Source of the DNA: Mesorhizobium onobrychidis
GTDB taxonomy: Bacteria > Pseudomonadota > Alphaproteobacteria > Rhizobiales > Rhizobiaceae
Length of the DNA stretch: 64,000 bases
NCBI RefSeq assembly: GCF_024707545.1
Contig: NZ_CP062229.1
Coordinates: 1,855,501 to 1,919,500 of the forward strand
Direction of reading: 5' to 3'
The position numbers and the translations under genes are program-made. The notes beneath the pieces were generated by a model. The model was not told the DNA's origin. It made no database searches and was given only the letters and a program-made list of their open reading frames with translations. Of this stretch, positions 1 to 64,000 are shown piece by piece (position 1 is the stretch's first letter; each line of letters begins with the position of its first letter).

Positions 1-271
1 GCACGTTCGCGACCAGGACGCCGGCTGCAGTGGCCGCTTCCATGGGGACCATGTCGAGCCCGGCGCCGTGGCGGATTGCGGCCCGGAGCTTCGCAGCACC
101 TTCGAAAAGCGCCGACGGCAGCGGGGCGCGAACGATGATGATGTCGGCGTTCCTCGCCTCAGTCGCCAGCGTGTCCGCATCGAGGGCGGAGGCGACGACG
201 AGTTCACCGGCCCCAGTCAGCATGGCGGAGGCGCGCGGGTGAAGCGTGTGTGTCGTCAGGATTTTAGCCAT
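1..271 (-). CDS. D-2-hydroxyacid dehydrogenase, N-terminal part (cut by window edge)
   Basis: The translation begins MAKILTTHTLHPRA and reads through the window edge without a stop, so only about 90 N-terminal residues are visible. The segment with HGAGLDMVPMEAATAAGV is the typical end of the N-terminal catalytic subdomain of NAD-dependent D-2-hydroxyacid dehydrogenases (phosphoglycerate dehydrogenase or hydroxypyruvate reductase type); the Rossmann GxGxxG motif should lie outside the window. The ATG follows the stop of the upstream GntR gene by one base, so the two are probably cotranscribed. With a sugar-acid dehydratase just upstream, a role in reducing a 2-keto acid product is inferred, not shown. 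Confidence 0.75.
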   Translation of the reverse strand, partial: MAKILTTHTLHPRASAMLTGAGELVVASALDADTLATEARNADIIIVRAPLPSALFEGAAKLRAAIRHGAGLDMVPMEAATAAGVLVANV

Positions 272-272
272 G

Positions 273-989
273 TCAGACCTGTTCGAGCGCTGGACTGTGA
301 GGTTCTGCCCCACCACCCTCGATCAGGCCTTTCCAGTAGCTTTCCGCGCCTTGCAGATGGGCGCTCATCAGCGCCTGCGCGAGGTTGCCGTCGCGGCGCA
401 ATAGCGCCTCGTAGATCTGGATGTGCTCGGCATGCGAGCGCACGCTGCGTTCGGGATCGTTGAAATAGATCGGCAGCCGTTGTTCGCCCATCATGTAATA
501 GACGCTGCATATGTTGTGAAAAACGCTGTTCTTGGTCGCCCGCACGATCTCAAGGTGAAATTCGCGGTCCTCCTTGGCGAGGCCCTCGCCTGCCGCAATG
601 CGCTCTTCCGAAGCCTTCAGGATTTCGCGCAGCCGCTCGAAATTTTCTTCAGTAGCGCGCGAACAGGCAAGCTCGGCGGCCTTGATCTCATGGATCTTGC
701 GCAACTCGACCGTCTCGTAGATCTGGATCGGATCGAGCGGCAGGCCGGCCCGCGCAAACAGTGCCATCGCTTCGACGCTGGCCTGCTTGGTGTCGATGTA
801 GATGCCGGACTTGGCCCGGCGCTCCACGATGCGCATGGCTTCGAGGATGGCCAGCGCCTCGCGGATCTGGCCGCGGCTGACGCCGAAATGCTCCGCCAGT
901 TCCCGCTCCGACGGCGTTCGGCCGGTCGCCTTGTCGGAGTGGGAGAACAGATAGGCGGCGAGTTCCGCGAGGAGGTTCTTTTCTTTCAT
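273..989 (-). CDS. GntR-family transcriptional regulator, FadR/FCD type
   Basis: A 238-residue protein. Residues about 20-65 form a GntR winged helix (TPSERELAEHFGVSRGQIRE, then ERRAKSGIYI as the wing), and the remainder is a helical FCD ligand-binding domain. Such proteins usually repress catabolic genes for organic or sugar acids and are released by the substrate. The gene lies two bases after the dehydratase gene and one base before the hydroxyacid dehydrogenase, which suggests local control. Two TGGTNNNACCA palindromes near 3178 and 3358 are plausible operators for this class, but that link is an inference. Confidence 0.85.
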   Translation of the reverse strand: MKEKNLLAELAAYLFSHSDKATGRTPSERELAEHFGVSRGQIREALAILEAMRIVERRAKSGIYIDTKQASVEAMALFARAGLPLDPIQIYETVELRKIHEIKAAELACSRATEENFERLREILKASEERIAAGEGLAKEDREFHLEIVRATKNSVFHNICSVYYMMGEQRLPIYFNDPERSVRSHAEHIQIYEALLRRDGNLAQALMSAHLQGAESYWKGLIEGGGAEPHSPALEQV

Positions 990-991
990 GA

Positions 992-2167
992 TCAGCCGCG
1001 TAGCGCGTGCGCCTCCAGGAACCGTTCCGAAAGGGTGAATCCCAGTCCGGGCTGCTCGGGGATCGCTATCATACCGTCCTTTGCTTCGACAGTCTCCTCG
1101 ATCAGATCGTGGATCATCGGGTTGGCGCCAAGCGAATATTCGACGGTAAAGCTAGCCGGCGAAGCAGCGCAGACATGCAGCCCGGCAAAGAAGCAAGGCG
1201 CGCCGGCCCACAGATGCGGCGCAAAGCGCAGATTGAAGGCGCTGGCGATGGTACCGATCTTCATCGCCTCGCTGATGCCGCCGCAGAAGGCGGGGTCCGG
1301 CTGGAAGATGTCGGCCGCCTTGAGCGTGGCGAGGTCGCGGAAAGCATAGCGCGTCGCTTCGCTTTCGCCGGTGGCGATCGGGATGGAGCCGGACGCCCGC
1401 ACTTCGGCCATGCCGGGCTTATCGTCGGCGATGACCGGCTCCTCGAACCAGGCCAGATCAAGATCGCCGGCGAGATGGATGAAGCGTTTGGCTTCCGCCA
1501 CCGTATAGGTGCCATGCGCATCGACCATCAGGTCGACTTCGGGGCCGAGCGCCTGTCTGGCGGCGCGGACGCGGGCGGCCGAATTGTGCGGAGCGCCGTC
1601 CATCGCGCCGATCCGCATCTTCAGCGCCTTGAAGCCGCCCTTGGCGATATAGGATTTCAACTGATCACCGATCGCCTCGGCGGAAGCCCAGCCACCGGAA
1701 GCATAGGCCGGCATGCGGTCAAGCTTGCGGCCGCCGAGCAGCCGCCAGACCGGAACTCCCAGCGACTTGCCCAGAATATCCCACAACGCGATATCGACGG
1801 CGCTGATCGCGGCGACACTGATGCCGCGCCGCGCCAGTTGCGGCATGGCGTGGCCGTTCTGCGCGGCACTGTCGTGGCGCACGCCATTGTAGAGCATCTC
1901 CCAGATTACCCCGATGTCGGCCGGATCGCAGCCGATCAGCTGCGGGCCAACCTCATGGTTCAGCATGTGGACGAGAGCGCCATAGCTGCCGGTGCTGCCG
2001 GCGGCATTCTTGCCTTCGCCCCAGCCGACCAACCCATCGTCGGTCTCGATGCGCAGGATGGCGGCGTCGAACGTCGTCACCTGACCGAAGTCGCTGCGGT
2101 GCTGCCGCGCCGCTTCGATCGGTATGCGGACCCACCAGGCTTGGACCGTCTTGATGCGCATGTTCAT
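992..2167 (-). CDS. Mandelate racemase/muconate lactonizing enzyme family dehydratase
   Basis: A 391-residue enolase-superfamily protein, probably an acid-sugar dehydratase or epimerase. After the N-terminal capping domain the barrel carries KALKMRIG (the KxK/KxR-type base strand), LMVDAHG (metal Asp), WFEEPV (metal Glu), ATGESE (metal Glu) and PHLWAG (His of the Asp-His dyad), which fits the mandelate racemase or galactonate dehydratase branches. The substrate cannot be read from sequence. The ATG at 2167 is used here; an in-frame ATG at 2161 has the better-spaced GGGG and may be the real start. It is probably transcribed after the isomerase at 2218-3105 and before the GntR gene. Confidence 0.85.
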   Translation of the reverse strand: MNMRIKTVQAWWVRIPIEAARQHRSDFGQVTTFDAAILRIETDDGLVGWGEGKNAAGSTGSYGALVHMLNHEVGPQLIGCDPADIGVIWEMLYNGVRHDSAAQNGHAMPQLARRGISVAAISAVDIALWDILGKSLGVPVWRLLGGRKLDRMPAYASGGWASAEAIGDQLKSYIAKGGFKALKMRIGAMDGAPHNSAARVRAARQALGPEVDLMVDAHGTYTVAEAKRFIHLAGDLDLAWFEEPVIADDKPGMAEVRASGSIPIATGESEATRYAFRDLATLKAADIFQPDPAFCGGISEAMKIGTIASAFNLRFAPHLWAGAPCFFAGLHVCAASPASFTVEYSLGANPMIHDLIEETVEAKDGMIAIPEQPGLGFTLSERFLEAHALRG

Positions 2168-2217
2168 CCCCGGCCCTGCCGCCGGTCAGGGCGGAAGAGC
2201 TCATTCCCAGACGTCGA

Positions 2218-3105
2218 CTACTTGATCAGCGGCAGCAGCGTTTCGGCGTTGATTCGCATCTGATCGGTGTAGAACTTTTCCGTGAGTACGCTGGAACCGT
2301 GGTCCTGGATGAATTTGAGCTGCTCCGGCGAGATGTCGACCGGGTTGCGTTCGACCATGTCGGGGTAGGGAGCAGCCGGCGTGCGGTCGACAGGGGCGAC
2401 GAACTCGTTGGTCAGCGCGCCGTCGTAACCGACTTCCTTCAGCGTGCCGACGATCTTCGGCCAGTCGATCTGTCCGAGACCGGCGGCGAAGCGGTTGTTG
2501 TCAGCGACGTGGAAATCGAACAGGCGATTGCCGACCTGCCGGATGGCATCGTAGACGTTAAACTCCTCCATATGGAGGTGATAGGCATCGAGGCAGACAC
2601 CGCATTCGGGGCTGACCGCATCGGCCAGCGCCAGTGCCTGTGCGCCACGGTTGAACAGATAGGTCTCGAAGCGGTTGAGCGGCTCGATCGCGATCTTGAC
2701 GCCGACCTTCTTGGCATGGGTGAAGCATTCCCTGGTGGCGTCGACCACCCATTTCCATTCTTCTTCCTCGGTGCCGTCCGGCACCACCTTGCCGACGGTG
2801 GCGGGAACGAGGGTGATGATCTCGCCATCGAGTTCGCTCACCATCGTCAGCACGTCCTTGACATACTGCACCGAGCGCTCGCGCTGGCCCTGGTCCTTGG
2901 CGGCGAGATTGCGCTCGCCCAGCATCAGCGTCACCGCCCCCCAGCAGCGAATGCCGTGCTCCTTCAGGAGCGCACGTGTCTCATTGGTCTTGTATTGCTC
3001 GGGCTCGCCGGAAATCTCGATCGACTCATAGCCGAATTTCTTGATGCGTTTGAGCGTCGTCTCCAACGGTTCCGCCCGCATCCAGTTGTGCGTCGAAAGA
3101 TGCAT
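2218..3105 (-). CDS. Sugar phosphate isomerase/epimerase, AP endonuclease 2-like TIM barrel
   Basis: A 295-residue xylose-isomerase-like barrel, starting MHLSTHNWMRAEPLE. Characteristic features are YESIEISGEP near the start, IAIEPLNRFETYL in the middle (metal Glu strand), CLDAYHLHMEE (Asp and His) and LFDFHVADNNR (His before the last barrel strands). These enzymes isomerise, epimerise or eliminate sugars and keto-glycosides with a divalent metal. A clear Shine-Dalgarno GGGAGG lies 7 bases before the ATG. It is probably the first gene of the leftward operon that includes the dehydratase, the GntR regulator and the hydroxyacid dehydrogenase. The exact substrate is unknown. Confidence 0.85.
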   Translation of the reverse strand: MHLSTHNWMRAEPLETTLKRIKKFGYESIEISGEPEQYKTNETRALLKEHGIRCWGAVTLMLGERNLAAKDQGQRERSVQYVKDVLTMVSELDGEIITLVPATVGKVVPDGTEEEEWKWVVDATRECFTHAKKVGVKIAIEPLNRFETYLFNRGAQALALADAVSPECGVCLDAYHLHMEEFNVYDAIRQVGNRLFDFHVADNNRFAAGLGQIDWPKIVGTLKEVGYDGALTNEFVAPVDRTPAAPYPDMVERNPVDISPEQLKFIQDHGSSVLTEKFYTDQMRINAETLLPLIK

Positions 3106-3177
3106 GGTCTGTCCTCCCAGAATTCGCCTTTAACAATTCGCCTGCGACGCCAAGGCGCTCCAGCATTTTTCGTAAAC

Positions 3178-3188
3178 TGGTTCGACCA
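3178..3188. promoter_or_regulatory. Candidate GntR operator, TGGTTCGACCA
   Basis: A perfect TGGT-N3-ACCA palindrome 73 bases upstream of the leftward isomerase start. FadR-type GntR regulators commonly bind TNGTNNNACNA-like sites. A second site with the same half-sites occurs at 3358-3368. Confidence 0.4.
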
Positions 3189-3357
3189 ATTGGGCGTGAA
3201 ACGAGGTCTACAGCAATTTTATCTGGACGGCAAGAAATCCTGCAAGGCAGCCCAAGCCAACGATTATTCCATTGATTAAGCTGGCGTATTTCCCCGCCGT
3301 CCGGCAATTTTCGCGGCGCTGGTTGCGAGTGGCGGCGCTTGACCAAAAGACCATATT

Positions 3358-3368
3358 TGGTAATACCA
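3358..3368. promoter_or_regulatory. Candidate GntR operator, TGGTAATACCA
   Basis: The same TGGT-N3-ACCA design as the site at 3178-3188, about 100 bases upstream of the rightward isomerase gene. The pair would allow one regulator to control both directions. Confidence 0.4.
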
Positions 3369-3470
3369 GAATGGCGGTGCGTGCTAGCGCCTGTCGAGAA
3401 AAGACCAAAGAGGCTGGCCCTGCTTTCAATCGGCGCTATGCTTGGTCGTGGATAACTAGGGAGGATGCCG

Positions 3471-4526
3471 ATGCCGTCGACAATGAAGGGTCCTGGGCTG
3501 TTTCTGGCGCAGTTCGCGGGCGATGCCGCACCGTTTAATTCGCTGCCGTCGATCACCAGATGGGCGGCCGGACTGGGCTACAAGGGCGTGCAGATCCCGA
3601 CCTGGGACAGCCGGCTGTTCGACCTCGAGAAAGCGGCGTCTTCCCAGGCCTATTGCGACGAAGTGAAGGGCATCTGCACCGAGGCCGGCGTCGAGATCAC
3701 CGAGCTGTCGACGCATTTGCAGGGGCAGTTGGTGGCGGTGCATCCGGCCTATGACGCGCAGTTCGACGGCTTCGCGCCGCCTGCGGTGCACAACAATCCG
3801 AAGGCCAGGCAGCAATGGGCGGTCGAACAGATGAAGTTCGGCGCCAAGGCTTCGAAGAACCTCGGGCTCAAGGCGTCAGTGTCGTTTTGTGGAGCGTTGG
3901 CTTTTCCCTACCTTTATCCGTGGCCGCAACGGCCGGCGGGATTGATCGAGGAAGCGTTTTCCGAACTGGGAAGACGCTGGAAACCGATCCTCGACGTCTA
4001 TGAGGACAATGGCGTCGATGTTGGTTACGAGATCCATCCGGGCGAGGACGTCTTCGACGGCGCGACCTTCGAGATGTTCCTCGACGCGGTGGGTGGCCAC
4101 AAGCGCTGCAACATCAATTACGACCCGTCGCATTTCCTGCTGCAGCAACTCGACTATCTCGAATTCATCGACATCTATCACGAGCGGATCAAGGCGTTCC
4201 ACGCCAAGGATGCCGAGTTCAATCCGACCGGCCGGCAAGGCGTCTATTCCGGTTATCAGAGCTGGACAAACCGGGCCGGGCGTTTCCGCTCGCTCGGCGA
4301 CGGACAGGTGGATTTCGGCGGCATCTTTTCCAAACTCGCCCAATATGACTACGATTCATGGGCGGTGCTGGAATGGGAGTGCTGCCTGAAGCATCCGGAG
4401 GACGGTGCGGCCGAAGGCGCGCCCTTCATCCAGCATCACATCATCAGGGTGACGGAAAAAGCATTCGACGATTTCGCCGGCGGCGCGACCGACAAAAAGG
4501 TGCTGCGCGCCATGATGGGAATCTAG
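3471..4526 (+). CDS. Sugar phosphate isomerase/epimerase, TIM barrel
   Basis: A 351-residue AP endonuclease 2-like barrel (YKGVQIPTWDSR near the N terminus, VGYEIHPGEDVFDG for a metal Glu and His, CNINYDPSHFLLQ for Asp and His, IKAFHAKDAEF for His). The start at 3471 is chosen because TAGGGAGG lies six bases before it; the ATG at 3465 directly abuts that Shine-Dalgarno sequence. It is followed by an oxidoreductase and another isomerase on the same strand, although a 150-bp palindromic repeat interrupts the spacing. Oxidoreductase and barrel pairs of this type often act on 3-keto sugars or inositols; that role is inferred. Confidence 0.85.
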   Translation: MPSTMKGPGLFLAQFAGDAAPFNSLPSITRWAAGLGYKGVQIPTWDSRLFDLEKAASSQAYCDEVKGICTEAGVEITELSTHLQGQLVAVHPAYDAQFDGFAPPAVHNNPKARQQWAVEQMKFGAKASKNLGLKASVSFCGALAFPYLYPWPQRPAGLIEEAFSELGRRWKPILDVYEDNGVDVGYEIHPGEDVFDGATFEMFLDAVGGHKRCNINYDPSHFLLQQLDYLEFIDIYHERIKAFHAKDAEFNPTGRQGVYSGYQSWTNRAGRFRSLGDGQVDFGGIFSKLAQYDYDSWAVLEWECCLKHPEDGAAEGAPFIQHHIIRVTEKAFDDFAGGATDKKVLRAMMGI

Positions 4527-4533
4527 CGCCGCT

Positions 4534-4653
4534 TCCCTCCCCCTTGAGGGGAGGGTGGCCCGAAGGGCCGGGTGGGGTCGGTTCATGCCGAGCTCCACGC
4601 CCGGCGACCCCACCCCGACGCTACGCGTCGACCCTCCCCGCAAGGGGGAGGGT
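4534..4653. repeat. Intergenic mosaic palindromic repeat (CCCTCCCC/GGGGAGGG type)
   Basis: About 120 bp between two same-strand genes. It begins with a CCTCCCC...GGGGAGG hairpin and ends with ACCCTCCCC-GCAAG-GGGGAGGGT, a perfect 9-bp stem. A GGGTGGGGTCG segment near the left end is mirrored by CGACCCCACCC near the right end. Elements of this form are abundant in Mesorhizobium-type genomes. It may modulate transcript stability between the isomerase and oxidoreductase genes. Confidence 0.7.
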
Positions 4654-4677
4654 AAGAAAACAACGAGGGAGAAAATC

Positions 4678-5865
4678 ATGGTCGGCGCATCGAAGTCGGA
4701 AACGGGAGGCGGCCCGATCCGCTACGGCATGGTCGGCGGCGGGCAAGGCGCTTTCATCGGCGCGGTGCACCGGATCGCGGCGCGCATGGACAACGAGTTC
4801 GTGCTGGTCGCCGGTGCCCTGTCATCCGACCCGGCGCGTGCCAAGGCATCGGCCGCGGAGCTCGGGCTCGACCCGGCGCGCAGCTACGGCTCTTTCGCCG
4901 AGATGGCCAAGGCCGAGGCCAAGCGGCCGGACGGCATCGAGGCGGTAGCCATCGTCACGCCCAACAATGTGCATGTGCCGGCGGCGAAGGCGTTTCTCGA
5001 AGCCGGCATCCACGTCATTTGCGACAAACCGCTGGCGACGACATTGGCGGAAGCAAAGAAGCTGGCGACATTGGTTGAAAAGACCGGCAAGGTCTTTGTG
5101 CTCACCCATAATTACACCGCCTATCCGATGGTGCGGCAGGCGCGCGAGATGGTGGCCAAGGGACAGCTCGGCGACATCCGCATCGTGCAGTCGGAATACC
5201 CGCAGGACTGGCTGACCGAGGACCTTGCCGCCACCGGCCAGAAGCAGGCGGCCTGGCGCTCCGACCCAAAACAGGCCGGCGCCGGCGGTGCGCTGGGCGA
5301 CATCGGCACGCATGCCTATAATCTCGCACGCTTCGTCTGCGGGCTGGAGCTCGATGCGCTTTCCGCCGATCTCGACGCCTTCGTGCCGGGGCGGCAGCTC
5401 GATGACAATGTCAATGTGATGCTGCGCTTCAAGCCGGTCGGCAAGTCGCATCCGGCCAAAGGCATGTTGTGGGCGAGCCAGGTGGCGCCCGGCCATGAGA
5501 ACGGGCTGAAGCTGCGCATATACGGCTCGAAAGGCGGGCTCGAATGGGTGCAGGCCGACCCGAACTATCTCTGGTACACGCCGTTCGGCCAGCCGAAGCA
5601 GTTGATCACCCGAAATGGCGCCGGCGCGCTGCCCGTCGCCGGGCGCGTCAGCCGCGTTCCGTCAGGCCATCCGGAAGGCTATCTCGAAGGCTTCGCCAAC
5701 ATCTATCAGGAGGCGGCCCGCGCCATCCGCGCAGCGCGCCGCAAAGGCGGCAAGCCGGCTAAGGATGTCATCTTCCCGACCATCCAGGACGGTGTCGAAG
5801 GCATGGCCTTCATTGAAGCCTGCGTGAAGTCGTCGAAGAAGAACGGAACCTGGACGAAGCTTTAG
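4678..5865 (+). CDS. Gfo/Idh/MocA family NAD(P)-dependent oxidoreductase
   Basis: A 395-residue protein. The N-terminal Rossmann fold has IRYGMVGGGQGAFIGAVHR, then AIVTPNNVHVPAAKAFLEAG and the family motif CDKPLATTLAEAK, in which Lys contacts the nicotinamide ring. The C-terminal half is the beta-sheet substrate domain, with GDIGTHAYN carrying the catalytic-site His. The start at 4678 is preceded by GAGGGAG; a longer upstream reading would run into the palindromic repeat. It sits between two TIM-barrel isomerases, a combination known for inositol and 3-keto-glycoside metabolism. The substrate is unknown. Confidence 0.88.
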   Translation: MVGASKSETGGGPIRYGMVGGGQGAFIGAVHRIAARMDNEFVLVAGALSSDPARAKASAAELGLDPARSYGSFAEMAKAEAKRPDGIEAVAIVTPNNVHVPAAKAFLEAGIHVICDKPLATTLAEAKKLATLVEKTGKVFVLTHNYTAYPMVRQAREMVAKGQLGDIRIVQSEYPQDWLTEDLAATGQKQAAWRSDPKQAGAGGALGDIGTHAYNLARFVCGLELDALSADLDAFVPGRQLDDNVNVMLRFKPVGKSHPAKGMLWASQVAPGHENGLKLRIYGSKGGLEWVQADPNYLWYTPFGQPKQLITRNGAGALPVAGRVSRVPSGHPEGYLEGFANIYQEAARAIRAARRKGGKPAKDVIFPTIQDGVEGMAFIEACVKSSKKNGTWTKL

Positions 5866-5898
5866 AAAACAACCGGAAATCATGAGGAGGGGGCGTCG

Positions 5899-6786
5899 AT
5901 GAAAATCGGCATGTGCATGTTTTTGTGGACGACGGCCGTGTCGAAGAAACACGAGCCGCTGCTCAGGGATATCAAGGCGACCGGCTTCGATGGCGTCGAG
6001 ATACCGGTCTTCTCTGGCACGCCGGACGATTACAAAAAGCTCGGCGAACTGCTCGACCGCATCGGACTGGAGCGCACCGCCGTTTCGGCCATGGGCGATC
6101 CGGCGATGAATTTGATCTCAGCCGATGGTTCAACGCGCAAGGCCGGCATCAACTATATGAAATGGGCGATCGACTGCACACAAGCGCTTGGCGCTAGAAC
6201 GTTGAGCGGCCCGCTGCATTCGACGCTCGGCGCGTTTTCCGGCAGTGGGCCGACGGCGGCCGAGAAAAAGCGCTCCGTCGCCTCGCAACGCGCCATCGGT
6301 GACCATGCCGGCAAGAAGAATGTCACCATCGGGCTGGAGGCACTCAACCGCTTCGAATGCTACCTGCTCAATACGATGAACGATCTGTCGGAGCATGTCG
6401 ACGCAATCGACCGGCCGCACATCAAGGCGATGTACGACACTTTCCACGCCAATATCGAGGAGGCCGACCCGATCGGCGCCTATACGCGCAACCGCAAAAA
6501 TGTCGTCCATATCCATATTTCGGAGAATGATCGCGGCGTGCCTGGGCGCGGCCACATTCCGTGGCATGAGACGTTTTCGGCGATCCGCAAGAGCGGCTAT
6601 GACGACTGGCTGACGATCGAGGCCTTCGGCCGCTCGCTGAAAGATTTGGCGGCGGCCACCAAGGTGTGGCGCGATTTTTCGGAAAGCCCGGAAGCCGTCT
6701 ATCGCGACGGCTACAAGCACATCAAGAGCGGCTGGAAAAAGGCTGCTGCGCTAGATGCAGCCGGGCCTTCCTCTCAGGCGATCTGA
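5899..6786 (+). CDS. Sugar phosphate isomerase/epimerase, TIM barrel
   Basis: A 295-residue xylose-isomerase-like barrel, MKIGMCMFLWTTAV at the start, FDGVEIPVFSG in strand 2, VTIGLEALNRFECYLL (metal Glu), IKAMYDTFHANIEE (Asp, His) and VVHIHISENDRG (His). GGAGGGGG precedes the ATG. It lies 33 bases after the oxidoreductase and is presumably cotranscribed with it. It is the third barrel enzyme of this locus. Its 3' end overlaps the convergent phnE2 gene by 13 bases, so the catabolic locus directly abuts the phosphonate locus. Confidence 0.85.
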   Translation: MKIGMCMFLWTTAVSKKHEPLLRDIKATGFDGVEIPVFSGTPDDYKKLGELLDRIGLERTAVSAMGDPAMNLISADGSTRKAGINYMKWAIDCTQALGARTLSGPLHSTLGAFSGSGPTAAEKKRSVASQRAIGDHAGKKNVTIGLEALNRFECYLLNTMNDLSEHVDAIDRPHIKAMYDTFHANIEEADPIGAYTRNRKNVVHIHISENDRGVPGRGHIPWHETFSAIRKSGYDDWLTIEAFGRSLKDLAAATKVWRDFSESPEAVYRDGYKHIKSGWKKAAALDAAGPSSQAI

Positions 6787-8324
6787 GCTGCCGGCGGACG
6801 GACGGAAACGCGCCGTTCATCGTTGCCGTTTGCGACGGTCCCCATCAGTTTGCGGCGCAGATAGCTGGAGATGTTGTCGAAGATAAAGACGACGAGCAGA
6901 ATCAGCAGAACCATGTAGAAAACATTGGCCCAGTTGGTGTTGGTGCGCATGGCCTCCCACAATTTCAGACCGATGCCGCCAGCGCCGACAGCACCTATGA
7001 TCGTCGCTGACCGGGTGTTCGATTCCCAGAAATAGAGGGATTGGCTGAGGAATACCGGCAGAACCTGGGGCAGCACGCCGTAGCGCTGCACCATTGCCGG
7101 CGTGGCGCCAACGGAGCGGATGCCCTCGCGCTGCTTGTCGTCGATGTTTTCCAGCGCCTCGGAATAGAGTTTGCCTAGGGTTCCGGTGTCGGTGAAGAAG
7201 ATCGCCGACATGCCGGCCAGCGGCCCCGGACCGAAGCCGCGCGTGAAGAACAGCGCCCAGATCAGCATGTCGACCGAGCGCTGGAAATCGAAAAAGCGCT
7301 TTGTTAGCTGGTTGGCTATCCGGCTCGGCGTGACGTTGCGCGCAGCCAGGAAGGCGAGCGGAAAGGCGACGATCGAGGCCAGCACCGTGCCGACAAAAGC
7401 CATGACGATGGTTTGCAAAAGTTTCAGCCAGACGTCACCGTGCTGCCACTCGGCGTTGTTGAGGACGTTATCCCAGGCGAGCGCTGCGTTTGACCGCGAC
7501 GGGTCGATGCGTGCCCCGGAAACGATCAGTGAAGCGACCTCGCCGAACGGCTTTCCCCAGAATGGCGAGTTCGTGTCGAACACGAAATTGGCCCAACCGA
7601 AGAAACGCCTCCAGGCGACCACTTCGTCATTTTGCACCTCAGCGCGACCGAGAAATCCGAACGAGACATAGGCTGTCGAGCCTGGCCTGCGTTGCTCGAT
7701 CCAGTCGGGCAGCGGTGTGCGTGGCGCCACAGTACTGTCCTTGGCGATGTCGAAAATGACGCTTTCGGCGCCGCGCGTCACGGTGACGAGGTTTGGCGTG
7801 ATGGCGATCCGGCCATTGCCAAGGGTGACGGTCGCCGCCACAACGGCGTTTTCGCGCACCGTTTCAGGTGCAGCCGGAGCGGATTGGCCCGACGGGGCGG
7901 CCGGATTCTCGGCGGTCGGCGCACCAGGCGCCATGAACGAATCCTGCGACGATTTGTTGGTCGCGATTGCCGGTGTCGGCGCTGCGTCGACCCGCCGCTC
8001 GATCACGGCCATCTGCTTGGCCACCCAGTCGGGATCTGGATTGGATCCCAGTTTGGAAAAGCGGGAGTAGTCGATCGTCAGATAGTTATCTTTGAACTCG
8101 ACCTCGGGCCGGATTTCGTAAGACACCCAGTCGGCGAGATAAGCGCCGGCAAGATTCCAGTTCGCCTTTTCGAGAACGCTTGCGATCGAGAAGAACCACG
8201 CGCAATAGAAGGTATAGAGAATGCAGAGAAGGATGCCGATCGGGACGGCGTAGCGCTTCCATAGGGATCGCCGGAACGCGTCTGGATGGCGAGTGGCGAT
8301 GTCGTTGATGGCGTCGGCATTCAT
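6774..8324 (-). CDS. phnE: Phosphonate ABC transporter permease PhnE2
   Basis: A 516-residue inner-membrane permease. One N-terminal helix (about residues 23-45) is followed by roughly 200 residues predicted to be periplasmic, including an Ala/Pro-rich stretch near residues 95-155, and then the conserved permease core with helices and the ATPase-contact region EGIRSVGATPAMVQRYGVLP. The C-terminal core has VGAGGIGLKLWEAM, as in PhnE/PhoT. The start at 8324 is chosen for its GGAGAG Shine-Dalgarno sequence; it lies four bases after phnE1. It is the last gene of the phnC-D-E1-E2 set. Confidence 0.88.
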   Translation of the reverse strand: MNADAINDIATRHPDAFRRSLWKRYAVPIGILLCILYTFYCAWFFSIASVLEKANWNLAGAYLADWVSYEIRPEVEFKDNYLTIDYSRFSKLGSNPDPDWVAKQMAVIERRVDAAPTPAIATNKSSQDSFMAPGAPTAENPAAPSGQSAPAAPETVRENAVVAATVTLGNGRIAITPNLVTVTRGAESVIFDIAKDSTVAPRTPLPDWIEQRRPGSTAYVSFGFLGRAEVQNDEVVAWRRFFGWANFVFDTNSPFWGKPFGEVASLIVSGARIDPSRSNAALAWDNVLNNAEWQHGDVWLKLLQTIVMAFVGTVLASIVAFPLAFLAARNVTPSRIANQLTKRFFDFQRSVDMLIWALFFTRGFGPGPLAGMSAIFFTDTGTLGKLYSEALENIDDKQREGIRSVGATPAMVQRYGVLPQVLPVFLSQSLYFWESNTRSATIIGAVGAGGIGLKLWEAMRTNTNWANVFYMVLLILLVVFIFDNISSYLRRKLMGTVANGNDERRVSVRPPAAQIA

Positions 8325-8328
8325 TGCA

Positions 8329-9303
8329 CTACTCTCCGCGCCCGTATGCGAACGCTTGCCGGCCGACAAGACGGTGTCTCAGCCACGCCGAAAACTGGTC
8401 GACGGCGACAATCGTACAGAGCAGCAGAAAGACGATGGCGATGGTCTTGGCCTCATGGCCTCGGCCGATCGAAAGGCGCAGCGATTCGCCGATGCCGCCC
8501 GCGCCGACGGCGCCAAGTATGGTCGAAGCGCGCACATTGATCTCGAAGCGGAGCAGGAAATAGCTCATGAAGTTGGGCAGGACCTGAGGCACGATGCCGA
8601 ACCACACCCGTTCGACCCAGTTGGCGCCAACAGCTCGCAAGCCTTCTTCAGGCTTCATGTCGGCGTTCTCGACCACTTCGAAGAACATTTTTCCGAGCGC
8701 GCCGACGGTGTGGATGCTGACTGCGAGGATCGCCGGGATGGGTCCAAGCGAGAAGATCGCCAGAAAGAAGCCGGCAATGACAATTTCCGGAAAGGCGCGG
8801 ACGATTTCAAGGAAGCGACGCGTGGCGAAACGGAGCCAGCGGCTGGCCGTGATATTGCCGGCAGCGAGGAAACAGAGCAGGAAACCGAATGTGGAGCCCA
8901 CCAAGGTCGAAAACAGGGCGATGTTCAGCGTTTCGATCATCCGGTGGAAATACTCCGGAATGTAGATGCTCTGGGTCAGGTAGACCCGGCCTTCGGGGTA
9001 GTCGAACTTGAGGCTGCCATCGTCATAGGGGGACGGCAGGTCGAACAGCGCGCGCACCGGGTCGAACCAGTCGCGCGGCTTCAGCTCGGTGAAAAAATCG
9101 GCGACGTAGGGAAGGCGGTCGAAGAACTTTCCGGCGTTGGTTTCGTTGGCGAACCAGAGCGAGCCAGAGAGTGCAAGAAACAGGAAAACCAGGCCTCCGA
9201 TCGTGTAAAGGCGCCGGCGAGCGGCGAGGTCGCGCCAGTGCCGCTCGACGGTGGCTCCCTCCGGTGAAAGCGCAGGCGCGCGGTAAACGTCGGTCGCACT
9301 CAT
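8329..9303 (-). CDS. phnE: Phosphonate ABC transporter permease PhnE1
   Basis: A 324-residue inner-membrane permease with about six helices; the coupling region is EEGLRAVGANWVERVWFGIVP and the C-terminal core has LGAVGAGGIGESLRLS. It pairs with PhnE2 to form the channel for phosphonates, phosphite or phosphate esters delivered by PhnD and energised by PhnC. It corresponds to PhoE of the Sinorhizobium phoCDET operon. It follows phnD by 74 bases and precedes phnE2 by four. Confidence 0.9.
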   Translation of the reverse strand: MSATDVYRAPALSPEGATVERHWRDLAARRRLYTIGGLVFLFLALSGSLWFANETNAGKFFDRLPYVADFFTELKPRDWFDPVRALFDLPSPYDDGSLKFDYPEGRVYLTQSIYIPEYFHRMIETLNIALFSTLVGSTFGFLLCFLAAGNITASRWLRFATRRFLEIVRAFPEIVIAGFFLAIFSLGPIPAILAVSIHTVGALGKMFFEVVENADMKPEEGLRAVGANWVERVWFGIVPQVLPNFMSYFLLRFEINVRASTILGAVGAGGIGESLRLSIGRGHEAKTIAIVFLLLCTIVAVDQFSAWLRHRLVGRQAFAYGRGE

Positions 9304-9377
9304 CGATAGATTCCCGGCCCCTGATGCGGCAACGCCGCCGGCGGCACATGGCCCCGGCGGCGTTTTAGCAGTTTGCT

Positions 9378-10286
9378 TTACGAGCCGATCTTCGCCTTAC
9401 GGGCGTCGATGATCGGCTGGTAGAATTCCGGGGTAACCGGCGAATAGCCCTTGTAATCGCCGCCTTGAATTGCCGAGAAACAGGCCGGATCGGTTTCCGG
9501 GAGCTTGGTCAGAAAGTCGGTGATCTTCTGCTTGGTGTCGGCGTCGATCGACGTACGCACGACCAGCGGGCCGTTCGGGATCAGCGGCGACTGCCACAAT
9601 TCGACGAGGTCATCCATCTTGAGGACGCCCTTGTCGACCATCTTGCGCAGATTGCCGGAGCTGTAGCCGTCGTTGAAGTCGCCGACGCCCGAAGCCCAGG
9701 TGGTGCCGGCATCGAACGTACCTTTCAGGACTTCAAGGACAAGCTGTTCATGGCCGCCGCCGAAACCGGTCGACGCGAAGTAGCTCTTCACATCCATGCC
9801 GATGTCCTTGGGCAGTGAAGTCACCGGGATCAGGTAACCGGAGGTCGAATCGGGATCGGCGAAACCGAGTTTCTTGCCCTTCATGTCGGCGAGCGTCTTG
9901 ATGCCGGAATCGGCACGGGCGACCATGACCGCACGGTAGCCGGTCGAACCGTCGGTCTGGATCGTGGTCAGGACCGGTTGAACCGCGTCCTTGTTTTCGA
10001 GATAGACTTTGGCGTAAGCGGAAGCGCCGAGCTCGGCAAAGTCGAGCGTGCCGCCGAGCAGGCCCTGGATGACGCCGTCATAGTCGGCGGCCGGGAACAA
10101 GGAAACTTTCTCGACGCCAAGGACTTCCTTGATGTGGTCGGCGAAGCACTGGTAGTTGCGCAGACGGTCGGCCTCGTTCTCGCCGCCCAGAATGCCGACG
10201 CGGAATTCCTTCAGGCCCTGTGCCTGAACCGCGCCCATCGCCATGGCGAGGATGGAAACGGCCCCGAAAAGTATCTTTTTAAACAT
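9378..10286 (-). CDS. phnD: Phosphonate ABC transporter substrate-binding protein PhnD
   Basis: A 302-residue periplasmic binding protein with a signal peptide (MFKKILFGAVSILAMAMGAV ending at AQA). Family landmarks are FRVGILGGENEADRL, the ligand-loop segment DFAELGASAYAKV and FADPDSTSGYLIP, where the DSTSG loop normally holds the phosphonate group. A strong AGGAGAG precedes the ATG. It is separated from phnC by 146 bases that contain no gene. Confidence 0.92.
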   Translation of the reverse strand: MFKKILFGAVSILAMAMGAVQAQGLKEFRVGILGGENEADRLRNYQCFADHIKEVLGVEKVSLFPAADYDGVIQGLLGGTLDFAELGASAYAKVYLENKDAVQPVLTTIQTDGSTGYRAVMVARADSGIKTLADMKGKKLGFADPDSTSGYLIPVTSLPKDIGMDVKSYFASTGFGGGHEQLVLEVLKGTFDAGTTWASGVGDFNDGYSSGNLRKMVDKGVLKMDDLVELWQSPLIPNGPLVVRTSIDADTKQKITDFLTKLPETDPACFSAIQGGDYKGYSPVTPEFYQPIIDARKAKIGS

Positions 10287-10432
10287 TTCGCGTCTCTCCT
10301 GTTGGTTCCGGCATCGCGCCGGCAGCGTTCGAATTTTGACAGCGCCCTTGACGCGGGCTGGCGATCCAGGCGCTCTTTCGGTTGTCCATGATCTTTTCCG
10401 GATACCGGTATCCAGTTGTCGGGATCACGGAA

Positions 10433-11290
10433 TTAGTAGCCAGGAAAAGCGGGCTCGAGCGGTCCGGCGGATGCGGCGATTTTTTGCTTCATGGTCACGC
10501 TGGTCGAGGTGATGGCCTCGGAGATTTCGCCGCCATTGCTGTCGGCGCCATAGACCATACGCACGGCCTCCCGGTTGAGCTCTTCGGGCGGGCCGTCGAA
10601 CACCACCTTGCCGGCGGCCATGCCGATGATGCGGTTGCAATAGGTGCGCGCGGTATCCAGCGTGTGCAGATTGGTGACGACGGTGAGGCCCTCGCGCAGA
10701 TTGATGTCCTGCAGCGAATCCATCACCACCTTGGCGTTGAGCGGGTCGAGCGAGGCGATTGGCTCGTCGGCAAGGATGACTTTCGGTTGCTGCATCATGG
10801 CGCGAGCAATCGCAACGCGCTGCTGCTGGCCGCCGGACAACGTGCCGGCCGGCTGCAGCGCCGTGCGGGCGATGTCGAGACGCTCGAGCGCCGCGATCGC
10901 CTCGGCCCGTTCCTCACGGGAGAAGACACCGAGCAGATTGACAATGGTCGAGCGGTGATTGAGCCGGCCGAGCAGCACATTGGTCAGCACGTCAAGACGC
11001 GGCACCAGGTTGAATTGCTGAAAGATCATGGCGCAGTCGCGCTGCCAGCGCCTGAGCAGCGAACCGCGCAGGCTGGAGACTTCGGCGCCGTCAAAGAAAA
11101 TCGACCCTTGGCTCGGATCGATGAGGCGGTTGATCATGCGCAAAAGCGTCGACTTGCCGGCGCCCGAGCGGCCGATGATGCCGACCATCTGACCGTGCGG
11201 GATCAAGATGTCGACATTGCTGACGGCGGTGTTCTTGCCAAACCGGCGGGTGACGCCGCGGATTTCCAGCGTGGCTGAGGTTGCTGACAT
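10433..11290 (-). CDS. phnC: Phosphonate ABC transporter ATP-binding protein PhnC
   Basis: A 285-residue ATPase with Walker [11 protein letters not shown]-loop [13 protein letters not shown], signature [15 protein letters not shown] and Walker [13 protein letters not shown]. It energises PhnE1/PhnE2. The ATG at 11290 ([12 protein letters not shown]) is used; a TTG two codons upstream is less likely. A Pho-box-like pair lies about 80 bases upstream of the start, consistent with PhoB control of phnCDE as in Sinorhizobium phoCDET. Confidence 0.93.
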
Positions 11291-11594
11291 AGGCAAGTTC
11301 CAGTCCAGTCGCGTTTCGAAGGTCTGTTAACCTTCGCTAGCGCAGCCGCATGAAACTGCGGTGTCGGATTGATGTCAGTTTTGTTACCGCCCACAGCCTG
11401 AAGGGGCGCGCGATCAACCGAGCACAAGAAGCTCCTCGAAATGCGTCATGTCGCTGAAGCTGCAGAAGGCCAGCGGCCGCCGTTCGATCAGCGGTACCTG
11501 ATGCGCAAGAAATGGTGAATGGTGACAAGAAAGGCTTCCCTGAGCCTCGAAGTCGATTCGCTGCCGCCATTCACTATTCACTATTCACAATTCA
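11291..11594. other. Intergenic region with Pho-box-like site and ATTCACT repeats
   Basis: About 300 bp between phnC and the acetyltransferase gene. On the minus strand an open stretch ends VPLIERRPLAFCSFSDMTHF and then EELLVLG and a stop near 11417, but it has no good start and could be the 3' remnant of a lost gene. The end next to the acetyltransferase stop has ATTCACT-type tandem repeats (11570-11597). The Pho-box-like site is listed separately. Confidence 0.5.
11372..11389 (-). promoter_or_regulatory. Pho-box-like site upstream of phnC
   Basis: On the minus strand it reads CGGTAAC-AAAA-CTGACAT, two heptamers 11 bases apart. Against the rhizobial Pho box CTGTCAT-N4-CTGTCAT the second half matches at 6 of 7 positions and the first at 4 of 7. 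The location about 80 bases before phnC is right for PhoB activation under phosphate starvation. Confidence 0.45.
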
Positions 11595-11597
11595 CTA
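11570..11597. repeat. ATTCACT short tandem repeat
   Basis: Four near copies of ATTCACT (the third followed by ATTCACA/AATTCACT variants) that run into the stop codon region of the acetyltransferase gene. The motif GTGAATGGTGA about 50 bases away is a partial inverted copy. Confidence 0.55.
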
Positions 11598-12212
11598 ACC
11601 GCCATGCTTCTCCAAAAACGCCTCTGCCGACAATCCGCGAAAATCGTCGAGCGCGGCGCGCAGGCGGGCATGGTCCCAATCCCACCAGGCAAGTGCCTGA
11701 TAGCGTTCCGCCGTGCGGCGGTCGAAACGTTCGCGGATCGGCTTCGCCGGCACGCCGCCGACGATGGCGTAGGGCGCGACGTCCTTCGATACCACGGCGC
11801 CGGCGCCGACCGCCGCGCCATCGCCGACGGTGACGCCGGGCAGGATGGTAGAGCCGTGGCCAAGCCAGCTGTCGTGGCCGATGGTGACGCGCCTGGCGCG
11901 GCGCTGGGCGAAGAATTCGCTCTCGTGCTCAGCGTCGTCCCAATAGTCCGAGGCGCGATAGGTGAAATGGTGGAGCGTCGGCCGCCAGGTCGGATGGTTG
12001 GTGGCATTGATGCGCACGCTGGCGGCGATGTTGGCGAATTTGCCGATCGTCGCGCACCAGACACCGCAGTCCTGCATCATGTAGGAATAGTCCCCGAGCG
12101 TGCTCTCCGAAACCCGGCAGCGTTCGGCGATCTCGGTCCAGCGGCCGAGCGTTGAGTTCTCGACCTCCGCCGTCTCGTGGACCAGCGGCGTTTCCGACAG
12201 TTTTCTGGTCAT
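11595..12212 (-). CDS. Phosphonate-locus hexapeptide-repeat acetyltransferase
   Basis: A 205-residue left-handed beta-helix transferase. It shows imperfect hexapeptide repeats ([20 protein letters not shown], then [20 protein letters not shown]) and the xenobiotic-acetyltransferase-like segment [13 protein letters not shown] with the catalytic-type His. Proteins of this type are regularly encoded in alphaproteobacterial C-P lyase operons and may acetylate aminoalkylphosphonates, a job done by the unrelated PhnO in E. coli; this function is inferred. It overlaps phnL by four bases (ATGA), which indicates translational coupling. Confidence 0.82.
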
Positions 12213-12916
12213 GCGGCGATTTTTGCGGCGGCGAAGGCGGTCACGTCGATTATGCGGTCGGCGACCGCCTCGCGTACGTCATGATCGTGGAAGATGCCGA
12301 GCAGAGCAACGCCGGCCGCCTTCTTGGCCGCGATCAGCGCAATCACCACGTCGCGGTTCCTGGGGTCGAGCGAGGCGGTGGGTTCGTCGAGCAGCAGGAT
12401 CGGGTGCTCGGTGATGAAGCCGCGCGCGATGTTGACGCGTTGCTGCTCGCCGCCGGAAAAGGTCGCCGGCGGCAGTGCCCAGAGTTTTTCCGGCAGGTTG
12501 AGCTGCGCCAGCAAGGCACCTGCCTTGCTGCGCGCAACGTCACGGTCCTCGCCGCGCTCGACCAGCGGTTCGGCGACGACATCCAGCGCCGAGACGCGCG
12601 GCACGGTGCGCAGGAACTGGCTGACATAGCCGATCGTGAGCCGGCGCACGGCAAGCACGGTGCGTGGGCTGGCCGTCGCGAGATCGATGAGCCCGTCCTC
12701 GTGCTGGACGATGATCTGGCCTGCGTCGGCGGCATAGTTGCCGTAGAGCATCTTCAGGATCGAGCTCTTGCCAGCGCCGGAGGGGCCGCCGAGCACTGCA
12801 CATTCGCCGCTCCTGATCGAGAACGACACGCCGGCGACGACAGGCAGTTTGATGCCGTCGCGCAGGTGCATGGTGAAGCTCTTGGCGACATCGGAGACGA
12901 CGAGCGGGGTTGCCAT
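12209..12916 (-). CDS. phnL: C-P lyase system ABC-type protein PhnL
   Basis: A 235-residue ABC-ATPase-like protein: Walker [10 protein letters not shown], signature [13 protein letters not shown] and Walker [12 protein letters not shown]. PhnL is not a transporter subunit but associates with the C-P lyase core, probably regulating or remodelling it with PhnK. The gene is two bases from phnK and overlaps the acetyltransferase by four. Confidence 0.92.
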
Positions 12917-12918
12917 GG

Positions 12919-13695
12919 TTACACCTGAAGTATCGAGGAAACGAGAAGCTGGGTGTAGGGCGCGCGCGGGTCGTCGAGCACGCGGTCGGTGAGGCCGCTT
13001 TCGACGACGCGGCCGTCCTTCATCACCATCATGCGTTGCGACAGCAGACGTGCCACTGCGAGGTCGTGGGTGACGACGATGGCAGCCAGTCCGAGATCGG
13101 TGACCAGCCCGCGCAACAGGTCGAGCAGGCGCGCCTGCACGGAGACGTCGAGACCGCCGGTCGGCTCGTCCATGAACACCAGCCGCGGCCCAGTGACGAG
13201 ATTGCGGGCGATCTGCAGGCGCTGGCGCATGCCACCGGAAAAGGCGCGCGGTTCGTCGTCGATGCGATCCTCGTCGATCTCGACGCGCGACAGCCAGTCG
13301 ACGGCGGCAGCGCGGATTTTCCCATAGTGGCGATCACCCACCGCCATCAGTCGCTCGCCGACATTGGCGCCGGCCGACACCGTCATGCGCAGCCCGTCGG
13401 CAGGGTTCTGGTGGACGAAACCCCAGTCGGTGCGCATCAGGAAGCGGCGCTCGGCCTCGCTCATGCGGTAGAGTTCGCGAAACTGGCCGTCGCGCATGCG
13501 GTAGCTGGCGGTGCCGGAGCTCGGCAGTAGTCTGGTCGACAGGCAGTTGAGCAGCGTCGTCTTGCCGGAACCGGATTCGCCGACCACCGCCAGCACCTCG
13601 CCCGGCCACAGGTCGAAGGTGACGTTCTCGCAGCCGACGCGCGAGCCATAGAACTTGGACAGCGCGCTGACGCGCAGCAACGGTTCGTCGGTCAT
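12919..13695 (-). CDS. phnK: C-P lyase system ABC-type protein PhnK
   Basis: A 258-residue ABC-ATPase-like protein with Walker A GESGSGKTT, signature SGGMRQRLQIARN, Walker B LVFMDEPTGGLD and a C-terminal dipeptide/oligopeptide-ATPase-like tail. PhnK binds the PhnGHIJ core next to PhnJ and is needed for C-P lyase activity in vivo. It overlaps phnJ by four bases. Confidence 0.93.
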   Translation of the reverse strand: MTDEPLLRVSALSKFYGSRVGCENVTFDLWPGEVLAVVGESGSGKTTLLNCLSTRLLPSSGTASYRMRDGQFRELYRMSEAERRFLMRTDWGFVHQNPADGLRMTVSAGANVGERLMAVGDRHYGKIRAAAVDWLSRVEIDEDRIDDEPRAFSGGMRQRLQIARNLVTGPRLVFMDEPTGGLDVSVQARLLDLLRGLVTDLGLAAIVVTHDLAVARLLSQRMMVMKDGRVVESGLTDRVLDDPRAPYTQLLVSSILQV

Positions 13696-14573
13696 TGCGC
13701 CGGCTCCATTGTTTCAGGCGCAAGGTGGCCGCGATGGCCCTCTTCGCGCCGCTTCTCGCAATGATCGGTGTCGGAGCAGACGAACATGTGGCCGCCGTGG
13801 TCGTCGAGGATGACCTCGTCGAGATAGACGTTCTCGGCCGCGCATAGCGCGCAGGGTTGGTCGAAGGTCTGCACCTCGAACGGATGGTCCTCGAAGTCGA
13901 GGCTGACCACATCGGTGAAGGGCGGCAGCGCATAGATGCGCTTTTCGCGGCCGGCGCCGAATAGCTGCAAAGCCGGCGAACGATGCATCTTTGGATTGTC
14001 GAATTTCGGCGTCGGCGAAGGGTCCATCACGTAACGACCCTCGACCTTGACCGGATAGGCGTAGGTGGTGGCGATGCGGCCGTGCCTGGCAATGTCCTCG
14101 TAGAGCTTCACATGCATGAGGCCGTATTCTTCCAGTGCATGCATTTTTCGCGTTTCCGTCTCGCGCGGCTCGAGGAAGCGCAGCGGCTCCGGGATCGGCA
14201 CCTGATAGACCAGCACCTGGCCCGATGACAGCGGATGTTCGGGGATGCGGTGGCGGGTCTGGATGATGGTCGCCTTCGCCGTCTCAGTGGTGACGGCGAC
14301 ATTTGCAACCTTCTTGAAGAAGGCGCGGATCGAAACCGCATTGGTGGTATCGTCGGCGCCCTGGTCGATGACCTTCAGCACATCGTCCGGACCGATGATC
14401 GAAGCCGTTACCTGGACGCCTCCGGTACCCCAGCCATAAGGCATCGGCATCTCGCGCGAGGCGAACGGCACCTGATAGCCGGGAATGGCGATACCCTTGA
14501 GGATCGCGCGGCGGATCATCCGCTTGGTCTGCTCGTCGAGATAGGCGAAGTTGTAGGTGGCGATGTCGGTCAT
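13692..14573 (-). CDS. phnJ: Alpha-D-ribose 1-methylphosphonate 5-phosphate C-P lyase PhnJ
   Basis: A 293-residue radical-SAM catalytic subunit that cleaves the carbon-phosphorus bond of ribose 1-alkylphosphonate 5-phosphate. The C-terminal cysteines are spaced C-x2-C-x21-C-x5-C (CALC, then VCSDTDHC), the pattern of PhnJ that holds the Fe-S cluster and the catalytic Cys. The N terminus MTDIATYNFAYLDEQTKRM is typical. A 268-bp gap separates it from phnI, longer than other spacings in this operon. Confidence 0.95.
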   Translation of the reverse strand: MTDIATYNFAYLDEQTKRMIRRAILKGIAIPGYQVPFASREMPMPYGWGTGGVQVTASIIGPDDVLKVIDQGADDTTNAVSIRAFFKKVANVAVTTETAKATIIQTRHRIPEHPLSSGQVLVYQVPIPEPLRFLEPRETETRKMHALEEYGLMHVKLYEDIARHGRIATTYAYPVKVEGRYVMDPSPTPKFDNPKMHRSPALQLFGAGREKRIYALPPFTDVVSLDFEDHPFEVQTFDQPCALCAAENVYLDEVILDDHGGHMFVCSDTDHCEKRREEGHRGHLAPETMEPAQ

Positions 14574-14638
14574 GGTGATCGCTTCCGCTTTGTGCTACCG
14601 AATTGACTTCCAAGACGAGGAGAAAGGGCCAGACTCAG

Positions 14639-14800
14639 ATGACCCCAACCGGATGGATGCACATCGGAATCCTGTTGCTGGTGTTCGTCGGCGTGGTTGC
14701 CTTTGTCCTTCGAAGGATGGTTCGTCCCGCGCCGAAGGAAGCCGCCGATGGCGAGACCGTTGGCGGCAGTAGCGGCTACGGCGGATCTGGAGGGGTATAG
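14639..14800 (+). CDS. Possible small single-helix membrane protein between phnI and phnJ
   Basis: A 53-codon reading frame on the strand opposite the phn operon. It starts MTPTGWMHIGILLLVFVGVV, giving one clear hydrophobic helix at residues 8-25, then a basic RRMVRPAPKE stretch and a Gly/Ser-rich end (GSSGYGGSGG). GAGGAGA lies about 16 bases before the ATG, which is rather far; a TTG at 14603 would extend it. It fills most of the otherwise unexplained phnI-phnJ gap. Whether it is expressed is uncertain. Confidence 0.4.
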   Translation: MTPTGWMHIGILLLVFVGVVAFVLRRMVRPAPKEAADGETVGGSSGYGGSGGV

Positions 14801-14841
14801 CGGCCATTCCCACGAGATCATGGTGGTGGAGCTAACTGAAG

Positions 14842-15954
14842 TCATTCCGCGGCCTGCCTCTTCTCCTCGGCCTTGCCGGCATTCTCGCGGGCGTCGTGCT
14901 CGGCGCGCATGCGGCGCACCAGGTCGAGCTCGGCCTGGAAGTCGACATAGTGCGGCAGCTTGAGGTGCTCGACGAAGCCGGTCGCCTGGACGTTGTCGGA
15001 ATGCGAGATGACGAACTCCTCGTCCTGGGCGGCGGCGACAACGTCTTCGCCGAATTCCGAGGCGCGCAACGCCCGGTCGCACAGCGCCATGGCCATCGCC
15101 TTGCGCTCGCTCTGGCCGAAGACGAGGCCGTAGCCGCGGGTGAACTGCGGCGGCGCCTTGGCCGAGCCTTTGAACTGATTGACCATCTGGCACTCGGTGA
15201 CACGCACGGGGCCGAGCGGTACTGGGAATGGCAGCTCCGGCACGTCCAGTTCCAGCTCGACCTCGCCGATGCGAACCTCGCCGACAAAGGGATGGTTGCG
15301 CGCATAGCCGCGCTGGGTGGAGTAGCCGAGCGCCAGCAAAAAACCCTCATCGCCGCGTGACAGCGCCTGCAGGCGGATGTCGCGCGCCATCGGAAATTCC
15401 AGCGGCTCGCGGGTGATGTCGCCCGGGATATGGTCCTGCGGCATGTCGCCATCAGGCTCGATCAGGCCTTCGCGGGCGAGGATGGCGGAGACACGCGGCA
15501 TGGCGTCCGCGTCGCTGGCACGCTGCAGCGGCTCGGCGACGTCGCCGCCCGCGGCAAGCGCGGGATCGAGCAGCCGGTGGGTGTAGTCGAAGGTCGGGCC
15601 GAGCAGCTGGCCGCCGGGAAGATCCTTGTAGGTCGCCGACACGCGCCGCTCGACCAGCATCGCGCCGGTGTCGATCGCCTTGGTGTAGCCGAAGCGTGGC
15701 AGCGTCGTGCGATAGGCGCGAACCAGGAAGATCGCCTCGATCATGTCGCCGCGCGCCTGAACGATGGCCAGCGCCGCCAATTCACGATCGTAGAGCGAGC
15801 CTTCGCTCATCACCCGGTCGACGCCGAGCGCCAGTTGCTCGACGATCTGGTCGAGGCGAAGCGCCGGCACCGAACGGTCGCCGCGGCGGCGGTCGGCGAG
15901 CAGGGCGTGGGCGTTGGCAATTGCGGCTTCGCCGCCTTTTACCGCGACATACAT
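14842..15954 (-). CDS. phnI: C-P lyase core subunit PhnI
   Basis: A 370-residue protein starting MYVAVKGGEAAIANAHALLA, the typical PhnI N terminus. PhnI, helped by PhnG, PhnH and PhnL, exchanges the adenine of ATP for a phosphonate to make ribose 1-alkylphosphonate 5-triphosphate. Conserved segments include SEGSLYDRELAALAIVQARG, DNVQATGFVEHLKLPHYVDF and the internal LPGGQLLGPTFDYTHRLLDP. The start at 15954 lies one base after the phnH stop; a longer reading would overlap phnH in another frame. Confidence 0.94.
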   Translation of the reverse strand: MYVAVKGGEAAIANAHALLADRRRGDRSVPALRLDQIVEQLALGVDRVMSEGSLYDRELAALAIVQARGDMIEAIFLVRAYRTTLPRFGYTKAIDTGAMLVERRVSATYKDLPGGQLLGPTFDYTHRLLDPALAAGGDVAEPLQRASDADAMPRVSAILAREGLIEPDGDMPQDHIPGDITREPLEFPMARDIRLQALSRGDEGFLLALGYSTQRGYARNHPFVGEVRIGEVELELDVPELPFPVPLGPVRVTECQMVNQFKGSAKAPPQFTRGYGLVFGQSERKAMAMALCDRALRASEFGEDVVAAAQDEEFVISHSDNVQATGFVEHLKLPHYVDFQAELDLVRRMRAEHDARENAGKAEEKRQAAE

Positions 15955-15955
15955 A

Positions 15956-16567
15956 TCACGCCTCCATCGTCTTGATGCGCGTCGTGCGCGGCAGGCAGGC
16001 AACGCCGTCAGGGGTGGCGAGGACGATGTCGATGCCACGGGGAAAACGCTGGTTGTTCTGCTTCCACTGCTCGACGAAGTGGCGCGGCATCTGCGCCGGC
16101 GCGATTGTCGCGGTTCTTTCGATGCCAGGACCTTCGAGCAACAGAGGGGCGCCTGAAACGAGATCGCCGACCTGCAGGATCAGCGTCGTGGAGCGGTCGG
16201 GATAGTCCTGGGTGCCTTGCGAAAAGCCGTCGAGCGCCATCATCTCGGCCGGCGTGGCGATCAGCGCGAAATGCGCGTCGGCCGGCGTATTGGCCAGCGG
16301 CGCGCCGGTGTGGAAGCCAAGCCAGGATCTCACCGCTGCTGGGGCCTGCAAAGCGAGATCGAGCCAGAGCGGCGTGTCGTTGTCGCACAGCGCCAGCGCG
16401 ATGGCGCCCGCGGTGGCCGACAGTGGTGCCGGCGGGCGGGCAAAGATCGGCAGGGGCTGCAGGGTGCCTGGCCGCGCCATCGCATCCATCACGGCGCGGA
16501 ACACCGTCTGGGCGTCGAACACCGGATCGGAAAAGCCGCCCTCGATCGCTTGCGTTGCGATATCCAT
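15956..16567 (-). CDS. phnH: C-P lyase core subunit PhnH
   Basis: A 203-residue subunit of the PhnGHIJ complex, essential for phosphonate breakdown and without a catalytic activity of its own assigned. Landmarks are GFSDPVFDAQTVFRAVMDAM and ARPGTLQPL near the N terminus and GIDIVLATPDGVACLPRTTR at the end, where the final HG/ID..L segments are typical. The start overlaps the phnG stop by one base (TGATG). Confidence 0.93.
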   Translation of the reverse strand: MDIATQAIEGGFSDPVFDAQTVFRAVMDAMARPGTLQPLPIFARPPAPLSATAGAIALALCDNDTPLWLDLALQAPAAVRSWLGFHTGAPLANTPADAHFALIATPAEMMALDGFSQGTQDYPDRSTTLILQVGDLVSGAPLLLEGPGIERTATIAPAQMPRHFVEQWKQNNQRFPRGIDIVLATPDGVACLPRTTRIKTMEA

Positions 16568-17028
16568 CAGTCTTCTCCGCGTACCATGGTGAAGAAATCG
16601 ACCTTCGTTGCCGCCGTCTCGGCGCGCCGCCGTTCACGTGCGCTGGCCAGTTCGGCCTGCAGCGGCGCAATGAGTTTGGTCTCGACCTCGTTACGGCGGG
16701 CGGGATCCTGCCAGAGCGCGTCCGCTATCGCCGCCAGTTTTGCTTTCTGCTTGTCACGGCCCATCGTATAGCAGTGGCCGACCTGCCCGGATGTGAGCCG
16801 GACGGCGGCGCGGGTGACCGTCGCCTCGCCGACATTGAACGGCGCGCCGCCACCGCCGATGCGGCCACGCACGGTGACCAGGCCGGTTTCGGGACCGCGC
16901 AGGAGTTCCGCTTCCGAAGGCAGGCCGGCTTCGTTCCAGAGGCGGACGATATCGTCGCCGGTCGATTGCGCCAGCGTCGCCATGACGGCCTTGCGCTCAG
17001 CCTGTTCGCGCGCTTCCTGTCCTCGCAT
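16567..17028 (-). CDS. phnG: C-P lyase core subunit PhnG
   Basis: A 153-residue protein, the usual PhnG length. It contains LLRGPETGLVTVRGRIGGGG, APFNVGEATVTRAAVRL and GHCYTMGRDKQKAKLAAIADAL, all characteristic. The start at 17028 is chosen because AGAAGGA lies nine bases before it; the ATG at 17037 would be too close to that site. It is the first gene of the leftward C-P lyase operon and faces phnF across a strong inverted repeat. Confidence 0.92.
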   Translation of the reverse strand: MRGQEAREQAERKAVMATLAQSTGDDIVRLWNEAGLPSEAELLRGPETGLVTVRGRIGGGGAPFNVGEATVTRAAVRLTSGQVGHCYTMGRDKQKAKLAAIADALWQDPARRNEVETKLIAPLQAELASARERRRAETAATKVDFFTMVRGED

Positions 17029-17051
17029 GGCGGCCATTCCTTCTCGTTGCA

Positions 17052-17085
17052 AATTTGTATAATGATGTAGACAATTATACAAATT
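17052..17085. promoter_or_regulatory. PhnF-type operator: 12-bp inverted repeat with overlapping -10 boxes
   Basis: AATTTGTATAAT and ATTATACAAATT are perfect 12-bp arms separated by 10 bases, in the divergent phnG-phnF gap. The left arm contains TATAAT on the plus strand (17058-17063) and the right arm contains TATAAT on the minus strand, so one bound dimer could cover both promoters. The spacer holds TGTAGACA, similar to HutC-subfamily GntR half-sites. Confidence 0.65.
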
Positions 17086-17151
17086 ATACCTATTCTCTAG
17101 AGCGTGTCCATGACGGATGGATGACAGGGCGAAAAAGATCGGGGCAAAGAG

Positions 17152-17901
17152 ATGATCGGTCAGCAGATGGCCAGCAGCTTAGAGCGGCGCACCGGCATCT
17201 CACTGTGGCGGCAGATAGCCGACCAGATCCTGCATTCGATCGCCGTCGGCGAGTTTGCCGAGAATGCCGCGCTGCCACCGGAAGTCGCACTGGCCGAGCG
17301 CTATGGCGTCAACCGCCATACGGTGCGCAGCGCCATCGCAGCACTTGTGCAGGATGGCGTGCTCAGGGCCGAGCAGGGGCGCGGCACTTTCGTGCTGTCG
17401 CGCAAGCGGCTGTCCTATCCGATCGGCGCGCGCACCCGCTTTTCGGCGGGCCTGCAAGGGCAGGCGTTGGAGCGCCGCAGCGTGCTGCTCGAAGCGGCGG
17501 TCGAGCCGGCCAGCCGGCGCGTCGCCGAAGGGCTGGGGCTTGCCAAGGGTTCGAGTGTTATACGCCTTGAGACACGCGGCGAAGCCGATGGGCAGCCGGT
17601 CTCGCGGGCCACCGGCTGGTTCGACGCAGAACGCTTCGCGGGCATCGATGCAGCCATGGCCGAAACCGGATCTATCACCGCCTCGCTCGAGCGTTTCGGC
17701 ATTGGCGACTATCTCAGGCAATCGACGGTGTTGTCGGCCCGCCACGCCGACGCCGCCGACCTTGCCGATCTCGATCTGCAGCCCGGCGCCATCGTGCTGG
17801 TCACGGTCGCTGTCAACGTCACGCCGGACGGTCAGCCGATCCAGTTCGCCGAAACGCGGTTTCCGGCCGAGCGGGTCGAGCTCAAATTATCGGCGCTTTA
17901 A
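17152..17901 (+). CDS. phnF: Phosphonate metabolism regulator PhnF, GntR/HutC family
   Basis: A 249-residue regulator. Residues about 10-75 are a GntR winged helix (LWRQIADQILHSIAVGEF, RYGVNRHTVRSAIAALVQDG), followed by a UTRA ligand domain ending in QPIQFAETRFPAERVELKL. Repression of the phn genes with relief by a phosphonate or phosphate-related ligand is the expected role. It diverges from phnG, with a strong inverted repeat between. Its stop codon abuts a dispersed repeat shared with the region after the Zur-like gene. Confidence 0.9.
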   Translation: MIGQQMASSLERRTGISLWRQIADQILHSIAVGEFAENAALPPEVALAERYGVNRHTVRSAIAALVQDGVLRAEQGRGTFVLSRKRLSYPIGARTRFSAGLQGQALERRSVLLEAAVEPASRRVAEGLGLAKGSSVIRLETRGEADGQPVSRATGWFDAERFAGIDAAMAETGSITASLERFGIGDYLRQSTVLSARHADAADLADLDLQPGAIVLVTVAVNVTPDGQPIQFAETRFPAERVELKLSAL

Positions 17902-18070
17902 GGTGTGTTGATATTCAGGTGAGGCCAGCCTGCAAATGGCGGTTTCCTGCGCTTCCGGTACTTGCGTACCCAAAAGTACGCTGGGTTCCGGTTCTCGGAA
18001 CCCACCTGTTTGGTCGCTTCGCGCCCGTCTTCGACTCCGACTCGGCCTGACCTGAATCTCAACACACCTT
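17899..18070. repeat. Dispersed intergenic repeat, copy 1 (about 170 bp)
   Basis: Starts at the phnF stop codon with TAAGGTGTGTTGATATTCAG and ends with CCTGAATCTCAACACACCTT, so its ends are inverted. It shares long blocks such as CTGCGCTTCCGGT, GTACCCAAAAGTACGCT and ACTCGGCCTGACCTGAATCT with the copy at 48744-48890. Both copies lie between convergent genes and start at a TAA stop. Confidence 0.8.
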
Positions 18071-18079
18071 GGTGCATCT

Positions 18080-18139
18080 TTGCAGCCAAGTGGAATAATA
18101 ACAAACCGGATGCCCTGTTTTGACGCATCTCGCGTTAGG
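18080..18139. repeat. Shortened copy of the 39033-39128 intergenic element
   Basis: TTGCAGCCAAGTGGAAT is identical at 18080-18096 and 39033-39049, and both are followed by a GGATGCCC...ATC-CGC palindromic tail. The element lies just downstream of the alcohol dehydrogenase stop. Confidence 0.45.
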
Positions 18140-18143
18140 GCGT

Positions 18144-19160
18144 TCATCCGACCTGGATGACGGCCTTGATCAGGCCGGATTTCTCGTGCGCCCAACGGGC
18201 AAGATCACGCGGTGTGTCGCCAAGCGTCGTGCGATGGGTGACGAGCTTTGTCAGCGGCACCGCGCCGTTGCGGATCGAAGCGGCGACATGGTCGAAATCG
18301 GCGCGCAGCGCGTTGCGGCTGCCGATGAGCGTCATCTCGCGCTTGTGGAATTCGGGGTCGGAAAAGACTATGTCGTCCTTGACGACGCTGACCAGGACCA
18401 GCGTCCCGCCATGCGCGACATGGGCGAAGGCCGACTGGACGGACTGGGTGTTGCCGGTGGCATCGAAAATCACGTCAAAACCTTCGCCGCCGGTCGCCTC
18501 GCGCACCAGATCGGTCGCAGACTGCCGCGAACCGTCGAGGGTGGCGAAGCCGAGTTCGCTTGCGGCGAAGCCCAGCCTTTCCGCGCTCATGTCGAGCAGC
18601 GTCGCGTCGAGACCGGCGATACGGGCAAACAGCGCCGTGCCGAGCCCGATCGGCCCGGCGCCGATGACCAGCGTGCGCGCGCCGGGATTAGCCAGCGAGC
18701 GGCGCACGGCATGCGCCCCGATCGCCAGGAATTCGACGGCGGCGGCGTCGGCCAGCGACAGGCCGTTTGCCGGATAGAGATTTTGCGCCGGCACCAGGAT
18801 CCGCTCGCGCATGGCGCCGTCGCGGTGGACGCCGAGCACCTCGATCCTGACGCAGCAATTCGGCTTTCCCTGCCGGCAGGCGATGCATTTGCCGCAGGCG
18901 AGATAGGGGTTGATGATCACCGGTTCGCCGACGGCCAGATCGACGCCTTCTCCGACCTCGATCACGGTTCCCGACACTTCATGGCCCATGATGCGGGGAT
19001 AGGCGAGGAACGGATGCTTGCCCTCGAAGATGTGATAATCGGTGCCGCAGATGCCGACATGACTGACCGCGACCAGCGCCCAGCCCGGCGGTGGTGTGCT
19101 CGGCGTTGGGCGCTCTTCCAGAACAAGCTCACCGGGCGAACGGCAGACGACGGCTTTCAT
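18144..19160 (-). CDS. Zinc-dependent alcohol dehydrogenase, sorbitol/idonate dehydrogenase type
   Basis: A 338-residue medium-chain dehydrogenase. HVGICGTDYHIFEGKHPF has the catalytic zinc Cys, GHEVSG the zinc His-Glu, the four-Cys structural zinc lobe appears as CGKCIACRQGKPNCC, and VIGAGPIGLGTALFARIAG is the NAD-binding fold. It should oxidise a polyol, sugar acid or threonine-like alcohol. The start MKAVVCRSPGEL at 19160 is favoured; an ATG at 19181 adds seven residues. It ends the leftward operon whose other members are an RbsACB-type transporter, so it probably acts on the imported sugar. Confidence 0.85.
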   Translation of the reverse strand: MKAVVCRSPGELVLEERPTPSTPPPGWALVAVSHVGICGTDYHIFEGKHPFLAYPRIMGHEVSGTVIEVGEGVDLAVGEPVIINPYLACGKCIACRQGKPNCCVRIEVLGVHRDGAMRERILVPAQNLYPANGLSLADAAAVEFLAIGAHAVRRSLANPGARTLVIGAGPIGLGTALFARIAGLDATLLDMSAERLGFAASELGFATLDGSRQSATDLVREATGGEGFDVIFDATGNTQSVQSAFAHVAHGGTLVLVSVVKDDIVFSDPEFHKREMTLIGSRNALRADFDHVAASIRNGAVPLTKLVTHRTTLGDTPRDLARWAHEKSGLIKAVIQVG

Positions 19161-19230
19161 GCTTTGATCCAGTCGATTCATTGCACCGCAGCCCGTCGGC
19201 TATCGCCGGGCCAGCGGTTGTTAAGATGAT

Positions 19231-20196
19231 CTACTTGCCGCGGCGGCGCAGGCCGTCGAAATAGACGATGACGATGATCAGCACGCCGGTAATGATGCGC
19301 TGCCAGAAGGCATTGACGTTCAAAAGATTAGCGCCGTTGTTGATGGTGGCGAGGATGAAGGCGCCGAGCAGCGGTCCGTGCACCGAGCCGACGGCGCCGA
19401 ACAGCGAGGTGCCGCCGATCACCGACGAGGCGATCGCCTGCAATTCCCACCCCTCCGCCTGCGTCGGATTGCCGATGCCGATGCGCGACGCGAGCAGCAC
19501 ACCGACGAAAGCCGCGCACAGGCCCGACAGCGTATAGGCCATGTAGATGGTGCGCTGGACGTTGACACCGGAAAGCCGCGATGCCTCGGCGTTGGAGCCG
19601 ACCGAGAATAGATACCGGCCCCAGCGGCTGTGATGCAGGAAGATGTAGGCGGGGATGCCGACGAGGATCACCATCCAGAACAGATTGGGGACGCCGAGGA
19701 ACGAGCCGCGCGAAAACAGCTGGAACGCGTCGTTGTTGATCGAGATCGAGTTGCCGTTGGTCATCAAAAGGCCGATGCCGCGCAGCGAGGTCAGTGTCGC
19801 CAGCGTGATGATGAAGGGCGGCAGGCCCATCTTGACGATGCCGAAACCGTGGAACAGGCCGATGGCGACGCCGACCAGCAAGGTGATCAGGATGGCGAGG
19901 AACATCGGCACGCCGGCATTGATCAGCATCGCTGCGATGACGGTTGCGAAGCCAACGACGGCGCCGACGGAAAGGTCGATACCTCCGGTGATGATGACGA
20001 AGGTCTGGCCGACCGCCAGGATGGCGATCATCGAACCTTGCCGCAGCAGGTTCGAGATGTTGTTGGCGGAGGCGAAGCTCGGCGTCGCCACCGACAGGAT
20101 GACCCACAACAATACCAGCAGCGCCAGCAGTGTCAGCCCGAACAGGGCGTTGTAGTTGCGTTTCGGCCTTTCGGCCGGTATCGCCTCGGTGCTCAT
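19231..20196 (-). CDS. Sugar ABC transporter permease, RbsC type
   Basis: A 321-residue inner-membrane protein with about eight to ten helices. Family motifs are FVIITGGIDLSVGAVVGFAT and, near the end, ASSVIGGTSLFGAVGSVHGP followed by LGAFILATINNGANLL. It forms the channel for the RbsB-type binding protein encoded upstream. The ATG overlaps the stop of the ATPase gene by four bases, and GGGAGG precedes it. Confidence 0.92.
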   Translation of the reverse strand: MSTEAIPAERPKRNYNALFGLTLLALLVLLWVILSVATPSFASANNISNLLRQGSMIAILAVGQTFVIITGGIDLSVGAVVGFATVIAAMLINAGVPMFLAILITLLVGVAIGLFHGFGIVKMGLPPFIITLATLTSLRGIGLLMTNGNSISINNDAFQLFSRGSFLGVPNLFWMVILVGIPAYIFLHHSRWGRYLFSVGSNAEASRLSGVNVQRTIYMAYTLSGLCAAFVGVLLASRIGIGNPTQAEGWELQAIASSVIGGTSLFGAVGSVHGPLLGAFILATINNGANLLNVNAFWQRIITGVLIIVIVYFDGLRRRGK

Positions 20197-21746
20197 ATCT
20201 GTCCTCCCGGTTTTTCTTGTTTCTCGGCCAGCGCTTGGGTGAGGATCTCCTCATGGTTGGCAGTGTGGAAACCATGAGTGGCCACCAGTTTGCCGCGCCG
20301 GAACACATGCAGTGTGTCGGCCAGTTCATAGACCTCGGGCAGATAGGACGAGATGAGGATGATGCCGGCGCCATTGGACAAAAGCGCACTGAACAGGCGG
20401 TAGATCTCTGCCTTGGTGCCGACATCGACGCCAACTGTCGGCTCGTCGAAGATGAACAGCTTGGCGCCGTGAGCCAGCCATTTGCCGATGACGATCTTCT
20501 GCTGGTTGCCGCCGGACAGGCTGGAGGCGAGCGCGTTGCGCGTCGGCGTCTTAATCCTGAGATTGGCGATCTGACGATCCGCCTCGGTCTTCTCCTGCGC
20601 GCTGGAAATCAGCAGATTGCTGGAGATGCGCTTGTAGATCGGCAGATTGAGATTGAGGCCGACCGGCAGGTTGAGGCAGAGGCCCTGGTCGCGGCGGCTT
20701 TCCGGCGCCAGCGCCATGCCGAGCCTGATAGCGTCATGTTCGGAGTTGACCTGAACCTCCTTGCCCTCCCAGAGGATCTGGCCGGCCGACTTGCGATGAC
20801 GGCCGTAGAGCGTGGTGACGAACTCGCTGCGCCCGGCACCGATCAGGCCGTAGAGCCCGACGATTTCGCCGGCACGAACCGTCATCGAGACATTTTCAAA
20901 GCCCTTGCCGGAGAGATTTCTGGCTTCGAGGAGCGTCGCGCCCGGGGTAAAATGCTCCTTGTGATAGACTTGCTCGATCGAGCGGTTGATCATCATCTTG
21001 ACCAGCTCGGCGTCGTTGGTCTCGGCGATGTTCCTAGTGCCGACAAGCGTGCCGTCGCGCAGCACCGAGACGCGGTCGGCGAGCTCGAACACCTCTTCCA
21101 TGCGGTGGCTGATATAGATGATGGTGACGCCTTCGCCCTTCAGCCGGCGGATCAGCGTGAACAGCTGGTCGGCTTCCTTCCGGGTAAGATAGGCGGTCGG
21201 TTCGTCGAAGATCAGGAATTTGGTGCCGCGCACGGTGGCGCGGGCGGCGGCGATCAGTTGCTGCTGGCCTATGGTCAGGTCACCCAGCACGACATGCGCC
21301 GGCAGATCGAAGCCGAGATCGTCGATGATCTTCTGCGCTTCCCTGACCATGGCACGCTGCTGCAGGATGCCGAAACGGGAATCCTCCTCGCCGAGGAACA
21401 TGTTGGCCGCGACAGTGAGATGGCGGCACAGAACGACCTCCTGATGCACAGCATTGATGCCCAGCGCCATCGCCTCATGCGGCGTTGCTAGCGCTGCCGG
21501 CTTGCCCTCCCAGATGACGTCGCCGGAGGTGCGCGGCATGACGCCGGTCAGCAGCTTGATCAGGGTGGATTTGCCGGCACCGTTCTCACCGACAATGGCG
21601 TGGATTTCGCTGGCCTTGAAGGCGAGGTTAACCGGCTTCAGCGCGTGCGTGCCAGGATATCGCTTTTCCAGTCCCTTGAGTTCGAGGATCGTCCTGCCCG
21701 GTTCCAGCCTTGGGGCCGGATGCAGTTCTTGCGCCGTCGATGTCAT
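20193..21746 (-). CDS. Sugar ABC transporter ATP-binding protein, RbsA type (double ATPase)
   Basis: A 517-residue protein with two fused ABC domains. The first has Walker A GENGAGKST, signature LTIGQQQLIAAARAT and Walker B FLIFDEPTAYL. The second has GLIGAGRSE in place of a canonical Walker A, signature SLSGGNQQKIVIGKW and FIFDEPTVGVD. This asymmetry is normal for RbsA/XylG. The start MTSTAQELHPAP is preceded by GGGAGGA. Its leader holds three tandem copies of a 13-bp unit that each contain a Shine-Dalgarno-like GGGAGG. Confidence 0.93.
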   Translation of the reverse strand: MTSTAQELHPAPRLEPGRTILELKGLEKRYPGTHALKPVNLAFKASEIHAIVGENGAGKSTLIKLLTGVMPRTSGDVIWEGKPAALATPHEAMALGINAVHQEVVLCRHLTVAANMFLGEEDSRFGILQQRAMVREAQKIIDDLGFDLPAHVVLGDLTIGQQQLIAAARATVRGTKFLIFDEPTAYLTRKEADQLFTLIRRLKGEGVTIIYISHRMEEVFELADRVSVLRDGTLVGTRNIAETNDAELVKMMINRSIEQVYHKEHFTPGATLLEARNLSGKGFENVSMTVRAGEIVGLYGLIGAGRSEFVTTLYGRHRKSAGQILWEGKEVQVNSEHDAIRLGMALAPESRRDQGLCLNLPVGLNLNLPIYKRISSNLLISSAQEKTEADRQIANLRIKTPTRNALASSLSGGNQQKIVIGKWLAHGAKLFIFDEPTVGVDVGTKAEIYRLFSALLSNGAGIILISSYLPEVYELADTLHVFRRGKLVATHGFHTANHEEILTQALAEKQEKPGGQI

Positions 21747-21752
21747 GACAAT

Positions 21753-21803
21753 CCTCCCAGATTGGCCTCCCAGATTGGCCTCCCAGATTGGCCTCACGAT
21801 TGG
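21753..21803 (-). repeat. 13-bp tandem repeat in the leader of the RbsA-type gene
   Basis: CCTCCCAGATTGG occurs three times perfectly (21753-21765, 21766-21778, 21779-21791), followed by a degenerate CCTCACGATTGG. On the transcribed strand each perfect unit reads CCAATCTGGGAGG, so the leader carries three Shine-Dalgarno-like GGGAGG motifs at 13-base spacing; only the one nearest the ATG is well placed. Confidence 0.85.
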
Positions 21804-21921
21804 CACGTAGCGATGCTGGCCGGGTCGCATCGTCAAGGTAATTGAAGCCGGCTGTTTCGAAGCACTTTCAGGGTGTTTCCGGGGCAACGAGGCCCCGGAA
21901 ACGGTGCGCCAATGCCGATGC

Positions 21922-22917
21922 TCAGTCGAGCTTCGGATTGAGCAGCGCGTCGATCTTCGGATCTTTCATGTTAGCTTTGGTGACGAGGTTGGCGCCGGTG
22001 TCGACATTGGCCTCGACCTTCTCGCCCTTCGAGGCAGCGAGCGCCGTCTTGATGCCGTCATAACCCATCCGGTACGGATCCTGGACGACGAGGCCGGAAA
22101 TGACACCGTCATTGAGGAACTTGACCAGCTTCTCGTCGCTGTCGAAGCCGATCAGCCCGACCTTGCCGGCCAGGCTGTTCTCGGCGATCGCCTGACCGAC
22201 GCCCTGCGCCATGATCAGGTTGGAGGCGAAGATGCCCTTGAGGTTCGGATTGGCGGTGATCAGGTCGGTCGCGATGTTGAGGCCGGTGGTGGCCTGGCCG
22301 TCGGCATATTTGTCGGCGACGAGCTTGAGGCCGGGATATTTGGCGGCAAGCTGCTCCTTGAAGCCCTGGGCGCGCTGTTCGAGCGAACCGGCACCCGGAA
22401 GCGCGGTGATCAGGGCGACGTCGCCCTCGACTTTGCCGCCATTGGCCTCGGCGATGGCTGCCGCCAGGCCGTCGGCGGCGACGCGACCTCCCTGGATGTT
22501 GTCTGTGGTCAGGAACGAGGTGAAGGCCTTGGAGTCGGCGCCGGAGTCGATGCCGATGATTTTGACATTGGTGGCAGCCTCGTCGATCGGCTTGCCGAGC
22601 GCCTTGGCTTCGGTCGGTGCGATGACGACGGCAGCCGGGTTGCCGGCGACGGCGTTTTCAAGGATCGAGATCTGGCCGTTGACGTCGGTCTCCGCCTGGG
22701 CGCCGAGTTCCGGCACATTGACGCCGAGGTCCTTGCCGGCCTTGCGGGCGCCCGCCAGAACGATCTGCCAGTAGAAAGAGGTGGTGTCCTTGACGATGAT
22801 CGGAATGGTCACGTCCGCCGCCGAAGCCGGCGCCGAATGCATCACGCCGGCAAGCATCGAGGCGGCGGCGAGCGCCACGAATGCGCGGCGGTTGAGAATG
22901 CTGGTCACGAATTTCAT
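21922..22917 (-). CDS. Sugar ABC transporter substrate-binding protein, RbsB type
   Basis: A 331-residue periplasmic binding protein of the ribose/galactose class (type I fold). The signal peptide includes RRAFVALAAASMLAGVMHSA and ends near PASAA. Landmarks are IPIIVKDTTSFYWQIVLAGA at the start of lobe 1, AVVIAPTEAKALGKPIDEA, IGIDSGADSK and LIGFDSDEKLVKFLNDGVIS in lobe 2. TTAGGGAGGAAG precedes the ATG. It is the first gene of the transporter set and probably has its own promoter in the 354-bp gap upstream. The ligand may be a hexose, deoxy sugar or sugar acid. Confidence 0.92.
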   Translation of the reverse strand: MKFVTSILNRRAFVALAAASMLAGVMHSAPASAADVTIPIIVKDTTSFYWQIVLAGARKAGKDLGVNVPELGAQAETDVNGQISILENAVAGNPAAVVIAPTEAKALGKPIDEAATNVKIIGIDSGADSKAFTSFLTTDNIQGGRVAADGLAAAIAEANGGKVEGDVALITALPGAGSLEQRAQGFKEQLAAKYPGLKLVADKYADGQATTGLNIATDLITANPNLKGIFASNLIMAQGVGQAIAENSLAGKVGLIGFDSDEKLVKFLNDGVISGLVVQDPYRMGYDGIKTALAASKGEKVEANVDTGANLVTKANMKDPKIDALLNPKLD

Positions 22918-23271
22918 TAGACTTCCTCCCTAAGTCGCCCAGTGAACGTTGCGGAAGCTCGGTTTGGATAGGCGTTGCCCCAAACAGAACTTTATCAATA
23001 AAAAACATTTACCCCGTTTTGATAGTATATCGGTCCGGCCGACGCAAGCGGTGTTTCGTATCGCTCTCCGTATGGCTCGACTGGAAGGAAGCCTCTTGCC
23101 GATCCTCATTGCCGCATGTCTCCGATCCTCCTCGCCTGACGGTTATGGAATATTAATTCCAATCTTTAGTCAATGTGGAACATTCGTTCTTTTTTGGGAT
23201 CGTGCGATTTCATGCCTCCGGACCAAATCGTTGACGCTTAGTTATCGGCGAACAGGGAAGGCCGAAGCGCA
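22918..23271. promoter_or_regulatory. Intergenic region upstream of the RbsB-type gene
   Basis: An A/T-rich gap without a gene. It has the palindrome TTTATCAATAAA at 22991-23002, a TAAAAAACA at 22999-23007 that resembles the GAAAAAACA half-sites near 25912, and the inverted repeat TGGAAT-ATTA-ATTCCA at 23146-23161. These are candidate operators for the transporter. Confidence 0.4.
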
Positions 23272-24270
23272 TCAGCCGAGCTGCTGAACGACCGTGTAGG
23301 GATCATATTTGGCGAAGTCGGTTTCCGGCACCTGGATGTCGAGCAGTTGGAGATTTCGCGTCAGGTTGGTGGGCTTGGCCGTGCCCGTCAGCACGGAGGC
23401 TACCACAGGCTCGTGCAATGGGAACTGGAACGCCGCCGCTGCAAGCGGGTAGCCGCCCTCGGCTGCGATTTTTTCCATCGCCCGGACGCGGCCGAGAATG
23501 TCCGCGGTGGCCGGCAGATAATCGAAATGGGCGCCCGGCACCGGGCCCGTTGCCAGGATGCCGGAATTGAAGACGCCGCCGATGATCAGCGAGGTCTGGC
23601 GTTGTCGGGAAAGCGGCAGCAATTCGGCTTCGGCGGTGCGGTCGAGCAGTGAGTAGCGGCTGGCCAGCAGGATGCAGTCGAGCGGCGCTCGATGCAGCAC
23701 ATCGAGGCAGATCTGAACCTCGTTGACGCCAAGACCGTAGGCGGAAATGACCTTGGACGACTTCAGCTCTTCCAGCGCCTTCAGCCCGCCATCCATAAAC
23801 TGGCGGAAATGCAGCTTCGTTTTCTCGACGCAATGCGTGTAGACGCCGATGTCGTGGACGAACAGGATGTCGATTCGATTGAGGCCAAGCCGCGCATAGC
23901 TGAACTCGACCGAGCGCATGATGCCGTCGTAGGAATAGTCGTAGTCGAGCGCAAAGGGCAGCGGATCGACATAGGAATGGTCCGGAATCTGATCTTCCGG
24001 CACCGGCCGCAACAGGCGCCCGACCTTGGTCGACAGCACGTAGGAGTCCCGCGGCTTGTCGCGCAGGAAATCGCCGAAGCGGCGTTCCGAGAGGCCGAAG
24101 CCGTAGAAGGGCGCGGTATCGAAATAGCGCAAGCCGGCATCCCAGGCGACCTGCAGCGTCTGCATCGCCGCGTCGCGCGGGCAAGCTCGGTAGAGGCCGC
24201 CGACCGCCGCGCCGCCGAAGCTGACCTCGGTTATTTCCAGCGCGGTGCTGCCCACACGGCGTTTCTTCAT
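23272..24270 (-). CDS. Aldo/keto reductase, L-fucose/D-threo-aldose dehydrogenase type
   Basis: A 332-residue TIM-barrel oxidoreductase starting MKKRRVGSTALEITEVSFGG. AGLRYFDTAPFYGFGLSER has the catalytic Asp and Tyr, LSTKVGRLLRP the Lys, and DILFVHDIG the His position. The length and GGAAVGGLYRACPRDAAMQT resemble L-fucose or D-threo-aldose 1-dehydrogenases, which convert an aldose to its lactone. GGGAGG precedes this ATG. It lies 59 bases after the UxaA-type dehydratase gene, so the pair may oxidise and then dehydrate the same sugar. Confidence 0.85.
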   Translation of the reverse strand: MKKRRVGSTALEITEVSFGGAAVGGLYRACPRDAAMQTLQVAWDAGLRYFDTAPFYGFGLSERRFGDFLRDKPRDSYVLSTKVGRLLRPVPEDQIPDHSYVDPLPFALDYDYSYDGIMRSVEFSYARLGLNRIDILFVHDIGVYTHCVEKTKLHFRQFMDGGLKALEELKSSKVISAYGLGVNEVQICLDVLHRAPLDCILLASRYSLLDRTAEAELLPLSRQRQTSLIIGGVFNSGILATGPVPGAHFDYLPATADILGRVRAMEKIAAEGGYPLAAAAFQFPLHEPVVASVLTGTAKPTNLTRNLQLLDIQVPETDFAKYDPYTVVQQLG

Positions 24271-24329
24271 ACAAAGCCTCCCACCGGCCATTGCCGGGCC
24301 CGTCGTCTTGAGTCAGTTAGTGGCTGTTT

Positions 24330-25835
24330 CTAGAGGGTCGCGCCGAGGTGCCAGGGCACGAACTCGTTGTCGCCGTAGCCGAACTCCTCGCTCTTGGTCT
24401 TCCGGCCGGAAGCCGTCTCGACGATCAGTTCGAAGATCTCGCGGCCCATGCCGGCGATGGTCTTTTCGCCCGAGGCGATGACGCCGCAATTCACGTCCAT
24501 GTCCTCTTCCATCACGTGGTACATGGTCGAGTTGCTGGCGACCTTGATCGACGGTGTCGGCCGGCAGCCGAAGCAGGAACCGCGGCCAGTGGTGAAGACG
24601 ATGACGTTGGCGCCGCCCGCCACCTGGCCGGTGGCGGAGACCGGGTCGTAGCCGGGCGTGTCCATGAACAGCAAGCCGTGCCCGGTGACCTTCTCGGCAT
24701 AGCCGAATACACCGTTGAGCGGCGTCTGGCCGCCCTTGGCGACCGCGCCCAGCGACTTCTCCAAAATGGTGGTCAGGCCGCCGCGCTTGTTGCCGGGTGA
24801 CGGATTGTTGTCGATGGAAGCGCCGTGCTTGGCGACATGGTCTTCCCACCACTTCACATAGCCGTCCAGCTTGGCGGCGATCTCCGGGCTCGCCGCACGG
24901 TAGGCCAGCAGATGCTCGGCGCCGTAGATTTCCGTCGTCTCGGAGAGGATGCCGATGCCGCCGACGCCGGCCAGGATATCGACGGCGGCGCCCAGTGCCG
25001 GATTGGCGGTGATGCCGGACATGCCGTCCGAGCCGCCGCATTGCAGGCCGACGACGATCTCGCTGACCGGGATCGGCTCACGCTCAAGCTTACCGACCTC
25101 CTCGGCGATCTCGGCCAGCACCAGCATCGCCTTTTCGACCGATTTGCGCGAGCCGCCGGCTTCCTGGATGTTGAAATGGCGTTTCCCCGCGGCGACGCCC
25201 TTCTGGCCATAGAGGGTGAGTTGGTTGACCTCGCAGCCGAGGCCGACCATCAGCACGCCGCCGAAATTCGGATGGCGGGCATAGCCGGCCAGCGTGCGGT
25301 GCAGCACCATCATGCCGTCGCCGGTGGCGCTCATGCCGCAGCCCTGGCCGTGAACGATGGGGACGAAGCCGTCGATCCCCGGATATCTGGGAAGCAGCGT
25401 GCGGTTCGCCTCGTCGGCGATGGCGTGGCAAACGGTGGCCGAGCAATTGACGCTGGCGAGAATGCCGATGAAGTTGCGCGTGCCGGCACGGCCGTCGGCG
25501 CGACGGTAGCCCATGAAGGTGCGGGCGCGGTCGGCCTCGGTCGCGTGCACGGCTTCGCTCGGCGGCACCACCGGCAAACGCCCGGACTCGAAGACCAGAT
25601 TATGCGAATGAACATGCTCGCCGGGCGCAATGGCTTCAGTGGCGCGGCCGATCGCCTGAGCGTATTTGACCACGGCCTCGCCGGCGGCGATCGGCTTGAT
25701 CGCTACCTTGTGGCCGGGTTCGATCAACGCCGTGGCGATGGCGCCGCCCGGCAGGACCGCGCCGATCTCGATGCGGCCATTGGCGACCGCGACATTGTCG
25801 GCGGGAGACAGAAGAATGCTGTTTGCGGCGTTCAC
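24330..25835 (-). CDS. UxaA-family altronate/galactarate-type dehydratase
   Basis: A 501-residue full-length UxaA/GarD-family protein. The N-terminal SAF domain (about residues 10-100, with HNLVFESGRLPVV) is followed by the catalytic part with GYRRADGRAGTRNFIGILAS, VHGQGCGMSATGDGM, GLGCEVNQLTLYG, LQCGGSDGMSGITANPALG and TTGRGSCFGCRPTPSIKVAS. These enzymes dehydrate aldonates such as altronate or galactarate to 2-keto-3-deoxy acids with iron. The GTG start has AGGA eight bases before it. It is the first gene of the leftward locus and diverges from a double-HTH GntR regulator. Confidence 0.88.
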   Translation of the reverse strand: MNAANSILLSPADNVAVANGRIEIGAVLPGGAIATALIEPGHKVAIKPIAAGEAVVKYAQAIGRATEAIAPGEHVHSHNLVFESGRLPVVPPSEAVHATEADRARTFMGYRRADGRAGTRNFIGILASVNCSATVCHAIADEANRTLLPRYPGIDGFVPIVHGQGCGMSATGDGMMVLHRTLAGYARHPNFGGVLMVGLGCEVNQLTLYGQKGVAAGKRHFNIQEAGGSRKSVEKAMLVLAEIAEEVGKLEREPIPVSEIVVGLQCGGSDGMSGITANPALGAAVDILAGVGGIGILSETTEIYGAEHLLAYRAASPEIAAKLDGYVKWWEDHVAKHGASIDNNPSPGNKRGGLTTILEKSLGAVAKGGQTPLNGVFGYAEKVTGHGLLFMDTPGYDPVSATGQVAGGANVIVFTTGRGSCFGCRPTPSIKVASNSTMYHVMEEDMDVNCGVIASGEKTIAGMGREIFELIVETASGRKTKSEEFGYGDNEFVPWHLGATL

Positions 25836-25911
25836 GGGCAGTTTCCTGGGTGTTCCTGGGATGCGCTAGCGGATTGACACGCGCCTGTTAACAGTTAATG
25901 TCTTTTATCGT

Positions 25912-25942
25912 GAAAAAACAGTTTTGCGTCAATTGTTTTTTC
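25912..25942. promoter_or_regulatory. Candidate operator: GAAAAAACA inverted repeat
   Basis: GAAAAAACA (25912-25920) and TGTTTTTTC (25934-25942) are perfect 9-bp arms with centres 22 bases apart, about two helical turns, in the divergent gap between the UxaA-type gene and the GntR regulator gene. A TTGACA (25874-25879) lies close by. Confidence 0.5.
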
Positions 25943-26107
25943 GTGACAGCGCCGCGCGCATCCTATGGATGCGCAGACGACCGGACACTGAAACCAGGCT
26001 GACTTCTGAAAAGCGATTCCGCTTTTTTGGGCGCCTGCGATAGGAACATTTGTCATATCGCGCTTCAAGCCGACCGCCGCAAGCGCCGGCGCGCAACGGG
26101 GCAGGGG

Positions 26108-27010
26108 ATGTCGAAGAGCAACAACGTCTACAAGGACGCCTACAATCGCGGTCTGCGGCTGCTCGATGAAACGAAAAGCCTGCCGTCGGAGCCCGAACTG
26201 GGCACGCTGCTCGGCGTCAGCCGCACGACGATCCGCACCATCCTTGCGCGGATGGAAGAAACGGGGCTGATCGCCTGGAACAAGCGCAGCAAGACGGTCT
26301 TGCGCGTGCCGCGGCCGGACGACTTTTTCCCCGAGGAAGAGACTGACACGCTGTCGCAGATCATCGAGCGCTCTTTCATGCGACGGCTGCTTGCCGGCGG
26401 CGCCGAGCCCGGCATGCAGATCAACGAGCTCGAGCTAGCGCGCGAGATCGGCGTCGGCACCACCAGCGTGCGCGAGTTCCTGATCCGCTTCTCCCGCTTC
26501 GGGCTGATCGAGAAGCGCCGCAACAGCCATTGGGTCCTGAAAGGTTTTACCCGCGCTTTCGCGCTGGAATTGACCGAAATCCGCGAGATGTTCGAACTGC
26601 GCTCGGCCGCCGCCTTTGCCGCCCTGCCGGAAGACGGCCCGGTCTGGGCCGACCTCGACCTCCTGGAAGACGAGCATCGCCTGCTGGCGCGTGAGATCGC
26701 CACGCGCTTCAACGAATTCTCGGAGCTCGACGAGCGCTTTCACCGGCTGATCCACCGCGCGTCGCACAATCGCTTCATCGTCGATTTCTACGACGTCATC
26801 GCCATGATCTTCCACTACCACTACCAGTGGAACAAGGCGCAGGAGCGCGAGCGCAACGAAGTGGCGGTCGCGGAGCATCTGGCCTATATCGCAGCGCTCA
26901 AATCGCGCGATCCCGACAAGGTCGACGCCGCCTGCCGCAAGCATCTGAAGTCGGCGCGGCACACGCTGCTGACGTCGATTCCGGAAGGCCAGCAGCCGCA
27001 ACGGGCTTAA
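26108..27010 (+). CDS. GntR-family regulator with two winged-helix domains plus FCD domain
   Basis: A 300-residue regulator. The first helix-turn-helix unit is at about residues 22-70 (SLPSEPELGTLLGVSRTTIR and EETGLIAWNKRSK). The second is at about residues 95-145 (QINELELAREIGVGTTSVRE, FGLIEKRRNSHWVLKGF), followed by a helical FCD domain with EIREMFELRSAAAFAAL and a metal-site-like FHRLIHRASHN. Usual FadR-type proteins have only one winged helix and about 240 residues. The start has GGGCAGGGG before it. It diverges from the dehydratase gene and probably regulates it through the inverted repeat at 25912-25942. Confidence 0.83.
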   Translation: MSKSNNVYKDAYNRGLRLLDETKSLPSEPELGTLLGVSRTTIRTILARMEETGLIAWNKRSKTVLRVPRPDDFFPEEETDTLSQIIERSFMRRLLAGGAEPGMQINELELAREIGVGTTSVREFLIRFSRFGLIEKRRNSHWVLKGFTRAFALELTEIREMFELRSAAAFAALPEDGPVWADLDLLEDEHRLLAREIATRFNEFSELDERFHRLIHRASHNRFIVDFYDVIAMIFHYHYQWNKAQERERNEVAVAEHLAYIAALKSRDPDKVDAACRKHLKSARHTLLTSIPEGQQPQRA

Positions 27011-27129
27011 AGCGCCGCGTTGCCGCAGCAGTGATTTGGCGATTTTCCACCTGCTGAGCCCGTGCTAGATATCTGGCCGTTGCTGCGTGAAGAGGCAGGT
27101 CTTTGAATATCCGGCGGAGACGATGGAGC

Positions 27130-27483
27130 ATGCCGGCCGCGTTCGCTGCGGCCTATTTGCTCGTGCTCCAGTCGGTGCTTGGCGCATTCGCCTTCGGCTT
27201 AAGCCCGAATGCTTCGCAACTCGACGCTTTCGGCAATGTCATCTGCACCCAGGAGGGCGCGGCCCAGCTTCCAGGCGGCGATCCGCAGCAGCACATGCCG
27301 GCTTGCTGCATGCTTGGCTGCGGTGTGGCCGCGGCTGCCTATGCGCCGCCACCCGCTGCCGCCACGGTGGCCGGCAACTTTTCCGTCGAAACCGTCGCCT
27401 TTGTGCTGCCGGCGTTCAGGCATCTCGACTTTGCCCGCGACCGCTCTCCGTGGAATCCGCGCGCGCCGCCGGCGTCGGCCTGA
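27130..27483 (+). CDS. DUF2946-family small exported protein
   Basis: A 117-residue protein with an N-terminal hydrophobic segment (AAFAAAYLLVLQSVLGAFAF) and a cysteine cluster PACCMLGCG with nearby HMP that could bind a metal. The DUF2946 family commonly sits beside copper chaperone genes, as here. Function is unknown. The ATG at 27130 has CGGAGA nine bases upstream; a TTG at 27103 would add nine residues. It is the first of four rightward genes concerned with copper. Confidence 0.65.
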   Translation: MPAAFAAAYLLVLQSVLGAFAFGLSPNASQLDAFGNVICTQEGAAQLPGGDPQQHMPACCMLGCGVAAAAYAPPPAAATVAGNFSVETVAFVLPAFRHLDFARDRSPWNPRAPPASA

Positions 27484-27587
27484 TCGCTTTCGGTTAGACT
27501 CGCGGAACCTTCCGCGGGCGCGTCCGTCCACAATCGAAACTGTTCGCGACCGGCCACCGGCGCTATCTCTCAATTCTTGGAGCTACC

Positions 27588-28127
27588 ATGTCTCATTCTT
27601 TCCGCGCGCGGTTCGGCCGCAACAGCCTCTTCCTGCACAGCTTCGAGGAGCGGCTCGGCATCACCGTGTTCCTCCTCGCCCTCCTGTTCGTCAGCGCCCA
27701 AGCCGTTTTCGCGCATGAGTTCAGGATTGGCGACCTCGAGATCGGGCATCCCTGGTCGCGCGCCACGCCGCTCGGCGCCAAGGTGGCCGGCGGCTATTTT
27801 ACCGTCACCAACACCGGCAGTTCGCCGGATCGGCTGCTGTCGATTTCCTCCGATGTGTCGGACAGGACCGAACTGCACGAAATGGGCGTCAAGGACGGCG
27901 TCATGACCATGCGGCCGGTCAGCGGCGGCCTCGAAATCCCGGCCGGCGCCAAGGTCGCGCTGTCACCCGGCGGCTATCATCTGATGTTCGTCGGGCTGAA
28001 ACGGCAACCGAAGCAAGGCGAGACCTTTCCAGCCACGCTGACCTTCGAGAAGGCCGGCAGCGTCACTGTCGACTTCGCCGTGGAAGGCATCGGCGAAACC
28101 GGCGGCATGGACAATCATGATAACTGA
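27588..28127 (+). CDS. Periplasmic copper chaperone, PCu(A)C family
   Basis: A 179-residue protein. A long N-terminal segment with the helix ITVFLLALLFVSAQAVFA precedes the mature start HEFRIGDLEIGHPWSRATP. The copper ligands of the family are present as TELHEM, VMTMRPV and GGYHLMF, in the order His-Met-Met-His-Met. Proteins of this group deliver Cu(I) to cytochrome oxidase. It lies between DUF2946 and YcnI-family genes. The membrane segment may be a signal peptide or an anchor. Confidence 0.9.
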   Translation: MSHSFRARFGRNSLFLHSFEERLGITVFLLALLFVSAQAVFAHEFRIGDLEIGHPWSRATPLGAKVAGGYFTVTNTGSSPDRLLSISSDVSDRTELHEMGVKDGVMTMRPVSGGLEIPAGAKVALSPGGYHLMFVGLKRQPKQGETFPATLTFEKAGSVTVDFAVEGIGETGGMDNHDN

Positions 28128-28184
28128 TCCGGCACGCCAACTGACCCGGCCAGATCCGGACAATTCGAAATTTGAGGAACCATC

Positions 28185-28703
28185 ATGAACACGTATCTTT
28201 TGTCGGCCTGCGCGCTTCTCGCTCTCGGGACGGGCACGGCTTTCGCTCACGTCACGCTCGAAACCCAGGAAGCAGCGGTCGGCTCGACCTACAAGGCGAT
28301 CCTGCGCGTGCCGCATGGCTGCGCGGGCAAGGCGACGACCGCCGTGCGCGTGCAAATCCCGGAAGGGGTGATTTCGGTAAAGCCGATGCCGAAGGCGGGC
28401 TGGACGCTGCAGGTCAAGAAGGGCAAGTACGAGAAATCCTACCAGCTCTATGATGAGACGGTGACGTCAGGCGCTAGGGAAGTCGACTGGAGCGGCGGCA
28501 GCCTGCCGGACGAATTCTACGACGAATTCGACTTCCGCGGCACACTGGCGGTGGACCTGCCTGCCGGTCAAACGCTCTACTTCCCGGTGGTGCAGGAATG
28601 CGACGGCGCCGCCGAACGCTGGATCGAGATTCCAGCGGCCGGGCAGGATGAGGACGCGCTGGAATATCCGGCGCCCGGCCTCAAGCTTGCGCCGAAGAAA
28701 TGA
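28185..28703 (+). CDS. YcnI-family (DUF1775) copper-associated protein
   Basis: A 172-residue exported protein with signal peptide MNTYLLSACALLALGTGTAF and cleavage before HVTLETQEA, which leaves the N-terminal His used for Cu(II) binding in YcnI. The beta-sandwich includes LRVPHGCAGKATTAVRVQIP and ELE-type ends. A conserved W in GWTLQVKKG is also seen. It overlaps the following CopC-CopD gene by four bases. Confidence 0.85.
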   Translation: MNTYLLSACALLALGTGTAFAHVTLETQEAAVGSTYKAILRVPHGCAGKATTAVRVQIPEGVISVKPMPKAGWTLQVKKGKYEKSYQLYDETVTSGAREVDWSGGSLPDEFYDEFDFRGTLAVDLPAGQTLYFPVVQECDGAAERWIEIPAAGQDEDALEYPAPGLKLAPKK

Positions 28704-30385
28704 TTTTTTGGCGGCGGGCCTTGTTCGAAAGAGCGCGCCGCTGTCTTTGTGGTCGTGACATGAGTGCTGCATCCCTGCTGCGAACGGTCTGCACAACCGG
28801 CCGACCTGCGATCTGCCTGCTGGCTGCGATCGTGCTATTTGCCGCCATTGCCGCGCCAAGTCCGGCCTTCGCCCACGCGGCGCTGATCACAACCGAGCCG
28901 GCGGACGGCGCCGTGCTTGCGCAGAACCCGGCGCAGTTCTCGCTGACCTTCAGCGAGCCGGCCTCGCCGCTGGTGCTGACCTTGGTGCAGCCTGACGGGA
29001 CGCCGGTTCCGCTGACGTCCTTTCGGCTCAATGGCCAGACGATCGAGATCGACAATCCGCAAACGCTCGGATCCGGCACGCATGTGCTGAGCTGGCGAGT
29101 GATTTCCGCCGATGGCCATCCGGTCGGCGGCTCGGTGCTGTTTTCCATCGGCGCGCCGAGTGCTGCGCCGGCCGTCTCCGAAGCTGTCGACCGGGGCCTG
29201 AGGTCGGCAATCTGGATCGGCAAGGTCTTTCTCTATATCGGCCTCTTTATCGGCGTCGGCGGCGCCTTTGCCATCGCCTGGTTGGCGAAGGGCGGGCATT
29301 CTGGCCGACGCATCGTCATCGCCGCGATCCTGTGCGGCCTCGTCGCGGCGCCGTTGTCGCTCGGCTTGCAGGGACTGGACGCGCTCGGTGCACCGTTCGC
29401 CCGGCTGGCACAGCCGGGCGTCTGGCAGGCAGGGCTCGGCACCAGCTTTGGCTGGACGGTGCTGGTCGCGCTGGTGGCGCTCGGGCTGGGCCTGCTGTCG
29501 CTGGTCGGGCCGCGCGGCGGCGCAAAACTGTTTGCCCTTGCCGGCTTGGCCGGTGTCGGTGCCGCCCTCGCCGCCAGCGGGCATGCAAGTGCCGCCGAAC
29601 CGCAATGGCTGACAAGGCCGATGGTGTTTCTGCACGGCGCCGGTATCGCGTTCTGGGCCGGGGCGCTGGCGCCGCTCGGTCTCGCCATGAGGCGGAAACC
29701 GGTCGAGGCCGCGCCTTTCCTGCGCCGGTTTTCCCAAGCGATCCTGCCCGTCGTGGCCGTGCTTGCCGCCACCGGCATCGTGCTGGCTGTCATCCAGGTG
29801 CAGGCGCCCGCAGCTTTGCTCGAGAGTACCTATGGCCGGCTGCTGCTGATCAAGCTGGCGCTGCTGTTCTTTCTGTTCACGCTCGCCGTCATCAATCGCT
29901 GGAAGCTGACCGGTCCGGCCGAAGCGGGAGAGACCGAAGTCCAGAGGAGATTGTGCCGCTCGATCGGCATTGAAATGCTGATCGTTCTGGCGATCTTCGG
30001 CGTTGCCGCCGGCTGGCGCTTCACGCCGCCGCCACGCGCCCTGGCGATCGCAGCAGTGCAGCCGGCGTCCGTGCATATCCACACGCCGAAGGCGATGGCC
30101 GACCTTAGCATCACGCCCGGCCATGTTGGACCGGTTGCCGCCTCGATCGTCATCATGACCGGCGATTTCGGCCCGCTCGATGCAAGCCAAGTGACGCTGG
30201 TGCTGTCAAAACCCGACTCCGGCATCGAGCCGATCAAACGCGCGGCGACAAAGCGCGGCGACGGCACCTGGCGCGTCGACGATCTCGTCGTCCCGGTCCC
30301 CGGCCGATGGACGGCGCGGCTCGATATCCTCATCTCGGATTTCGAGATCGTGAAGATCGAGGCGCCGATCGACATCAGGCCGTGA
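28700..30385 (+). CDS. CopC-CopD fusion, copper resistance/uptake membrane protein
   Basis: A 561-residue protein of YcnJ architecture. A signal sequence ends at SPAFA, and the CopC domain begins with the copper His in HAALITTEPADGAVLAQNP and ends around DGHPVGGSVLFSIG. Eight or so membrane helices of the CopD domain follow (about residues 170-450), and a C-terminal soluble domain with GRWTARLDILISDFE (YtkA-like) closes it. The ATG overlaps the preceding TGA; an ATG at 28760 gives a more ordinary signal peptide and is a real alternative. It probably moves copper across the inner membrane. Confidence 0.85.
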   Translation: MIFWRRALFERARRCLCGRDMSAASLLRTVCTTGRPAICLLAAIVLFAAIAAPSPAFAHAALITTEPADGAVLAQNPAQFSLTFSEPASPLVLTLVQPDGTPVPLTSFRLNGQTIEIDNPQTLGSGTHVLSWRVISADGHPVGGSVLFSIGAPSAAPAVSEAVDRGLRSAIWIGKVFLYIGLFIGVGGAFAIAWLAKGGHSGRRIVIAAILCGLVAAPLSLGLQGLDALGAPFARLAQPGVWQAGLGTSFGWTVLVALVALGLGLLSLVGPRGGAKLFALAGLAGVGAALAASGHASAAEPQWLTRPMVFLHGAGIAFWAGALAPLGLAMRRKPVEAAPFLRRFSQAILPVVAVLAATGIVLAVIQVQAPAALLESTYGRLLLIKLALLFFLFTLAVINRWKLTGPAEAGETEVQRRLCRSIGIEMLIVLAIFGVAAGWRFTPPPRALAIAAVQPASVHIHTPKAMADLSITPGHVGPVAASIVIMTGDFGPLDASQVTLVLSKPDSGIEPIKRAATKRGDGTWRVDDLVVPVPGRWTARLDILISDFEIVKIEAPIDIRP

Positions 30386-30537
30386 GGACAAGCTGGCGGT
30401 CTGCACACAATTCGACGAGGCGGTTGACGCGGCCTTGAAGGCCCGTCAAACATCCCGGGAAGAATGGCATCTGGGGGAAGAATGGGCAGCGCCACAAATC
30501 GCTGCCTCAACAACAGATCCGAAGCAGGGAAGAAACG

Positions 30538-31965
30538 ATGGAAAAAGCCGAAATCGGCCTGATCGGCCTTGGCACGATGGGCTCCAACCTGGCGCTCAAT
30601 ATCGCCGAGAAGGGGCACCGCATAGCCGTCTTCAACCGCACCGCGGCACGCACCGACGCCTTCGTCGAGAATGCCGGGGCGCTGAAGAACATGGTGGTGC
30701 CCTGCTACAGCCTGGAGGAACTCGCCGCCGCCATCCGGCCGCCGCGGCCGATCATCATCATGGTACTGGCCGGCAAGCCGGTCGACGAGCAGATCGCGGC
30801 GCTGCGCGGCGTGCTGTCGGCCAACGACATCGTCATCGATGCCGGCAACGCCAATTTCCGTGACACGATGCGGCGCTTTTCCGAGCTTTCCGATTCGGGT
30901 CTCACCTTCATCGGCATGGGCGTGTCCGGTGGCGAGGAAGGCGCGCGCCATGGACCGTCGATCATGGTCGGCGGCACGGAAGAGTCCTGGAAACGCGTCG
31001 AAAAGGTGCTGACCGCCATTTCGGCCAAGTTCAGGGATGAGCCCTGTGCGGCGTGGCTTGGCACCGATGGCGCGGGGCATTTCGTCAAGACCATCCATAA
31101 CGGCATCGAATATGCCGACATGCAGATGATCGCCGAGATCTACGGCATCTTGCGCGACGGGTTAAGCATGGGGCCGAAGGAGATCGCACAGGTGTTTGCC
31201 GGCTGGAACAAGGGCCGGCTCAACTCCTATCTGATCGAGATCACCGCCAAGGTGCTGGCGGCCGACGATCCGAAGACAGGCAAGCCGGTGGTCGACATCA
31301 TCCTCGACCGTGCCGGCCAGAAGGGCACCGGCAAATGGTCGGTGATCGAGGCGCAGCAGCTCGGCATTCCGGCCACCGCGATCGAGGCCGCAGTGGCGGC
31401 GCGCGTCCTGTCGTCGATCAAGGACGAGCGCCTGGCCGCCGAAAACGCCTATGGCAAAGGCGGCGTGACCAGGATTTCCGGAGACAAGGACGCGCTTCTT
31501 AGCGATCTCGAACTGGCGCTGTTCGCCGGCAAGATATCAGCCTATGCGCAAGGCTTCGCGCTGATGAGCGGCGCGTCGAAGGAATTCAACTGGAACCTGC
31601 CGATGCCGACCATCGCCAAGATCTGGCGGGCAGGCTGCATCATCCGCTCGCAATTGCTGGACACGATGGCGGACGCCTTCGGCACCGGCGGAGCGGCCAC
31701 CAATCTCCTGATGGCGCCGGCTTTCATTGCGATGATGCAGGAAGCGCATCCTTCGCTGCGACGCATCGTGGCAAGGGCGTCGGAAGCCGGCTCACCGGTG
31801 CCGGCGCTGTCGTCGGCGCTTGCCTATTTCGACAGCTACCGCCAGGGCCGCGGCACCTCGAACCTGATCCAGGCGCAACGCGATTTCTTCGGCGCGCACG
31901 GCTTCGAACGCATCGACGGGCCGGGCGCGTTCCATGGCCCTTGGGGGAGCGGAGCGGCAGGTTAG
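30538..31965 (+). CDS. gnd: 6-phosphogluconate dehydrogenase, decarboxylating
   Basis: A 475-residue enzyme of the oxidative pentose phosphate pathway that converts 6-phosphogluconate and NADP+ to ribulose 5-phosphate, CO2 and NADPH. GLIGLGTMGSNLALNIAEKG is the NADP fold, GVSGGEEGARHGPSIM and FVKTIHNGIEYADMQMIAEI hold the catalytic Lys and substrate contacts, and the C-terminal tail has QRDFFGAHGFERID. Length fits the long-chain bacterial form. GGGAAGAAACG precedes the ATG. It stands alone between the copper genes and the atypical island. Confidence 0.95.
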   Translation: MEKAEIGLIGLGTMGSNLALNIAEKGHRIAVFNRTAARTDAFVENAGALKNMVVPCYSLEELAAAIRPPRPIIIMVLAGKPVDEQIAALRGVLSANDIVIDAGNANFRDTMRRFSELSDSGLTFIGMGVSGGEEGARHGPSIMVGGTEESWKRVEKVLTAISAKFRDEPCAAWLGTDGAGHFVKTIHNGIEYADMQMIAEIYGILRDGLSMGPKEIAQVFAGWNKGRLNSYLIEITAKVLAADDPKTGKPVVDIILDRAGQKGTGKWSVIEAQQLGIPATAIEAAVAARVLSSIKDERLAAENAYGKGGVTRISGDKDALLSDLELALFAGKISAYAQGFALMSGASKEFNWNLPMPTIAKIWRAGCIIRSQLLDTMADAFGTGGAATNLLMAPAFIAMMQEAHPSLRRIVARASEAGSPVPALSSALAYFDSYRQGRGTSNLIQAQRDFFGAHGFERIDGPGAFHGPWGSGAAG

Positions 31966-32117
31966 CGCCTAATCTCGGACGTTGATTGGCGGTCCCATGT
32001 CTTCCAGAAGCGGCCATCGCTGGTGTCAAAGCCTCGGGCGAGGTTGCGCCAACAGCCAACCTCAAGGATCCCATCTGATGATCAGCTATTCGATGCCCCA
32101 GATGCAGACGGCAAGGT

Positions 32118-34493
32118 TCATTTCTCCTCAGGCGTCGGATGACGGTCAGAGCGAAACTGGAACACGAAATAGGGTGGGATGCAGATGCCGCGCTGATCAT
32201 TCCGAGCAACCCAATTGTTGTCCGGCCGCTTCTGGCCGTAGTCGTGGGGATCGTAGGGTCGGTCGAGGACTTCACGAAAATATGGGAAGAAAGTTAATTT
32301 AAACCAACGTTTTATAAAGTCATAGTGGGTATACTTCATGGGGCGAGTGCAGATGTAGTCGTCACGACACGGATTAGCGATGTCGCACGCACGAATTCCG
32401 CTGTAGGACGTGAAATAGTCGAAGCACAGCTTGACATCGTAAGACTGATCTTCGGCAATCCGTGCTAGGCAGGCGTTGAAGCCGCTAGATGCAGTTAGGC
32501 CGCATGTGGCTTCTTGCGGCAGACCAATGCACTCGGACAAGCTCAACGCACCGCTAGGAAATCCACCTGTGCGGTGATCACGCCGAATATCGTAACATTT
32601 CGGATCTGGCGGCGTACTCTCACAGGGTTCCGCTTCCGCGGGAGCTTGCCCCTCATAATATTCTTGATGGTGACCATAGTAGCTATTTTCGGGCGGCGGG
32701 TTGGCCGGCAGGGCTGAGGCCGGAATCCGGGTGTCGCCATCCTTCACTGGTTCAGGCATCGTACGCTGGTACACGTCGAGTCCGAATGCCGCCGTAGTGA
32801 TATCTCCACGCTGCAGGGCATCACCAATCTCCTGCCTGCCATCTGGCACACAGGTGCCCACACCCGGATCATTCTCTGACCAGAATACCTGTTCGCATTT
32901 GAGACCAGGTTTGCATCCCCAATCTCGAGCACTTTTGCTTCGAGCTTCCGGCATTAGGCACGTCCCGCCCCATCCACCGATGAAGGCGGTTGACTTGAAT
33001 TCCTGGCTGAACCTTGCCTCGGGGCGCGCGCTGTAACCTGTTGCCAGTTCGTCAGCCGGAATACGGCCGTCCTTGCTCTGAGCAATACGTCGGACAATTT
33101 CAAGGCGTCGGGGTTGGTCGCCGTAGAAATGGGGTGACCCCGCCAGCAGGACCGCGTTTGAGCGGGGCGTGTCGAGCCGGTCGGCGCCCGGAAAATGGAA
33201 CCCGGCGATGGCCCTGGTCTGGTGACAACCCGTACAGGTGCTATCGTTAAGGCGGGATCGGAAATCTTCGACATTGCGAATGTACGAGAGCGGGATTCCG
33301 GCCGACTTGGCTCGATCGATCGCGTTGGAAATTTCCGCGTCTGAGATAACCTGCTGATCGTCTCGTATCGAATTCCAATATGGCTGGTTGGCGGAACGAT
33401 GCGACCCGCCAGGTGAAATGGAAACAGCTCGCCGCGATAGGATTCCCAGCGAGCTCGGAACATTCAACAGCCCCTTGTCGACTTCGGAGACGGTATAGGG
33501 CTGCTGCAAATAGGCGATGAGTTGGGCTCGGTTCGACCGTTTGGTCCGGCAAATCGCTTCGGAATCTGAGGGCGCGCAAAGCAATGAGTTGCGATCTACC
33601 TGATTTGGCAACTCTGTTGGCTCAAACCGGGAGGAGGCAGCGTTCCAGCGAAATACGCGAATTACATACGCCGCTTCGCTGCCGAAATCCTCGGCATAAA
33701 ATGCAGGCTTTCGATAAACCTGCATGTTCAACTCAAGACGTGCAATCCTGCCACCTACGAGTGTGGACAATGCACCAGATGCCGGGTCCACAAGATCCTT
33801 TGCTATCTCTTCGGGCGTTCGGTTCGGTGAGTGTGCGATGGCCGCAAGCCAGCGTTTGGCCGCCATCTGGCAAGTCACGTTGCCTGCCGAGGCAGGAAAC
33901 ACGATGTTCATGGTAATCGGCAGGCGCGACTCAGCGCGCCCCTTACGGATTGAATAGGAAAATCGATAGATAGCGCTTATCTCTCCGCAGATACTCTCTG
34001 TATGGTCCCGGAGGAATTGCCGATCCATCCGGTTGATCACTCCAACAAGCTCAATCCGCGACCCCGGATCAGTAAGCACGTCCTTGCTGATTTGAAACCC
34101 CGTGGCGCCTGCTTCGATGCCCAGCTCCTGAAGGTCAGACTCGATTGTTGAAACGATTAAGGCCGCTTCAGGAGCATGAAATGGATTGCTCCCTGGACGG
34201 TCCTTGGTCTGCAATGACTTGAACTGCCCGCGAATGAGAGTTTCAAAATTCAGAGGGCCATCGCAGGAAGAATCGACCTCCGACGGACTGGGACAATCGA
34301 GTTCGGAGACAACGCGAGGATCCGCAACAAAGGGGCCAACGAGTTCGCTCGAAACGTATCCTGTCGCTTGGTTTGTTTCCGCGGCAACCTTCCCATCCAT
34401 ACACGTCAGCCAAAGCGAAAGTGCCAATACAACAGGTAAGGCAGGCACACGCATTTTGGATTTCCATCCCTTGCGTAGTATCTGGTCAGACAC
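32118..34493 (-). CDS. Large exported cysteine-rich protein with one CxxCH haem motif, function unknown
   Basis: A 791-residue protein from a GTG start, or 778 from the ATG at 34454. A signal peptide (RVPALPVVLALSLWLTCMDG) is present. Near residue 420 is DSTCTGCHQTRAIAGFHFPG, a c-type haem attachment motif in a setting like di-haem or cytochrome-like secreted proteins. At least twenty other cysteines, many in the C-terminal third, suggest disulphides. I do not recognise the whole family. It is the last of four leftward genes in a region of lower GC, and is probably exported to the periplasm or beyond. Confidence 0.75.
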   Translation of the reverse strand: MSDQILRKGWKSKMRVPALPVVLALSLWLTCMDGKVAAETNQATGYVSSELVGPFVADPRVVSELDCPSPSEVDSSCDGPLNFETLIRGQFKSLQTKDRPGSNPFHAPEAALIVSTIESDLQELGIEAGATGFQISKDVLTDPGSRIELVGVINRMDRQFLRDHTESICGEISAIYRFSYSIRKGRAESRLPITMNIVFPASAGNVTCQMAAKRWLAAIAHSPNRTPEEIAKDLVDPASGALSTLVGGRIARLELNMQVYRKPAFYAEDFGSEAAYVIRVFRWNAASSRFEPTELPNQVDRNSLLCAPSDSEAICRTKRSNRAQLIAYLQQPYTVSEVDKGLLNVPSSLGILSRRAVSISPGGSHRSANQPYWNSIRDDQQVISDAEISNAIDRAKSAGIPLSYIRNVEDFRSRLNDSTCTGCHQTRAIAGFHFPGADRLDTPRSNAVLLAGSPHFYGDQPRRLEIVRRIAQSKDGRIPADELATGYSARPEARFSQEFKSTAFIGGWGGTCLMPEARSKSARDWGCKPGLKCEQVFWSENDPGVGTCVPDGRQEIGDALQRGDITTAAFGLDVYQRTMPEPVKDGDTRIPASALPANPPPENSYYGHHQEYYEGQAPAEAEPCESTPPDPKCYDIRRDHRTGGFPSGALSLSECIGLPQEATCGLTASSGFNACLARIAEDQSYDVKLCFDYFTSYSGIRACDIANPCRDDYICTRPMKYTHYDFIKRWFKLTFFPYFREVLDRPYDPHDYGQKRPDNNWVARNDQRGICIPPYFVFQFRSDRHPTPEEK

Positions 34494-34575
34494 GGGAACC
34501 CCCCCACTGTGTGATGAAGCAAATTAGTGTCGGGACAAGGCCTAGGTATGCAACTCAAAGACCATCCCGTCCGGG

Positions 34576-35409
34576 TTATTGCACAAGCTGACATGTGGCG
34601 TTTAGTGTACGCTCCTTGGAACGGATAAATGCCATATAGGGCGGAAGAAAAACCTCTTCGCCGTTCATAGGGAACCTGATCTCCCAGTGAAGATGAAATG
34701 TCGTCCAATATCCTTCACTTTTATTGTAATCATCATACATATAACCAAGAATCTTTCCCTTGTTGACGGAGTCGCCAAGTTTTACCTGTATTGTTTTCAT
34801 GTTGATATGCATGTAACGGTAAAGGCGACCCATCGATACTAAGTCGACTGAAAACGTTCCAATAGTGGTAATAACTCCGTCTTGCACGGCCTGCACCGCC
34901 ACAAGATCAGCAATTTTGGGATCTTCGCCGTTATTCAAAATCCTCTCCTGAGCAATCCTCATGAGAAGGCAGTCGTCTCGAGTTCCGGCCTTGATGTCGA
35001 GCCCCGCATGCGTGGGACCGGGTTTGCAACCTATGGCCCACCTGTCTTTTCCAATACGCAACTCGCAATAGTTGTCCCTATCAGGACCAGAAAAATTGGA
35101 CGCATCACATTCATCGCCCGGCGTATTATAGCCGCCTGGATTGTATACCTGGGACTGAGCGATACCTCTTGCTCCAGGGATCGGATTGAGTCCGTGCGGC
35201 TCGCCCCAGTCGAGCTCATTTAGCTTGGTCCCGTCTCCCAACCTCTCGTCAGACGGCTTTCCCGTGTCAGGGATCAGATTGCCGGGTGCGTAATACCAGC
35301 AAGCATGCTTCGTCGCCGAGGCAACGTCCGTTGAAAGAGGAATTGTCGCCGTTGTTAACAGCACCAGTGAAAGCGCTGCGGCCAACGGCAATTCGTTCCT
35401 GCTCGTCAT
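34576..35409 (-). CDS. Exported M23 (LytM)-type peptidase-like protein
   Basis: A 277-residue protein with a signal peptide (ELPLAAALSLVLLTTATIP). The C-terminal half has the M23 zinc motifs: THAGLDI supplies H-x3-D, YRYMHINMKTIQVKLGDSVN is the usual strand after it, and FHLHWEI supplies the HxH. It should cleave peptidoglycan cross-bridges or act as a regulator of such an enzyme if catalysis is lost. The start at 35409 overlaps the upstream stop by four bases (ATGA). Six or more cysteines suggest an oxidising compartment. Confidence 0.75.
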   Translation of the reverse strand: MTSRNELPLAAALSLVLLTTATIPLSTDVASATKHACWYYAPGNLIPDTGKPSDERLGDGTKLNELDWGEPHGLNPIPGARGIAQSQVYNPGGYNTPGDECDASNFSGPDRDNYCELRIGKDRWAIGCKPGPTHAGLDIKAGTRDDCLLMRIAQERILNNGEDPKIADLVAVQAVQDGVITTIGTFSVDLVSMGRLYRYMHINMKTIQVKLGDSVNKGKILGYMYDDYNKSEGYWTTFHLHWEIRFPMNGEEVFLPPYMAFIRSKERTLNATCQLVQ

Positions 35410-36068
35410 CTGACTGGTCCGATCGCCACCAGACTCTTGACGAGGGATAGGAGTGTACTTTCGTCTACACATGATTCCTGCGCGTCCCACATTGCCTCTC
35501 TACAGATTGTCTCACACGCGTAGGATGCCCCGTACCTCATAAACGTCGCTATGTGCCCACCGAGACTGTTTCCGTGTATCTTGGGCTCGGTCTCCTTTCC
35601 CAGTGCCTCGACGGTATAGCCTTCCGTCAGCAATGTCTTGCTGTATCCGCGGCAAACGAAATCAAACTCCTTGCCTTTGAAAACAGCCGCAAAACCGCTG
35701 TCAGTAGGGATGTACTCGAATTGGGCTCCCAGGCTCCCCACTTCTTCTCCATCCTGTAATGAATTTGCGTATCTCGAAAACAAATCCGCTGGCACCAAAA
35801 CCGGCACTTGCGACTTGTCAATTTCCTTAAGTACAGGTGCAAGCAGCAACTCAGCTGGGCCGCCGTCGAATAGCGTGCTGCGCCTCTGTTGAAGGTCCGC
35901 GTCCGTCGCAAAATCCGGCCAATCGATCTTGAGATCGTGGAGCGTTTGGTAGTCGGCACGAGGGTGATAAAAGTCGCTCGCAATAATGAGTAGCAGAAGC
36001 GCCAATATCGACGCTCGCAGCGAGATCCTCGATGATCTTACCCATCTTTTTTCTACGATGTTCTTCAT
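35406..36068 (-). CDS. Membrane-anchored or exported protein of unknown function
   Basis: A 220-residue protein from the ATG at 36068, or 235 from 36113. One N-terminal helix (ISLRASILALLLLIIASDFY) is followed by about 180 predicted periplasmic residues with the segments VPVLVPADLFSRYANSL, GFAAVFKGKEFDFVCRGY and CETICREAMWDAQESCVDES. A GNSLGGH string recalls a hydrolase elbow, but the surrounding sequence does not look like an alpha/beta hydrolase. It lies between the cyclase-receptor gene and the M23-like gene, with which it overlaps by four bases. Confidence 0.65.
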   Translation of the reverse strand: MKNIVEKRWVRSSRISLRASILALLLLIIASDFYHPRADYQTLHDLKIDWPDFATDADLQQRRSTLFDGGPAELLLAPVLKEIDKSQVPVLVPADLFSRYANSLQDGEEVGSLGAQFEYIPTDSGFAAVFKGKEFDFVCRGYSKTLLTEGYTVEALGKETEPKIHGNSLGGHIATFMRYGASYACETICREAMWDAQESCVDESTLLSLVKSLVAIGPVR

Positions 36069-36130
36069 TGCAGGACTGCCCAGTACACAATGAGACATTG
36101 CATGCGCTCGCATAGATCACCTCATTGACG

Positions 36131-38590
36131 TCAATCTATACCTCTAACCAACCTGTTATCTGTCCCAATCTTGTACCGGGCCAGGGGAATGAAGACTTCC
36201 TGTCTGTTGTGAAGAAAGGTGGTATTTACGATCTTTCGCTGCCTGGGAGGAGTACGCCTAAGGTGTTCGGCAACCAGGCGACCATTTACATATCCCAGAC
36301 AGGAATTGTTTACGGCTTCTTGTATAGCATCCAAAACGATGCTCGTCGCGTCATACGCGTAGGCGGCCACAACATCATAATCAAGGTTGGGAGGCTTCTT
36401 ACTGTCGTTGTCATACTCGACCTTGAAATCTGCCATCTGCGTGGCATATCCTTCTTCTGATACAACGTCGGAAACGACATGCACTTTATCAGCATAGGGA
36501 AAGCCGGCTTCGGCGATTTTCTTGTTGTAGGTCCCAGTCAGATAGATGTCGTTCGTGACCCCTCTTTTGTGCAGGTTCGCAATTATGTAGACGATGTCGT
36601 CCGTGTATCCGAAGATCGCGATCGGTCTGCCAGCATCGTTGAATACGCGCTGGACCGCCTCTTCCATCGAACGTTTGTCACCCCTCGTGTATCTGATGGT
36701 CGTCGTCTCAAGCGCCGTTTCGGGCATATGCCTGATGGCCACCGAAGCTTGTTGCATGCCGTAGCTCTCAGGCTCGTCCGCTGAGGAACCCAAAGCCTTC
36801 CATTCGTGAATGATATACGGGCTCAGGTCTCGCTTATTGCCGACCATCCAATCTACCAGCGCCTCGACCCTTGCAGCATCGGACATTGAAACGCGGAAGA
36901 AATAGTCGGCCACCCCTTCTTGCGTAAGGTATGCGGCCGATGCGTTCGCCGTAATGACGGGCGTCTTATGCACGTTGCCCCACTTTTTCGCATAGTATGC
37001 CAATTCCGAAGTCATTGGTCCCACAACTGCAACGACGTTGGAGGCGCGGAATTCGTTCAGGGCCTCTTCAACAGCTTCCCGTGTCCCCTTGTAGTCCCTC
37101 AGGAGAACGTTCGGTTCGAATGTATACCGCTCGCTGCTTTTAGCATGATCAACAGAACGTTGGATCGCCCATTTTGATAGCGCGCCTGAGTCCTTCTCGA
37201 ACCACGCCAATGCCCCGATATCCACGTCGTTCGGTGGCGTGGCGACCACTCTCAGGCAGCGGCAAATGATATTGTTACTGTTGAAACTGAAGTCGTTCGC
37301 CAGGAATTGTGCTATTCCCCCGGCAAGCAATAGCGTAATTCCCACAAAAGTCCCGAGCGCGACCTTAAGCGGTGCGCCGAGCCACCAGAAATATGCGGGA
37401 AAATCGATCTTTCGGTCGCTATCTGGAGGTTGAACGATTTCTGAATCGTAAAAGAATGGCGCCCAGAATGTCTTGACGAATTTCTTGGTCAGGAGCTGGT
37501 TGTATTGGACGGGGTGAAAACGGTCTTTTACCCTCGGCGAATGAAATCCGAATACGCCTGTAGCTCCGAAGCGCCAATTGAACGACCGAACGGCGAGCGG
37601 CCAGGCATCACGCGTCGCACATTCGTTCAAGACCAATCCCTTGATTTGAGAACTCACTTGATCCCAGTTGAACTTGGGATGCACGACTGATCTGGAAAGC
37701 AGCAGATTATCGATCGCGAGGTGAGGGTTCTCTTGCAATATCTTCGTGACGGCAGATGTCGCGTAGCCGTGTGCGAGAATTGACAGCTTGTACGCACTTT
37801 CCGGATGAGTTGCGCGAACCGCCGATATTACCTGACGGATTTCCCCGAGCTGCTTGCTTGGTGATAGTCCCGGAATTAGGAATTTCAGTCTACCGATGAA
37901 GTTGATGCTGGTCGATTGAATGTCGGCAGTTCCCTCGCCGCGTAACTCCTCTGGTATCCACGTCTGCCACTCGGCCTGCGATCGAGAACCGTGAAAGATT
38001 AGAATTATATCATGCAGCGCTTTCCGTCGCTGTGCGCCAAGAGACTCAACCGGGGTGATGAAAGCGCGCGCTTTATCGTTCAACAATATCGAATAAGTGT
38101 GCATAGGTCGCGCGATATTCTTGAGTTCAAGCCGTCCCATATCCTCGACGTCAAGGGCCAATTTGTCCGATACTTGATCATAGGCCGATTGTGAAAGACA
38201 AATACCGCCGGGCGTTGCCACACTCTCCATCCGCGCAGCCAGATTCACGCCGTCGCCGTATATGTCGTCAGGCTCGATCATTACATCGCCGATATTGATT
38301 CCGATGCGAAACTGAATTTGATCCTGTTCTTGTTTGCTCTCGTTCAGTTGCCGCATGTGCATTTGTATTTCGACGGCAAATATCACGGCGTCAACCACGG
38401 AGGGAAATTCCATCAGTTGACCGTCGCCAATAAATTTTATGATGCGGCCGCGATACTGAGACGTCTTGGGAGCTATCAGTTCCGAGAAAATTTCCTTCAA
38501 CAACTTGTGAGTGCCGACCTCATCGGTCCCCATGAGCTTGGAATAGCCAACAACATCGGAAAAGAGCACAGCTGCTAGTCGACGTTCCAT
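36131..38590 (-). CDS. Predicted adenylate cyclase fused to hydrolase-like, transmembrane and periplasmic receptor domains
   Basis: An 819-residue protein starting MERRLAAVLFSDVVGYSKLM, with AGAGAAG as Shine-Dalgarno. Residues 1-185 are a class III cyclase with all six functional positions: metal Asp12 and Asp56, base-selecting Lys52 and Asp109 (the adenine pair) and Asn116 and Arg120. Residues about 195-370 look like an alpha/beta hydrolase, but the nucleophile elbow reads LAHGYAT without a serine. One helix at about 405-430 (KVALGTFVGITLLLAGGIAQ) is followed by a type I periplasmic binding fold (about 440-815; AVVGPMTSELAYYAKKW, DYDVVAAYAYDATSIVLDAI). The order, cyclase first and receptor last, is the reverse of usual receptor cyclases. 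Ligand and output are unknown. Confidence 0.85.
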   Translation of the reverse strand: MERRLAAVLFSDVVGYSKLMGTDEVGTHKLLKEIFSELIAPKTSQYRGRIIKFIGDGQLMEFPSVVDAVIFAVEIQMHMRQLNESKQEQDQIQFRIGINIGDVMIEPDDIYGDGVNLAARMESVATPGGICLSQSAYDQVSDKLALDVEDMGRLELKNIARPMHTYSILLNDKARAFITPVESLGAQRRKALHDIILIFHGSRSQAEWQTWIPEELRGEGTADIQSTSINFIGRLKFLIPGLSPSKQLGEIRQVISAVRATHPESAYKLSILAHGYATSAVTKILQENPHLAIDNLLLSRSVVHPKFNWDQVSSQIKGLVLNECATRDAWPLAVRSFNWRFGATGVFGFHSPRVKDRFHPVQYNQLLTKKFVKTFWAPFFYDSEIVQPPDSDRKIDFPAYFWWLGAPLKVALGTFVGITLLLAGGIAQFLANDFSFNSNNIICRCLRVVATPPNDVDIGALAWFEKDSGALSKWAIQRSVDHAKSSERYTFEPNVLLRDYKGTREAVEEALNEFRASNVVAVVGPMTSELAYYAKKWGNVHKTPVITANASAAYLTQEGVADYFFRVSMSDAARVEALVDWMVGNKRDLSPYIIHEWKALGSSADEPESYGMQQASVAIRHMPETALETTTIRYTRGDKRSMEEAVQRVFNDAGRPIAIFGYTDDIVYIIANLHKRGVTNDIYLTGTYNKKIAEAGFPYADKVHVVSDVVSEEGYATQMADFKVEYDNDSKKPPNLDYDVVAAYAYDATSIVLDAIQEAVNNSCLGYVNGRLVAEHLRRTPPRQRKIVNTTFLHNRQEVFIPLARYKIGTDNRLVRGID

Positions 38591-39125
38591 AGTTGCTTCT
38601 CTCAGACCATGATGACGACGCTCTTGGTCATGGAACAATAGCACACTAAGAACGTGGACTCATAAAGCGCGCGCGGATTTTGGATGGCAGCGAGTTTTGT
38701 CCTCGAGAATCGCAGCAGCGACGTGATGCATCACTGGGCGCGTTTGTCCGACGTGGCGTCACTGGGCGCCGTGGTCCGGCGTGATGGCGAGCTGAGCGGT
38801 AGCCGGCCGCTATCGATCACCGCATGATTTTTCTAGCAGGACCGTCCTCGGCTGCGGCAGCACTTCGATCTGAGTGGCTTTCCTAGAGGCCGGTGGCGTT
38901 TGGTGGCGCACGCTGGTTCTGCTGCCGATGACCGCTTTGAGGTCGACAGCCGAACGACGGCTTACTGAGTTTTCCGGCCAGAACCGGACAGGCGGCAAAC
39001 GGCCCCAAGGCTGCCAGTCAGCAGCGCGCATTTTGCAGCCAAGTGGAATCACTTGGCTTCGCAGAAATGCGGCTAAGATAAATAGATGGAGCGGGATGCC
39101 CAGTTCAATTTGAACGTATCCCGCT
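38591..39125. other. Intergenic region, no gene seen
   Basis: About 535 bp between the cyclase-receptor gene and the LacI regulator. Short open frames occur on both strands but show no recognisable protein or ribosome binding site. The right end is a palindromic mosaic element (39033-39128). The rest could be decayed mobile or coding sequence; I cannot identify it. Confidence 0.5.
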
Positions 39126-39128
39126 CTA
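39033..39128. repeat. Mosaic intergenic palindromic element overlapping a stop codon
   Basis: Contains AAGTGGAATCACTTGGC-type inverted sequence and ends with GAGCGGGAT (39089-39097) paired to ATCCCGCTC (39118-39126), with an inner GTTCAA-T-TTGAAC. The right arm runs into the stop codon of the LacI-type gene. A shortened relative lies at 18080-18139. Confidence 0.65.
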
Positions 39129-40175
39129 GTCGGGACGGCGATAGGCCAGAACCTCGGTCGGCTCGCTCAGGCTCTGCAAGGAGCCAGGTGCTGCGCCGCC
39201 GATCCAGCCCAGCACTGAGCGGGCGAGTTCCGCGCCGGCCAGCCGGAAGTTCTCGTTGACGACCAGCAATTCCCTGCGGAACAGATGCAGCAGGTCCGAC
39301 GACTGCTTGGATACCACGTCGACATCCCGGCCGAGCTTGAGGCCGGCGTCCTCGATGCCGGCGACGATCGCGAGTGTCGCGGCAGCGGCGCTGCTGACGA
39401 AACCGTCCGGCCTGACGTCCCGGCGCATCAGTTGCGCGGTCCTCATTCTGATTTGCTCGATCGAATGGTCGATCGAAACGGTGTTGAACGGGATTTCACT
39501 GGCGCCGACCTCGCTCAGCGCATCGGTGAAGCCGTTCAGCGTATGACTGTGGTAGGTCAGTTCGACTGGCGGTGCCAGCAGAGCCAGCCTGCGGCGGCCG
39601 ATGCCGGCCAGGTGGCGCACAGCCTCGGTCGCGAACGCGTAGTTGTCGAAATCATGGTAGGGGTGGATCAGCCCCATATCGGTGCGGCCATGCGTGGCAA
39701 AGGGGATACCACGCTCCAGCATGTAACGGGCCCTGGGGTCATTCGGCTGGGTGCGCGAAATGATGACGCCGTCGGCGGAGCCGGTTTCCACCAGATAGCG
39801 TATCGGGTCCAGGGGGTCCTGCGAACGTGAGTAGGGCGTCACGATCAAATGATAGGGCGTATCAGCGATGACTTCCGAGACGCCGTAGATGATGTCCGAG
39901 ACAAAGCTCATGATCTCGCGCTCGGTGTTGAGCACGAGGCTGATGACGTTGGTCTTGCCGGTCCGCAGGCGCACACCGGCACGGTTGGGGCGGTAACCGA
40001 TCTGCTTGGCGACGAGCTGGACGCGCCGTCTTGTTTCGGCGCCGATCTCGGGCGCGTCCTTCAGCGCCCGCGACACGGTGGTGACGCCTAGCCCGGTCAT
40101 GAAGGCAAGCGTCTTCAGCGTCGGCCGGCCCAGTCCCGACGCCTCGTCGTCCTTTTCCGTCTGATCTCTGTCCAT
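39126..40175 (-). CDS. LacI-family transcriptional regulator
   Basis: A 349-residue regulator. The N-terminal helix-turn-helix is RPTLKTLAFMTGLGVTTVSR with the hinge region IGYRPNRAGVRLRTGKT, followed by a type I periplasmic-binding-like sensor domain (VISLVLNTEREIMSFVSDII, ADGVIISRTQPNDPR, DGFVSSAAAATLAIVAGIED). It probably represses the divergent sugar ABC operon through the operators at 40264 and 40551. Its stop codon lies within a palindromic element. The inducer is unknown. Confidence 0.9.
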   Translation of the reverse strand: MDRDQTEKDDEASGLGRPTLKTLAFMTGLGVTTVSRALKDAPEIGAETRRRVQLVAKQIGYRPNRAGVRLRTGKTNVISLVLNTEREIMSFVSDIIYGVSEVIADTPYHLIVTPYSRSQDPLDPIRYLVETGSADGVIISRTQPNDPRARYMLERGIPFATHGRTDMGLIHPYHDFDNYAFATEAVRHLAGIGRRRLALLAPPVELTYHSHTLNGFTDALSEVGASEIPFNTVSIDHSIEQIRMRTAQLMRRDVRPDGFVSSAAAATLAIVAGIEDAGLKLGRDVDVVSKQSSDLLHLFRRELLVVNENFRLAGAELARSVLGWIGGAAPGSLQSLSEPTEVLAYRRPD

Positions 40176-40263
40176 TCATCCCGCCCGTCAGGCGCATAGC
40201 AGTTGCCGTGCAGGCCGGCAATCGGCGGATCGCGGCTCGCCCGCCTGATGAAACACCCTATAT

Positions 40264-40282
40264 ACTGAAACGTTACAGATTG
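40264..40282. promoter_or_regulatory. LacI-type operator, distal copy (CTGAAACGTTACAG)
   Basis: CTGAAACGTTACAG has the central CG of LacI-family operators and repeats the sequence of the site at 40551-40570 in inverse orientation. It is about 90 bases upstream of the regulator gene. Confidence 0.65.
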
Positions 40283-40550
40283 TCACTTGCCATCGCATAG
40301 CGGTTGGTGACAGGTATCCTGCACGAGCGACGCTCCATTCGACGCAAAGTCGTTGGGACGTCGGCAAGGGATTGCCTGCGGAGCAGGATTTTGCCGGATT
40401 TCGTTAATTGCAACCGTCATTTTTTGCGGTGCAACCTACCTTGCTGCGTGCAATGGAAGGCAATTGCACGGGCAGATTTGTTCGCAGCTCGAAAAAATGT
40501 TGAACCGCTGCTATTCGGGGTTGCGCGCCTCCCGCAATTGCCTTATCGAA

Positions 40551-40570
40551 AATCTGTAACGTTTCAGATT
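40551..40570. promoter_or_regulatory. LacI-type operator, proximal copy (AATCTGTAACGTTTCAGATT)
   Basis: A 20-bp near-perfect palindrome (one mismatched pair) ending 15 bases before the start codon of the binding-protein gene, where it would block initiation or elongation. It matches the distal site at 40264-40282. Confidence 0.7.
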
Positions 40571-40585
40571 CTGGGAGGAGCCGAA

Positions 40586-41824
40586 ATGCGATACCAATTC
40601 ATGACCGCTGCGTTGGCGGTGACAACCGCGCTGTCATTCGCCGGCCCGGCGGCAGCGACGGATCTGGAAGTCACCCATTGGTGGACTTCGGGCGGCGAGG
40701 CGGCGGCGGTCGCCGAATTCGCCAAGGCGTTCGACGCGACAGGTAATCATTGGGTCGACGGCGCTATCGCCGGCTCCGGCGGCACGGCGCGGCCGATCAT
40801 GATCAGCCGCATCACTGGCGGCGACCCCATGGGCGCCACCCAGTTCAACCACGGCCGGCAAGCGGAAGAATTGGTGCAGGCCGGTCTGATGCGCGATTTG
40901 ACCGATCTCGCCACCAGGGACAAGTGGGCGGAAATCGTACAGCCGAAGAGCCTGCTCGACGGCTGTACCCTCGACGGCAAGATCTATTGCGTGCCGGTCA
41001 ACATTCACTCCTGGCAGTGGCTGTGGCTGTCGAACGCGGCCTTCGAAAAGGCCGGTGTGCCGGTGCCGAAGAATTGGAATGAATATGTCGCAGCCGCCCC
41101 TGCGCTGGAGAAGGCAGGCATCATACCGCTCGCGGTCGGCGGGCAGCCCTGGCAATCCTCGGGCGCCTTCGACGTACTGCTTACGGCGGTCGGCGGCACG
41201 GACGCTTTCTTGAAGGTCTATCGCGACAAGGACGCGGAATTCGCCGCCGGACCCGAGGTCGCCAAGGTGTTCAAGGCCGCGGACGATGCCCGCAAGATGG
41301 CGAAGAACACCAATGTGCAGGACTGGAACCAGGCCACCAATCTCGTCATCTCCGGCAAGGCCGGCGGCCAGATCATGGGCGACTGGGCGCAGGGCGAGTT
41401 CCAGGTTGCCGGGCAGACCGCCGGCAAGGACTATACGTGCCTTCCCGGCCTTGGCCTGAACGAGGTCATCGCCACCGGCGGCGATGCCTTCTACTTCCCG
41501 CTGCTGCAGGACGCTGAAAAGTCCAAGGCGCAGGAAGCGCTGGCCGAAACGCTGCTCGATCCCAAGACGCAGGTCGCCTTCAACCTCAAGAAGGGCTCGC
41601 TGCCGGTGCGCGGCGATATCGACCTCAAGGCGGCGAACGACTGCATGAAGAAAGGGCTCGACATCCTGGCCAAGGGCAGCGTCATGCCCTGGACGGACCA
41701 GTTGCTGTCGCAGGACACCCAAAAGCAGAAAGAGGACCTTTTCTCCGAGTTCTTCGCCAAGCCGGACATGACCGTGGAAGAGGCGCAAAAGCGCTTCGCC
41801 GACATCGTCGCCTCAGCGGACTGA
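40586..41824 (+). CDS. Sugar ABC transporter substrate-binding protein (MalE/UgpB-like)
   Basis: A 412-residue periplasmic protein. The signal peptide MRYQFMTAALAVTTALSFAG ends at AAA before TDLEVTHWWTSGGEAAAVAE, the classic start of cluster D sugar binders. GDPMGATQFNHGRQAEELVQ and GGDAFYFPLLQDAEKSKAQE are further family segments. The start at 40586 is fixed by the signal peptide and GGGAGGAG. Products likely bind an oligosaccharide or glycoside. It heads a rightward operon with two permeases, an ATPase, an isomerase and an oxidoreductase. Confidence 0.93.
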   Translation: MRYQFMTAALAVTTALSFAGPAAATDLEVTHWWTSGGEAAAVAEFAKAFDATGNHWVDGAIAGSGGTARPIMISRITGGDPMGATQFNHGRQAEELVQAGLMRDLTDLATRDKWAEIVQPKSLLDGCTLDGKIYCVPVNIHSWQWLWLSNAAFEKAGVPVPKNWNEYVAAAPALEKAGIIPLAVGGQPWQSSGAFDVLLTAVGGTDAFLKVYRDKDAEFAAGPEVAKVFKAADDARKMAKNTNVQDWNQATNLVISGKAGGQIMGDWAQGEFQVAGQTAGKDYTCLPGLGLNEVIATGGDAFYFPLLQDAEKSKAQEALAETLLDPKTQVAFNLKKGSLPVRGDIDLKAANDCMKKGLDILAKGSVMPWTDQLLSQDTQKQKEDLFSEFFAKPDMTVEEAQKRFADIVASAD

Positions 41825-41926
41825 CGATCGACGAACCGCTCGCTCCCGGCCCGCGACCGCGGGGCCGGGAGCTCCGGGTCAAGTCTTGACCCTCCCGCCC
41901 TTACCCGATCCAGCCCGGCTGTGCAG

Positions 41927-42820
41927 ATGAGCAAGAGCGAACGCCCCAACCAACTCTTCCGCAACCTTAACGCCAAGGTCGCCTCTATTCCGATGGTCCT
42001 CACCGCACTGGTGATCTTCGTCGGCGGCAGCGCGTGGACGGTGCTCTATTCCTTCACCAATTCGAAGCTCCTGCCGCGGCTGAACTTCGTCGGGCTCGAT
42101 CAGTACTATCGGCTGTGGTCGACGCCGCGTTGGCTGGTCTCGATTGAGAACCTCCTGGTCTACGGCGTGCTGTCGCTGGTGTTCTCTCTGGTCATCGGCT
42201 TCATGCTGGCGGCGTTGCTCGACCAGAAGATCCGCTTCGAAGACACGTTCCGCACTATCTTCCTCTACCCCTTCGCGCTTTCCTTCATCGTCACCGGTCT
42301 TGTCTGGCAATGGCTGCTCAACCCGGAGTTCGGAATCCAGGGGGTGGTGCGCGGCCTGGGCTGGGAAAGCTTCAATTTCGATCCGCTCTACAATTCCAAC
42401 ATCGTCATCTACGGCATATTGATCGCCGCGCTCTGGCAAGGCACCGGGCTCATCATGTGCCTGATGCTGGCGGGCCTGCGCGGCATCGACGAGGATATCT
42501 GGAAGGCCGCGCGGGTGGATGGGATACCCACCCTAAAGACCTATCTCTTCATCATCATCCCGATGATGCGGCCGGTCTTCATCACCGCGCTGGTCATCAT
42601 CGCTGCCGGTATCGTCAAGGTCTATGACCTGGTTGTCGCCCAGACCAGCGGCGGTCCCGGCATCGCCTCGGAAGTGCCGGCCAAATATGTCTATGACTAC
42701 ATGTTCTTCGCCCAGAACCTCGGCCAGGGCTTCGCCGCCTCGACCATGATGCTGCTGTCGGTGGTGGTCGTCATCGTGCCGTGGGCCTATCTCGAATTCG
42801 GAGGCAAGAAGCGTGTCTGA
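41927..42820 (+). CDS. Sugar ABC transporter permease (MalF/UgpA-like)
   Basis: A 297-residue inner-membrane protein with six helices. The ATPase-contact loop is EDIWKAARVDGIPTLKTYLF (EAA motif). FVGLDQYYRLWSTPRWLVSI is the usual segment before helix 2. The ATG at 41927 is used; a GTG two codons upstream is possible. The 3' end overlaps the next permease gene by eight bases. Confidence 0.92.
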   Translation: MSKSERPNQLFRNLNAKVASIPMVLTALVIFVGGSAWTVLYSFTNSKLLPRLNFVGLDQYYRLWSTPRWLVSIENLLVYGVLSLVFSLVIGFMLAALLDQKIRFEDTFRTIFLYPFALSFIVTGLVWQWLLNPEFGIQGVVRGLGWESFNFDPLYNSNIVIYGILIAALWQGTGLIMCLMLAGLRGIDEDIWKAARVDGIPTLKTYLFIIIPMMRPVFITALVIIAAGIVKVYDLVVAQTSGGPGIASEVPAKYVYDYMFFAQNLGQGFAASTMMLLSVVVVIVPWAYLEFGGKKRV

Positions 42821-43748
42821 CCATGCCGTTTCCCTGCCTGCCGGTACGGACTCTATCAGGATTGAGGCATCCGGGCCGAGCGGGCCAAAGCCGCGGCATG
42901 TGTTCTCGCGCCGCAACATCTTCCTCTATGGCACGCTCATCGTGGTAGCGCTGTATTATCTGCTGCCGCTCTATGTGATGGTGGTGACGTCGCTCAAGGG
43001 CATGCCGGAGATACGCCTCGGCAACATCTTTTCACCGCCGCTGGAGATCACCTTTGAGCCTTGGGTGAAGGCCTGGTCCAGCGCCTGCACCGGCCTCAAC
43101 TGCGACGGGCTCTCGCGCGGCTTCTGGAATTCGGTGCGCATCACCGTTCCGTCGGTCATCCTGTCGATCGCGATCGCTTCGGTGAACGGCTACGCGCTTG
43201 CCAACTGGCGCTTCAAGGGCGCCGACACTTTCTTCGTCATCCTGATCGTCGGCGCCTTCATCCCCTATCAGGTGATGATCTATCCGATCGTCATCATACT
43301 GCGCGAAATCGGCCTCTACGGCAGCCTGAGCGGTCTGGTGATCGTCCATTCCATCTTCGGCATGCCGATCCTGACTCTGTTGTTCCGCAACTATTTTTCT
43401 TCCATGCCGGATGAACTATTCCGGGCGGCGCGCGTCGACGGCGCCGGCTTCTGGGGCATCTATTTCCGTATCATGCTGCCGATGTCGCTGCCGATCTTCG
43501 TCGTCGCCATCATCCTGCAGGTGACCGGCATCTGGAACGACTTCCTGTTCGGCGTCGTCTACACCCGCCCCGACACCTATCCGATGACGGTGCAGCTCAA
43601 CAACATCGTCAACTCGGTGCAAGGCGTGAAGGAATACAACGTCAACATGGCTGCCACCATCCTGACCGGCCTCGTACCGCTCGTCGTCTACTTCGTTTCC
43701 GGCAAGCTTTTCGTGCGTGGCATCGCCGCCGGCGCGGTGAAAGGATGA
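42813..43748 (+). CDS. Sugar ABC transporter permease (MalG/UgpE-like)
   Basis: A 311-residue inner-membrane protein from a GTG start inside the end of the previous gene. Helix 1 is IFLYGTLIVVALYYLLPLYV, and the EAA loop is PDELFRAARVDGAGFWGIYF. QGVKEYNVNMAATILTGLVP is typical of the C-terminal part. It partners the MalF-like permease. Confidence 0.92.
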   Translation: MSDHAVSLPAGTDSIRIEASGPSGPKPRHVFSRRNIFLYGTLIVVALYYLLPLYVMVVTSLKGMPEIRLGNIFSPPLEITFEPWVKAWSSACTGLNCDGLSRGFWNSVRITVPSVILSIAIASVNGYALANWRFKGADTFFVILIVGAFIPYQVMIYPIVIILREIGLYGSLSGLVIVHSIFGMPILTLLFRNYFSSMPDELFRAARVDGAGFWGIYFRIMLPMSLPIFVVAIILQVTGIWNDFLFGVVYTRPDTYPMTVQLNNIVNSVQGVKEYNVNMAATILTGLVPLVVYFVSGKLFVRGIAAGAVKG

Positions 43749-44848
43749 TGATGACAAGAATCGAAAATCCCAGTGTCTCAATCCAGGACCTATCGCTGAA
43801 TTTCGGCGCAGTGTCGGTGCTGGAGACGCTCAGCATCGATGTCGCCGAGGGCGAGTTCATCGTGCTGCTCGGGCCGTCCGGCTGCGGCAAGTCGACCTTG
43901 CTCAACTGCATCGCCGGCCTGCTCGACGTTTCGGACGGCCGCATCTTCATCAAGGGCAAGAACGTCACCTGGGAGGAACCCAAGGACCGTGGCATCGGCA
44001 TGGTGTTCCAGTCCTATGCACTCTATCCGCAGATGACTGTCGAGAAGAACCTGTCCTTCGGGCTGCGCGTTGCCGGCATCCCCAGGGACGAGATCGCCAA
44101 GCGCATCGCGCGGGCTGCAGAAATCCTGCAGATCGAGCCACTGCTGCAACGCAAGCCGTCGGCGCTTTCGGGCGGCCAGCGCCAGCGTGTCGCAATCGGG
44201 CGGGCGCTGGTGCGCGACGTCGACGTCTTCCTGTTCGATGAGCCGCTTTCCAATCTCGACGCCAAGCTGCGCGCGGAGCTGCGTGTCGAAATCAAACTGC
44301 TGCACAGCAAGCTGCAGAACACGATGATCTATGTCACCCACGACCAGATCGAGGCGATGACGCTGGCCGACCGCATCGCGGTGATGAAGGGCGGCGTCAT
44401 CCAGCAGCTCGACGCACCGCAGACCATCTACAACCGCCCGGTCAACCGTTTCGTCGCCGGCTTCCTCGGCTCGCCGGCGATGAATTTCCTCGACGGCCGG
44501 CTGGAGAAAAATGATGGCAACTGGCACTTCGTCGCCGAGGATGTGCGGATCCCGCTCGCCACTTACGCTTTCGAAAAGGAGCCCGTGCCGGGAGCGGCCG
44601 TGTTCGGTATCCGGCCCGAGCATGTCGCGTTCAACAGCGGCGCTGGATGGCCATTCACAGCCGCGGCAAATGTCGTGGTCGTCGAACCCATGGGGTCCGA
44701 CACGCTGGTCTGGCTGAAGCTCGGAAATCAGAACTTCACCGTGCGGGTGACATCTGAGCGCACGCCAAACAACGCCGACACAGTGAGCATCGGTTTTGAC
44801 CCGATGCGCGCTTCGCTGTTCGACGCCGCCACCGGCACCCGCCTGTAA
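43745..44848 (+). CDS. Sugar ABC transporter ATP-binding protein (MalK/UgpC-like)
   Basis: A 367-residue ATPase with Walker A GPSGCGKST, Q-loop VFQSYALYPQMTV, signature LSGGQRQRVAIGRALV, Walker B FLFDEPLSNLDAKLR and the C-terminal OB-type regulatory domain (FGIRPEHVAF). It energises the two permeases and could serve others. The ATG overlaps the stop of the MalG-like gene by four bases. Confidence 0.94.
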   Translation: MMMTRIENPSVSIQDLSLNFGAVSVLETLSIDVAEGEFIVLLGPSGCGKSTLLNCIAGLLDVSDGRIFIKGKNVTWEEPKDRGIGMVFQSYALYPQMTVEKNLSFGLRVAGIPRDEIAKRIARAAEILQIEPLLQRKPSALSGGQRQRVAIGRALVRDVDVFLFDEPLSNLDAKLRAELRVEIKLLHSKLQNTMIYVTHDQIEAMTLADRIAVMKGGVIQQLDAPQTIYNRPVNRFVAGFLGSPAMNFLDGRLEKNDGNWHFVAEDVRIPLATYAFEKEPVPGAAVFGIRPEHVAFNSGAGWPFTAAANVVVVEPMGSDTLVWLKLGNQNFTVRVTSERTPNNADTVSIGFDPMRASLFDAATGTRL

Positions 44849-44902
44849 TTCCAAAGAACTTCACCTCAAGCACATCCATCCCCCATAGAACGGACAGAGA
44901 CG

Positions 44903-45703
44903 ATGAACTGGTCATTCCAACTTTACAGCGCCCGCAATTTCCAACCTTGGGAAGGGGTGCTCAAGATGCTGGGCGAGCTCGGCTACGCGCAAGTCGAAGG
45001 GTTCGGCGGCGTCTATGACGACCCCAAGGCATTTCGTGCCGAACTCGACAAGAACGGGCTCGCCATGCCGACCGGCCATTTCTCGATCGACGCGCTCGAG
45101 AACGATTTCGACTGCGTGCGCAAAATCGCCGACACGCTCGGCATCACTCTGCTCATCTGCCCCTATCTGGTCGCCGAGAGCAGGCCGACCGACGTGGCCG
45201 GCTGGCGCGGCTTCGGCGCACGCCTGGCCAAGGTCGGCGAGACGGCTGAGAAAGCCGGCTACGGCTTTGCCTGGCACAATCATGACTTCGAGTTCAAGAA
45301 GCTTGCCGACGGCTCGGTGCCGCAAGACCATATCTTGGCGGCAGCGCCCAACATCGGCTGGGAGATGGACGTCGCCTGGGTGGTGCGCGGCGGTGACGAT
45401 CCGCTGCCCTGGATCGAGAAGTATGGCAAACGCATCGCCGCCGTCCATGTCAAGGACATCGCCAGGCCAGGCGAGGGCCTCGACGAGGACGGCTGGTCGG
45501 ATGTCGGCCACGGCACGATCGACTGGGCCGGCCTCGACGAGGACGGCTGGTCGGATGTCGGCCACGGCACGATCGACTGGGCCGGCCTGATCAAGGCGCT
45601 GCGCGCCAAGAGCGCCGCCAAGTACTTCGTCATGGAACAGGACAACCCCAACGATATCGAGCGCTTCGCCCGCCGCTCGATCGCAGCCGCCAAGACCTAT
45701 TAG
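44903..45703 (+). CDS. Sugar phosphate isomerase/epimerase with an 18-residue tandem duplication
   Basis: A 266-residue TIM barrel (MNWSFQLYSARNFQPWEG; YGFAWHNHDFEFKKLADG; IGWEMDVAWVVRGGDDP; IAAVHVKDIARPGEG). Near the C terminus LDEDGWSDVGHGTIDWAG is present twice in a row, encoded by a perfect 54-bp duplication. The repeat covers a conserved loop with the Asp-Val-Gly-His-Gly motif close to the active-site mouth, so the duplicated copy may disturb or reshape catalysis. It lies 54 bases after the ATPase gene and 12 before the oxidoreductase gene. Confidence 0.88.
   Translation: MNWSFQLYSARNFQPWEGVLKMLGELGYAQVEGFGGVYDDPKAFRAELDKNGLAMPTGHFSIDALENDFDCVRKIADTLGITLLICPYLVAESRPTDVAGWRGFGARLAKVGETAEKAGYGFAWHNHDFEFKKLADGSVPQDHILAAAPNIGWEMDVAWVVRGGDDPLPWIEKYGKRIAAVHVKDIARPGEGLDEDGWSDVGHGTIDWAGLDEDGWSDVGHGTIDWAGLIKALRAKSAAKYFVMEQDNPNDIERFARRSIAAAKTY
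45479..45586 (+). repeat. Perfect 54-bp in-frame tandem duplication
   Basis: Units at 45479-45532 and 45533-45586 are identical, so the event is recent or was introduced during sequencing or assembly. It adds 18 residues and keeps the reading frame. Confidence 0.95.
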
Positions 45704-45715
45704 GAGCAAACCAGC

Positions 45716-46879
45716 ATGGCAAAAAAACTTGGGGTCGGCGTCATCGGCTGCGGCAACATCTCGAAGGCGTATTTCTCGTTTGCGCCGCTGTTTCGCGGCA
45801 TCGAGATGCGCGCCTGTGCGGATATCAACATGGATGCAGCCAAGGCGCGGGCGAAGGAGTTCAAGCTGCGCGCCGAGACAGTCGAAGGGCTGCTCAAGGC
45901 TGACGATATCGACATCATCGTCAACCTCACCGTTCCGGCGGTGCACTATGAGGTGTCGAAACAGATCCTCGATGCCGGCAAGCACGTCTATTCGGAAAAG
46001 CCATTCGTGCTATCGGTCAAGGAAGGGCTCGACCTGAAGAAACTGGCGGAGAGAGAGGGACTGCGCATCGGCTCAGCGCCCGATACTTTCCTCGGTGGCG
46101 CGCACCAGCTTGTCCGCAACCTGATCGACAGTGGCAAGCTCGGCAAGATCACCAGCGGCACATGCCACGTGATGAACCATGGGATGGAGCATTGGCACCC
46201 CAATCCGGACTTCTTCTTCCAGCCTGGCGCTGGGCCCGTGCTCGATATCGGACCCTACTACATCACCAACTTGATCCAATTGATCGGGCCGGTGAAGCAG
46301 GTGGCGGCCGTCGCTTCTATCCCGAAGACAGAACGCACCATCAGTTCGAAGCCGCGCGCCGGCGAAAAAGTCCTGGTCGCCACGCCGACGACGATCCACG
46401 GCGTGATGGAGTTCGAGAATGGCGCCGTGGTGACGCTCAATACCAGCTGGGACGTGTGGAGCCATGGCCATGCGCCGATGGAACTCTACGGCGAGTTGGG
46501 CACGGTGTTTTTGCCGGATCCGAATTTCTTCGGCGGCGACGTTCGCATCACCGATGCCGCCAAGCCGGTCAAGAAGCTGCCGAAGTGGAAGCATCCGTTC
46601 GGCGTGGCCAACCAGATGCATTCGCACGGCATGATGGCCAACTACCGCACCGCCGGTCTCGCCGACATGGCGCTGGCTATCGCGGAAGGCCGGCCGCATC
46701 GGTGCTCGATGGAACTTGCGCTGCATGCCGTGGATGTGATGACCGGCATGTTGCGGTCGGGCGCGAGCGGAAAGTTCGTTGCCATGCAGACCACCTGCGA
46801 ACGGCCTGCGGCCCTGGGCGTCAAGGATGCGGAAGGGCTGTTGGCGAAGAAGAAACAGCTCTTGGCAAAGAAGAAGTAG
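45716..46879 (+). CDS. Gfo/Idh/MocA family oxidoreductase
   Basis: A 387-residue protein. LGVGVIGCGNISKAYFSFAP is the Rossmann dinucleotide-binding start, and YSEKPFVLSVKEGLDLKKLA holds the EKP Lys. GAGPVLDIGPYYITNLIQLI is the substrate-domain helix. The C terminus ends in a repeated LLAKKKQLLAKKK, from a short tandem duplication of about 18 bases. Paired with the upstream isomerase, it probably oxidises or isomerises the imported glycoside through a 3-keto intermediate; that is inferred. Confidence 0.9.
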   Translation: MAKKLGVGVIGCGNISKAYFSFAPLFRGIEMRACADINMDAAKARAKEFKLRAETVEGLLKADDIDIIVNLTVPAVHYEVSKQILDAGKHVYSEKPFVLSVKEGLDLKKLAEREGLRIGSAPDTFLGGAHQLVRNLIDSGKLGKITSGTCHVMNHGMEHWHPNPDFFFQPGAGPVLDIGPYYITNLIQLIGPVKQVAAVASIPKTERTISSKPRAGEKVLVATPTTIHGVMEFENGAVVTLNTSWDVWSHGHAPMELYGELGTVFLPDPNFFGGDVRITDAAKPVKKLPKWKHPFGVANQMHSHGMMANYRTAGLADMALAIAEGRPHRCSMELALHAVDVMTGMLRSGASGKFVAMQTTCERPAALGVKDAEGLLAKKKQLLAKKK

Positions 46880-46924
46880 CATAAGCGCTTCAGTGATTGC
46901 GACACGTGCTGTTTTCCGTCGACC

Positions 46925-46950
46925 CCTCTCCCCATGAAAATGGGGAGAGG
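46925..46950. repeat. Palindromic hairpin CCTCTCCCCAT-GAAA-ATGGGGAGAGG
   Basis: Perfect 11-bp arms and a GAAA tetraloop between the oxidoreductase and YghZ-type genes. This is a common intergenic hairpin in rhizobia. There is no T-run, so it is more likely a stability element than an intrinsic terminator. Confidence 0.7.
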
Positions 46951-47029
46951 CTAAGGGTGAGGGCAGGGCCGATTCACCCTTTTTTCGCGGTGGCAACTGC
47001 CGGGCTCACTTTTGCTTTGAGGATCTCCC

Positions 47030-48076
47030 ATGCCCTATGTGCCCGCCGAAAACCGCTACGAGAAAATGGTCTACAATCGCTGCGGGCGATCCGGCCTGAA
47101 ATTGCCGGCGATCTCGCTCGGGCTCTGGCACAATTTCGGTGACGACACGCCGCACCGGACCAAGCAGGCGATCGCGCGCAAGGCCTTCGATCTCGGCATC
47201 ACGCATTTCGACCTCGCCAACAATTACGGCCCGCCGCCCGGTTCGGCGGAGACGGCTTTTGGCGAAATCCTGCGGACAGATTTCTCCTCCTATCGCGACG
47301 AGCTGATCATCTCGACCAAGGCCGGCTATGAAATGTGGGCCGGGCCCTATGGCGAGTGGGGCGGGCGTAAATATGTGCTGGCCAGTCTCGACCAGAGCCT
47401 GAAGCGGATGGGGCTCGACCATGTCGACATCTTCTATTCGCACCGCTTCGACCCTGATACTCCGCTGGAAGAAACGATGGGTGCGCTCGATCACGCGGTG
47501 CGCTCGGGCAAGGCGCTTTATGCCGGCATCTCCTCCTACAATTCGCAGCGCACGCGCGAGGCCGCCGACATTTTGAAGCAGCTCGGCACGCCATGCATCA
47601 TCCATCAGCCGAGCTATTCGATGCTCAACCGCTGGGTCGAGGACGATGGTTTGCTCGACACGCTGGAGGGGCTCGGCGTTGGCTCGATCGTGTTCACACC
47701 GCTGGCGCAAGGTATGCTGACCGACAAATATCTCGGCGGCATCCCTGAGGGCAGCCGCGCCAGCCAAGGCAAGTCGCTGAGGCCGGCCTTTATCAACGAC
47801 AAGACCATCGCCAACATCAAGGCGCTGAACGCGATTGCCGGACGCCGCGGGCAGACGCTGGCGCAGATGGCGCTGGCCTGGGTGCTGCGCAAGGGCCGGG
47901 TGACCTCGGCGCTGATCGGCGCCAGCCGGCCGGAACAGGTCGAGGATTGCGTTGGCGCGCTGAAGGCGCTCGACTTCAGCGATGCCGAGCTCGCCGAAAT
48001 CGACACGTACGCGCGCGAAGCCGACATCAATCTGTGGGCCGCCTCCGCCGAGCGCAAGGGTCCGCCACGGAAGTGA
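47030..48076 (+). CDS. yghZ: YghZ-type aldo/keto reductase
   Basis: A 348-residue TIM-barrel reductase of the L-glyceraldehyde 3-phosphate reductase type. FDLANNYGPPPGSAETAFGE, IISTKAGYEMWAGPYGEWGG, VDIFYSHRFDPDTPLEETMG and VTSALIGASRPEQVEDCVGA are diagnostic. The catalytic tetrad is Asp, Tyr (NNYG), Lys (TKAG) and His (YSHRF). It detoxifies or reduces aldehydes such as glyceraldehyde 3-phosphate analogues or methylglyoxal. The stop codon lies within a 16-bp tandem repeat of three units. Confidence 0.9.
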   Translation: MPYVPAENRYEKMVYNRCGRSGLKLPAISLGLWHNFGDDTPHRTKQAIARKAFDLGITHFDLANNYGPPPGSAETAFGEILRTDFSSYRDELIISTKAGYEMWAGPYGEWGGRKYVLASLDQSLKRMGLDHVDIFYSHRFDPDTPLEETMGALDHAVRSGKALYAGISSYNSQRTREAADILKQLGTPCIIHQPSYSMLNRWVEDDGLLDTLEGLGVGSIVFTPLAQGMLTDKYLGGIPEGSRASQGKSLRPAFINDKTIANIKALNAIAGRRGQTLAQMALAWVLRKGRVTSALIGASRPEQVEDCVGALKALDFSDAELAEIDTYAREADINLWAASAERKGPPRK

Positions 48077-48108
48077 TCCACTACGGAAGTGATCCGCCAC
48101 GGAAGTGA
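48061..48108. repeat. 16-bp tandem repeat (three units) spanning the yghZ stop codon
   Basis: TCCGCCACGGAAGTGA at 48061-48076 and 48093-48108 is identical; the middle unit TCCACTACGGAAGTGA differs at two bases. Each unit ends with TGA, the first being the real stop. Confidence 0.9.
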
Positions 48109-48133
48109 TTGGCAACGCATTAGCCGAACAGGT

Positions 48134-48162
48134 ACGGCGGGAACTGCTCCCGCCGTTTTTTT
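48134..48162 (+). terminator. Rho-independent terminator after yghZ
   Basis: ACGGCGGGA-ACTGC-TCCCGCCGT is a perfect 9-bp stem followed directly by a run of seven T. It would end transcription of the yghZ unit before the Zur-like gene. Confidence 0.85.
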
Positions 48163-48293
48163 ACTCGGCCCGCCAATATCTGCTTCGAAATTTGAGCCTG
48201 CCCGGAGTTGGCCGGCTTCTGGGCCATGCCGGCACAGAAACAGTAGCAAAAAGGCCCGTTCGTCGCTATCTGGATAGAACTGAAGCCGCTTGC

Positions 48294-48746
48294 ATGCGGA
48301 AATCACGTGCAACCGGCGCAAAACGGGTTGGAAACAGGATCATGGCGGCAAGGGATGTGCTGACGAAAAACCAGCTGTGCGTGCTTGAGAAACTCGAGGC
48401 CGCCAGCGGGCCGCTCAGCGCCTATACATTGCTCGACCAGCTTCGCGATCGGGGTTTTCGAGCACCGCTGCAAGTCTATCGCGCGCTCGACACGCTGGTG
48501 AAGTCCGGCTTCGTGCACAGGCTCGAAAGCCTCAATTCCTTTGTCGCCTGCGCCGAGCCGCACGACCACAGTCATTCGATGACCGCCTTTGCCATCTGCG
48601 ACACATGCGGGCAGGTGACCGAATTTTCCGACCATGATGTCGGACACCGGCTCGACGAGTGGGTGCGCTCGACCGGTTTTGCCGCCAAGAAGGCGGTGAT
48701 CGAGTTCCGCGGTACGTGTGCGAAATGCCTGGCAGAGGCGGCTTAA
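48294..48746 (+). CDS. zur: Fur-family regulator, Zur type
   Basis: A 150-residue metalloregulator. LSAYTLLDQLRDRGFRAPLQ and VYRALDTLVKSGFVHRLESL are the winged-helix segments in the form typical of Zur rather than ferric Fur. HDHSHSMTAF and a pair of CxxC motifs (CDTCGQVTEF, CAKCLAEAA) supply zinc ligands. It should repress zinc uptake genes. The start is uncertain: 48294 (used here) or 48342, where an AGGA lies close to the ATG. The stop abuts copy 2 of the dispersed repeat. Confidence 0.83.
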   Translation: MRKSRATGAKRVGNRIMAARDVLTKNQLCVLEKLEAASGPLSAYTLLDQLRDRGFRAPLQVYRALDTLVKSGFVHRLESLNSFVACAEPHDHSHSMTAFAICDTCGQVTEFSDHDVGHRLDEWVRSTGFAAKKAVIEFRGTCAKCLAEAA

Positions 48747-48890
48747 GGTGTATTGATATTCAGGTGATGCCGGCCTGCAAATGGTGACTTCCTGCGCTTC
48801 CGGTGCTCACGTACCCAAAAGTACGCTCCGCGCCGGTTCTCGGAAGCCACCATTTTCGACTCGGCCTGACCTGAATCTCAACAACACCTT
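48744..48890. repeat. Dispersed intergenic repeat, copy 2 (about 147 bp)
   Basis: Starts at the zur stop codon (TAAGGTGTATTGATATTCAG) and ends CTGAATCTCAACAACACCTT, close to the polA stop. It shares most of its sequence with copy 1 at 17899-18070, minus about 25 bp in the right part. Convergent genes flank both copies, so it may act in bidirectional termination. Confidence 0.85.
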
Positions 48891-48902
48891 GGTTTGGGCG
48901 CA

Positions 48903-51869
48903 TCAATGAGCCTCTTCCCAATTGTCGGCGGCGCGGGCGTCGACGTGCAGCGGCACCGACATCGACACCGCCGGCATCGCGGCGTTCTCCATCACATGGC
49001 GCACGACGGGGATCGTCGCCTCGACCTCTGCTTCGGCCGTCTCGAAGACCAACTCGTCGTGCACTTGCAGCAGCATACGGGCCGAAAGCTTCGCCTTTTC
49101 CAGCGCATCGTCCATGCGTATCATGGCGCGGCGGATGATGTCGGCCGCGGTGCCCTGCAGCCGGGCGTTGATCGAGGCGCGCTCGTTGAAGGCACGGACT
49201 GAAGGATTGGACGACCGAATCTCCGGATAGTGGATGCGGCGGCCGAAGATGGTTTCGACGAAGCCGTGCTCGCGGGCATAGGCCTTGGTCGCGTCGATAT
49301 AGTCGCGGATGCCCGGGAAGCGTTCGAAATATTTCTTGATATAGGCGCCGGCCTCTTCGCGCGGGATCGACAGCTGGTTGGCTAGGCCAAAGGCGGAAAT
49401 GCCGTAGATGATGCCAAAATTGATCGCCTTGGCGCGGCGGCGTATCTCCGCGGGCATGCCCTCGACCGGCACGTTGAACATCTCCGACGCGGTGATGGCG
49501 TGGATGTCGGCGCCGTCGGCAAACGCCTGCTTGAGCTGCGGGATCTCGGCGACATGGGCGAGCACGCGTAGCTCGATCTGGCTGTAGTCGGCGGAAACCA
49601 GCTTGTTGCCCTTGTCGGCGATGAAGGCCGTCCTGATCTTCCGCCCCTCGATGGTGCGTACCGGAATGTTCTGCAGATTGGGATCGGAGGACGACAGCCG
49701 TCCCGTCGTCGTCGCGGCAAGGGCGTAGGAGGTGTGGACGCGCTTCGTATCGGGATGGACGAAACCGGGCAGCGCATCGGTATAGGTCGATTTCAATTTG
49801 GTCAGCTGGCGCCAGTCGACGATCTTGCGCGGCAGTTCGTGGCCTTCTGCGGCGAGGTCTTCCAGGAGCTGCGCCGAGGTCGACCATTGGCCGGTCTTGG
49901 TCTTGGAGCCGCCGGGCAGGCCCATCCTGCCGAACAAGATGTCGCCGAGCTGTTTTGGCGAGCCGATATTGATGCGCTCGCCGACGAGCTGGTAGATTTC
50001 ATCTTCCAGCCGCGCGGCGCCCTGTGCCAGTTCGCCGGAGAGCCGTGACAGGATCTGCCGGTCGACGGAGATGCCGCGCTGCTCCATCCTTGCCAGAACC
50101 GGCACCAGCGGCCGTTCCAGCCGCTCGTAGACCGAGACCAGGCCCTTGGCGGCAAGCCGTGGCTTCAGCACCCGCCAGAGCCTGAGCGTCACATCTGCGT
50201 GCTCGGCGCCATAGGCTGTTGCCTTGACGATATCGACCTGGTCGAAGCCGACCAAGCTTCTTCCCGAGCCGGCCAGCTCCTTAAGGGCAATGGTCGAGTG
50301 GCCGAGCCACTTTTCCGATAGAGCCGCCATGCTGTGGCCGCCGGACGTGCCTGCGTCGAGCACGTAGGAAATCAGCATGGTGTCGTCGAAGGGGGCGACA
50401 TCGATGCCGTGGCGGCTCATGACGACGAGGTCGTATTTCAGCTCCTGAACGATCTTGAGAACCGACTTGTCCTCCAGCAACGGCTTCAGAATGCCAAGCG
50501 CCTCACGGATCGGGATCTGGTTTTCGACCACTCCGCCGCCGAGCAGGTCGCCGTTGCCGCTTTTGTGGGCGAGAGGCACATAGGCGGCGCGACCGGGCGC
50601 GGTGGCTATGGACAGGCCGATCAGCTCGGCCTGCATCGGATCGGCTGACGTGGTCTCGGTGTCGAAGGCGACGATGCCGGTCTCCATCGCCTCGGCCACC
50701 CATGCGTTCAGCACTGCTGTGTCGCGGATGGAGACGTAGGCGCTGGTGTCGATCTTGCTGGCGGTGGCGTCCTCGAAGCGAAGCGCCGAGAGAAGCGAAG
50801 GGGTGTCGCCTTCCTTGGGTTCCACCTTGACGGTGGCCGGCACTGCTTCTCCGGCTTCGTCTGTCACTGTGCCTGCCGCTCTTTCGGCGGCTGCCGGCCC
50901 TCCAAACCCGACATCGGGACCATGCGCGGTGTCGGCGCGCTCGATAATGACGGGAACGGCCTTGACATCAGCCGCTTCCGTTCCGGTCGCTTCCGCCACG
51001 CGGCGGGTCAGCGAGGAGAATTCCATCGTCTTGAGAAAGCCGATCAGCTTTGGTCCGTCGGGCGGATGCAATACGAAATCGTCGAGTCCGCTGATCCCCG
51101 GCACGTCGTTCTTCAGCGTCACCAGTTCACGCGAAATGCGCGCCTTGTCGGTGTTGGCAATGATCGATTCGCGCCGTTTGTCCTGCTTGATCTCGGCGGC
51201 GCGGGCGAGCAGTGTATCGAGATCGCCGAACTGTTCCAGCAATTGCGCCGCGGTCTTCGGCCCGATGCCGGGCACGCCCGGCACATTGTCGACCGAATCG
51301 CCGGTCAGCGCCTGCAGGTCGATCATTTTTTCCGGCGGCACGCCCCATTTCTCGATCACCTCGGGAACGCCGATCTGGCGGTCCTTCATCGGGTCGTACA
51401 TGGCGACCGAAGGGCCGACCAGTTGCATCAGATCCTTGTCGGAGGAAATGATGGTGGTGTCGCCGCCGGATTCGCAGGCAAGCCGGCAATAGGTGGCGAT
51501 CAGGTCGTCGGCCTCGTAGCCTTCTGTCTCGAGGCAGGGCAGGTTGAAGGCCCTGGTCGCCTGGCGGATCAGGCCGAACTGCGGGATCAGATCTTCCGGC
51601 GGTGCCGAGCGGTTGGCCTTGTATTCGGGGTAGAGGTCGTTGCGGAAGGTTTTCGACGAATAGTCGAAGATGACGGCGAAATGCGTCGGCACGATGCCGA
51701 CATCGGTGTTGCGGGCGTCCTGCGTCAGCTTCCACACCATGTTGCAGAAGCCGAGCACGGCACTGGTCGGCAGCCCGTCGGATTTGCGGGTCAGCGGCGG
51801 TAGAGCGTGATAGGCACGGAAGATGTAGCCGGAGCCGTCGACAAGGAAGAGATGATCGCCTTTTTTCAT
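48903..51869 (-). CDS. polA: DNA polymerase I
   Basis: A 988-residue three-domain polymerase. Residues about 1-310 are the 5' nuclease (LFLVDGSGYIFRAYHALPPL, VPGVPGIGPKTAAQLLEQFG). Residues about 370-590 are a 3'-5' exonuclease domain with an intact IVAFDTETTS. The polymerase part has TTGRLSSSDPNLQNIPVRT, SADYSQIELRVLAHV (motif A), RRRAKAINFGIIYGISAFGL (motif B) and VHDELVFE (motif C). It fills gaps and removes RNA primers. A putative small RNA gene lies opposite its start. Confidence 0.97.
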   Translation of the reverse strand: MKKGDHLFLVDGSGYIFRAYHALPPLTRKSDGLPTSAVLGFCNMVWKLTQDARNTDVGIVPTHFAVIFDYSSKTFRNDLYPEYKANRSAPPEDLIPQFGLIRQATRAFNLPCLETEGYEADDLIATYCRLACESGGDTTIISSDKDLMQLVGPSVAMYDPMKDRQIGVPEVIEKWGVPPEKMIDLQALTGDSVDNVPGVPGIGPKTAAQLLEQFGDLDTLLARAAEIKQDKRRESIIANTDKARISRELVTLKNDVPGISGLDDFVLHPPDGPKLIGFLKTMEFSSLTRRVAEATGTEAADVKAVPVIIERADTAHGPDVGFGGPAAAERAAGTVTDEAGEAVPATVKVEPKEGDTPSLLSALRFEDATASKIDTSAYVSIRDTAVLNAWVAEAMETGIVAFDTETTSADPMQAELIGLSIATAPGRAAYVPLAHKSGNGDLLGGGVVENQIPIREALGILKPLLEDKSVLKIVQELKYDLVVMSRHGIDVAPFDDTMLISYVLDAGTSGGHSMAALSEKWLGHSTIALKELAGSGRSLVGFDQVDIVKATAYGAEHADVTLRLWRVLKPRLAAKGLVSVYERLERPLVPVLARMEQRGISVDRQILSRLSGELAQGAARLEDEIYQLVGERINIGSPKQLGDILFGRMGLPGGSKTKTGQWSTSAQLLEDLAAEGHELPRKIVDWRQLTKLKSTYTDALPGFVHPDTKRVHTSYALAATTTGRLSSSDPNLQNIPVRTIEGRKIRTAFIADKGNKLVSADYSQIELRVLAHVAEIPQLKQAFADGADIHAITASEMFNVPVEGMPAEIRRRAKAINFGIIYGISAFGLANQLSIPREEAGAYIKKYFERFPGIRDYIDATKAYAREHGFVETIFGRRIHYPEIRSSNPSVRAFNERASINARLQGTAADIIRRAMIRMDDALEKAKLSARMLLQVHDELVFETAEAEVEATIPVVRHVMENAAMPAVSMSVPLHVDARAADNWEEAH

Positions 51870-51945
51870 GGGACGAAGGGATAGCGCGGCGCGGCGTCGT
51901 GGTCCATGCCAAAGGCGGCCTCAACCACCGGTTCCGGCAACATCC

Positions 51946-51975
51946 CTGACAAGTCGATCCGATCACGGGTATGTT
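51946..51975 (+). promoter_or_regulatory. Sigma-70-like promoter of the putative small RNA
   Basis: CTGACA at 51946-51951 and TATGTT at 51970-51975 are separated by 18 bases. Transcription would start near 51982 and run to the terminator at 52142-52181. Confidence 0.5.
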
Positions 51976-51981
51976 ACGAAA

Positions 51982-52181
51982 GTGTAATCTTCGTGCCCTT
52001 GAATCGCCACGTTCGGAGACACAGATAAACGCCATCGGCATTTTTCGCCGAGGTCCGGAGCAAGGCCCGTCCCCCGCCTATCCCGGACACTTGCGGCAGC
52101 CTATCCCCCCTCTCCGGGCTGCCGCATCGTTTCGAGTAAAGGCCGCCGTGGTTCCCCCTCCACCACGGCGGCATTTTTTTT
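51982..52181 (+). ncRNA. Putative trans-acting small RNA beside polA (alpha-r7/Smr7C-like)
   Basis: A predicted transcript of about 200 bases with two stable stem-loops: TGCGGCAGCC (52092) pairs with GGCTGCCGCA (52117), and GCCGCCGTGGT pairs with ACCACGGCGGC before a T-run. Both loops are C-rich with CCCTC-like anti-Shine-Dalgarno sequence, a trait of alphaproteobacterial regulatory RNAs. From memory, Sinorhizobium Smr7C (family alpha-r7) also lies next to polA; membership here is an inference. No start codon with a ribosome binding site is seen in it. Confidence 0.6.
52142..52181 (+). terminator. Rho-independent terminator of the putative small RNA
   Basis: Perfect 11-bp arms GCCGCCGTGGT and ACCACGGCGGC with a 9-base C-rich loop, followed by A and eight T. 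Confidence 0.88.
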
Positions 52182-52274
52182 GCCCTTTGAAGCCCGTGGT
52201 CCAACGACCGTCGGCTTTTCGTTTCTGCCTCGCAGCTTTAGGGTTGCCGCTCAGAATCGAAAGGCCTGATAAAA

Positions 52275-53660
52275 ATGTCCAGAATTTCTCCCGTCCTCGA
52301 CCGGCTCGACAACAACCTCGACGAGAGCCTGGAGCGCCTGTTCGGCCTGCTCAGGATCAAGTCGATCTCGACCGATCCGACCTATGCCGCAGACTGCCGC
52401 AAGGCGGCGGAATGGCTGGTGGCGGAGCTCAGACTGATCGGCTTCGACGCCAGCGTGCGTGACACGCCAGGCCATCCGATGGTGGTGGCGCACCATGACG
52501 GGCCGGCGGGCGCACCGCATGTCCTGTTCTATGGCCATTACGACGTGCAGCCGGTCGACCCGATCGAGCTTTGGGAAAGCGATCCGTTCGCACCTTCGGT
52601 GAAGGAGATCGAGCCCGGCCATCAGGTGATCACGGGACGTGGTTCGGCCGACGACAAGGGGCAGCTGATGACCTTCGTCGAGGCTTGCCGCGCCTGGAAG
52701 CAGGTGCATGGCGGGCTGCCGTGCCGCATCACAATCCTGTTCGAAGGCGAGGAGGAGTCCGGCTCGCCATCGCTGAAGCCGTTCCTCGAGGCAAATGCGG
52801 CCGAGCTCAAGGCCGACTTTGCGCTTGTCTGCGACACCGGCATGTGGGACCGCGATACGCCGTCCATCTGCGTCGCGCTGCGCGGGCTGGTCGGCGAGGA
52901 GATCACGGTGAAGGCCGCCGACCGCGACTTGCATTCCGGTCTCTATGGCGGTGCTGCCGCCAATCCAATCCGCATCCTGGCCAGGATACTGGCCGACATC
53001 CACGACCAGAACGGCCATGTCACCATTCCGGGGTTCTATGACGGCGTCGAGGAGACGCCTTCGCAGATCCTGAAGTCATGGGAGGCGCTCGGCGAGACCG
53101 CCGAGACGTTCCTTGGGCCTGTCGGCCTGTCGATCCCATCCGGCGAAAAGGGCCGCTCGGTGCTCGAACTCACATGGGCGCGGCCGACGGCCGAGTTCAA
53201 CGGCATTACCGGCGGCTATACCGGCAAGGGGTTCAAGACGGTGATCGCGGCGGAAGCCTCGGCAAAAGTGTCCTTCCGCCTCGTCCACAAGCAGAATCCC
53301 CAGAAGATCCGAGCCGCTTTCCAGGCCTTCGTCAGGGAGCGCATCCCGGCCGACTGCTCAGTCGATTTCCACCCACATGGCGGCTCGCCGGCGATCCAGC
53401 TTTCCTACGACTCGCCGTTTCTCGCCAAGGCCAAGGACGCGCTGTCCGACGAATGGCCGAAGCCGGCGGTGACGACGGGAAGCGGCGGCTCGATCCCGGT
53501 GGTCGGCGATTTCCAGACCTATCTCGGCATCGAATCCTTGCTGGTCGGTTTCGGGCTCGACGATGACCGCATCCATTCGCCGAACGAGAAATACGAGATG
53601 AGTTCCTTCCACAAGGGACAACGCTCCTGGGCGCGCATTCTCGATGCGCTGACACGCTGA
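52275..53660 (+). CDS. M20-family metallopeptidase (dipeptidase/ArgE-DapE-like)
   Basis: A 461-residue zinc hydrolase. VLFYGHYDVQPVDPIELWES supplies the first zinc His and the Asp, RGSADDKGQLMTFVEACRAW the bridging Asp, and LFEGEEESGSPSLKPFLEAN the catalytic and zinc Glu. The dimerisation domain follows (ADRDLHSGLYGGAAANPIRI), and the C-terminal zinc His is in the segment IHSPNEKYEM. It probably cleaves dipeptides or N-acyl amino acids in the cytoplasm. No operon partner is evident. Confidence 0.9.
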   Translation: MSRISPVLDRLDNNLDESLERLFGLLRIKSISTDPTYAADCRKAAEWLVAELRLIGFDASVRDTPGHPMVVAHHDGPAGAPHVLFYGHYDVQPVDPIELWESDPFAPSVKEIEPGHQVITGRGSADDKGQLMTFVEACRAWKQVHGGLPCRITILFEGEEESGSPSLKPFLEANAAELKADFALVCDTGMWDRDTPSICVALRGLVGEEITVKAADRDLHSGLYGGAAANPIRILARILADIHDQNGHVTIPGFYDGVEETPSQILKSWEALGETAETFLGPVGLSIPSGEKGRSVLELTWARPTAEFNGITGGYTGKGFKTVIAAEASAKVSFRLVHKQNPQKIRAAFQAFVRERIPADCSVDFHPHGGSPAIQLSYDSPFLAKAKDALSDEWPKPAVTTGSGGSIPVVGDFQTYLGIESLLVGFGLDDDRIHSPNEKYEMSSFHKGQRSWARILDALTR

Positions 53661-53715
53661 CAGGGCAAGAATCCAACTTTCTGTTGATTTTTCATCGGAT
53701 CGCGGCAAGGACGGG

Positions 53716-53733
53716 CTAGAGCGACGTGCGTCC
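53716..53733. repeat. Half copy of a GACGTGCGTCC mosaic element
   Basis: CTAGAGCGACGTGCGTCC matches the left half of the palindromic elements at 56135-56174 and, inverted, at 58563-58607. It lies just upstream of the RNase D gene. Confidence 0.6.
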
Positions 53734-53753
53734 AGTCGCGACCGGAGAAGACG

Positions 53754-54374
53754 ATGAGCGATATCCGCTTCCATAAGAACGACCTACCGGGGCTCTTGCA
53801 CTACGACGTCGGGGCGGTTGCCATCGACACGGAGACGCTGGGACTCAATCCGCATCGCGACCGGCTCTGCGTGGTGCAGATCTCGCCGGGCGACGGTTCC
53901 GCCGACGTCATCCAGATCGCGCCCGGCCAGAAGAAGGCGCCGAACCTCGTCAGCCTGCTCAAGAACCCCAGCATAACCAAGCTGTTCCATTTCGGCCGTT
54001 TCGATCTCGCCGTGCTCTACAACGCCTTCGGCGTCATGCCGGAGCCGGTGTTCTGCACTAAGATCGCCTCGCGGCTTACGCGAACCTATACCGACCGGCA
54101 CGGGCTGAAGGACATCTGCTTTGAGCTTCTCGGCGTCAGCCTGTCGAAGGCGCAGCAATCGTCGGACTGGGCGGCGGAAACGCTGTCGCCCGAACAACTC
54201 GAATACGCCGCCTCCGACGTGCTCTATCTTCACCAGCTGCGCGATGTGCTGACAGCGCGGCTGGTGCGCGACAACCGGAGCAAGGAGGCCGAGGCCTGCT
54301 TCCGCTTCCTGCCGACGCGTGCGAAACTCGACCTGATGGGCTGGGATGAGGCAGACATCTTCGCCCACAGCTAA
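53754..54374 (+). CDS. rnd: Ribonuclease D, short form
   Basis: A 206-residue 3'-5' exoribonuclease of the DEDDy class without the HRDC domains of E. coli RNase D. VAIDTETLGLNPHRDRLCVV supplies Asp and Glu, KLFHFGRFDLAVLYNAFG the second Asp, and LEYAASDVLYLHQLRDVL the Tyr and last Asp. This short form is usual in rhizobia and trims tRNA 3' ends. GGAGAAG precedes the ATG. Confidence 0.92.
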   Translation: MSDIRFHKNDLPGLLHYDVGAVAIDTETLGLNPHRDRLCVVQISPGDGSADVIQIAPGQKKAPNLVSLLKNPSITKLFHFGRFDLAVLYNAFGVMPEPVFCTKIASRLTRTYTDRHGLKDICFELLGVSLSKAQQSSDWAAETLSPEQLEYAASDVLYLHQLRDVLTARLVRDNRSKEAEACFRFLPTRAKLDLMGWDEADIFAHS

Positions 54375-54424
54375 GGTGAACCAGGTGTTCGCCGCGACGT
54401 TCTGTCGGTCCATGGAGGGATGAA

Positions 54425-54673
54425 ATGGCTGCCAGAAAACCAATCGAAACAGCGCCCAAGGATGGCTCCAAGGTCACCGTCTACTGGAAGGACAGCGACG
54501 GCGTGATGAACGAATCCATCGCGCAGTACCGGTCGCTCGACCGCCTGAAGGCGGCCGGCGGCGACTGGGACGAGAACGACACCGGCTGGTGGGCGTATAC
54601 GGACGGCCATACGCAAAGGAAGATCGAACCGATCAGCTGGCGGCCTGCATCCGGGGATGACGACGACGAATGA
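54425..54673 (+). CDS. Small hypothetical protein
   Basis: An 82-residue soluble acidic protein beginning MAARKPIETAPKDGSKVTVY and ending in an Asp/Glu tail (ASGDDDDE). Aromatic residues (YWKD, GWWAY, SWRP) suggest a small beta fold. The IETAPKDG start is common in small rhizobial proteins, but no function is known. GGAGGGATGAA precedes the ATG. It is possibly cotranscribed with rnd, 50 bases upstream. Confidence 0.7.
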   Translation: MAARKPIETAPKDGSKVTVYWKDSDGVMNESIAQYRSLDRLKAAGGDWDENDTGWWAYTDGHTQRKIEPISWRPASGDDDDE

Positions 54674-54779
54674 CGCCGCTGGCGGCGCCGGCTCCTTTCC
54701 AATAGTTTGGCCCCTGTTGCAATCGGAGGTCGATTCGGAGCTTGCTGCTCCGCGGCCATTCGCTCAGGAGAGATCTGCA

Positions 54780-55034
54780 ATGGGTACTGAGAGCCTGCTT
54801 GTCTTCATCATCATCGGCGCCATCGCCGGTTGGCTCGCCGGCCTGATGGTCAAGGGTTTCGGCCTCGGCCTTGTCGGCAATATCGCCGTCGGCATTGTCG
54901 GTGCCTTCATCGCCGGTTGGCTCTTCCCAAGGCTGGGGTTCGCCATAGGCGGTGGCATATTTGCCTCCATCATCCACGCCACGATCGGCGCGGTCATCCT
55001 GCTCGTGCTGATCAAGCTGGTGAAGCAGGCCTGA
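54780..55034 (+). CDS. GlsB/YeaQ/YmgE-family small membrane protein
   Basis: An 84-residue protein, almost wholly hydrophobic. LLVFIIIGAIAGWLAGLMVK, VGNIAVGIVGAFIAGWLFPR and SIIHATIGAVILLVLIKLVK form three helices, as in transglycosylase-associated stress proteins. The gene is preceded by CAGGAGAGA. The biochemical role is unknown; the family is often induced by envelope or acid stress. The next small membrane gene follows by 26 bases. Confidence 0.88.
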   Translation: MGTESLLVFIIIGAIAGWLAGLMVKGFGLGLVGNIAVGIVGAFIAGWLFPRLGFAIGGGIFASIIHATIGAVILLVLIKLVKQA

Positions 55035-55060
55035 TCCTCGAAGCACATCAAGGGCGCGCC

Positions 55061-55207
55061 ATGAAACAGAACATGCTCTATCTCGTCATCGGCGCGCTCG
55101 TCGTCGTAGTCATCGCGCTCGGCGTCTATGTCTATCGCGAGCAAACCAGGCCGAAGGGCGTGGAACTCAAGATCGACGACAAAGGTATTTCGATCCAGCA
55201 GAACTGA
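55061..55207 (+). CDS. Small single-helix membrane protein
   Basis: A 48-residue protein, MKQNMLYLVIGALVVVVIAL, with one helix (about residues 5-24), a basic YVYREQTRPK segment and a short C-terminal tail VELKIDDKGISIQQN. The pattern of helix plus beta-type tail is seen in several small rhizobial proteins. It lies immediately downstream of the GlsB-type gene and probably shares its transcript. Confidence 0.65.
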   Translation: MKQNMLYLVIGALVVVVIALGVYVYREQTRPKGVELKIDDKGISIQQN

Positions 55208-55387
55208 GCGGCGTTGGGTTGGCACGGCAAAGGTGCCGATGACCTACCCCCCATCGGGTCGAAAATTGAGCGCCAAGGCAGGCCGCTCCATCCTTCGATG
55301 CACCCGGAGAGAAGCCAACCTGGATACGGAATGAGAGTGACGTATCGACACATCCGCGGTATGATCTTGGTACAGGGAGTTTGGGGC

Positions 55388-55412
55388 CAACCCACCTACT
55401 ATTAGGAGGTTG
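55388..55412 (+). promoter_or_regulatory. Hairpin overlapping a Shine-Dalgarno sequence
   Basis: CAACC (55388-55392) pairs with GGTTG (55108 offset, that is 55408-55412), and CCT (55395-55397) with AGG (55404-55406). The strong TAGGAGG site of the next gene is thereby partly closed, 2-6 bases before its ATG. Confidence 0.4.
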
Positions 55413-55414
55413 CC

Positions 55415-55804
55415 ATGAGGCACCAAACACTGGACCAACTGCATACGGTGGCAAAGGTACACAGAGACCCAACACCTCCTAGAATGGACCGAACCCAGCG
55501 TCTCGAACGTTGGTCAAAACTTCTAGAACGGCAGCCCAGCCGACTCCTTACCGCACTTATCGGGACCGAATATCGTTCGTCGCCGGAGCGCGAAATCATG
55601 CGTGGCGAAGGCTCGCCAATATCGGTTGCCTTCGAGGATCCGATTCTGCGCGATGAGGGGCTGAAAGACGACACTTATGGCGGAGCAAAGCGTTTCTTCG
55701 AATTGACTGACGATGAGCTCCACGAAATTGTCTGCTACTGCCATGTGGGCGAGACGATGCAATCATCCTGGGCAGCGCTTTCCGTTCGTGCTGCGATTGG
55801 CTAA
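55415..55804 (+). CDS. Hypothetical protein of 129 residues
   Basis: Begins MRHQTLDQLHTVAKVHRDPT and has no signal peptide or membrane helix. The segment FELTDDELHEIVCYCHVGET and the basic RMDRTQRLERWSKLLERQPS suggest a small helical regulatory or structural protein. A strong TAGGAGG lies six bases before the ATG, so it is probably expressed. I do not recognise the family with confidence; similar sequences occur in rhizobia as unnamed proteins. Confidence 0.6.
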   Translation: MRHQTLDQLHTVAKVHRDPTPPRMDRTQRLERWSKLLERQPSRLLTALIGTEYRSSPEREIMRGEGSPISVAFEDPILRDEGLKDDTYGGAKRFFELTDDELHEIVCYCHVGETMQSSWAALSVRAAIG

Positions 55805-55862
55805 CGCATGATCCACCAAGGTGAATGATTTCGGCGACAAGGTCATGCGCAGATCCAATGGT

Positions 55863-55902
55863 TTAGAGCGCGATCGAACGCACTTTACCGATCGCGCTCT
55901 AA
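55863..55902. repeat. Palindrome TTAGAGCGCGATCG / CGATCGCGCTCTAA
   Basis: Perfect 14-bp arms with a 12-base loop. It resembles the rhizobial intergenic mosaic (RIME-type) palindromes that start with AGAGCG. Confidence 0.8.
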
Positions 55903-56134
55903 TGACGAGCATAGATTGCGGTTACCTTGCTATGGGCGGTCCGCGCCGAACGACTGCGGCTGGGCAGTTGATGCCGAAATGCGAGAACGCTCCGCCGTCT
56001 CGCGATAGACGCCATTGTTGCCGACCGCCAGGAGCAAGGAACGGAGCGGTGACGTGCCGTAACGCATTGAATTAACTTTGAACCATTTAACCCGCCCTTA
56101 AATCGCCGCAACTACTCTTCACCCCGAACGCCAT

Positions 56135-56174
56135 GGAGCGACGTGCGTCCGTTCGGACGCACAGAGTGCGCTCT
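56135..56174. repeat. Mosaic palindromic element, GTGCGTCC/GGACGCAC core
   Basis: GGAGCGACGTGCGTCC-GTTC-GGACGCACAGAGTGCGCTCT. The core has perfect 8-bp arms with a GTTC loop. The same element occurs inverted at 58563-58607 and as a half at 53716-53733. Confidence 0.75.
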
Positions 56175-56255
56175 ACGACTTTGAAGCTTCGCATCGGCCC
56201 GAAAATTGCGAGTTTCGGGCCGATGCGATAGGCATCGGGACAGACAGCACAGCGC

Positions 56256-58511
56256 ATGGCGAACCGCAGAGACAGCCGCATCGAACCGAGCTTCGAGGGA
56301 CCGCCACGGGCGAAATCCTCGGCCGGTTTTTCGGTGAGCGAGGAGGATCGCGTCGTGCCGAGCAACCGGAAAACCTCTGCAAAGCGCCAATCGGCCAAGA
56401 CAAAATCGTCGCGTCGAGGACGCGGCAAAAGCCGGCGCGGCCTGTTCGGCGTGCTCGGCCGGTTGGCCTACTGGTGCTTCGTTCTGGCCATCTGGGGCGG
56501 CATCGCCACCGCCGGCATCGTTGTCTATTACGGTGCGAAAATGCCGGCGGCCACCACCTGGGCCATTCCCGACCGCGCACCCAATATCAGGATCGTCTCC
56601 GTCGACGGAAAGCTGCTTGCCAATCGCGGCATGAGCGGCGGCGAAGCCGTCGGCCTGCATGAAATGTCGACCTATATTCCCGAGGCCGTCATCGCCATCG
56701 AAGATCGCCGCTTCTATTCGCATTTGGGCATCGACCCGATCGGTCTGTCCAGAGCCATGGTGGCCAACGTTCTCGGCGGGCGTTTTTCGCAGGGCGGCTC
56801 GACGCTGACCCAGCAATTGGCGAAAAACCTGTTCCTGACACCCGATCGCACGCTGGAACGCAAGGTGCAGGAAGTGCTTTTGGCGCTGTGGCTCGAGCAC
56901 AAGCACACCAAGGACCAGATCCTCGAAATGTATCTCAACCGGGTCTATTTCGGCTCCGGCGCCTATGGTGTCGAAGCGGCCTCCCGCCGCTATTTCGGCA
57001 AGGGCGCGCGTGATGTCACATTGCCCGAAGCCGCACTCCTCGCCGGCCTGTTGAAGGCGCCGTCGCGACTGTCTCCGGCGCGTGACCCGAAGGCGGCCGA
57101 GCAGCGCGCGCAGCTCGTTCTCGCCGCCATGCGCGACGAAGGCAAGATCAGCGCCAAGGAACTGACCACGGCGATGACCGCGCCGGCGTCGCGGGTGGCA
57201 TCCTACTGGACGGGCTCGGAAAACTATGTCGCCGACACCATCGTGGAAGAACTGCCCGACCTGATCGGCGACGTGCGCGGCGACATCATCGTCGACACCA
57301 CCGTCGACCTCACGCTGCAGAAGCTCGCCGAACAATCGATCCGCCGGCTGATCGACGGGAGCGGCAAAAAGCTCAATGCCAGCCAGGGCGTGCTGGTGTC
57401 GATAGACAATTCCGGCGCGGTACGTGCCATGGTCGGCGGCTATGATTATTCGACCAGCCAGTTCGACCGCGCCTCGGAGGCGCGCCGCCAGCCGGGCTCG
57501 GCGTTTAAGCCCTTTGTTTACATGGCGGCGCTGGAGGCCGGCCGTACGCCCGACAGCGTGCGCAATGACGCGCCGATCAGAATAGGCAAATGGACGCCAA
57601 CCAATTACGGCGGCAAGTATTTCGGCAAGGTGACGCTGGCGACGGCGCTGGCGAAATCGCTGAACTCGGTCGCCGCCCAGCTGACGATGGAAGTCGGACC
57701 TGACGCCGTCGTCGAGGCGGCGCATCGCATGGGCATCCAGTCCGACCTCACGGCCAACACCTCGATCGCGCTCGGCACCTCTGAAGTGACGCCGCTTGAA
57801 TTGACGTCGGCCTATGTCCCCTTCGCCAATGGCGGCCACCGGCCGGACGTCCATTTTATCCGCCGCGTGACGACAGCCGGCGGCAAGGTGCTCTACGACA
57901 ACAATGGCGGCGGCGCCCCGCGCGTCGTCAAGCCCGAGATCGTCGGTATGATGAACTCGATGATGACCGGCACTGTCGAAATCGGCACTGCCAGGAAGGC
58001 GGCCTTTGCCTGGCCGGCCGCCGGCAAGACCGGCACCAGCCAGAATTCGCGCGACGCCTGGTTCATCGGCTATACCGCCAATCTCACCACCGGCGTCTGG
58101 TTCGGCAATGACGATGGCAGTCCGATGAAGAAGGTCACCGGCGGCGCGCTGCCGGCGCAGGCCTGGCATGAATTCATGGTCGCCGCGCATGAAGGCGTGC
58201 CGGTGCGGCCGCTGCCTGGAACATGGAGGTCGACGCCTGCGGATACGATCGTGCAGGACGAAATACCGTCCAACACGCCGCAACCGGCGCCGGTACCGTC
58301 CGCTTCGGTCAGCCAATCCGCGCCGTCCGCCCAAAAAGCGTCATCGCCTCGCGCTGTGCGTCCAGCCGAAACGGTCGATGGCGGCGGCTTCGGCATGCCG
58401 GGCGGTGACAGCAACACCGCATCGATCAAGCGCCCGGTGCCGCCCGGTGATGTCGGCGGCCCGGTCAAGAAGCGGCAGACCTCCATCCTCGACATCCTCA
58501 CCGGCGGCTGA
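56256..58511 (+). CDS. Class A penicillin-binding protein (PBP1a-like)
   Basis: A 751-residue bifunctional peptidoglycan synthase. A basic N-terminal tail precedes the single membrane anchor (LAYWCFVLAIWGGIATAGIV). The transglycosylase domain has AVIAIEDRRFYSHLGIDPIG, GGSTLTQQLAKNLFL and LNRVYFGSGAYGVEAAS. The transpeptidase domain has SAFK (active Ser, in RRQPGSAFKPFVYMA), SLN and KTGTS. The Pro/Ala-rich C-terminal tail is probably unstructured. It builds and cross-links glycan strands in the periplasm. Confidence 0.95.
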   Translation: MANRRDSRIEPSFEGPPRAKSSAGFSVSEEDRVVPSNRKTSAKRQSAKTKSSRRGRGKSRRGLFGVLGRLAYWCFVLAIWGGIATAGIVVYYGAKMPAATTWAIPDRAPNIRIVSVDGKLLANRGMSGGEAVGLHEMSTYIPEAVIAIEDRRFYSHLGIDPIGLSRAMVANVLGGRFSQGGSTLTQQLAKNLFLTPDRTLERKVQEVLLALWLEHKHTKDQILEMYLNRVYFGSGAYGVEAASRRYFGKGARDVTLPEAALLAGLLKAPSRLSPARDPKAAEQRAQLVLAAMRDEGKISAKELTTAMTAPASRVASYWTGSENYVADTIVEELPDLIGDVRGDIIVDTTVDLTLQKLAEQSIRRLIDGSGKKLNASQGVLVSIDNSGAVRAMVGGYDYSTSQFDRASEARRQPGSAFKPFVYMAALEAGRTPDSVRNDAPIRIGKWTPTNYGGKYFGKVTLATALAKSLNSVAAQLTMEVGPDAVVEAAHRMGIQSDLTANTSIALGTSEVTPLELTSAYVPFANGGHRPDVHFIRRVTTAGGKVLYDNNGGGAPRVVKPEIVGMMNSMMTGTVEIGTARKAAFAWPAAGKTGTSQNSRDAWFIGYTANLTTGVWFGNDDGSPMKKVTGGALPAQAWHEFMVAAHEGVPVRPLPGTWRSTPADTIVQDEIPSNTPQPAPVPSASVSQSAPSAQKASSPRAVRPAETVDGGGFGMPGGDSNTASIKRPVPPGDVGGPVKKRQTSILDILTGG

Positions 58512-58562
58512 CCCCCCCTCGTCATCGATGCCGTGTTCCGCTACATCTCCGGGTTAAAAGTG

Positions 58563-58607
58563 CTAGAGCGTACTTTGTGCGTCCAAAAGGGACGCACGTC
58601 GCCCTAG
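58563..58607. repeat. Mosaic palindromic element, inverted copy
   Basis: CTAGAGCGTACTTTGTGCGTCC, then AAAA and GGGACGCACGTCGCCCTAG. Read on the other strand it is the element at 56135-56174. Together the two copies bracket the penicillin-binding protein gene. Confidence 0.75.
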
Positions 58608-58618
58608 AGAGACCGCGA

Positions 58619-59371
58619 ATGGCTGAGACCGACACCAGAAAGACCATCGTGCTGACCGGCGCCAGCCGCGGCATCGGCCATGCCACGGTCAAGCGCTTTT
58701 CGCGCGAAGGCTGGCGCGTCATCACCTGCTCGCGCCAGGCCTTTGCCGAGGACTGCCCGTGGCCGGCCGGTCCGGAAGACCACATCAAGGTCGATCTGGC
58801 CGACCAGGAGGATGTCGGCATCGCGATCTCGGAAATCCGCCATCGGCTGGAAGCGCATGGCGGCCAGCTTCATGCGCTGGTCAACAATGCCGGCATCTCG
58901 CCGAAGCTCAAGGACGGCAACAGCCGCATGAATTCGATCGACACGCCGATGCACGTCTGGCGCGACGTGTTCCAGGTCAATTTCTTCGCACCGATCATGC
59001 TGGCGCGGGGATTATTTAGGGAATTGGCGTCGGCCAAAGGCTCGATCGTCAATGTCACCTCGATCGCCGGCACCCGCGTGCACCCCTTCGCCGGCACCGC
59101 CTATGCGACGTCGAAGGCCGCGCTCGGCTCGCTGACGCGCGAAATGGCGCATGATTTCGGCCCGCACGGCATCCGCGTCAACGCCATCGCACCCGGCGAG
59201 ATCGACACGGCGATCCTGTCGCCCGGCACGGAAAAGATCGTCGAGACGATTCCGCTGCGGCGGCTGGGAACCACGGCCGAAGTCGCCGACATCATCTTCT
59301 TCCTGTGCTCGCAGCAGGCGTCCTATGTGACGGGCTCGGAAATCCACATCAATGGCGGCCAGCACGTGTGA
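58619..59371 (+). CDS. Short-chain dehydrogenase/reductase
   Basis: A 250-residue SDR. KTIVLTGASRGIGHATVKRF is the NAD(P) motif TGxxxGIG, HALVNNAGISPKL the NNAG motif, NVTSIAG the catalytic Ser, and YATSKAALGSLTREMAHDFG the YxxxK. It ends in VTGSEIHINGGQHV, typical of classical SDRs. The ATG at 58619 follows the mosaic palindrome; an upstream GTG would lie inside that element. Substrate unknown. Confidence 0.9.
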   Translation: MAETDTRKTIVLTGASRGIGHATVKRFSREGWRVITCSRQAFAEDCPWPAGPEDHIKVDLADQEDVGIAISEIRHRLEAHGGQLHALVNNAGISPKLKDGNSRMNSIDTPMHVWRDVFQVNFFAPIMLARGLFRELASAKGSIVNVTSIAGTRVHPFAGTAYATSKAALGSLTREMAHDFGPHGIRVNAIAPGEIDTAILSPGTEKIVETIPLRRLGTTAEVADIIFFLCSQQASYVTGSEIHINGGQHV

Positions 59372-59392
59372 GCGAACGCCGGCGACCGAGGG

Positions 59393-61183
59393 CTAAGTAA
59401 TCGGTGCTTTCGGGTCTTCGGCCCCCTCTGCCTTGCCTTCCATCACCTCTTCCACAATCCCCCGCGCGATCTCGCGCTCACCCATGATGACGGTGTCGGC
59501 TCCGAGCCCCTTGAGATGCTCGACCTCGGCATCGGAATGGGCGCGGGCAATGACGTTGATCTTCGGGTTGGCGGCGCGGGCGCGCAGCACGATCTGTCCC
59601 GCCTCGAAGGCGTTGGGGATGGCGAGGATCAGCCGCTTCGCGCCCTCGGGATTGGCTGCGGCGAACACCTCGCTATTCGCCGCATTGCCGGATACGGTTT
59701 CGATGCCGTCGTCCTTGAGCTTCGCCAGCGTCTTGTCGGCATCCTCGATGACGAGGAAGGGCAGGGCGGCCTCCTTCAATGACGCGCCGACGAGGCTGCC
59801 GACACGGCCATAGCCGACCAGGATGGAGTGGCCGGTAAGCGCTGTGCTGGGCGGCGGGCCGTCCTCTTTCACCGGTGCCGCAACCGAAGCCAGTCGGCCT
59901 GGCTCCGTGGCGGGGCCGATCGGCTTTGCCTCATCGAGCGGCGCCATCTTGCCGGGGCGCCTTTCCAGCCAGGGTTTCATCCAGTCGACGGCAAGGAACA
60001 TCAGCGGGTTGAGGACGATCGACAGGATAGCACCCGCGAGGATCAGGTCGCGTCCTTGTTCGGGCAGCAGCTTCAGCCCGACGCCGAGCTCGGCCAGAAT
60101 GAACGAGAATTCGCCGATCTGGGCAAGGCTTGCCGAAATCATCAACGCGGTCGCGATCGGATAGCGGAAGGCGACGACGATGACGAAGGCAGCCAGCGAT
60201 TTGCCGATGACGATGATAGCCAGTGTCGCCAAGATCGGCCAGCCATTGCTGACCAGGCTGAACGGGTCGAACAGCATGCCGACCGAAACGAAGAACAGCA
60301 CGGAAAAGGCGTCGCGCAGCGGCAGCGATTCCTCGGCCGCCCGATGGCTGAGTTCGGATTCGCTCATGATCATGCCGGCGAAGAAAGCGCCCAGCGCCAG
60401 CGAGACGCCGAATAGCTTGGCCGCGCCGAAGGCGACCCCGAGAGCGATGGCCAGCACCGCCAGCCGGAACAATTCACGCGACCCGGTATGGGCGACGTAG
60501 TGCAGGATCCAAGGGATGACACGGCGGCCGACCACCAGCATGACGACGACAAAGGCGGCGACCTTGGCCAGCGTGATGCCGACGATACCCCAAACGCCGT
60601 AGCTCGCCGGCAGCAACAGCAGGCCGCCGCTGTGGATCTCCACCTGCTCCTGACCGCCCAGCACACCGGCCAGCGCCGGCAAAAGCACCAGCGCCAGCAC
60701 CATGGCCAAATCCTCGACGATCAGCCAGCCGACGGCTATGCGGCCACGCTCGGTCTCGATCAGCCGCCGTTCCTGCAAGGCACGCAACAGCACCACGGTC
60801 GAGGCGACGGATAGCGCCAGCCCGAACACCAGCCCCGCGCCCATCGACCAGCCGAGCATCCAGGCAAGGACGGCGCCGAGCGCTGTCGCGAAGCCGATCT
60901 GCACGATGGCGCCGGGCACGGCGATGGCGCGGACCGACAACAAATCCTTCAACGAGAAATGCAGGCCGACGCCGAACATCAACAGGATCACGCCGATTTC
61001 GGCGAGTTCGTTCGCGAGGCCGGCATCGGCGACGAAGCCCGGCGTGTTCGGCCCGACCAGCACGCCGGCGATGAGGTAGCCGACCAGCGGCGGGATACGG
61101 AAGCGATTGGCAAGCGCGCCGAAGACGAAAGCCAGCCCCAAACCGGCGACGATGGTGGCGATAAGGGGCGTGTCATGCGGCAT
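59393..61183 (-). CDS. CPA2-family cation:proton antiporter with TrkA-N domain (YbaL/KefB-like)
   Basis: A 596-residue inner-membrane protein. Residues about 1-390 form twelve or so helices of the Na+/H+ exchanger fold (VGYLIAGVLVGPNTPGFVAD; GVGLHFSLKDLL; SLALGAFFAGMIMSESELSH). The C-terminal part (about 440-570) is a TrkA-N Rossmann domain beginning HSILVGYGRVGSLVGASLKE. Potassium or sodium efflux controlled by nucleotide or glutathione-like ligands is expected. Gene order gives no clear partner. Confidence 0.92.
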   Translation of the reverse strand: MPHDTPLIATIVAGLGLAFVFGALANRFRIPPLVGYLIAGVLVGPNTPGFVADAGLANELAEIGVILLMFGVGLHFSLKDLLSVRAIAVPGAIVQIGFATALGAVLAWMLGWSMGAGLVFGLALSVASTVVLLRALQERRLIETERGRIAVGWLIVEDLAMVLALVLLPALAGVLGGQEQVEIHSGGLLLLPASYGVWGIVGITLAKVAAFVVVMLVVGRRVIPWILHYVAHTGSRELFRLAVLAIALGVAFGAAKLFGVSLALGAFFAGMIMSESELSHRAAEESLPLRDAFSVLFFVSVGMLFDPFSLVSNGWPILATLAIIVIGKSLAAFVIVVAFRYPIATALMISASLAQIGEFSFILAELGVGLKLLPEQGRDLILAGAILSIVLNPLMFLAVDWMKPWLERRPGKMAPLDEAKPIGPATEPGRLASVAAPVKEDGPPPSTALTGHSILVGYGRVGSLVGASLKEAALPFLVIEDADKTLAKLKDDGIETVSGNAANSEVFAAANPEGAKRLILAIPNAFEAGQIVLRARAANPKINVIARAHSDAEVEHLKGLGADTVIMGEREIARGIVEEVMEGKAEGAEDPKAPIT

Positions 61184-61361
61184 GGTCTATGGAGCGCCTT
61201 TCAAAAATCACGATGTCGGATATGCGCCGCCAAAAAGCAGCCGCCTTTGCAATATGGCGGCTCGGATGGCCGCGAGGCAACCCGCAAATGCCATGAATCG
61301 ACGACAAGGGTGGCAGAAGGCGAGCCGCCTCGGGGCTGGCTAGCGCGCCTGATGCCAGCGA

Positions 61362-61811
61362 TCAGGCCGCCTGCAGCAGGTTCTCGATGTCGACGATGGT
61401 GTGGTTGGTCAACGTCTTCGGAATTTCCACTGTGATTTTCTCGGTGACTTCCTTGTGCAGTTTTCGACGCATGTCGCCCAGCACCTGCGGCGGGGCGATC
61501 AGCACCATCTCCTTGAAGGCGCCGCGATGCGCGAGCTTGTACAGCCGCTCGGCAATTTCGTCGGCAAAACGCTCCTTACCGAGACGGTGCCAGTCAGTGT
61601 CCTCGACTGCGCTGCGGTGGACGGACGGGCCGTCGCTGTAGCGGCCGGGGCGGTCCGAACCTTGCTCTCGCGTCGCCGGATTCGCCTGTTCCATCTCCTG
61701 CACGACCTGAAGGTCGGGATATTGGGTGTCGCCACGGTTCTCGAGGAACAGCGCCTTCTCGCCGTCGGCCACCACGATCCACAGTCCGCGTTTCAGCTTG
61801 AGGTTGTTCAC
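61362..61811 (-). CDS. Host-attachment-family protein (AtsE-like)
   Basis: A 149-residue protein. The GTG start gives VNNLKLKRGLWIVVADGEKA and is preceded by AAAAGGAG with six bases of spacing, which decides it over upstream ATGs. The body includes DTDWHRLGKERFADEIAERL, GAFKEMVLIAPPQVLGDMRR and TEKITVEIPKTLTNHTIVDI, typical of the family named after an Agrobacterium attachment protein. The true activity is unknown; the fold resembles release-factor eRF1-like domains. Confidence 0.87.
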   Translation of the reverse strand: MNNLKLKRGLWIVVADGEKALFLENRGDTQYPDLQVVQEMEQANPATREQGSDRPGRYSDGPSVHRSAVEDTDWHRLGKERFADEIAERLYKLAHRGAFKEMVLIAPPQVLGDMRRKLHKEVTEKITVEIPKTLTNHTIVDIENLLQAA

Positions 61812-62203
61812 GGAGCGCTCCTTTTTCCTGTTTTTCATGGTTTTTAGGCCCGTCTCTGGAGCCATTGCGGCAGCTGAACAGCCAGGCTCGGATTCGCAGG
61901 GCAAACGCGCGCCGAGGCAGGAATGTTCCGGTGTTCTGCGCATCGCAGCTTTAGTCTACTTAATTAGTAGAATTTAGAAAAAAGTGTTTTGTAATACATC
62001 TCGCTTGTCGCTAAAACGGCCGCAGATCAAGGCTCGCAACAGCGGCTTGGATCCGCTCCACTCGTGGGTGTGGAATTTTTTTCTCCTGCCTTTGGTGCTT
62101 GCGGAAAAGCGATTGCTTCGCACGAAGCGATGCGCGAGTGCGTTCCTTCTGCTTTTTCGCGCCCGCGCGTAAAACCGACAGCGTATTCAGGATTCCACTC
62201 GCC
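61812..62203. promoter_or_regulatory. Divergent control region upstream of cysG
   Basis: About 390 bp. No supported gene. It contains TCTACT-TAATT-AGTAGA (61955-61971), an A/T-rich palindrome that could be the binding site of a sulphur or iron-sulphur regulator of the Rrf2 type. Confidence 0.4.
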
Positions 62204-63655
62204 ATGCCGCAGGCCACCCCCAAGCTTAACGCCTTTCCCGTCTTCATACGGGTCGAGGGCGAAGCCGTGGCCATCGTCGGCGGCGGCGAGGAGGCTCTGG
62301 CCAAGGCACGGCTGATCGGCCAGTCGAGCGCCGCGCTGCGCATCGTCAGCGATGCCGCCGAGGCCGAGTTGCTGGCCTTCATCGCCGCGAATGGCGCCAT
62401 CCACATTGCTGCCGCCTATGATGCCGCGCATCTCGAAGGCGCGGTGATGGTGTTTGCCGCCAGCGGCAATGAGGCGCTCGACCGACGCGTTGCCGAAGAT
62501 GCGCGCCGGCTGGGCATTCCGGTCAATGCAGTCGATCGGCCGGAGCTGTGCGATTTCTTCACCCCGGCGCTGGTCAACCGCGCGCCGGTCGCCATTGCCA
62601 TCGGCACGGAAGGGGCGGGCCCGGTGCTTGCCCAGATGCTGCGCAGCCGCATCGACCGCATGCTGTCGCCGTCGCTCGGGCCGCTTGCTTCGCTTGCTGC
62701 CTCGTTGCGCGGCACCGCTGAGAGATTGCTGCCGAAAGGCAATGCCCGCCGGCGCTTCTGGAGCGACTTTTTCGGCGGCGCACCGGCTCGCGCCATGGAC
62801 GCCGGCCAGCTTTCGCAGGCGCATGACGCCGCCGTCGACCTGTTGCTTTCGAACGCGCCGGCATCGGGTCACATTGCCCTGGTTGGCGCGGGTCCCGGCG
62901 CCGAAGACCTGCTGACGCTGCGCGCCCACCGCCTGCTGATGGAAGCCGATGTCATCGTCCATGATGCGCTGGTGCCGGAGGCGATCGTCGCCATGGGCCG
63001 TCGCGACGCCGAGCGTCTGCCGGTGGGCAAACGCAAGGGCTGCCATACCAAGAGCCAGGCCGAAATCAACGCGCTGCTGATCGAACTCGGCCGCGACGGC
63101 AAGCGCGTCGTGCGGCTGAAATCCGGTGATCCGCTGGTGTTCGGGCGGGCGGGCGAGGAAATGGCAGCGCTGCGCGATGCCGGCATCGCCTACGAGGTGG
63201 TTCCGGGCGTCACCGCGGCCTTCGCCGCCGCCGCCGATTTCGAGCTGCCGCTGACGCTGCGCGGCGTGTCGTCGTCGATGGTGTTCACCACCGGCCACGA
63301 CCTCAAGGGAAATTCGCTGCCCGACTGGGCCAAGCTCGCCATTTCCGGCGCCACGGTCGCCGTCTATATGGGCCGCTCGGTCGCCGCCGAAGTTGCCGGC
63401 CGGCTGATCGAGGCCGGCCTGTCGCCGGATACGGCGGTCGCCGTGGTCGAGAATGCCAGCCTTGCCAACCGCCGCCGGTTCCACGGCACGCTCGCCGACC
63501 TGCCGTCGCTGGAGGTCCGCGCCGACCTTACCGGCCCGGTCATGACGATCATCGGCGATGCGGTTGCCGGCGCCAACTTTGAACGTTCCGAGCCGCTCGC
63601 GGCACACAGGCATGAAGGCGCGGCCCAAACAGCCGCCGAAGGAGCTGAACGATGA
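62204..63655 (+). CDS. cysG: Siroheme synthase (trifunctional)
   Basis: A 483-residue fusion. Residues about 1-200 are the precorrin-2 dehydrogenase and ferrochelatase part (EAVAIVGGGEEALAKARLIG, AVDRPELCDFFTPALVNR). Residues about 215-470 are uroporphyrinogen III C-methyltransferase (HIALVGAGPGAEDLLTLRAH, VRLKSGDPLVFGRAGEEM, PVMTIIGDAV). It makes siroheme for sulphite reductase. The downstream gene overlaps by four bases, so cysG, DUF2849 and probably cysI are one operon. Confidence 0.95.
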   Translation: MPQATPKLNAFPVFIRVEGEAVAIVGGGEEALAKARLIGQSSAALRIVSDAAEAELLAFIAANGAIHIAAAYDAAHLEGAVMVFAASGNEALDRRVAEDARRLGIPVNAVDRPELCDFFTPALVNRAPVAIAIGTEGAGPVLAQMLRSRIDRMLSPSLGPLASLAASLRGTAERLLPKGNARRRFWSDFFGGAPARAMDAGQLSQAHDAAVDLLLSNAPASGHIALVGAGPGAEDLLTLRAHRLLMEADVIVHDALVPEAIVAMGRRDAERLPVGKRKGCHTKSQAEINALLIELGRDGKRVVRLKSGDPLVFGRAGEEMAALRDAGIAYEVVPGVTAAFAAAADFELPLTLRGVSSSMVFTTGHDLKGNSLPDWAKLAISGATVAVYMGRSVAAEVAGRLIEAGLSPDTAVAVVENASLANRRRFHGTLADLPSLEVRADLTGPVMTIIGDAVAGANFERSEPLAAHRHEGAAQTAAEGAER

Positions 63656-63957
63656 AAGTTCTGACCGCAAACCGCCTGACCAATGGCGAAGCCGTCTGGT
63701 ACGCCAATGGCGGCTGGGCCGAGATCATCGACAATGCCGATCTCGCCCATGACAAGGCGGCTGAAGACCGGCTGGAGGCAATCGGTGCCATGGCCTACGC
63801 CAACAACGAAGTGGTCGACGTCAATCTGATCGACGTGACCGTCGCCAATGGTGTGGTCGAGCCGGTGCGGCTGCGCGAAAAGATCCGCGCCGCCGGCCCA
63901 ACCAACCGCAACGATCTGGGCAAGCAGGCCCGCCCGGAAGCCGCCCGGGTGGCGTAA
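63652..63957 (+). CDS. DUF2849-family protein of the sulphite reduction operon
   Basis: A 101-residue soluble protein, MKVLTANRLTNGEAVWYANG, overlapping the cysG stop by four bases (ATGA). This family lies between cysG and cysI in many rhizobia and may assist sulphite reductase; the role is unproven. The 43 bases after its stop end in a purine-rich AGAGG, which suits the ribosome binding site of the next gene, presumably cysI, just beyond the window. Confidence 0.88.
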   Translation: MKVLTANRLTNGEAVWYANGGWAEIIDNADLAHDKAAEDRLEAIGAMAYANNEVVDVNLIDVTVANGVVEPVRLREKIRAAGPTNRNDLGKQARPEAARVA

Positions 63958-64000
63958 ACGACCACATTGATGAAACGGGCGGACGCGCCCGGAGAGGCCA

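Follow-up and report, generated by a model that had tools for sequence, protein, structure and literature searches.

An effector-first class III cyclase gene of Mesorhizobium onobrychidis with a hydrolase-like middle domain and a C-terminal binding-protein-type domain

The natriuretic peptide receptors of animals, which are receptor guanylyl cyclases, have one membrane helix. In these receptors, the passage of a signal from the single helix via a pseudoenzyme to the cyclase is, to our knowledge, unsettled. Passages of PMC1592074 describe the pseudoenzyme as an apparently inactive kinase domain. The mycobacterial protein LipJ/Rv1900c carries an alpha/beta hydrolase fused to a class III cyclase (NCBIfam NF058673, E 5.6e-11; PDB 1ybt), and cyclase-helix-TolB-like/TPR proteins, also of class III, are common in Alphaproteobacteria. 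LipJ/Rv1900c is soluble. The Sinorhizobium CHASE2 receptor cyclases CyaD1, CyaD2, and CyaK are sensor-first, and many rhizobial cyclases have no known input. Excerpts of PMC13001267 and PMC4222275 report that CyaD1, CyaD2, and CyaK feed the Crp-type regulator Clr, and an excerpt of the latter source credits S. meliloti with 26 class III cyclases "of overall unknown biological functions." PMC5431781 describes CdgH of Vibrio cholerae as a binding-protein-type periplasmic sensor fused to a cyclase.

Here we describe a gene of Mesorhizobium onobrychidis that lies in a 64-kb stretch of DNA (the window, as analyzed at its full length). Like the animal receptor guanylyl cyclases, its product has an ANF_receptor-type sensor, a helix, a probably dead enzyme, and a class III cyclase, but the chain order is reversed and the dead enzyme would be a hydrolase where theirs is a kinase; we regard the likeness as one of working plan, not of descent. 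In LipJ/Rv1900c the cyclase comes last (positions 292-445 of a 449-position profile), and only this cyclase matches our protein. CdgH has two N-terminal PBPb-type sensors and a diguanylate cyclase, whereas our protein has one C-terminal sensor and a class III cyclase. CyaD1, CyaD2, and CyaK are likewise receptor cyclases of a rhizobium, but their sensor is CHASE2, not a binding protein. The protein, hereafter the receptor, would make it possible to test directly what counts in such signal transfer: the order of the chain, which kind of enzyme is dead, or the geometry of the dimer alone. It also suggests a ligand class to try for rhizobial cyclases without a known input.

Domain order and rarity of the receptor

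The receptor open reading frame begins with an ATG preceded by a plausible ribosome site. Its parts are as follows.

36131..38590, minus strand: whole gene, 819 aa, cyclase / putative pseudohydrolase / membrane helix / periplasmic-binding-type receptor
38081..38590, minus strand: class III nucleotide cyclase domain, residues 1-170 (Pfam Guanylate_cyc, PDB 3mr7, residues)
37421..38020, minus strand: alpha/beta-hydrolase-fold domain, residues about 191-390, probably inactive (275 is Gly, 363 is Tyr, Asp328 kept)
37277..37372, minus strand: single transmembrane helix, residues about 407-438 (hydrophobicity; helix in model)
36134..37228, minus strand: type I periplasmic-binding-protein (Peripla_BP_6 / ANF_receptor) domain, residues about 455-819 (Pfam, alignment to metabotropic glutamate receptor 5 [mGluR5])

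A sequence-only reading of this DNA had proposed a cyclase, a hydrolase-like domain, a single helix, and a Peripla_BP_6 domain in that order. Pfam, hydrophobicity, and fold bear this out, so that the observation is confirmed as real, while the interpretation attached to it is supported in part; the modules, their order, and the residue states given below are established by sequence or computation. In particular, a Pfam search of the kind proposed in that reading found both the cyclase and the binding-protein families above Pfam cutoffs. The middle third had no Pfam match in a scan of the whole protein. A full-length structure prediction (pLDDT 39.9, from three rows) was discarded as a guide to domain arrangement. 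A promoter scan returned one sigma-70-like site, on the strand opposite to the receptor gene, versus 5.2 expected.

The search for other proteins of the same order, also proposed in that reading, found the layout to be rare. Among the best 120 of 2589 matches to the whole chain in 5.8 billion proteins, three carried both cyclase and binding-protein domains: the receptor itself (P0001) and two others, P0002 and P0003. Residues 185-819 retrieved the same three; both searches scored only candidates sharing most words, and remote versions may be missed. P0002 and P0003 are 62-68% identical to P0001 and come from contigs of 3.5 and 3.3 kb that are probably environmental. A search with the residue 190-410 region returned P0001, P0002, P0124, and P0125 and missed P0003, which reflects the limits of the tool. 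No second full-length member was found among the matches listed for the whole protein in 61 related genomes, nor among those shown for the C-terminal 634 residues in 397 genomes of the order and 398 of the phylum, with at most three candidates scored per genome. The other matches in the order and phylum covered only part of the query; they were hydrolases standing alone, binding proteins of ordinary size, or stretches resembling binding proteins within longer open reading frames. Two of the last group were read (L185 and L187) and look like lipoproteins of another kind. Scans of genome contigs and viral contigs returned no relatives of the C-terminal 634 residues, and a full-text literature search, judged by titles and displayed abstracts, found no published description of the architecture.

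Identity to P0001 in P0002 and P0003, respectively, is 76 and 74% in the cyclase, 66 and 39% in the hydrolase domain, 56 and 36% in the helix region, and 68 and 72% in the binding domain. This pattern fits what would be expected of a receptor that works through its two ends and tolerates change in the connector, with the qualification that the connector of P0002 is nearly as conserved as its sensor and the contrast between ends and middle comes mainly from P0003. Alternatively, with three sequences to compare, the middle of P0003 may have been replaced by recombination.

Cyclase subfamily and hydrolase-like connector

The claim of an N-terminal class III cyclase with six functional positions held up in both the profile match and the residue readout. 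Guanylate_cyc matches residues 7-168 (E 1.7e-18, 67.3 bits against a curated cutoff of 21.9), the nearest solved cyclase is PDB 3mr7 (E 2e-36), and D12, K52, D56, D109, N116, and R120 are all present. From the class III literature, we take D12 and D56 to be the metal aspartates, K52 and D109 the base pair, and N116 and R120 the transition-state pair. P0002 has Arg at the position of Lys52, and its product or activity may differ.

A cyclase of this class could also belong to a phage defense system of the Pycsar type, and the receptor does match the PADLOC PycC models weakly (best E 8.8e-7). Hydrolase relatives, moreover, lie near a SAVED-domain gene (L025) or match a defense candidate (P0122, PDC-M60C, E 3.1e-11). 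The general class III profile is nevertheless far better, no recognizable effector adjoins the gene, the downstream genes have no PADLOC match at E 0.1, and a periplasmic sensor does not fit such a system. We consider a defense role extremely improbable.

The sequence-only reading had taken sensor first and cyclase last to be the norm for receptor cyclases. That description suits other branches but not the receptor's own subfamily. Besides the three fusions, we considered 117 cyclase homologs, the best listed of 2589. The cyclase lies within 60 residues of the start in 115 of these 117, and in 94 of them a helix, predicted by a hydrophobicity threshold with no trained predictor, follows within 80 residues. 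The receptor helix, in contrast, begins about 235-240 residues after the cyclase. Of 28 host-genome loci with a cyclase match that were examined for layout, L003 and L004 clearly run from cyclase to helix to long tail and L057 does so weakly, whereas the more distant L058, L059, L060, and L070 begin with helices and end with the cyclase. Since cyclase first with a helix behind it is the majority arrangement of the listed subfamily, the unusual points of the receptor are its sensor type and its connector; its order is ordinary there.

Within the subfamily, the closest described relatives are the TolB/TPR-type cyclases; in the cyclase, the listed homologs are 45-62% identical to the receptor. 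They too have an N-terminal cyclase followed by one helix, as do L003 and L004. Many listed homologs are labeled with TPR and named, for example, "TolB-like protein/class 3 adenylate cyclase," while the receptor has no TolB or TPR Pfam match and has Peripla_BP_6 instead. It differs from that type in having a 200-aa, probably dead hydrolase after the cyclase and before the helix, and in ending with a type I binding-protein domain.

The middle domain has the alpha/beta hydrolase fold, as the sequence-only term "hydrolase-like module" implied, and the comparison sharpens that term to a probably dead hydrolase that forms a unit with the helix and occurs without a cyclase in other phyla. Of the residues of an active hydrolase, the receptor keeps only Asp328; the nucleophile position (275) is Gly and the His position (363) is Tyr. 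Across the three fusions, position 275 is Gly, Asp, and Gly, and position 363 is Tyr, His, and His. All 13 stand-alone relatives read (P0121-P0125, L027-L030, L034, L174, L175, and L188, the L029 match having one internal stop) have the nucleophile Ser, versus none of the three fusions; these 13 were retrieved by searches free of any serine-motif pattern. Because the nucleophile is lost in every fusion and kept in every stand-alone relative read, we conclude that the fusion domain is probably a pseudoenzyme.

A genome scan with five stand-alone domains gave 48 loci in Pseudomonadota, Planctomycetota, Bacteroidota, Bacillota, and others; this set was gathered partly through a pattern containing the serine motif, and its serines are left out of the evidence above. 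A hydrolase open reading frame was recovered at 47 of the 48 loci; 27 of these have a predicted membrane helix beginning at most ~45 residues past the hydrolase end, and 20 have none. At none of the 48 loci did an open reading frame of 100 aa or more match the receptor's cyclase or binding domain at E 1e-4. Scanning of ten relatives revealed tails after the helix above cutoff for Glyco_hydro_108 (L123, E 2.8e-17), the caspase-like Peptidase_C14 (L117), and HEAT (L129); an SH3_3 tail in L114 was below cutoff only. The best single relative, L174, spans the hydrolase and helix of the receptor jointly (E 9.4e-43). Stand-alone proteins such as L027, L123, L174, and P0125 carry the homologous unit but keep the Ser nucleophile and have other tails. 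These alignments suggest that hydrolase and helix are a traveling unit of a widespread family (L113-L139, L174) with variable tails, and the cyclase gene would be an example of acquiring a ready-made hydrolase-helix unit together with a transporter-type sensor.

Two further observations concern this family. P0122 (L024:5551-6705) has the same hydrolase behind an N-terminal part that resembles a response-regulator receiver, and it is the protein that matches PADLOC candidate PDC-M60C. In several loci (e.g., L144, L145, and L149-L151), the hydrolase is offset to a similar degree, by about 175 residues.

The loss of the nucleophile from a retained fold could also mean that the domain has become a second sensor, located in the cytoplasm. 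The plant gibberellin and strigolactone/karrikin receptors are hydrolase folds turned into ligand pockets, and beyond the residue states the argument is by analogy with these hormone receptors. The receptor would then integrate outside and inside signals; in the fullest form of this proposal, the dead hydrolase doubles as an intracellular ligand pocket, an amino-acid-like signal outside and a metabolite inside are computed jointly, and the plan of the animal receptor guanylyl cyclases has been reached independently and in reverse. We consider both the second sensor and this fuller form quite improbable. No folded part is less conserved than the connector (39% in P0003), and P0002 and P0003 retain His at 363. 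The top PDB sequence match of the hydrolase profile was the strigolactone receptor D14 (E 0.0072), which we rejected and read as chance: the alignment covers D14 residues 9-69, at the N-terminal HGFG motif rather than the nucleophile elbow, and the catalytic serine of D14 presumably lies outside that stretch. Being out of register, the match lowers the odds of a second sensor.

Sensor, membrane topology, and proposed mechanism

The proposed Peripla_BP_6-like domain at the C terminus is supported by two profile matches over cutoff, Peripla_BP_6 at residues 497-766 (E 5e-13, 49.9 bits against 31.7) and ANF_receptor at residues 480-580 (E 6.5e-8, 32.4 bits against 25.4). Among solved sequences, plant glutamate receptor 3.4 (E 1.4e-5) is nearest, then mGluR5 (E 0.0017) and, after it, a Leu/Ile/Val-binding protein homolog (E 0.041). 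S528, S551, and D571 stand opposite a Ser, a Thr, and an Asp of mGluR5 at equal spacing and are invariant in the three fusions; we take these mGluR5 residues to be contacts to the amino acid backbone. The position matching mGluR1 Asp318 seems to be Tyr in the receptor (Y688). An amino-acid-like ligand, as the sequence-only reading had it, is plausible to the extent that the site resembles those of amino acid receptors. In a control of 19 ordinary binding proteins of the order, however, position 528 was Ser or Thr in 19, position 571 was Asp in 17, and position 551 was Ser in 5; since two of the three states are common among ordinary binding proteins and the third occurs in 5 of the 19, the site names no ligand.

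Both hydrophobicity and the structural model place one hydrophobic helix between the middle and C-terminal parts and none at the N terminus. If the ATP-using cyclase end is inside, the binding domain would be outside, a topology argued by exclusion. The single-pass layout agrees with the earlier proposal that the two ends lie on opposite sides of the membrane, while the charges flanking the helix are split. K/R counts lean toward an N-inside orientation in all three fusions (3, 4, and 3 versus 2, 3, and 2), but net charge leans the opposite way in two of three (0, 1, and 3 versus 1, 2, and 2), and with these trends in conflict the charges leave the topology undecided. The peptidoglycan-hydrolase-type tail of L123 agrees by analogy with an outside location for the tail after the helix; the caspase-like tail of L117 and the HEAT tail of L129 lend it no support. 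C443 and C764 are invariant in the three fusions and might form a disulfide, which would be a sign of a periplasmic site.

From these features we infer a membrane topology, a dimer, a ligand class, cAMP as the product, and the direction of the signal. The receptor is likely a homodimeric, single-pass, effector-first protein in which outer binding domains control inner cyclases via the helix and the dead hydrolase. The class III cyclase mechanism needs a dimer, and by that mechanism two receptor chains would pair. The periplasmic C-terminal domain would close on a small, probably amino-acid-like ligand, as the conserved S528, S551, and D571 suggest. The closure motion would pass through the single helix and the catalytically dead alpha/beta-hydrolase domain, the latter acting as a connector or dimer clamp at the inner membrane face. 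The motion would alter the contact between the two N-terminal cyclase domains, which would then convert ATP to cAMP, and Crp/Clr-type regulators would read out the cAMP. The host genome has 14 matches over cutoff to the cNMP-binding domain.

Gene neighborhood

The receptor gene is the first of four same-strand genes that lie between gnd and a lacI-type gene. The insert and the three genes downstream of the receptor are as follows.

31966..39125, no strand assigned: low-GC insert carrying the four genes (genes 0.50-0.55 GC versus 0.64 in gnd and lacI)
35406..36113, minus strand: 235-aa orphan gene, its ATG 17 bases past the receptor stop, with a hydrophobic stretch near the N terminus
34576..35409, minus strand: M23-family peptidase with a hydrophobic N terminus (Pfam Peptidase_M23, 3e-8)
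32118..34493, minus strand: 791-aa protein with no Pfam match; it has a CxxCH motif and homologs in rhizobial genomes and plasmids

The peptidase ATG at 35409 (an inferred start; the frame is open from 35490) overlaps the 235-aa gene by 4 bases. The 235-aa orphan has a match in 1 of 297 genomes of the order, its own, and the 791-aa protein in 23 of 297, its own included. We read the plasmid neighborhoods of 791-aa homologs in three of the 8 matched plasmid records; beside them lie GH25 lysozymes and a glucosaminidase (L171), an N-acetylmuramidase-domain protein (L172), and a peptidoglycan-binding protein (L173).

We compared the site in 29 other loci of the genus, taken as the best from 92 other genomes that match lacI. 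In 16, gnd lies at most about 250 bases from the lacI-type gene, in 1 the distance is ~1.25 kb, and in 12 gnd is absent within 1.5 kb. Longer stretches of those 12 loci (L101-L112) have different DNA at the site; in L102 and L107 it holds cyclase-first genes of a different type, and none of the 12 matches the receptor's hydrolase or binding domain at E 1e-5. Low GC content and the varying gnd-lacI interval point to local acquisition of the cassette at a variable insertion site. No convincing direct repeats were found at the cassette ends. L105 and L111 have partial second copies of the lacI 3' end at the gnd-lacI site.

The same low GC and variable site are what would be seen if the receptor were a decaying fusion gene from a mobile cassette, without a role; the lack of a second full-length member in the genomes searched (61 relatives, among the matches listed, 397 of the order, and 398 of the phylum) and K52R in P0002 point the same way. 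We give this reading little credence, against it being the 819 open codons, the intact cyclase residues, and the 68-76% conservation of both ends across three divergent proteins.

A somewhat less improbable but still unlikely alternative is that an ABC importer or some other periplasmic partner uses the binding domain, so that the cyclase reports contact with this partner rather than free ligand. Peripla_BP_6, the sensor's family, is that of the binding proteins of branched-chain amino acid importers. Precedents are given in part of PMC9602780, where separate solute-binding proteins stimulate chemoreceptors, sensor kinases, diguanylate cyclases, and Ser/Thr kinases. The orphan 17 bases downstream could be such a partner, by comparison with the ToxR/ToxS and VtrA/VtrC pairs (PMC9214523). 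The cassette, however, contains no importer genes, and the neighboring importer, which has matches on plasmids, already has its own binding protein at 40304-41824. Direct ligand sensing by a homodimeric receptor is the preferred reading.

Elsewhere in the window, the only Rfam match is the ar7 alphaproteobacterial sRNA at 52033-52178, plus strand (RF02342, 122.5 bits). An isomerase-like open reading frame at 44903-45703, plus strand, contains an in-frame tandem repeat in which GLDEDGWSDVGHGTIDWA occurs twice.
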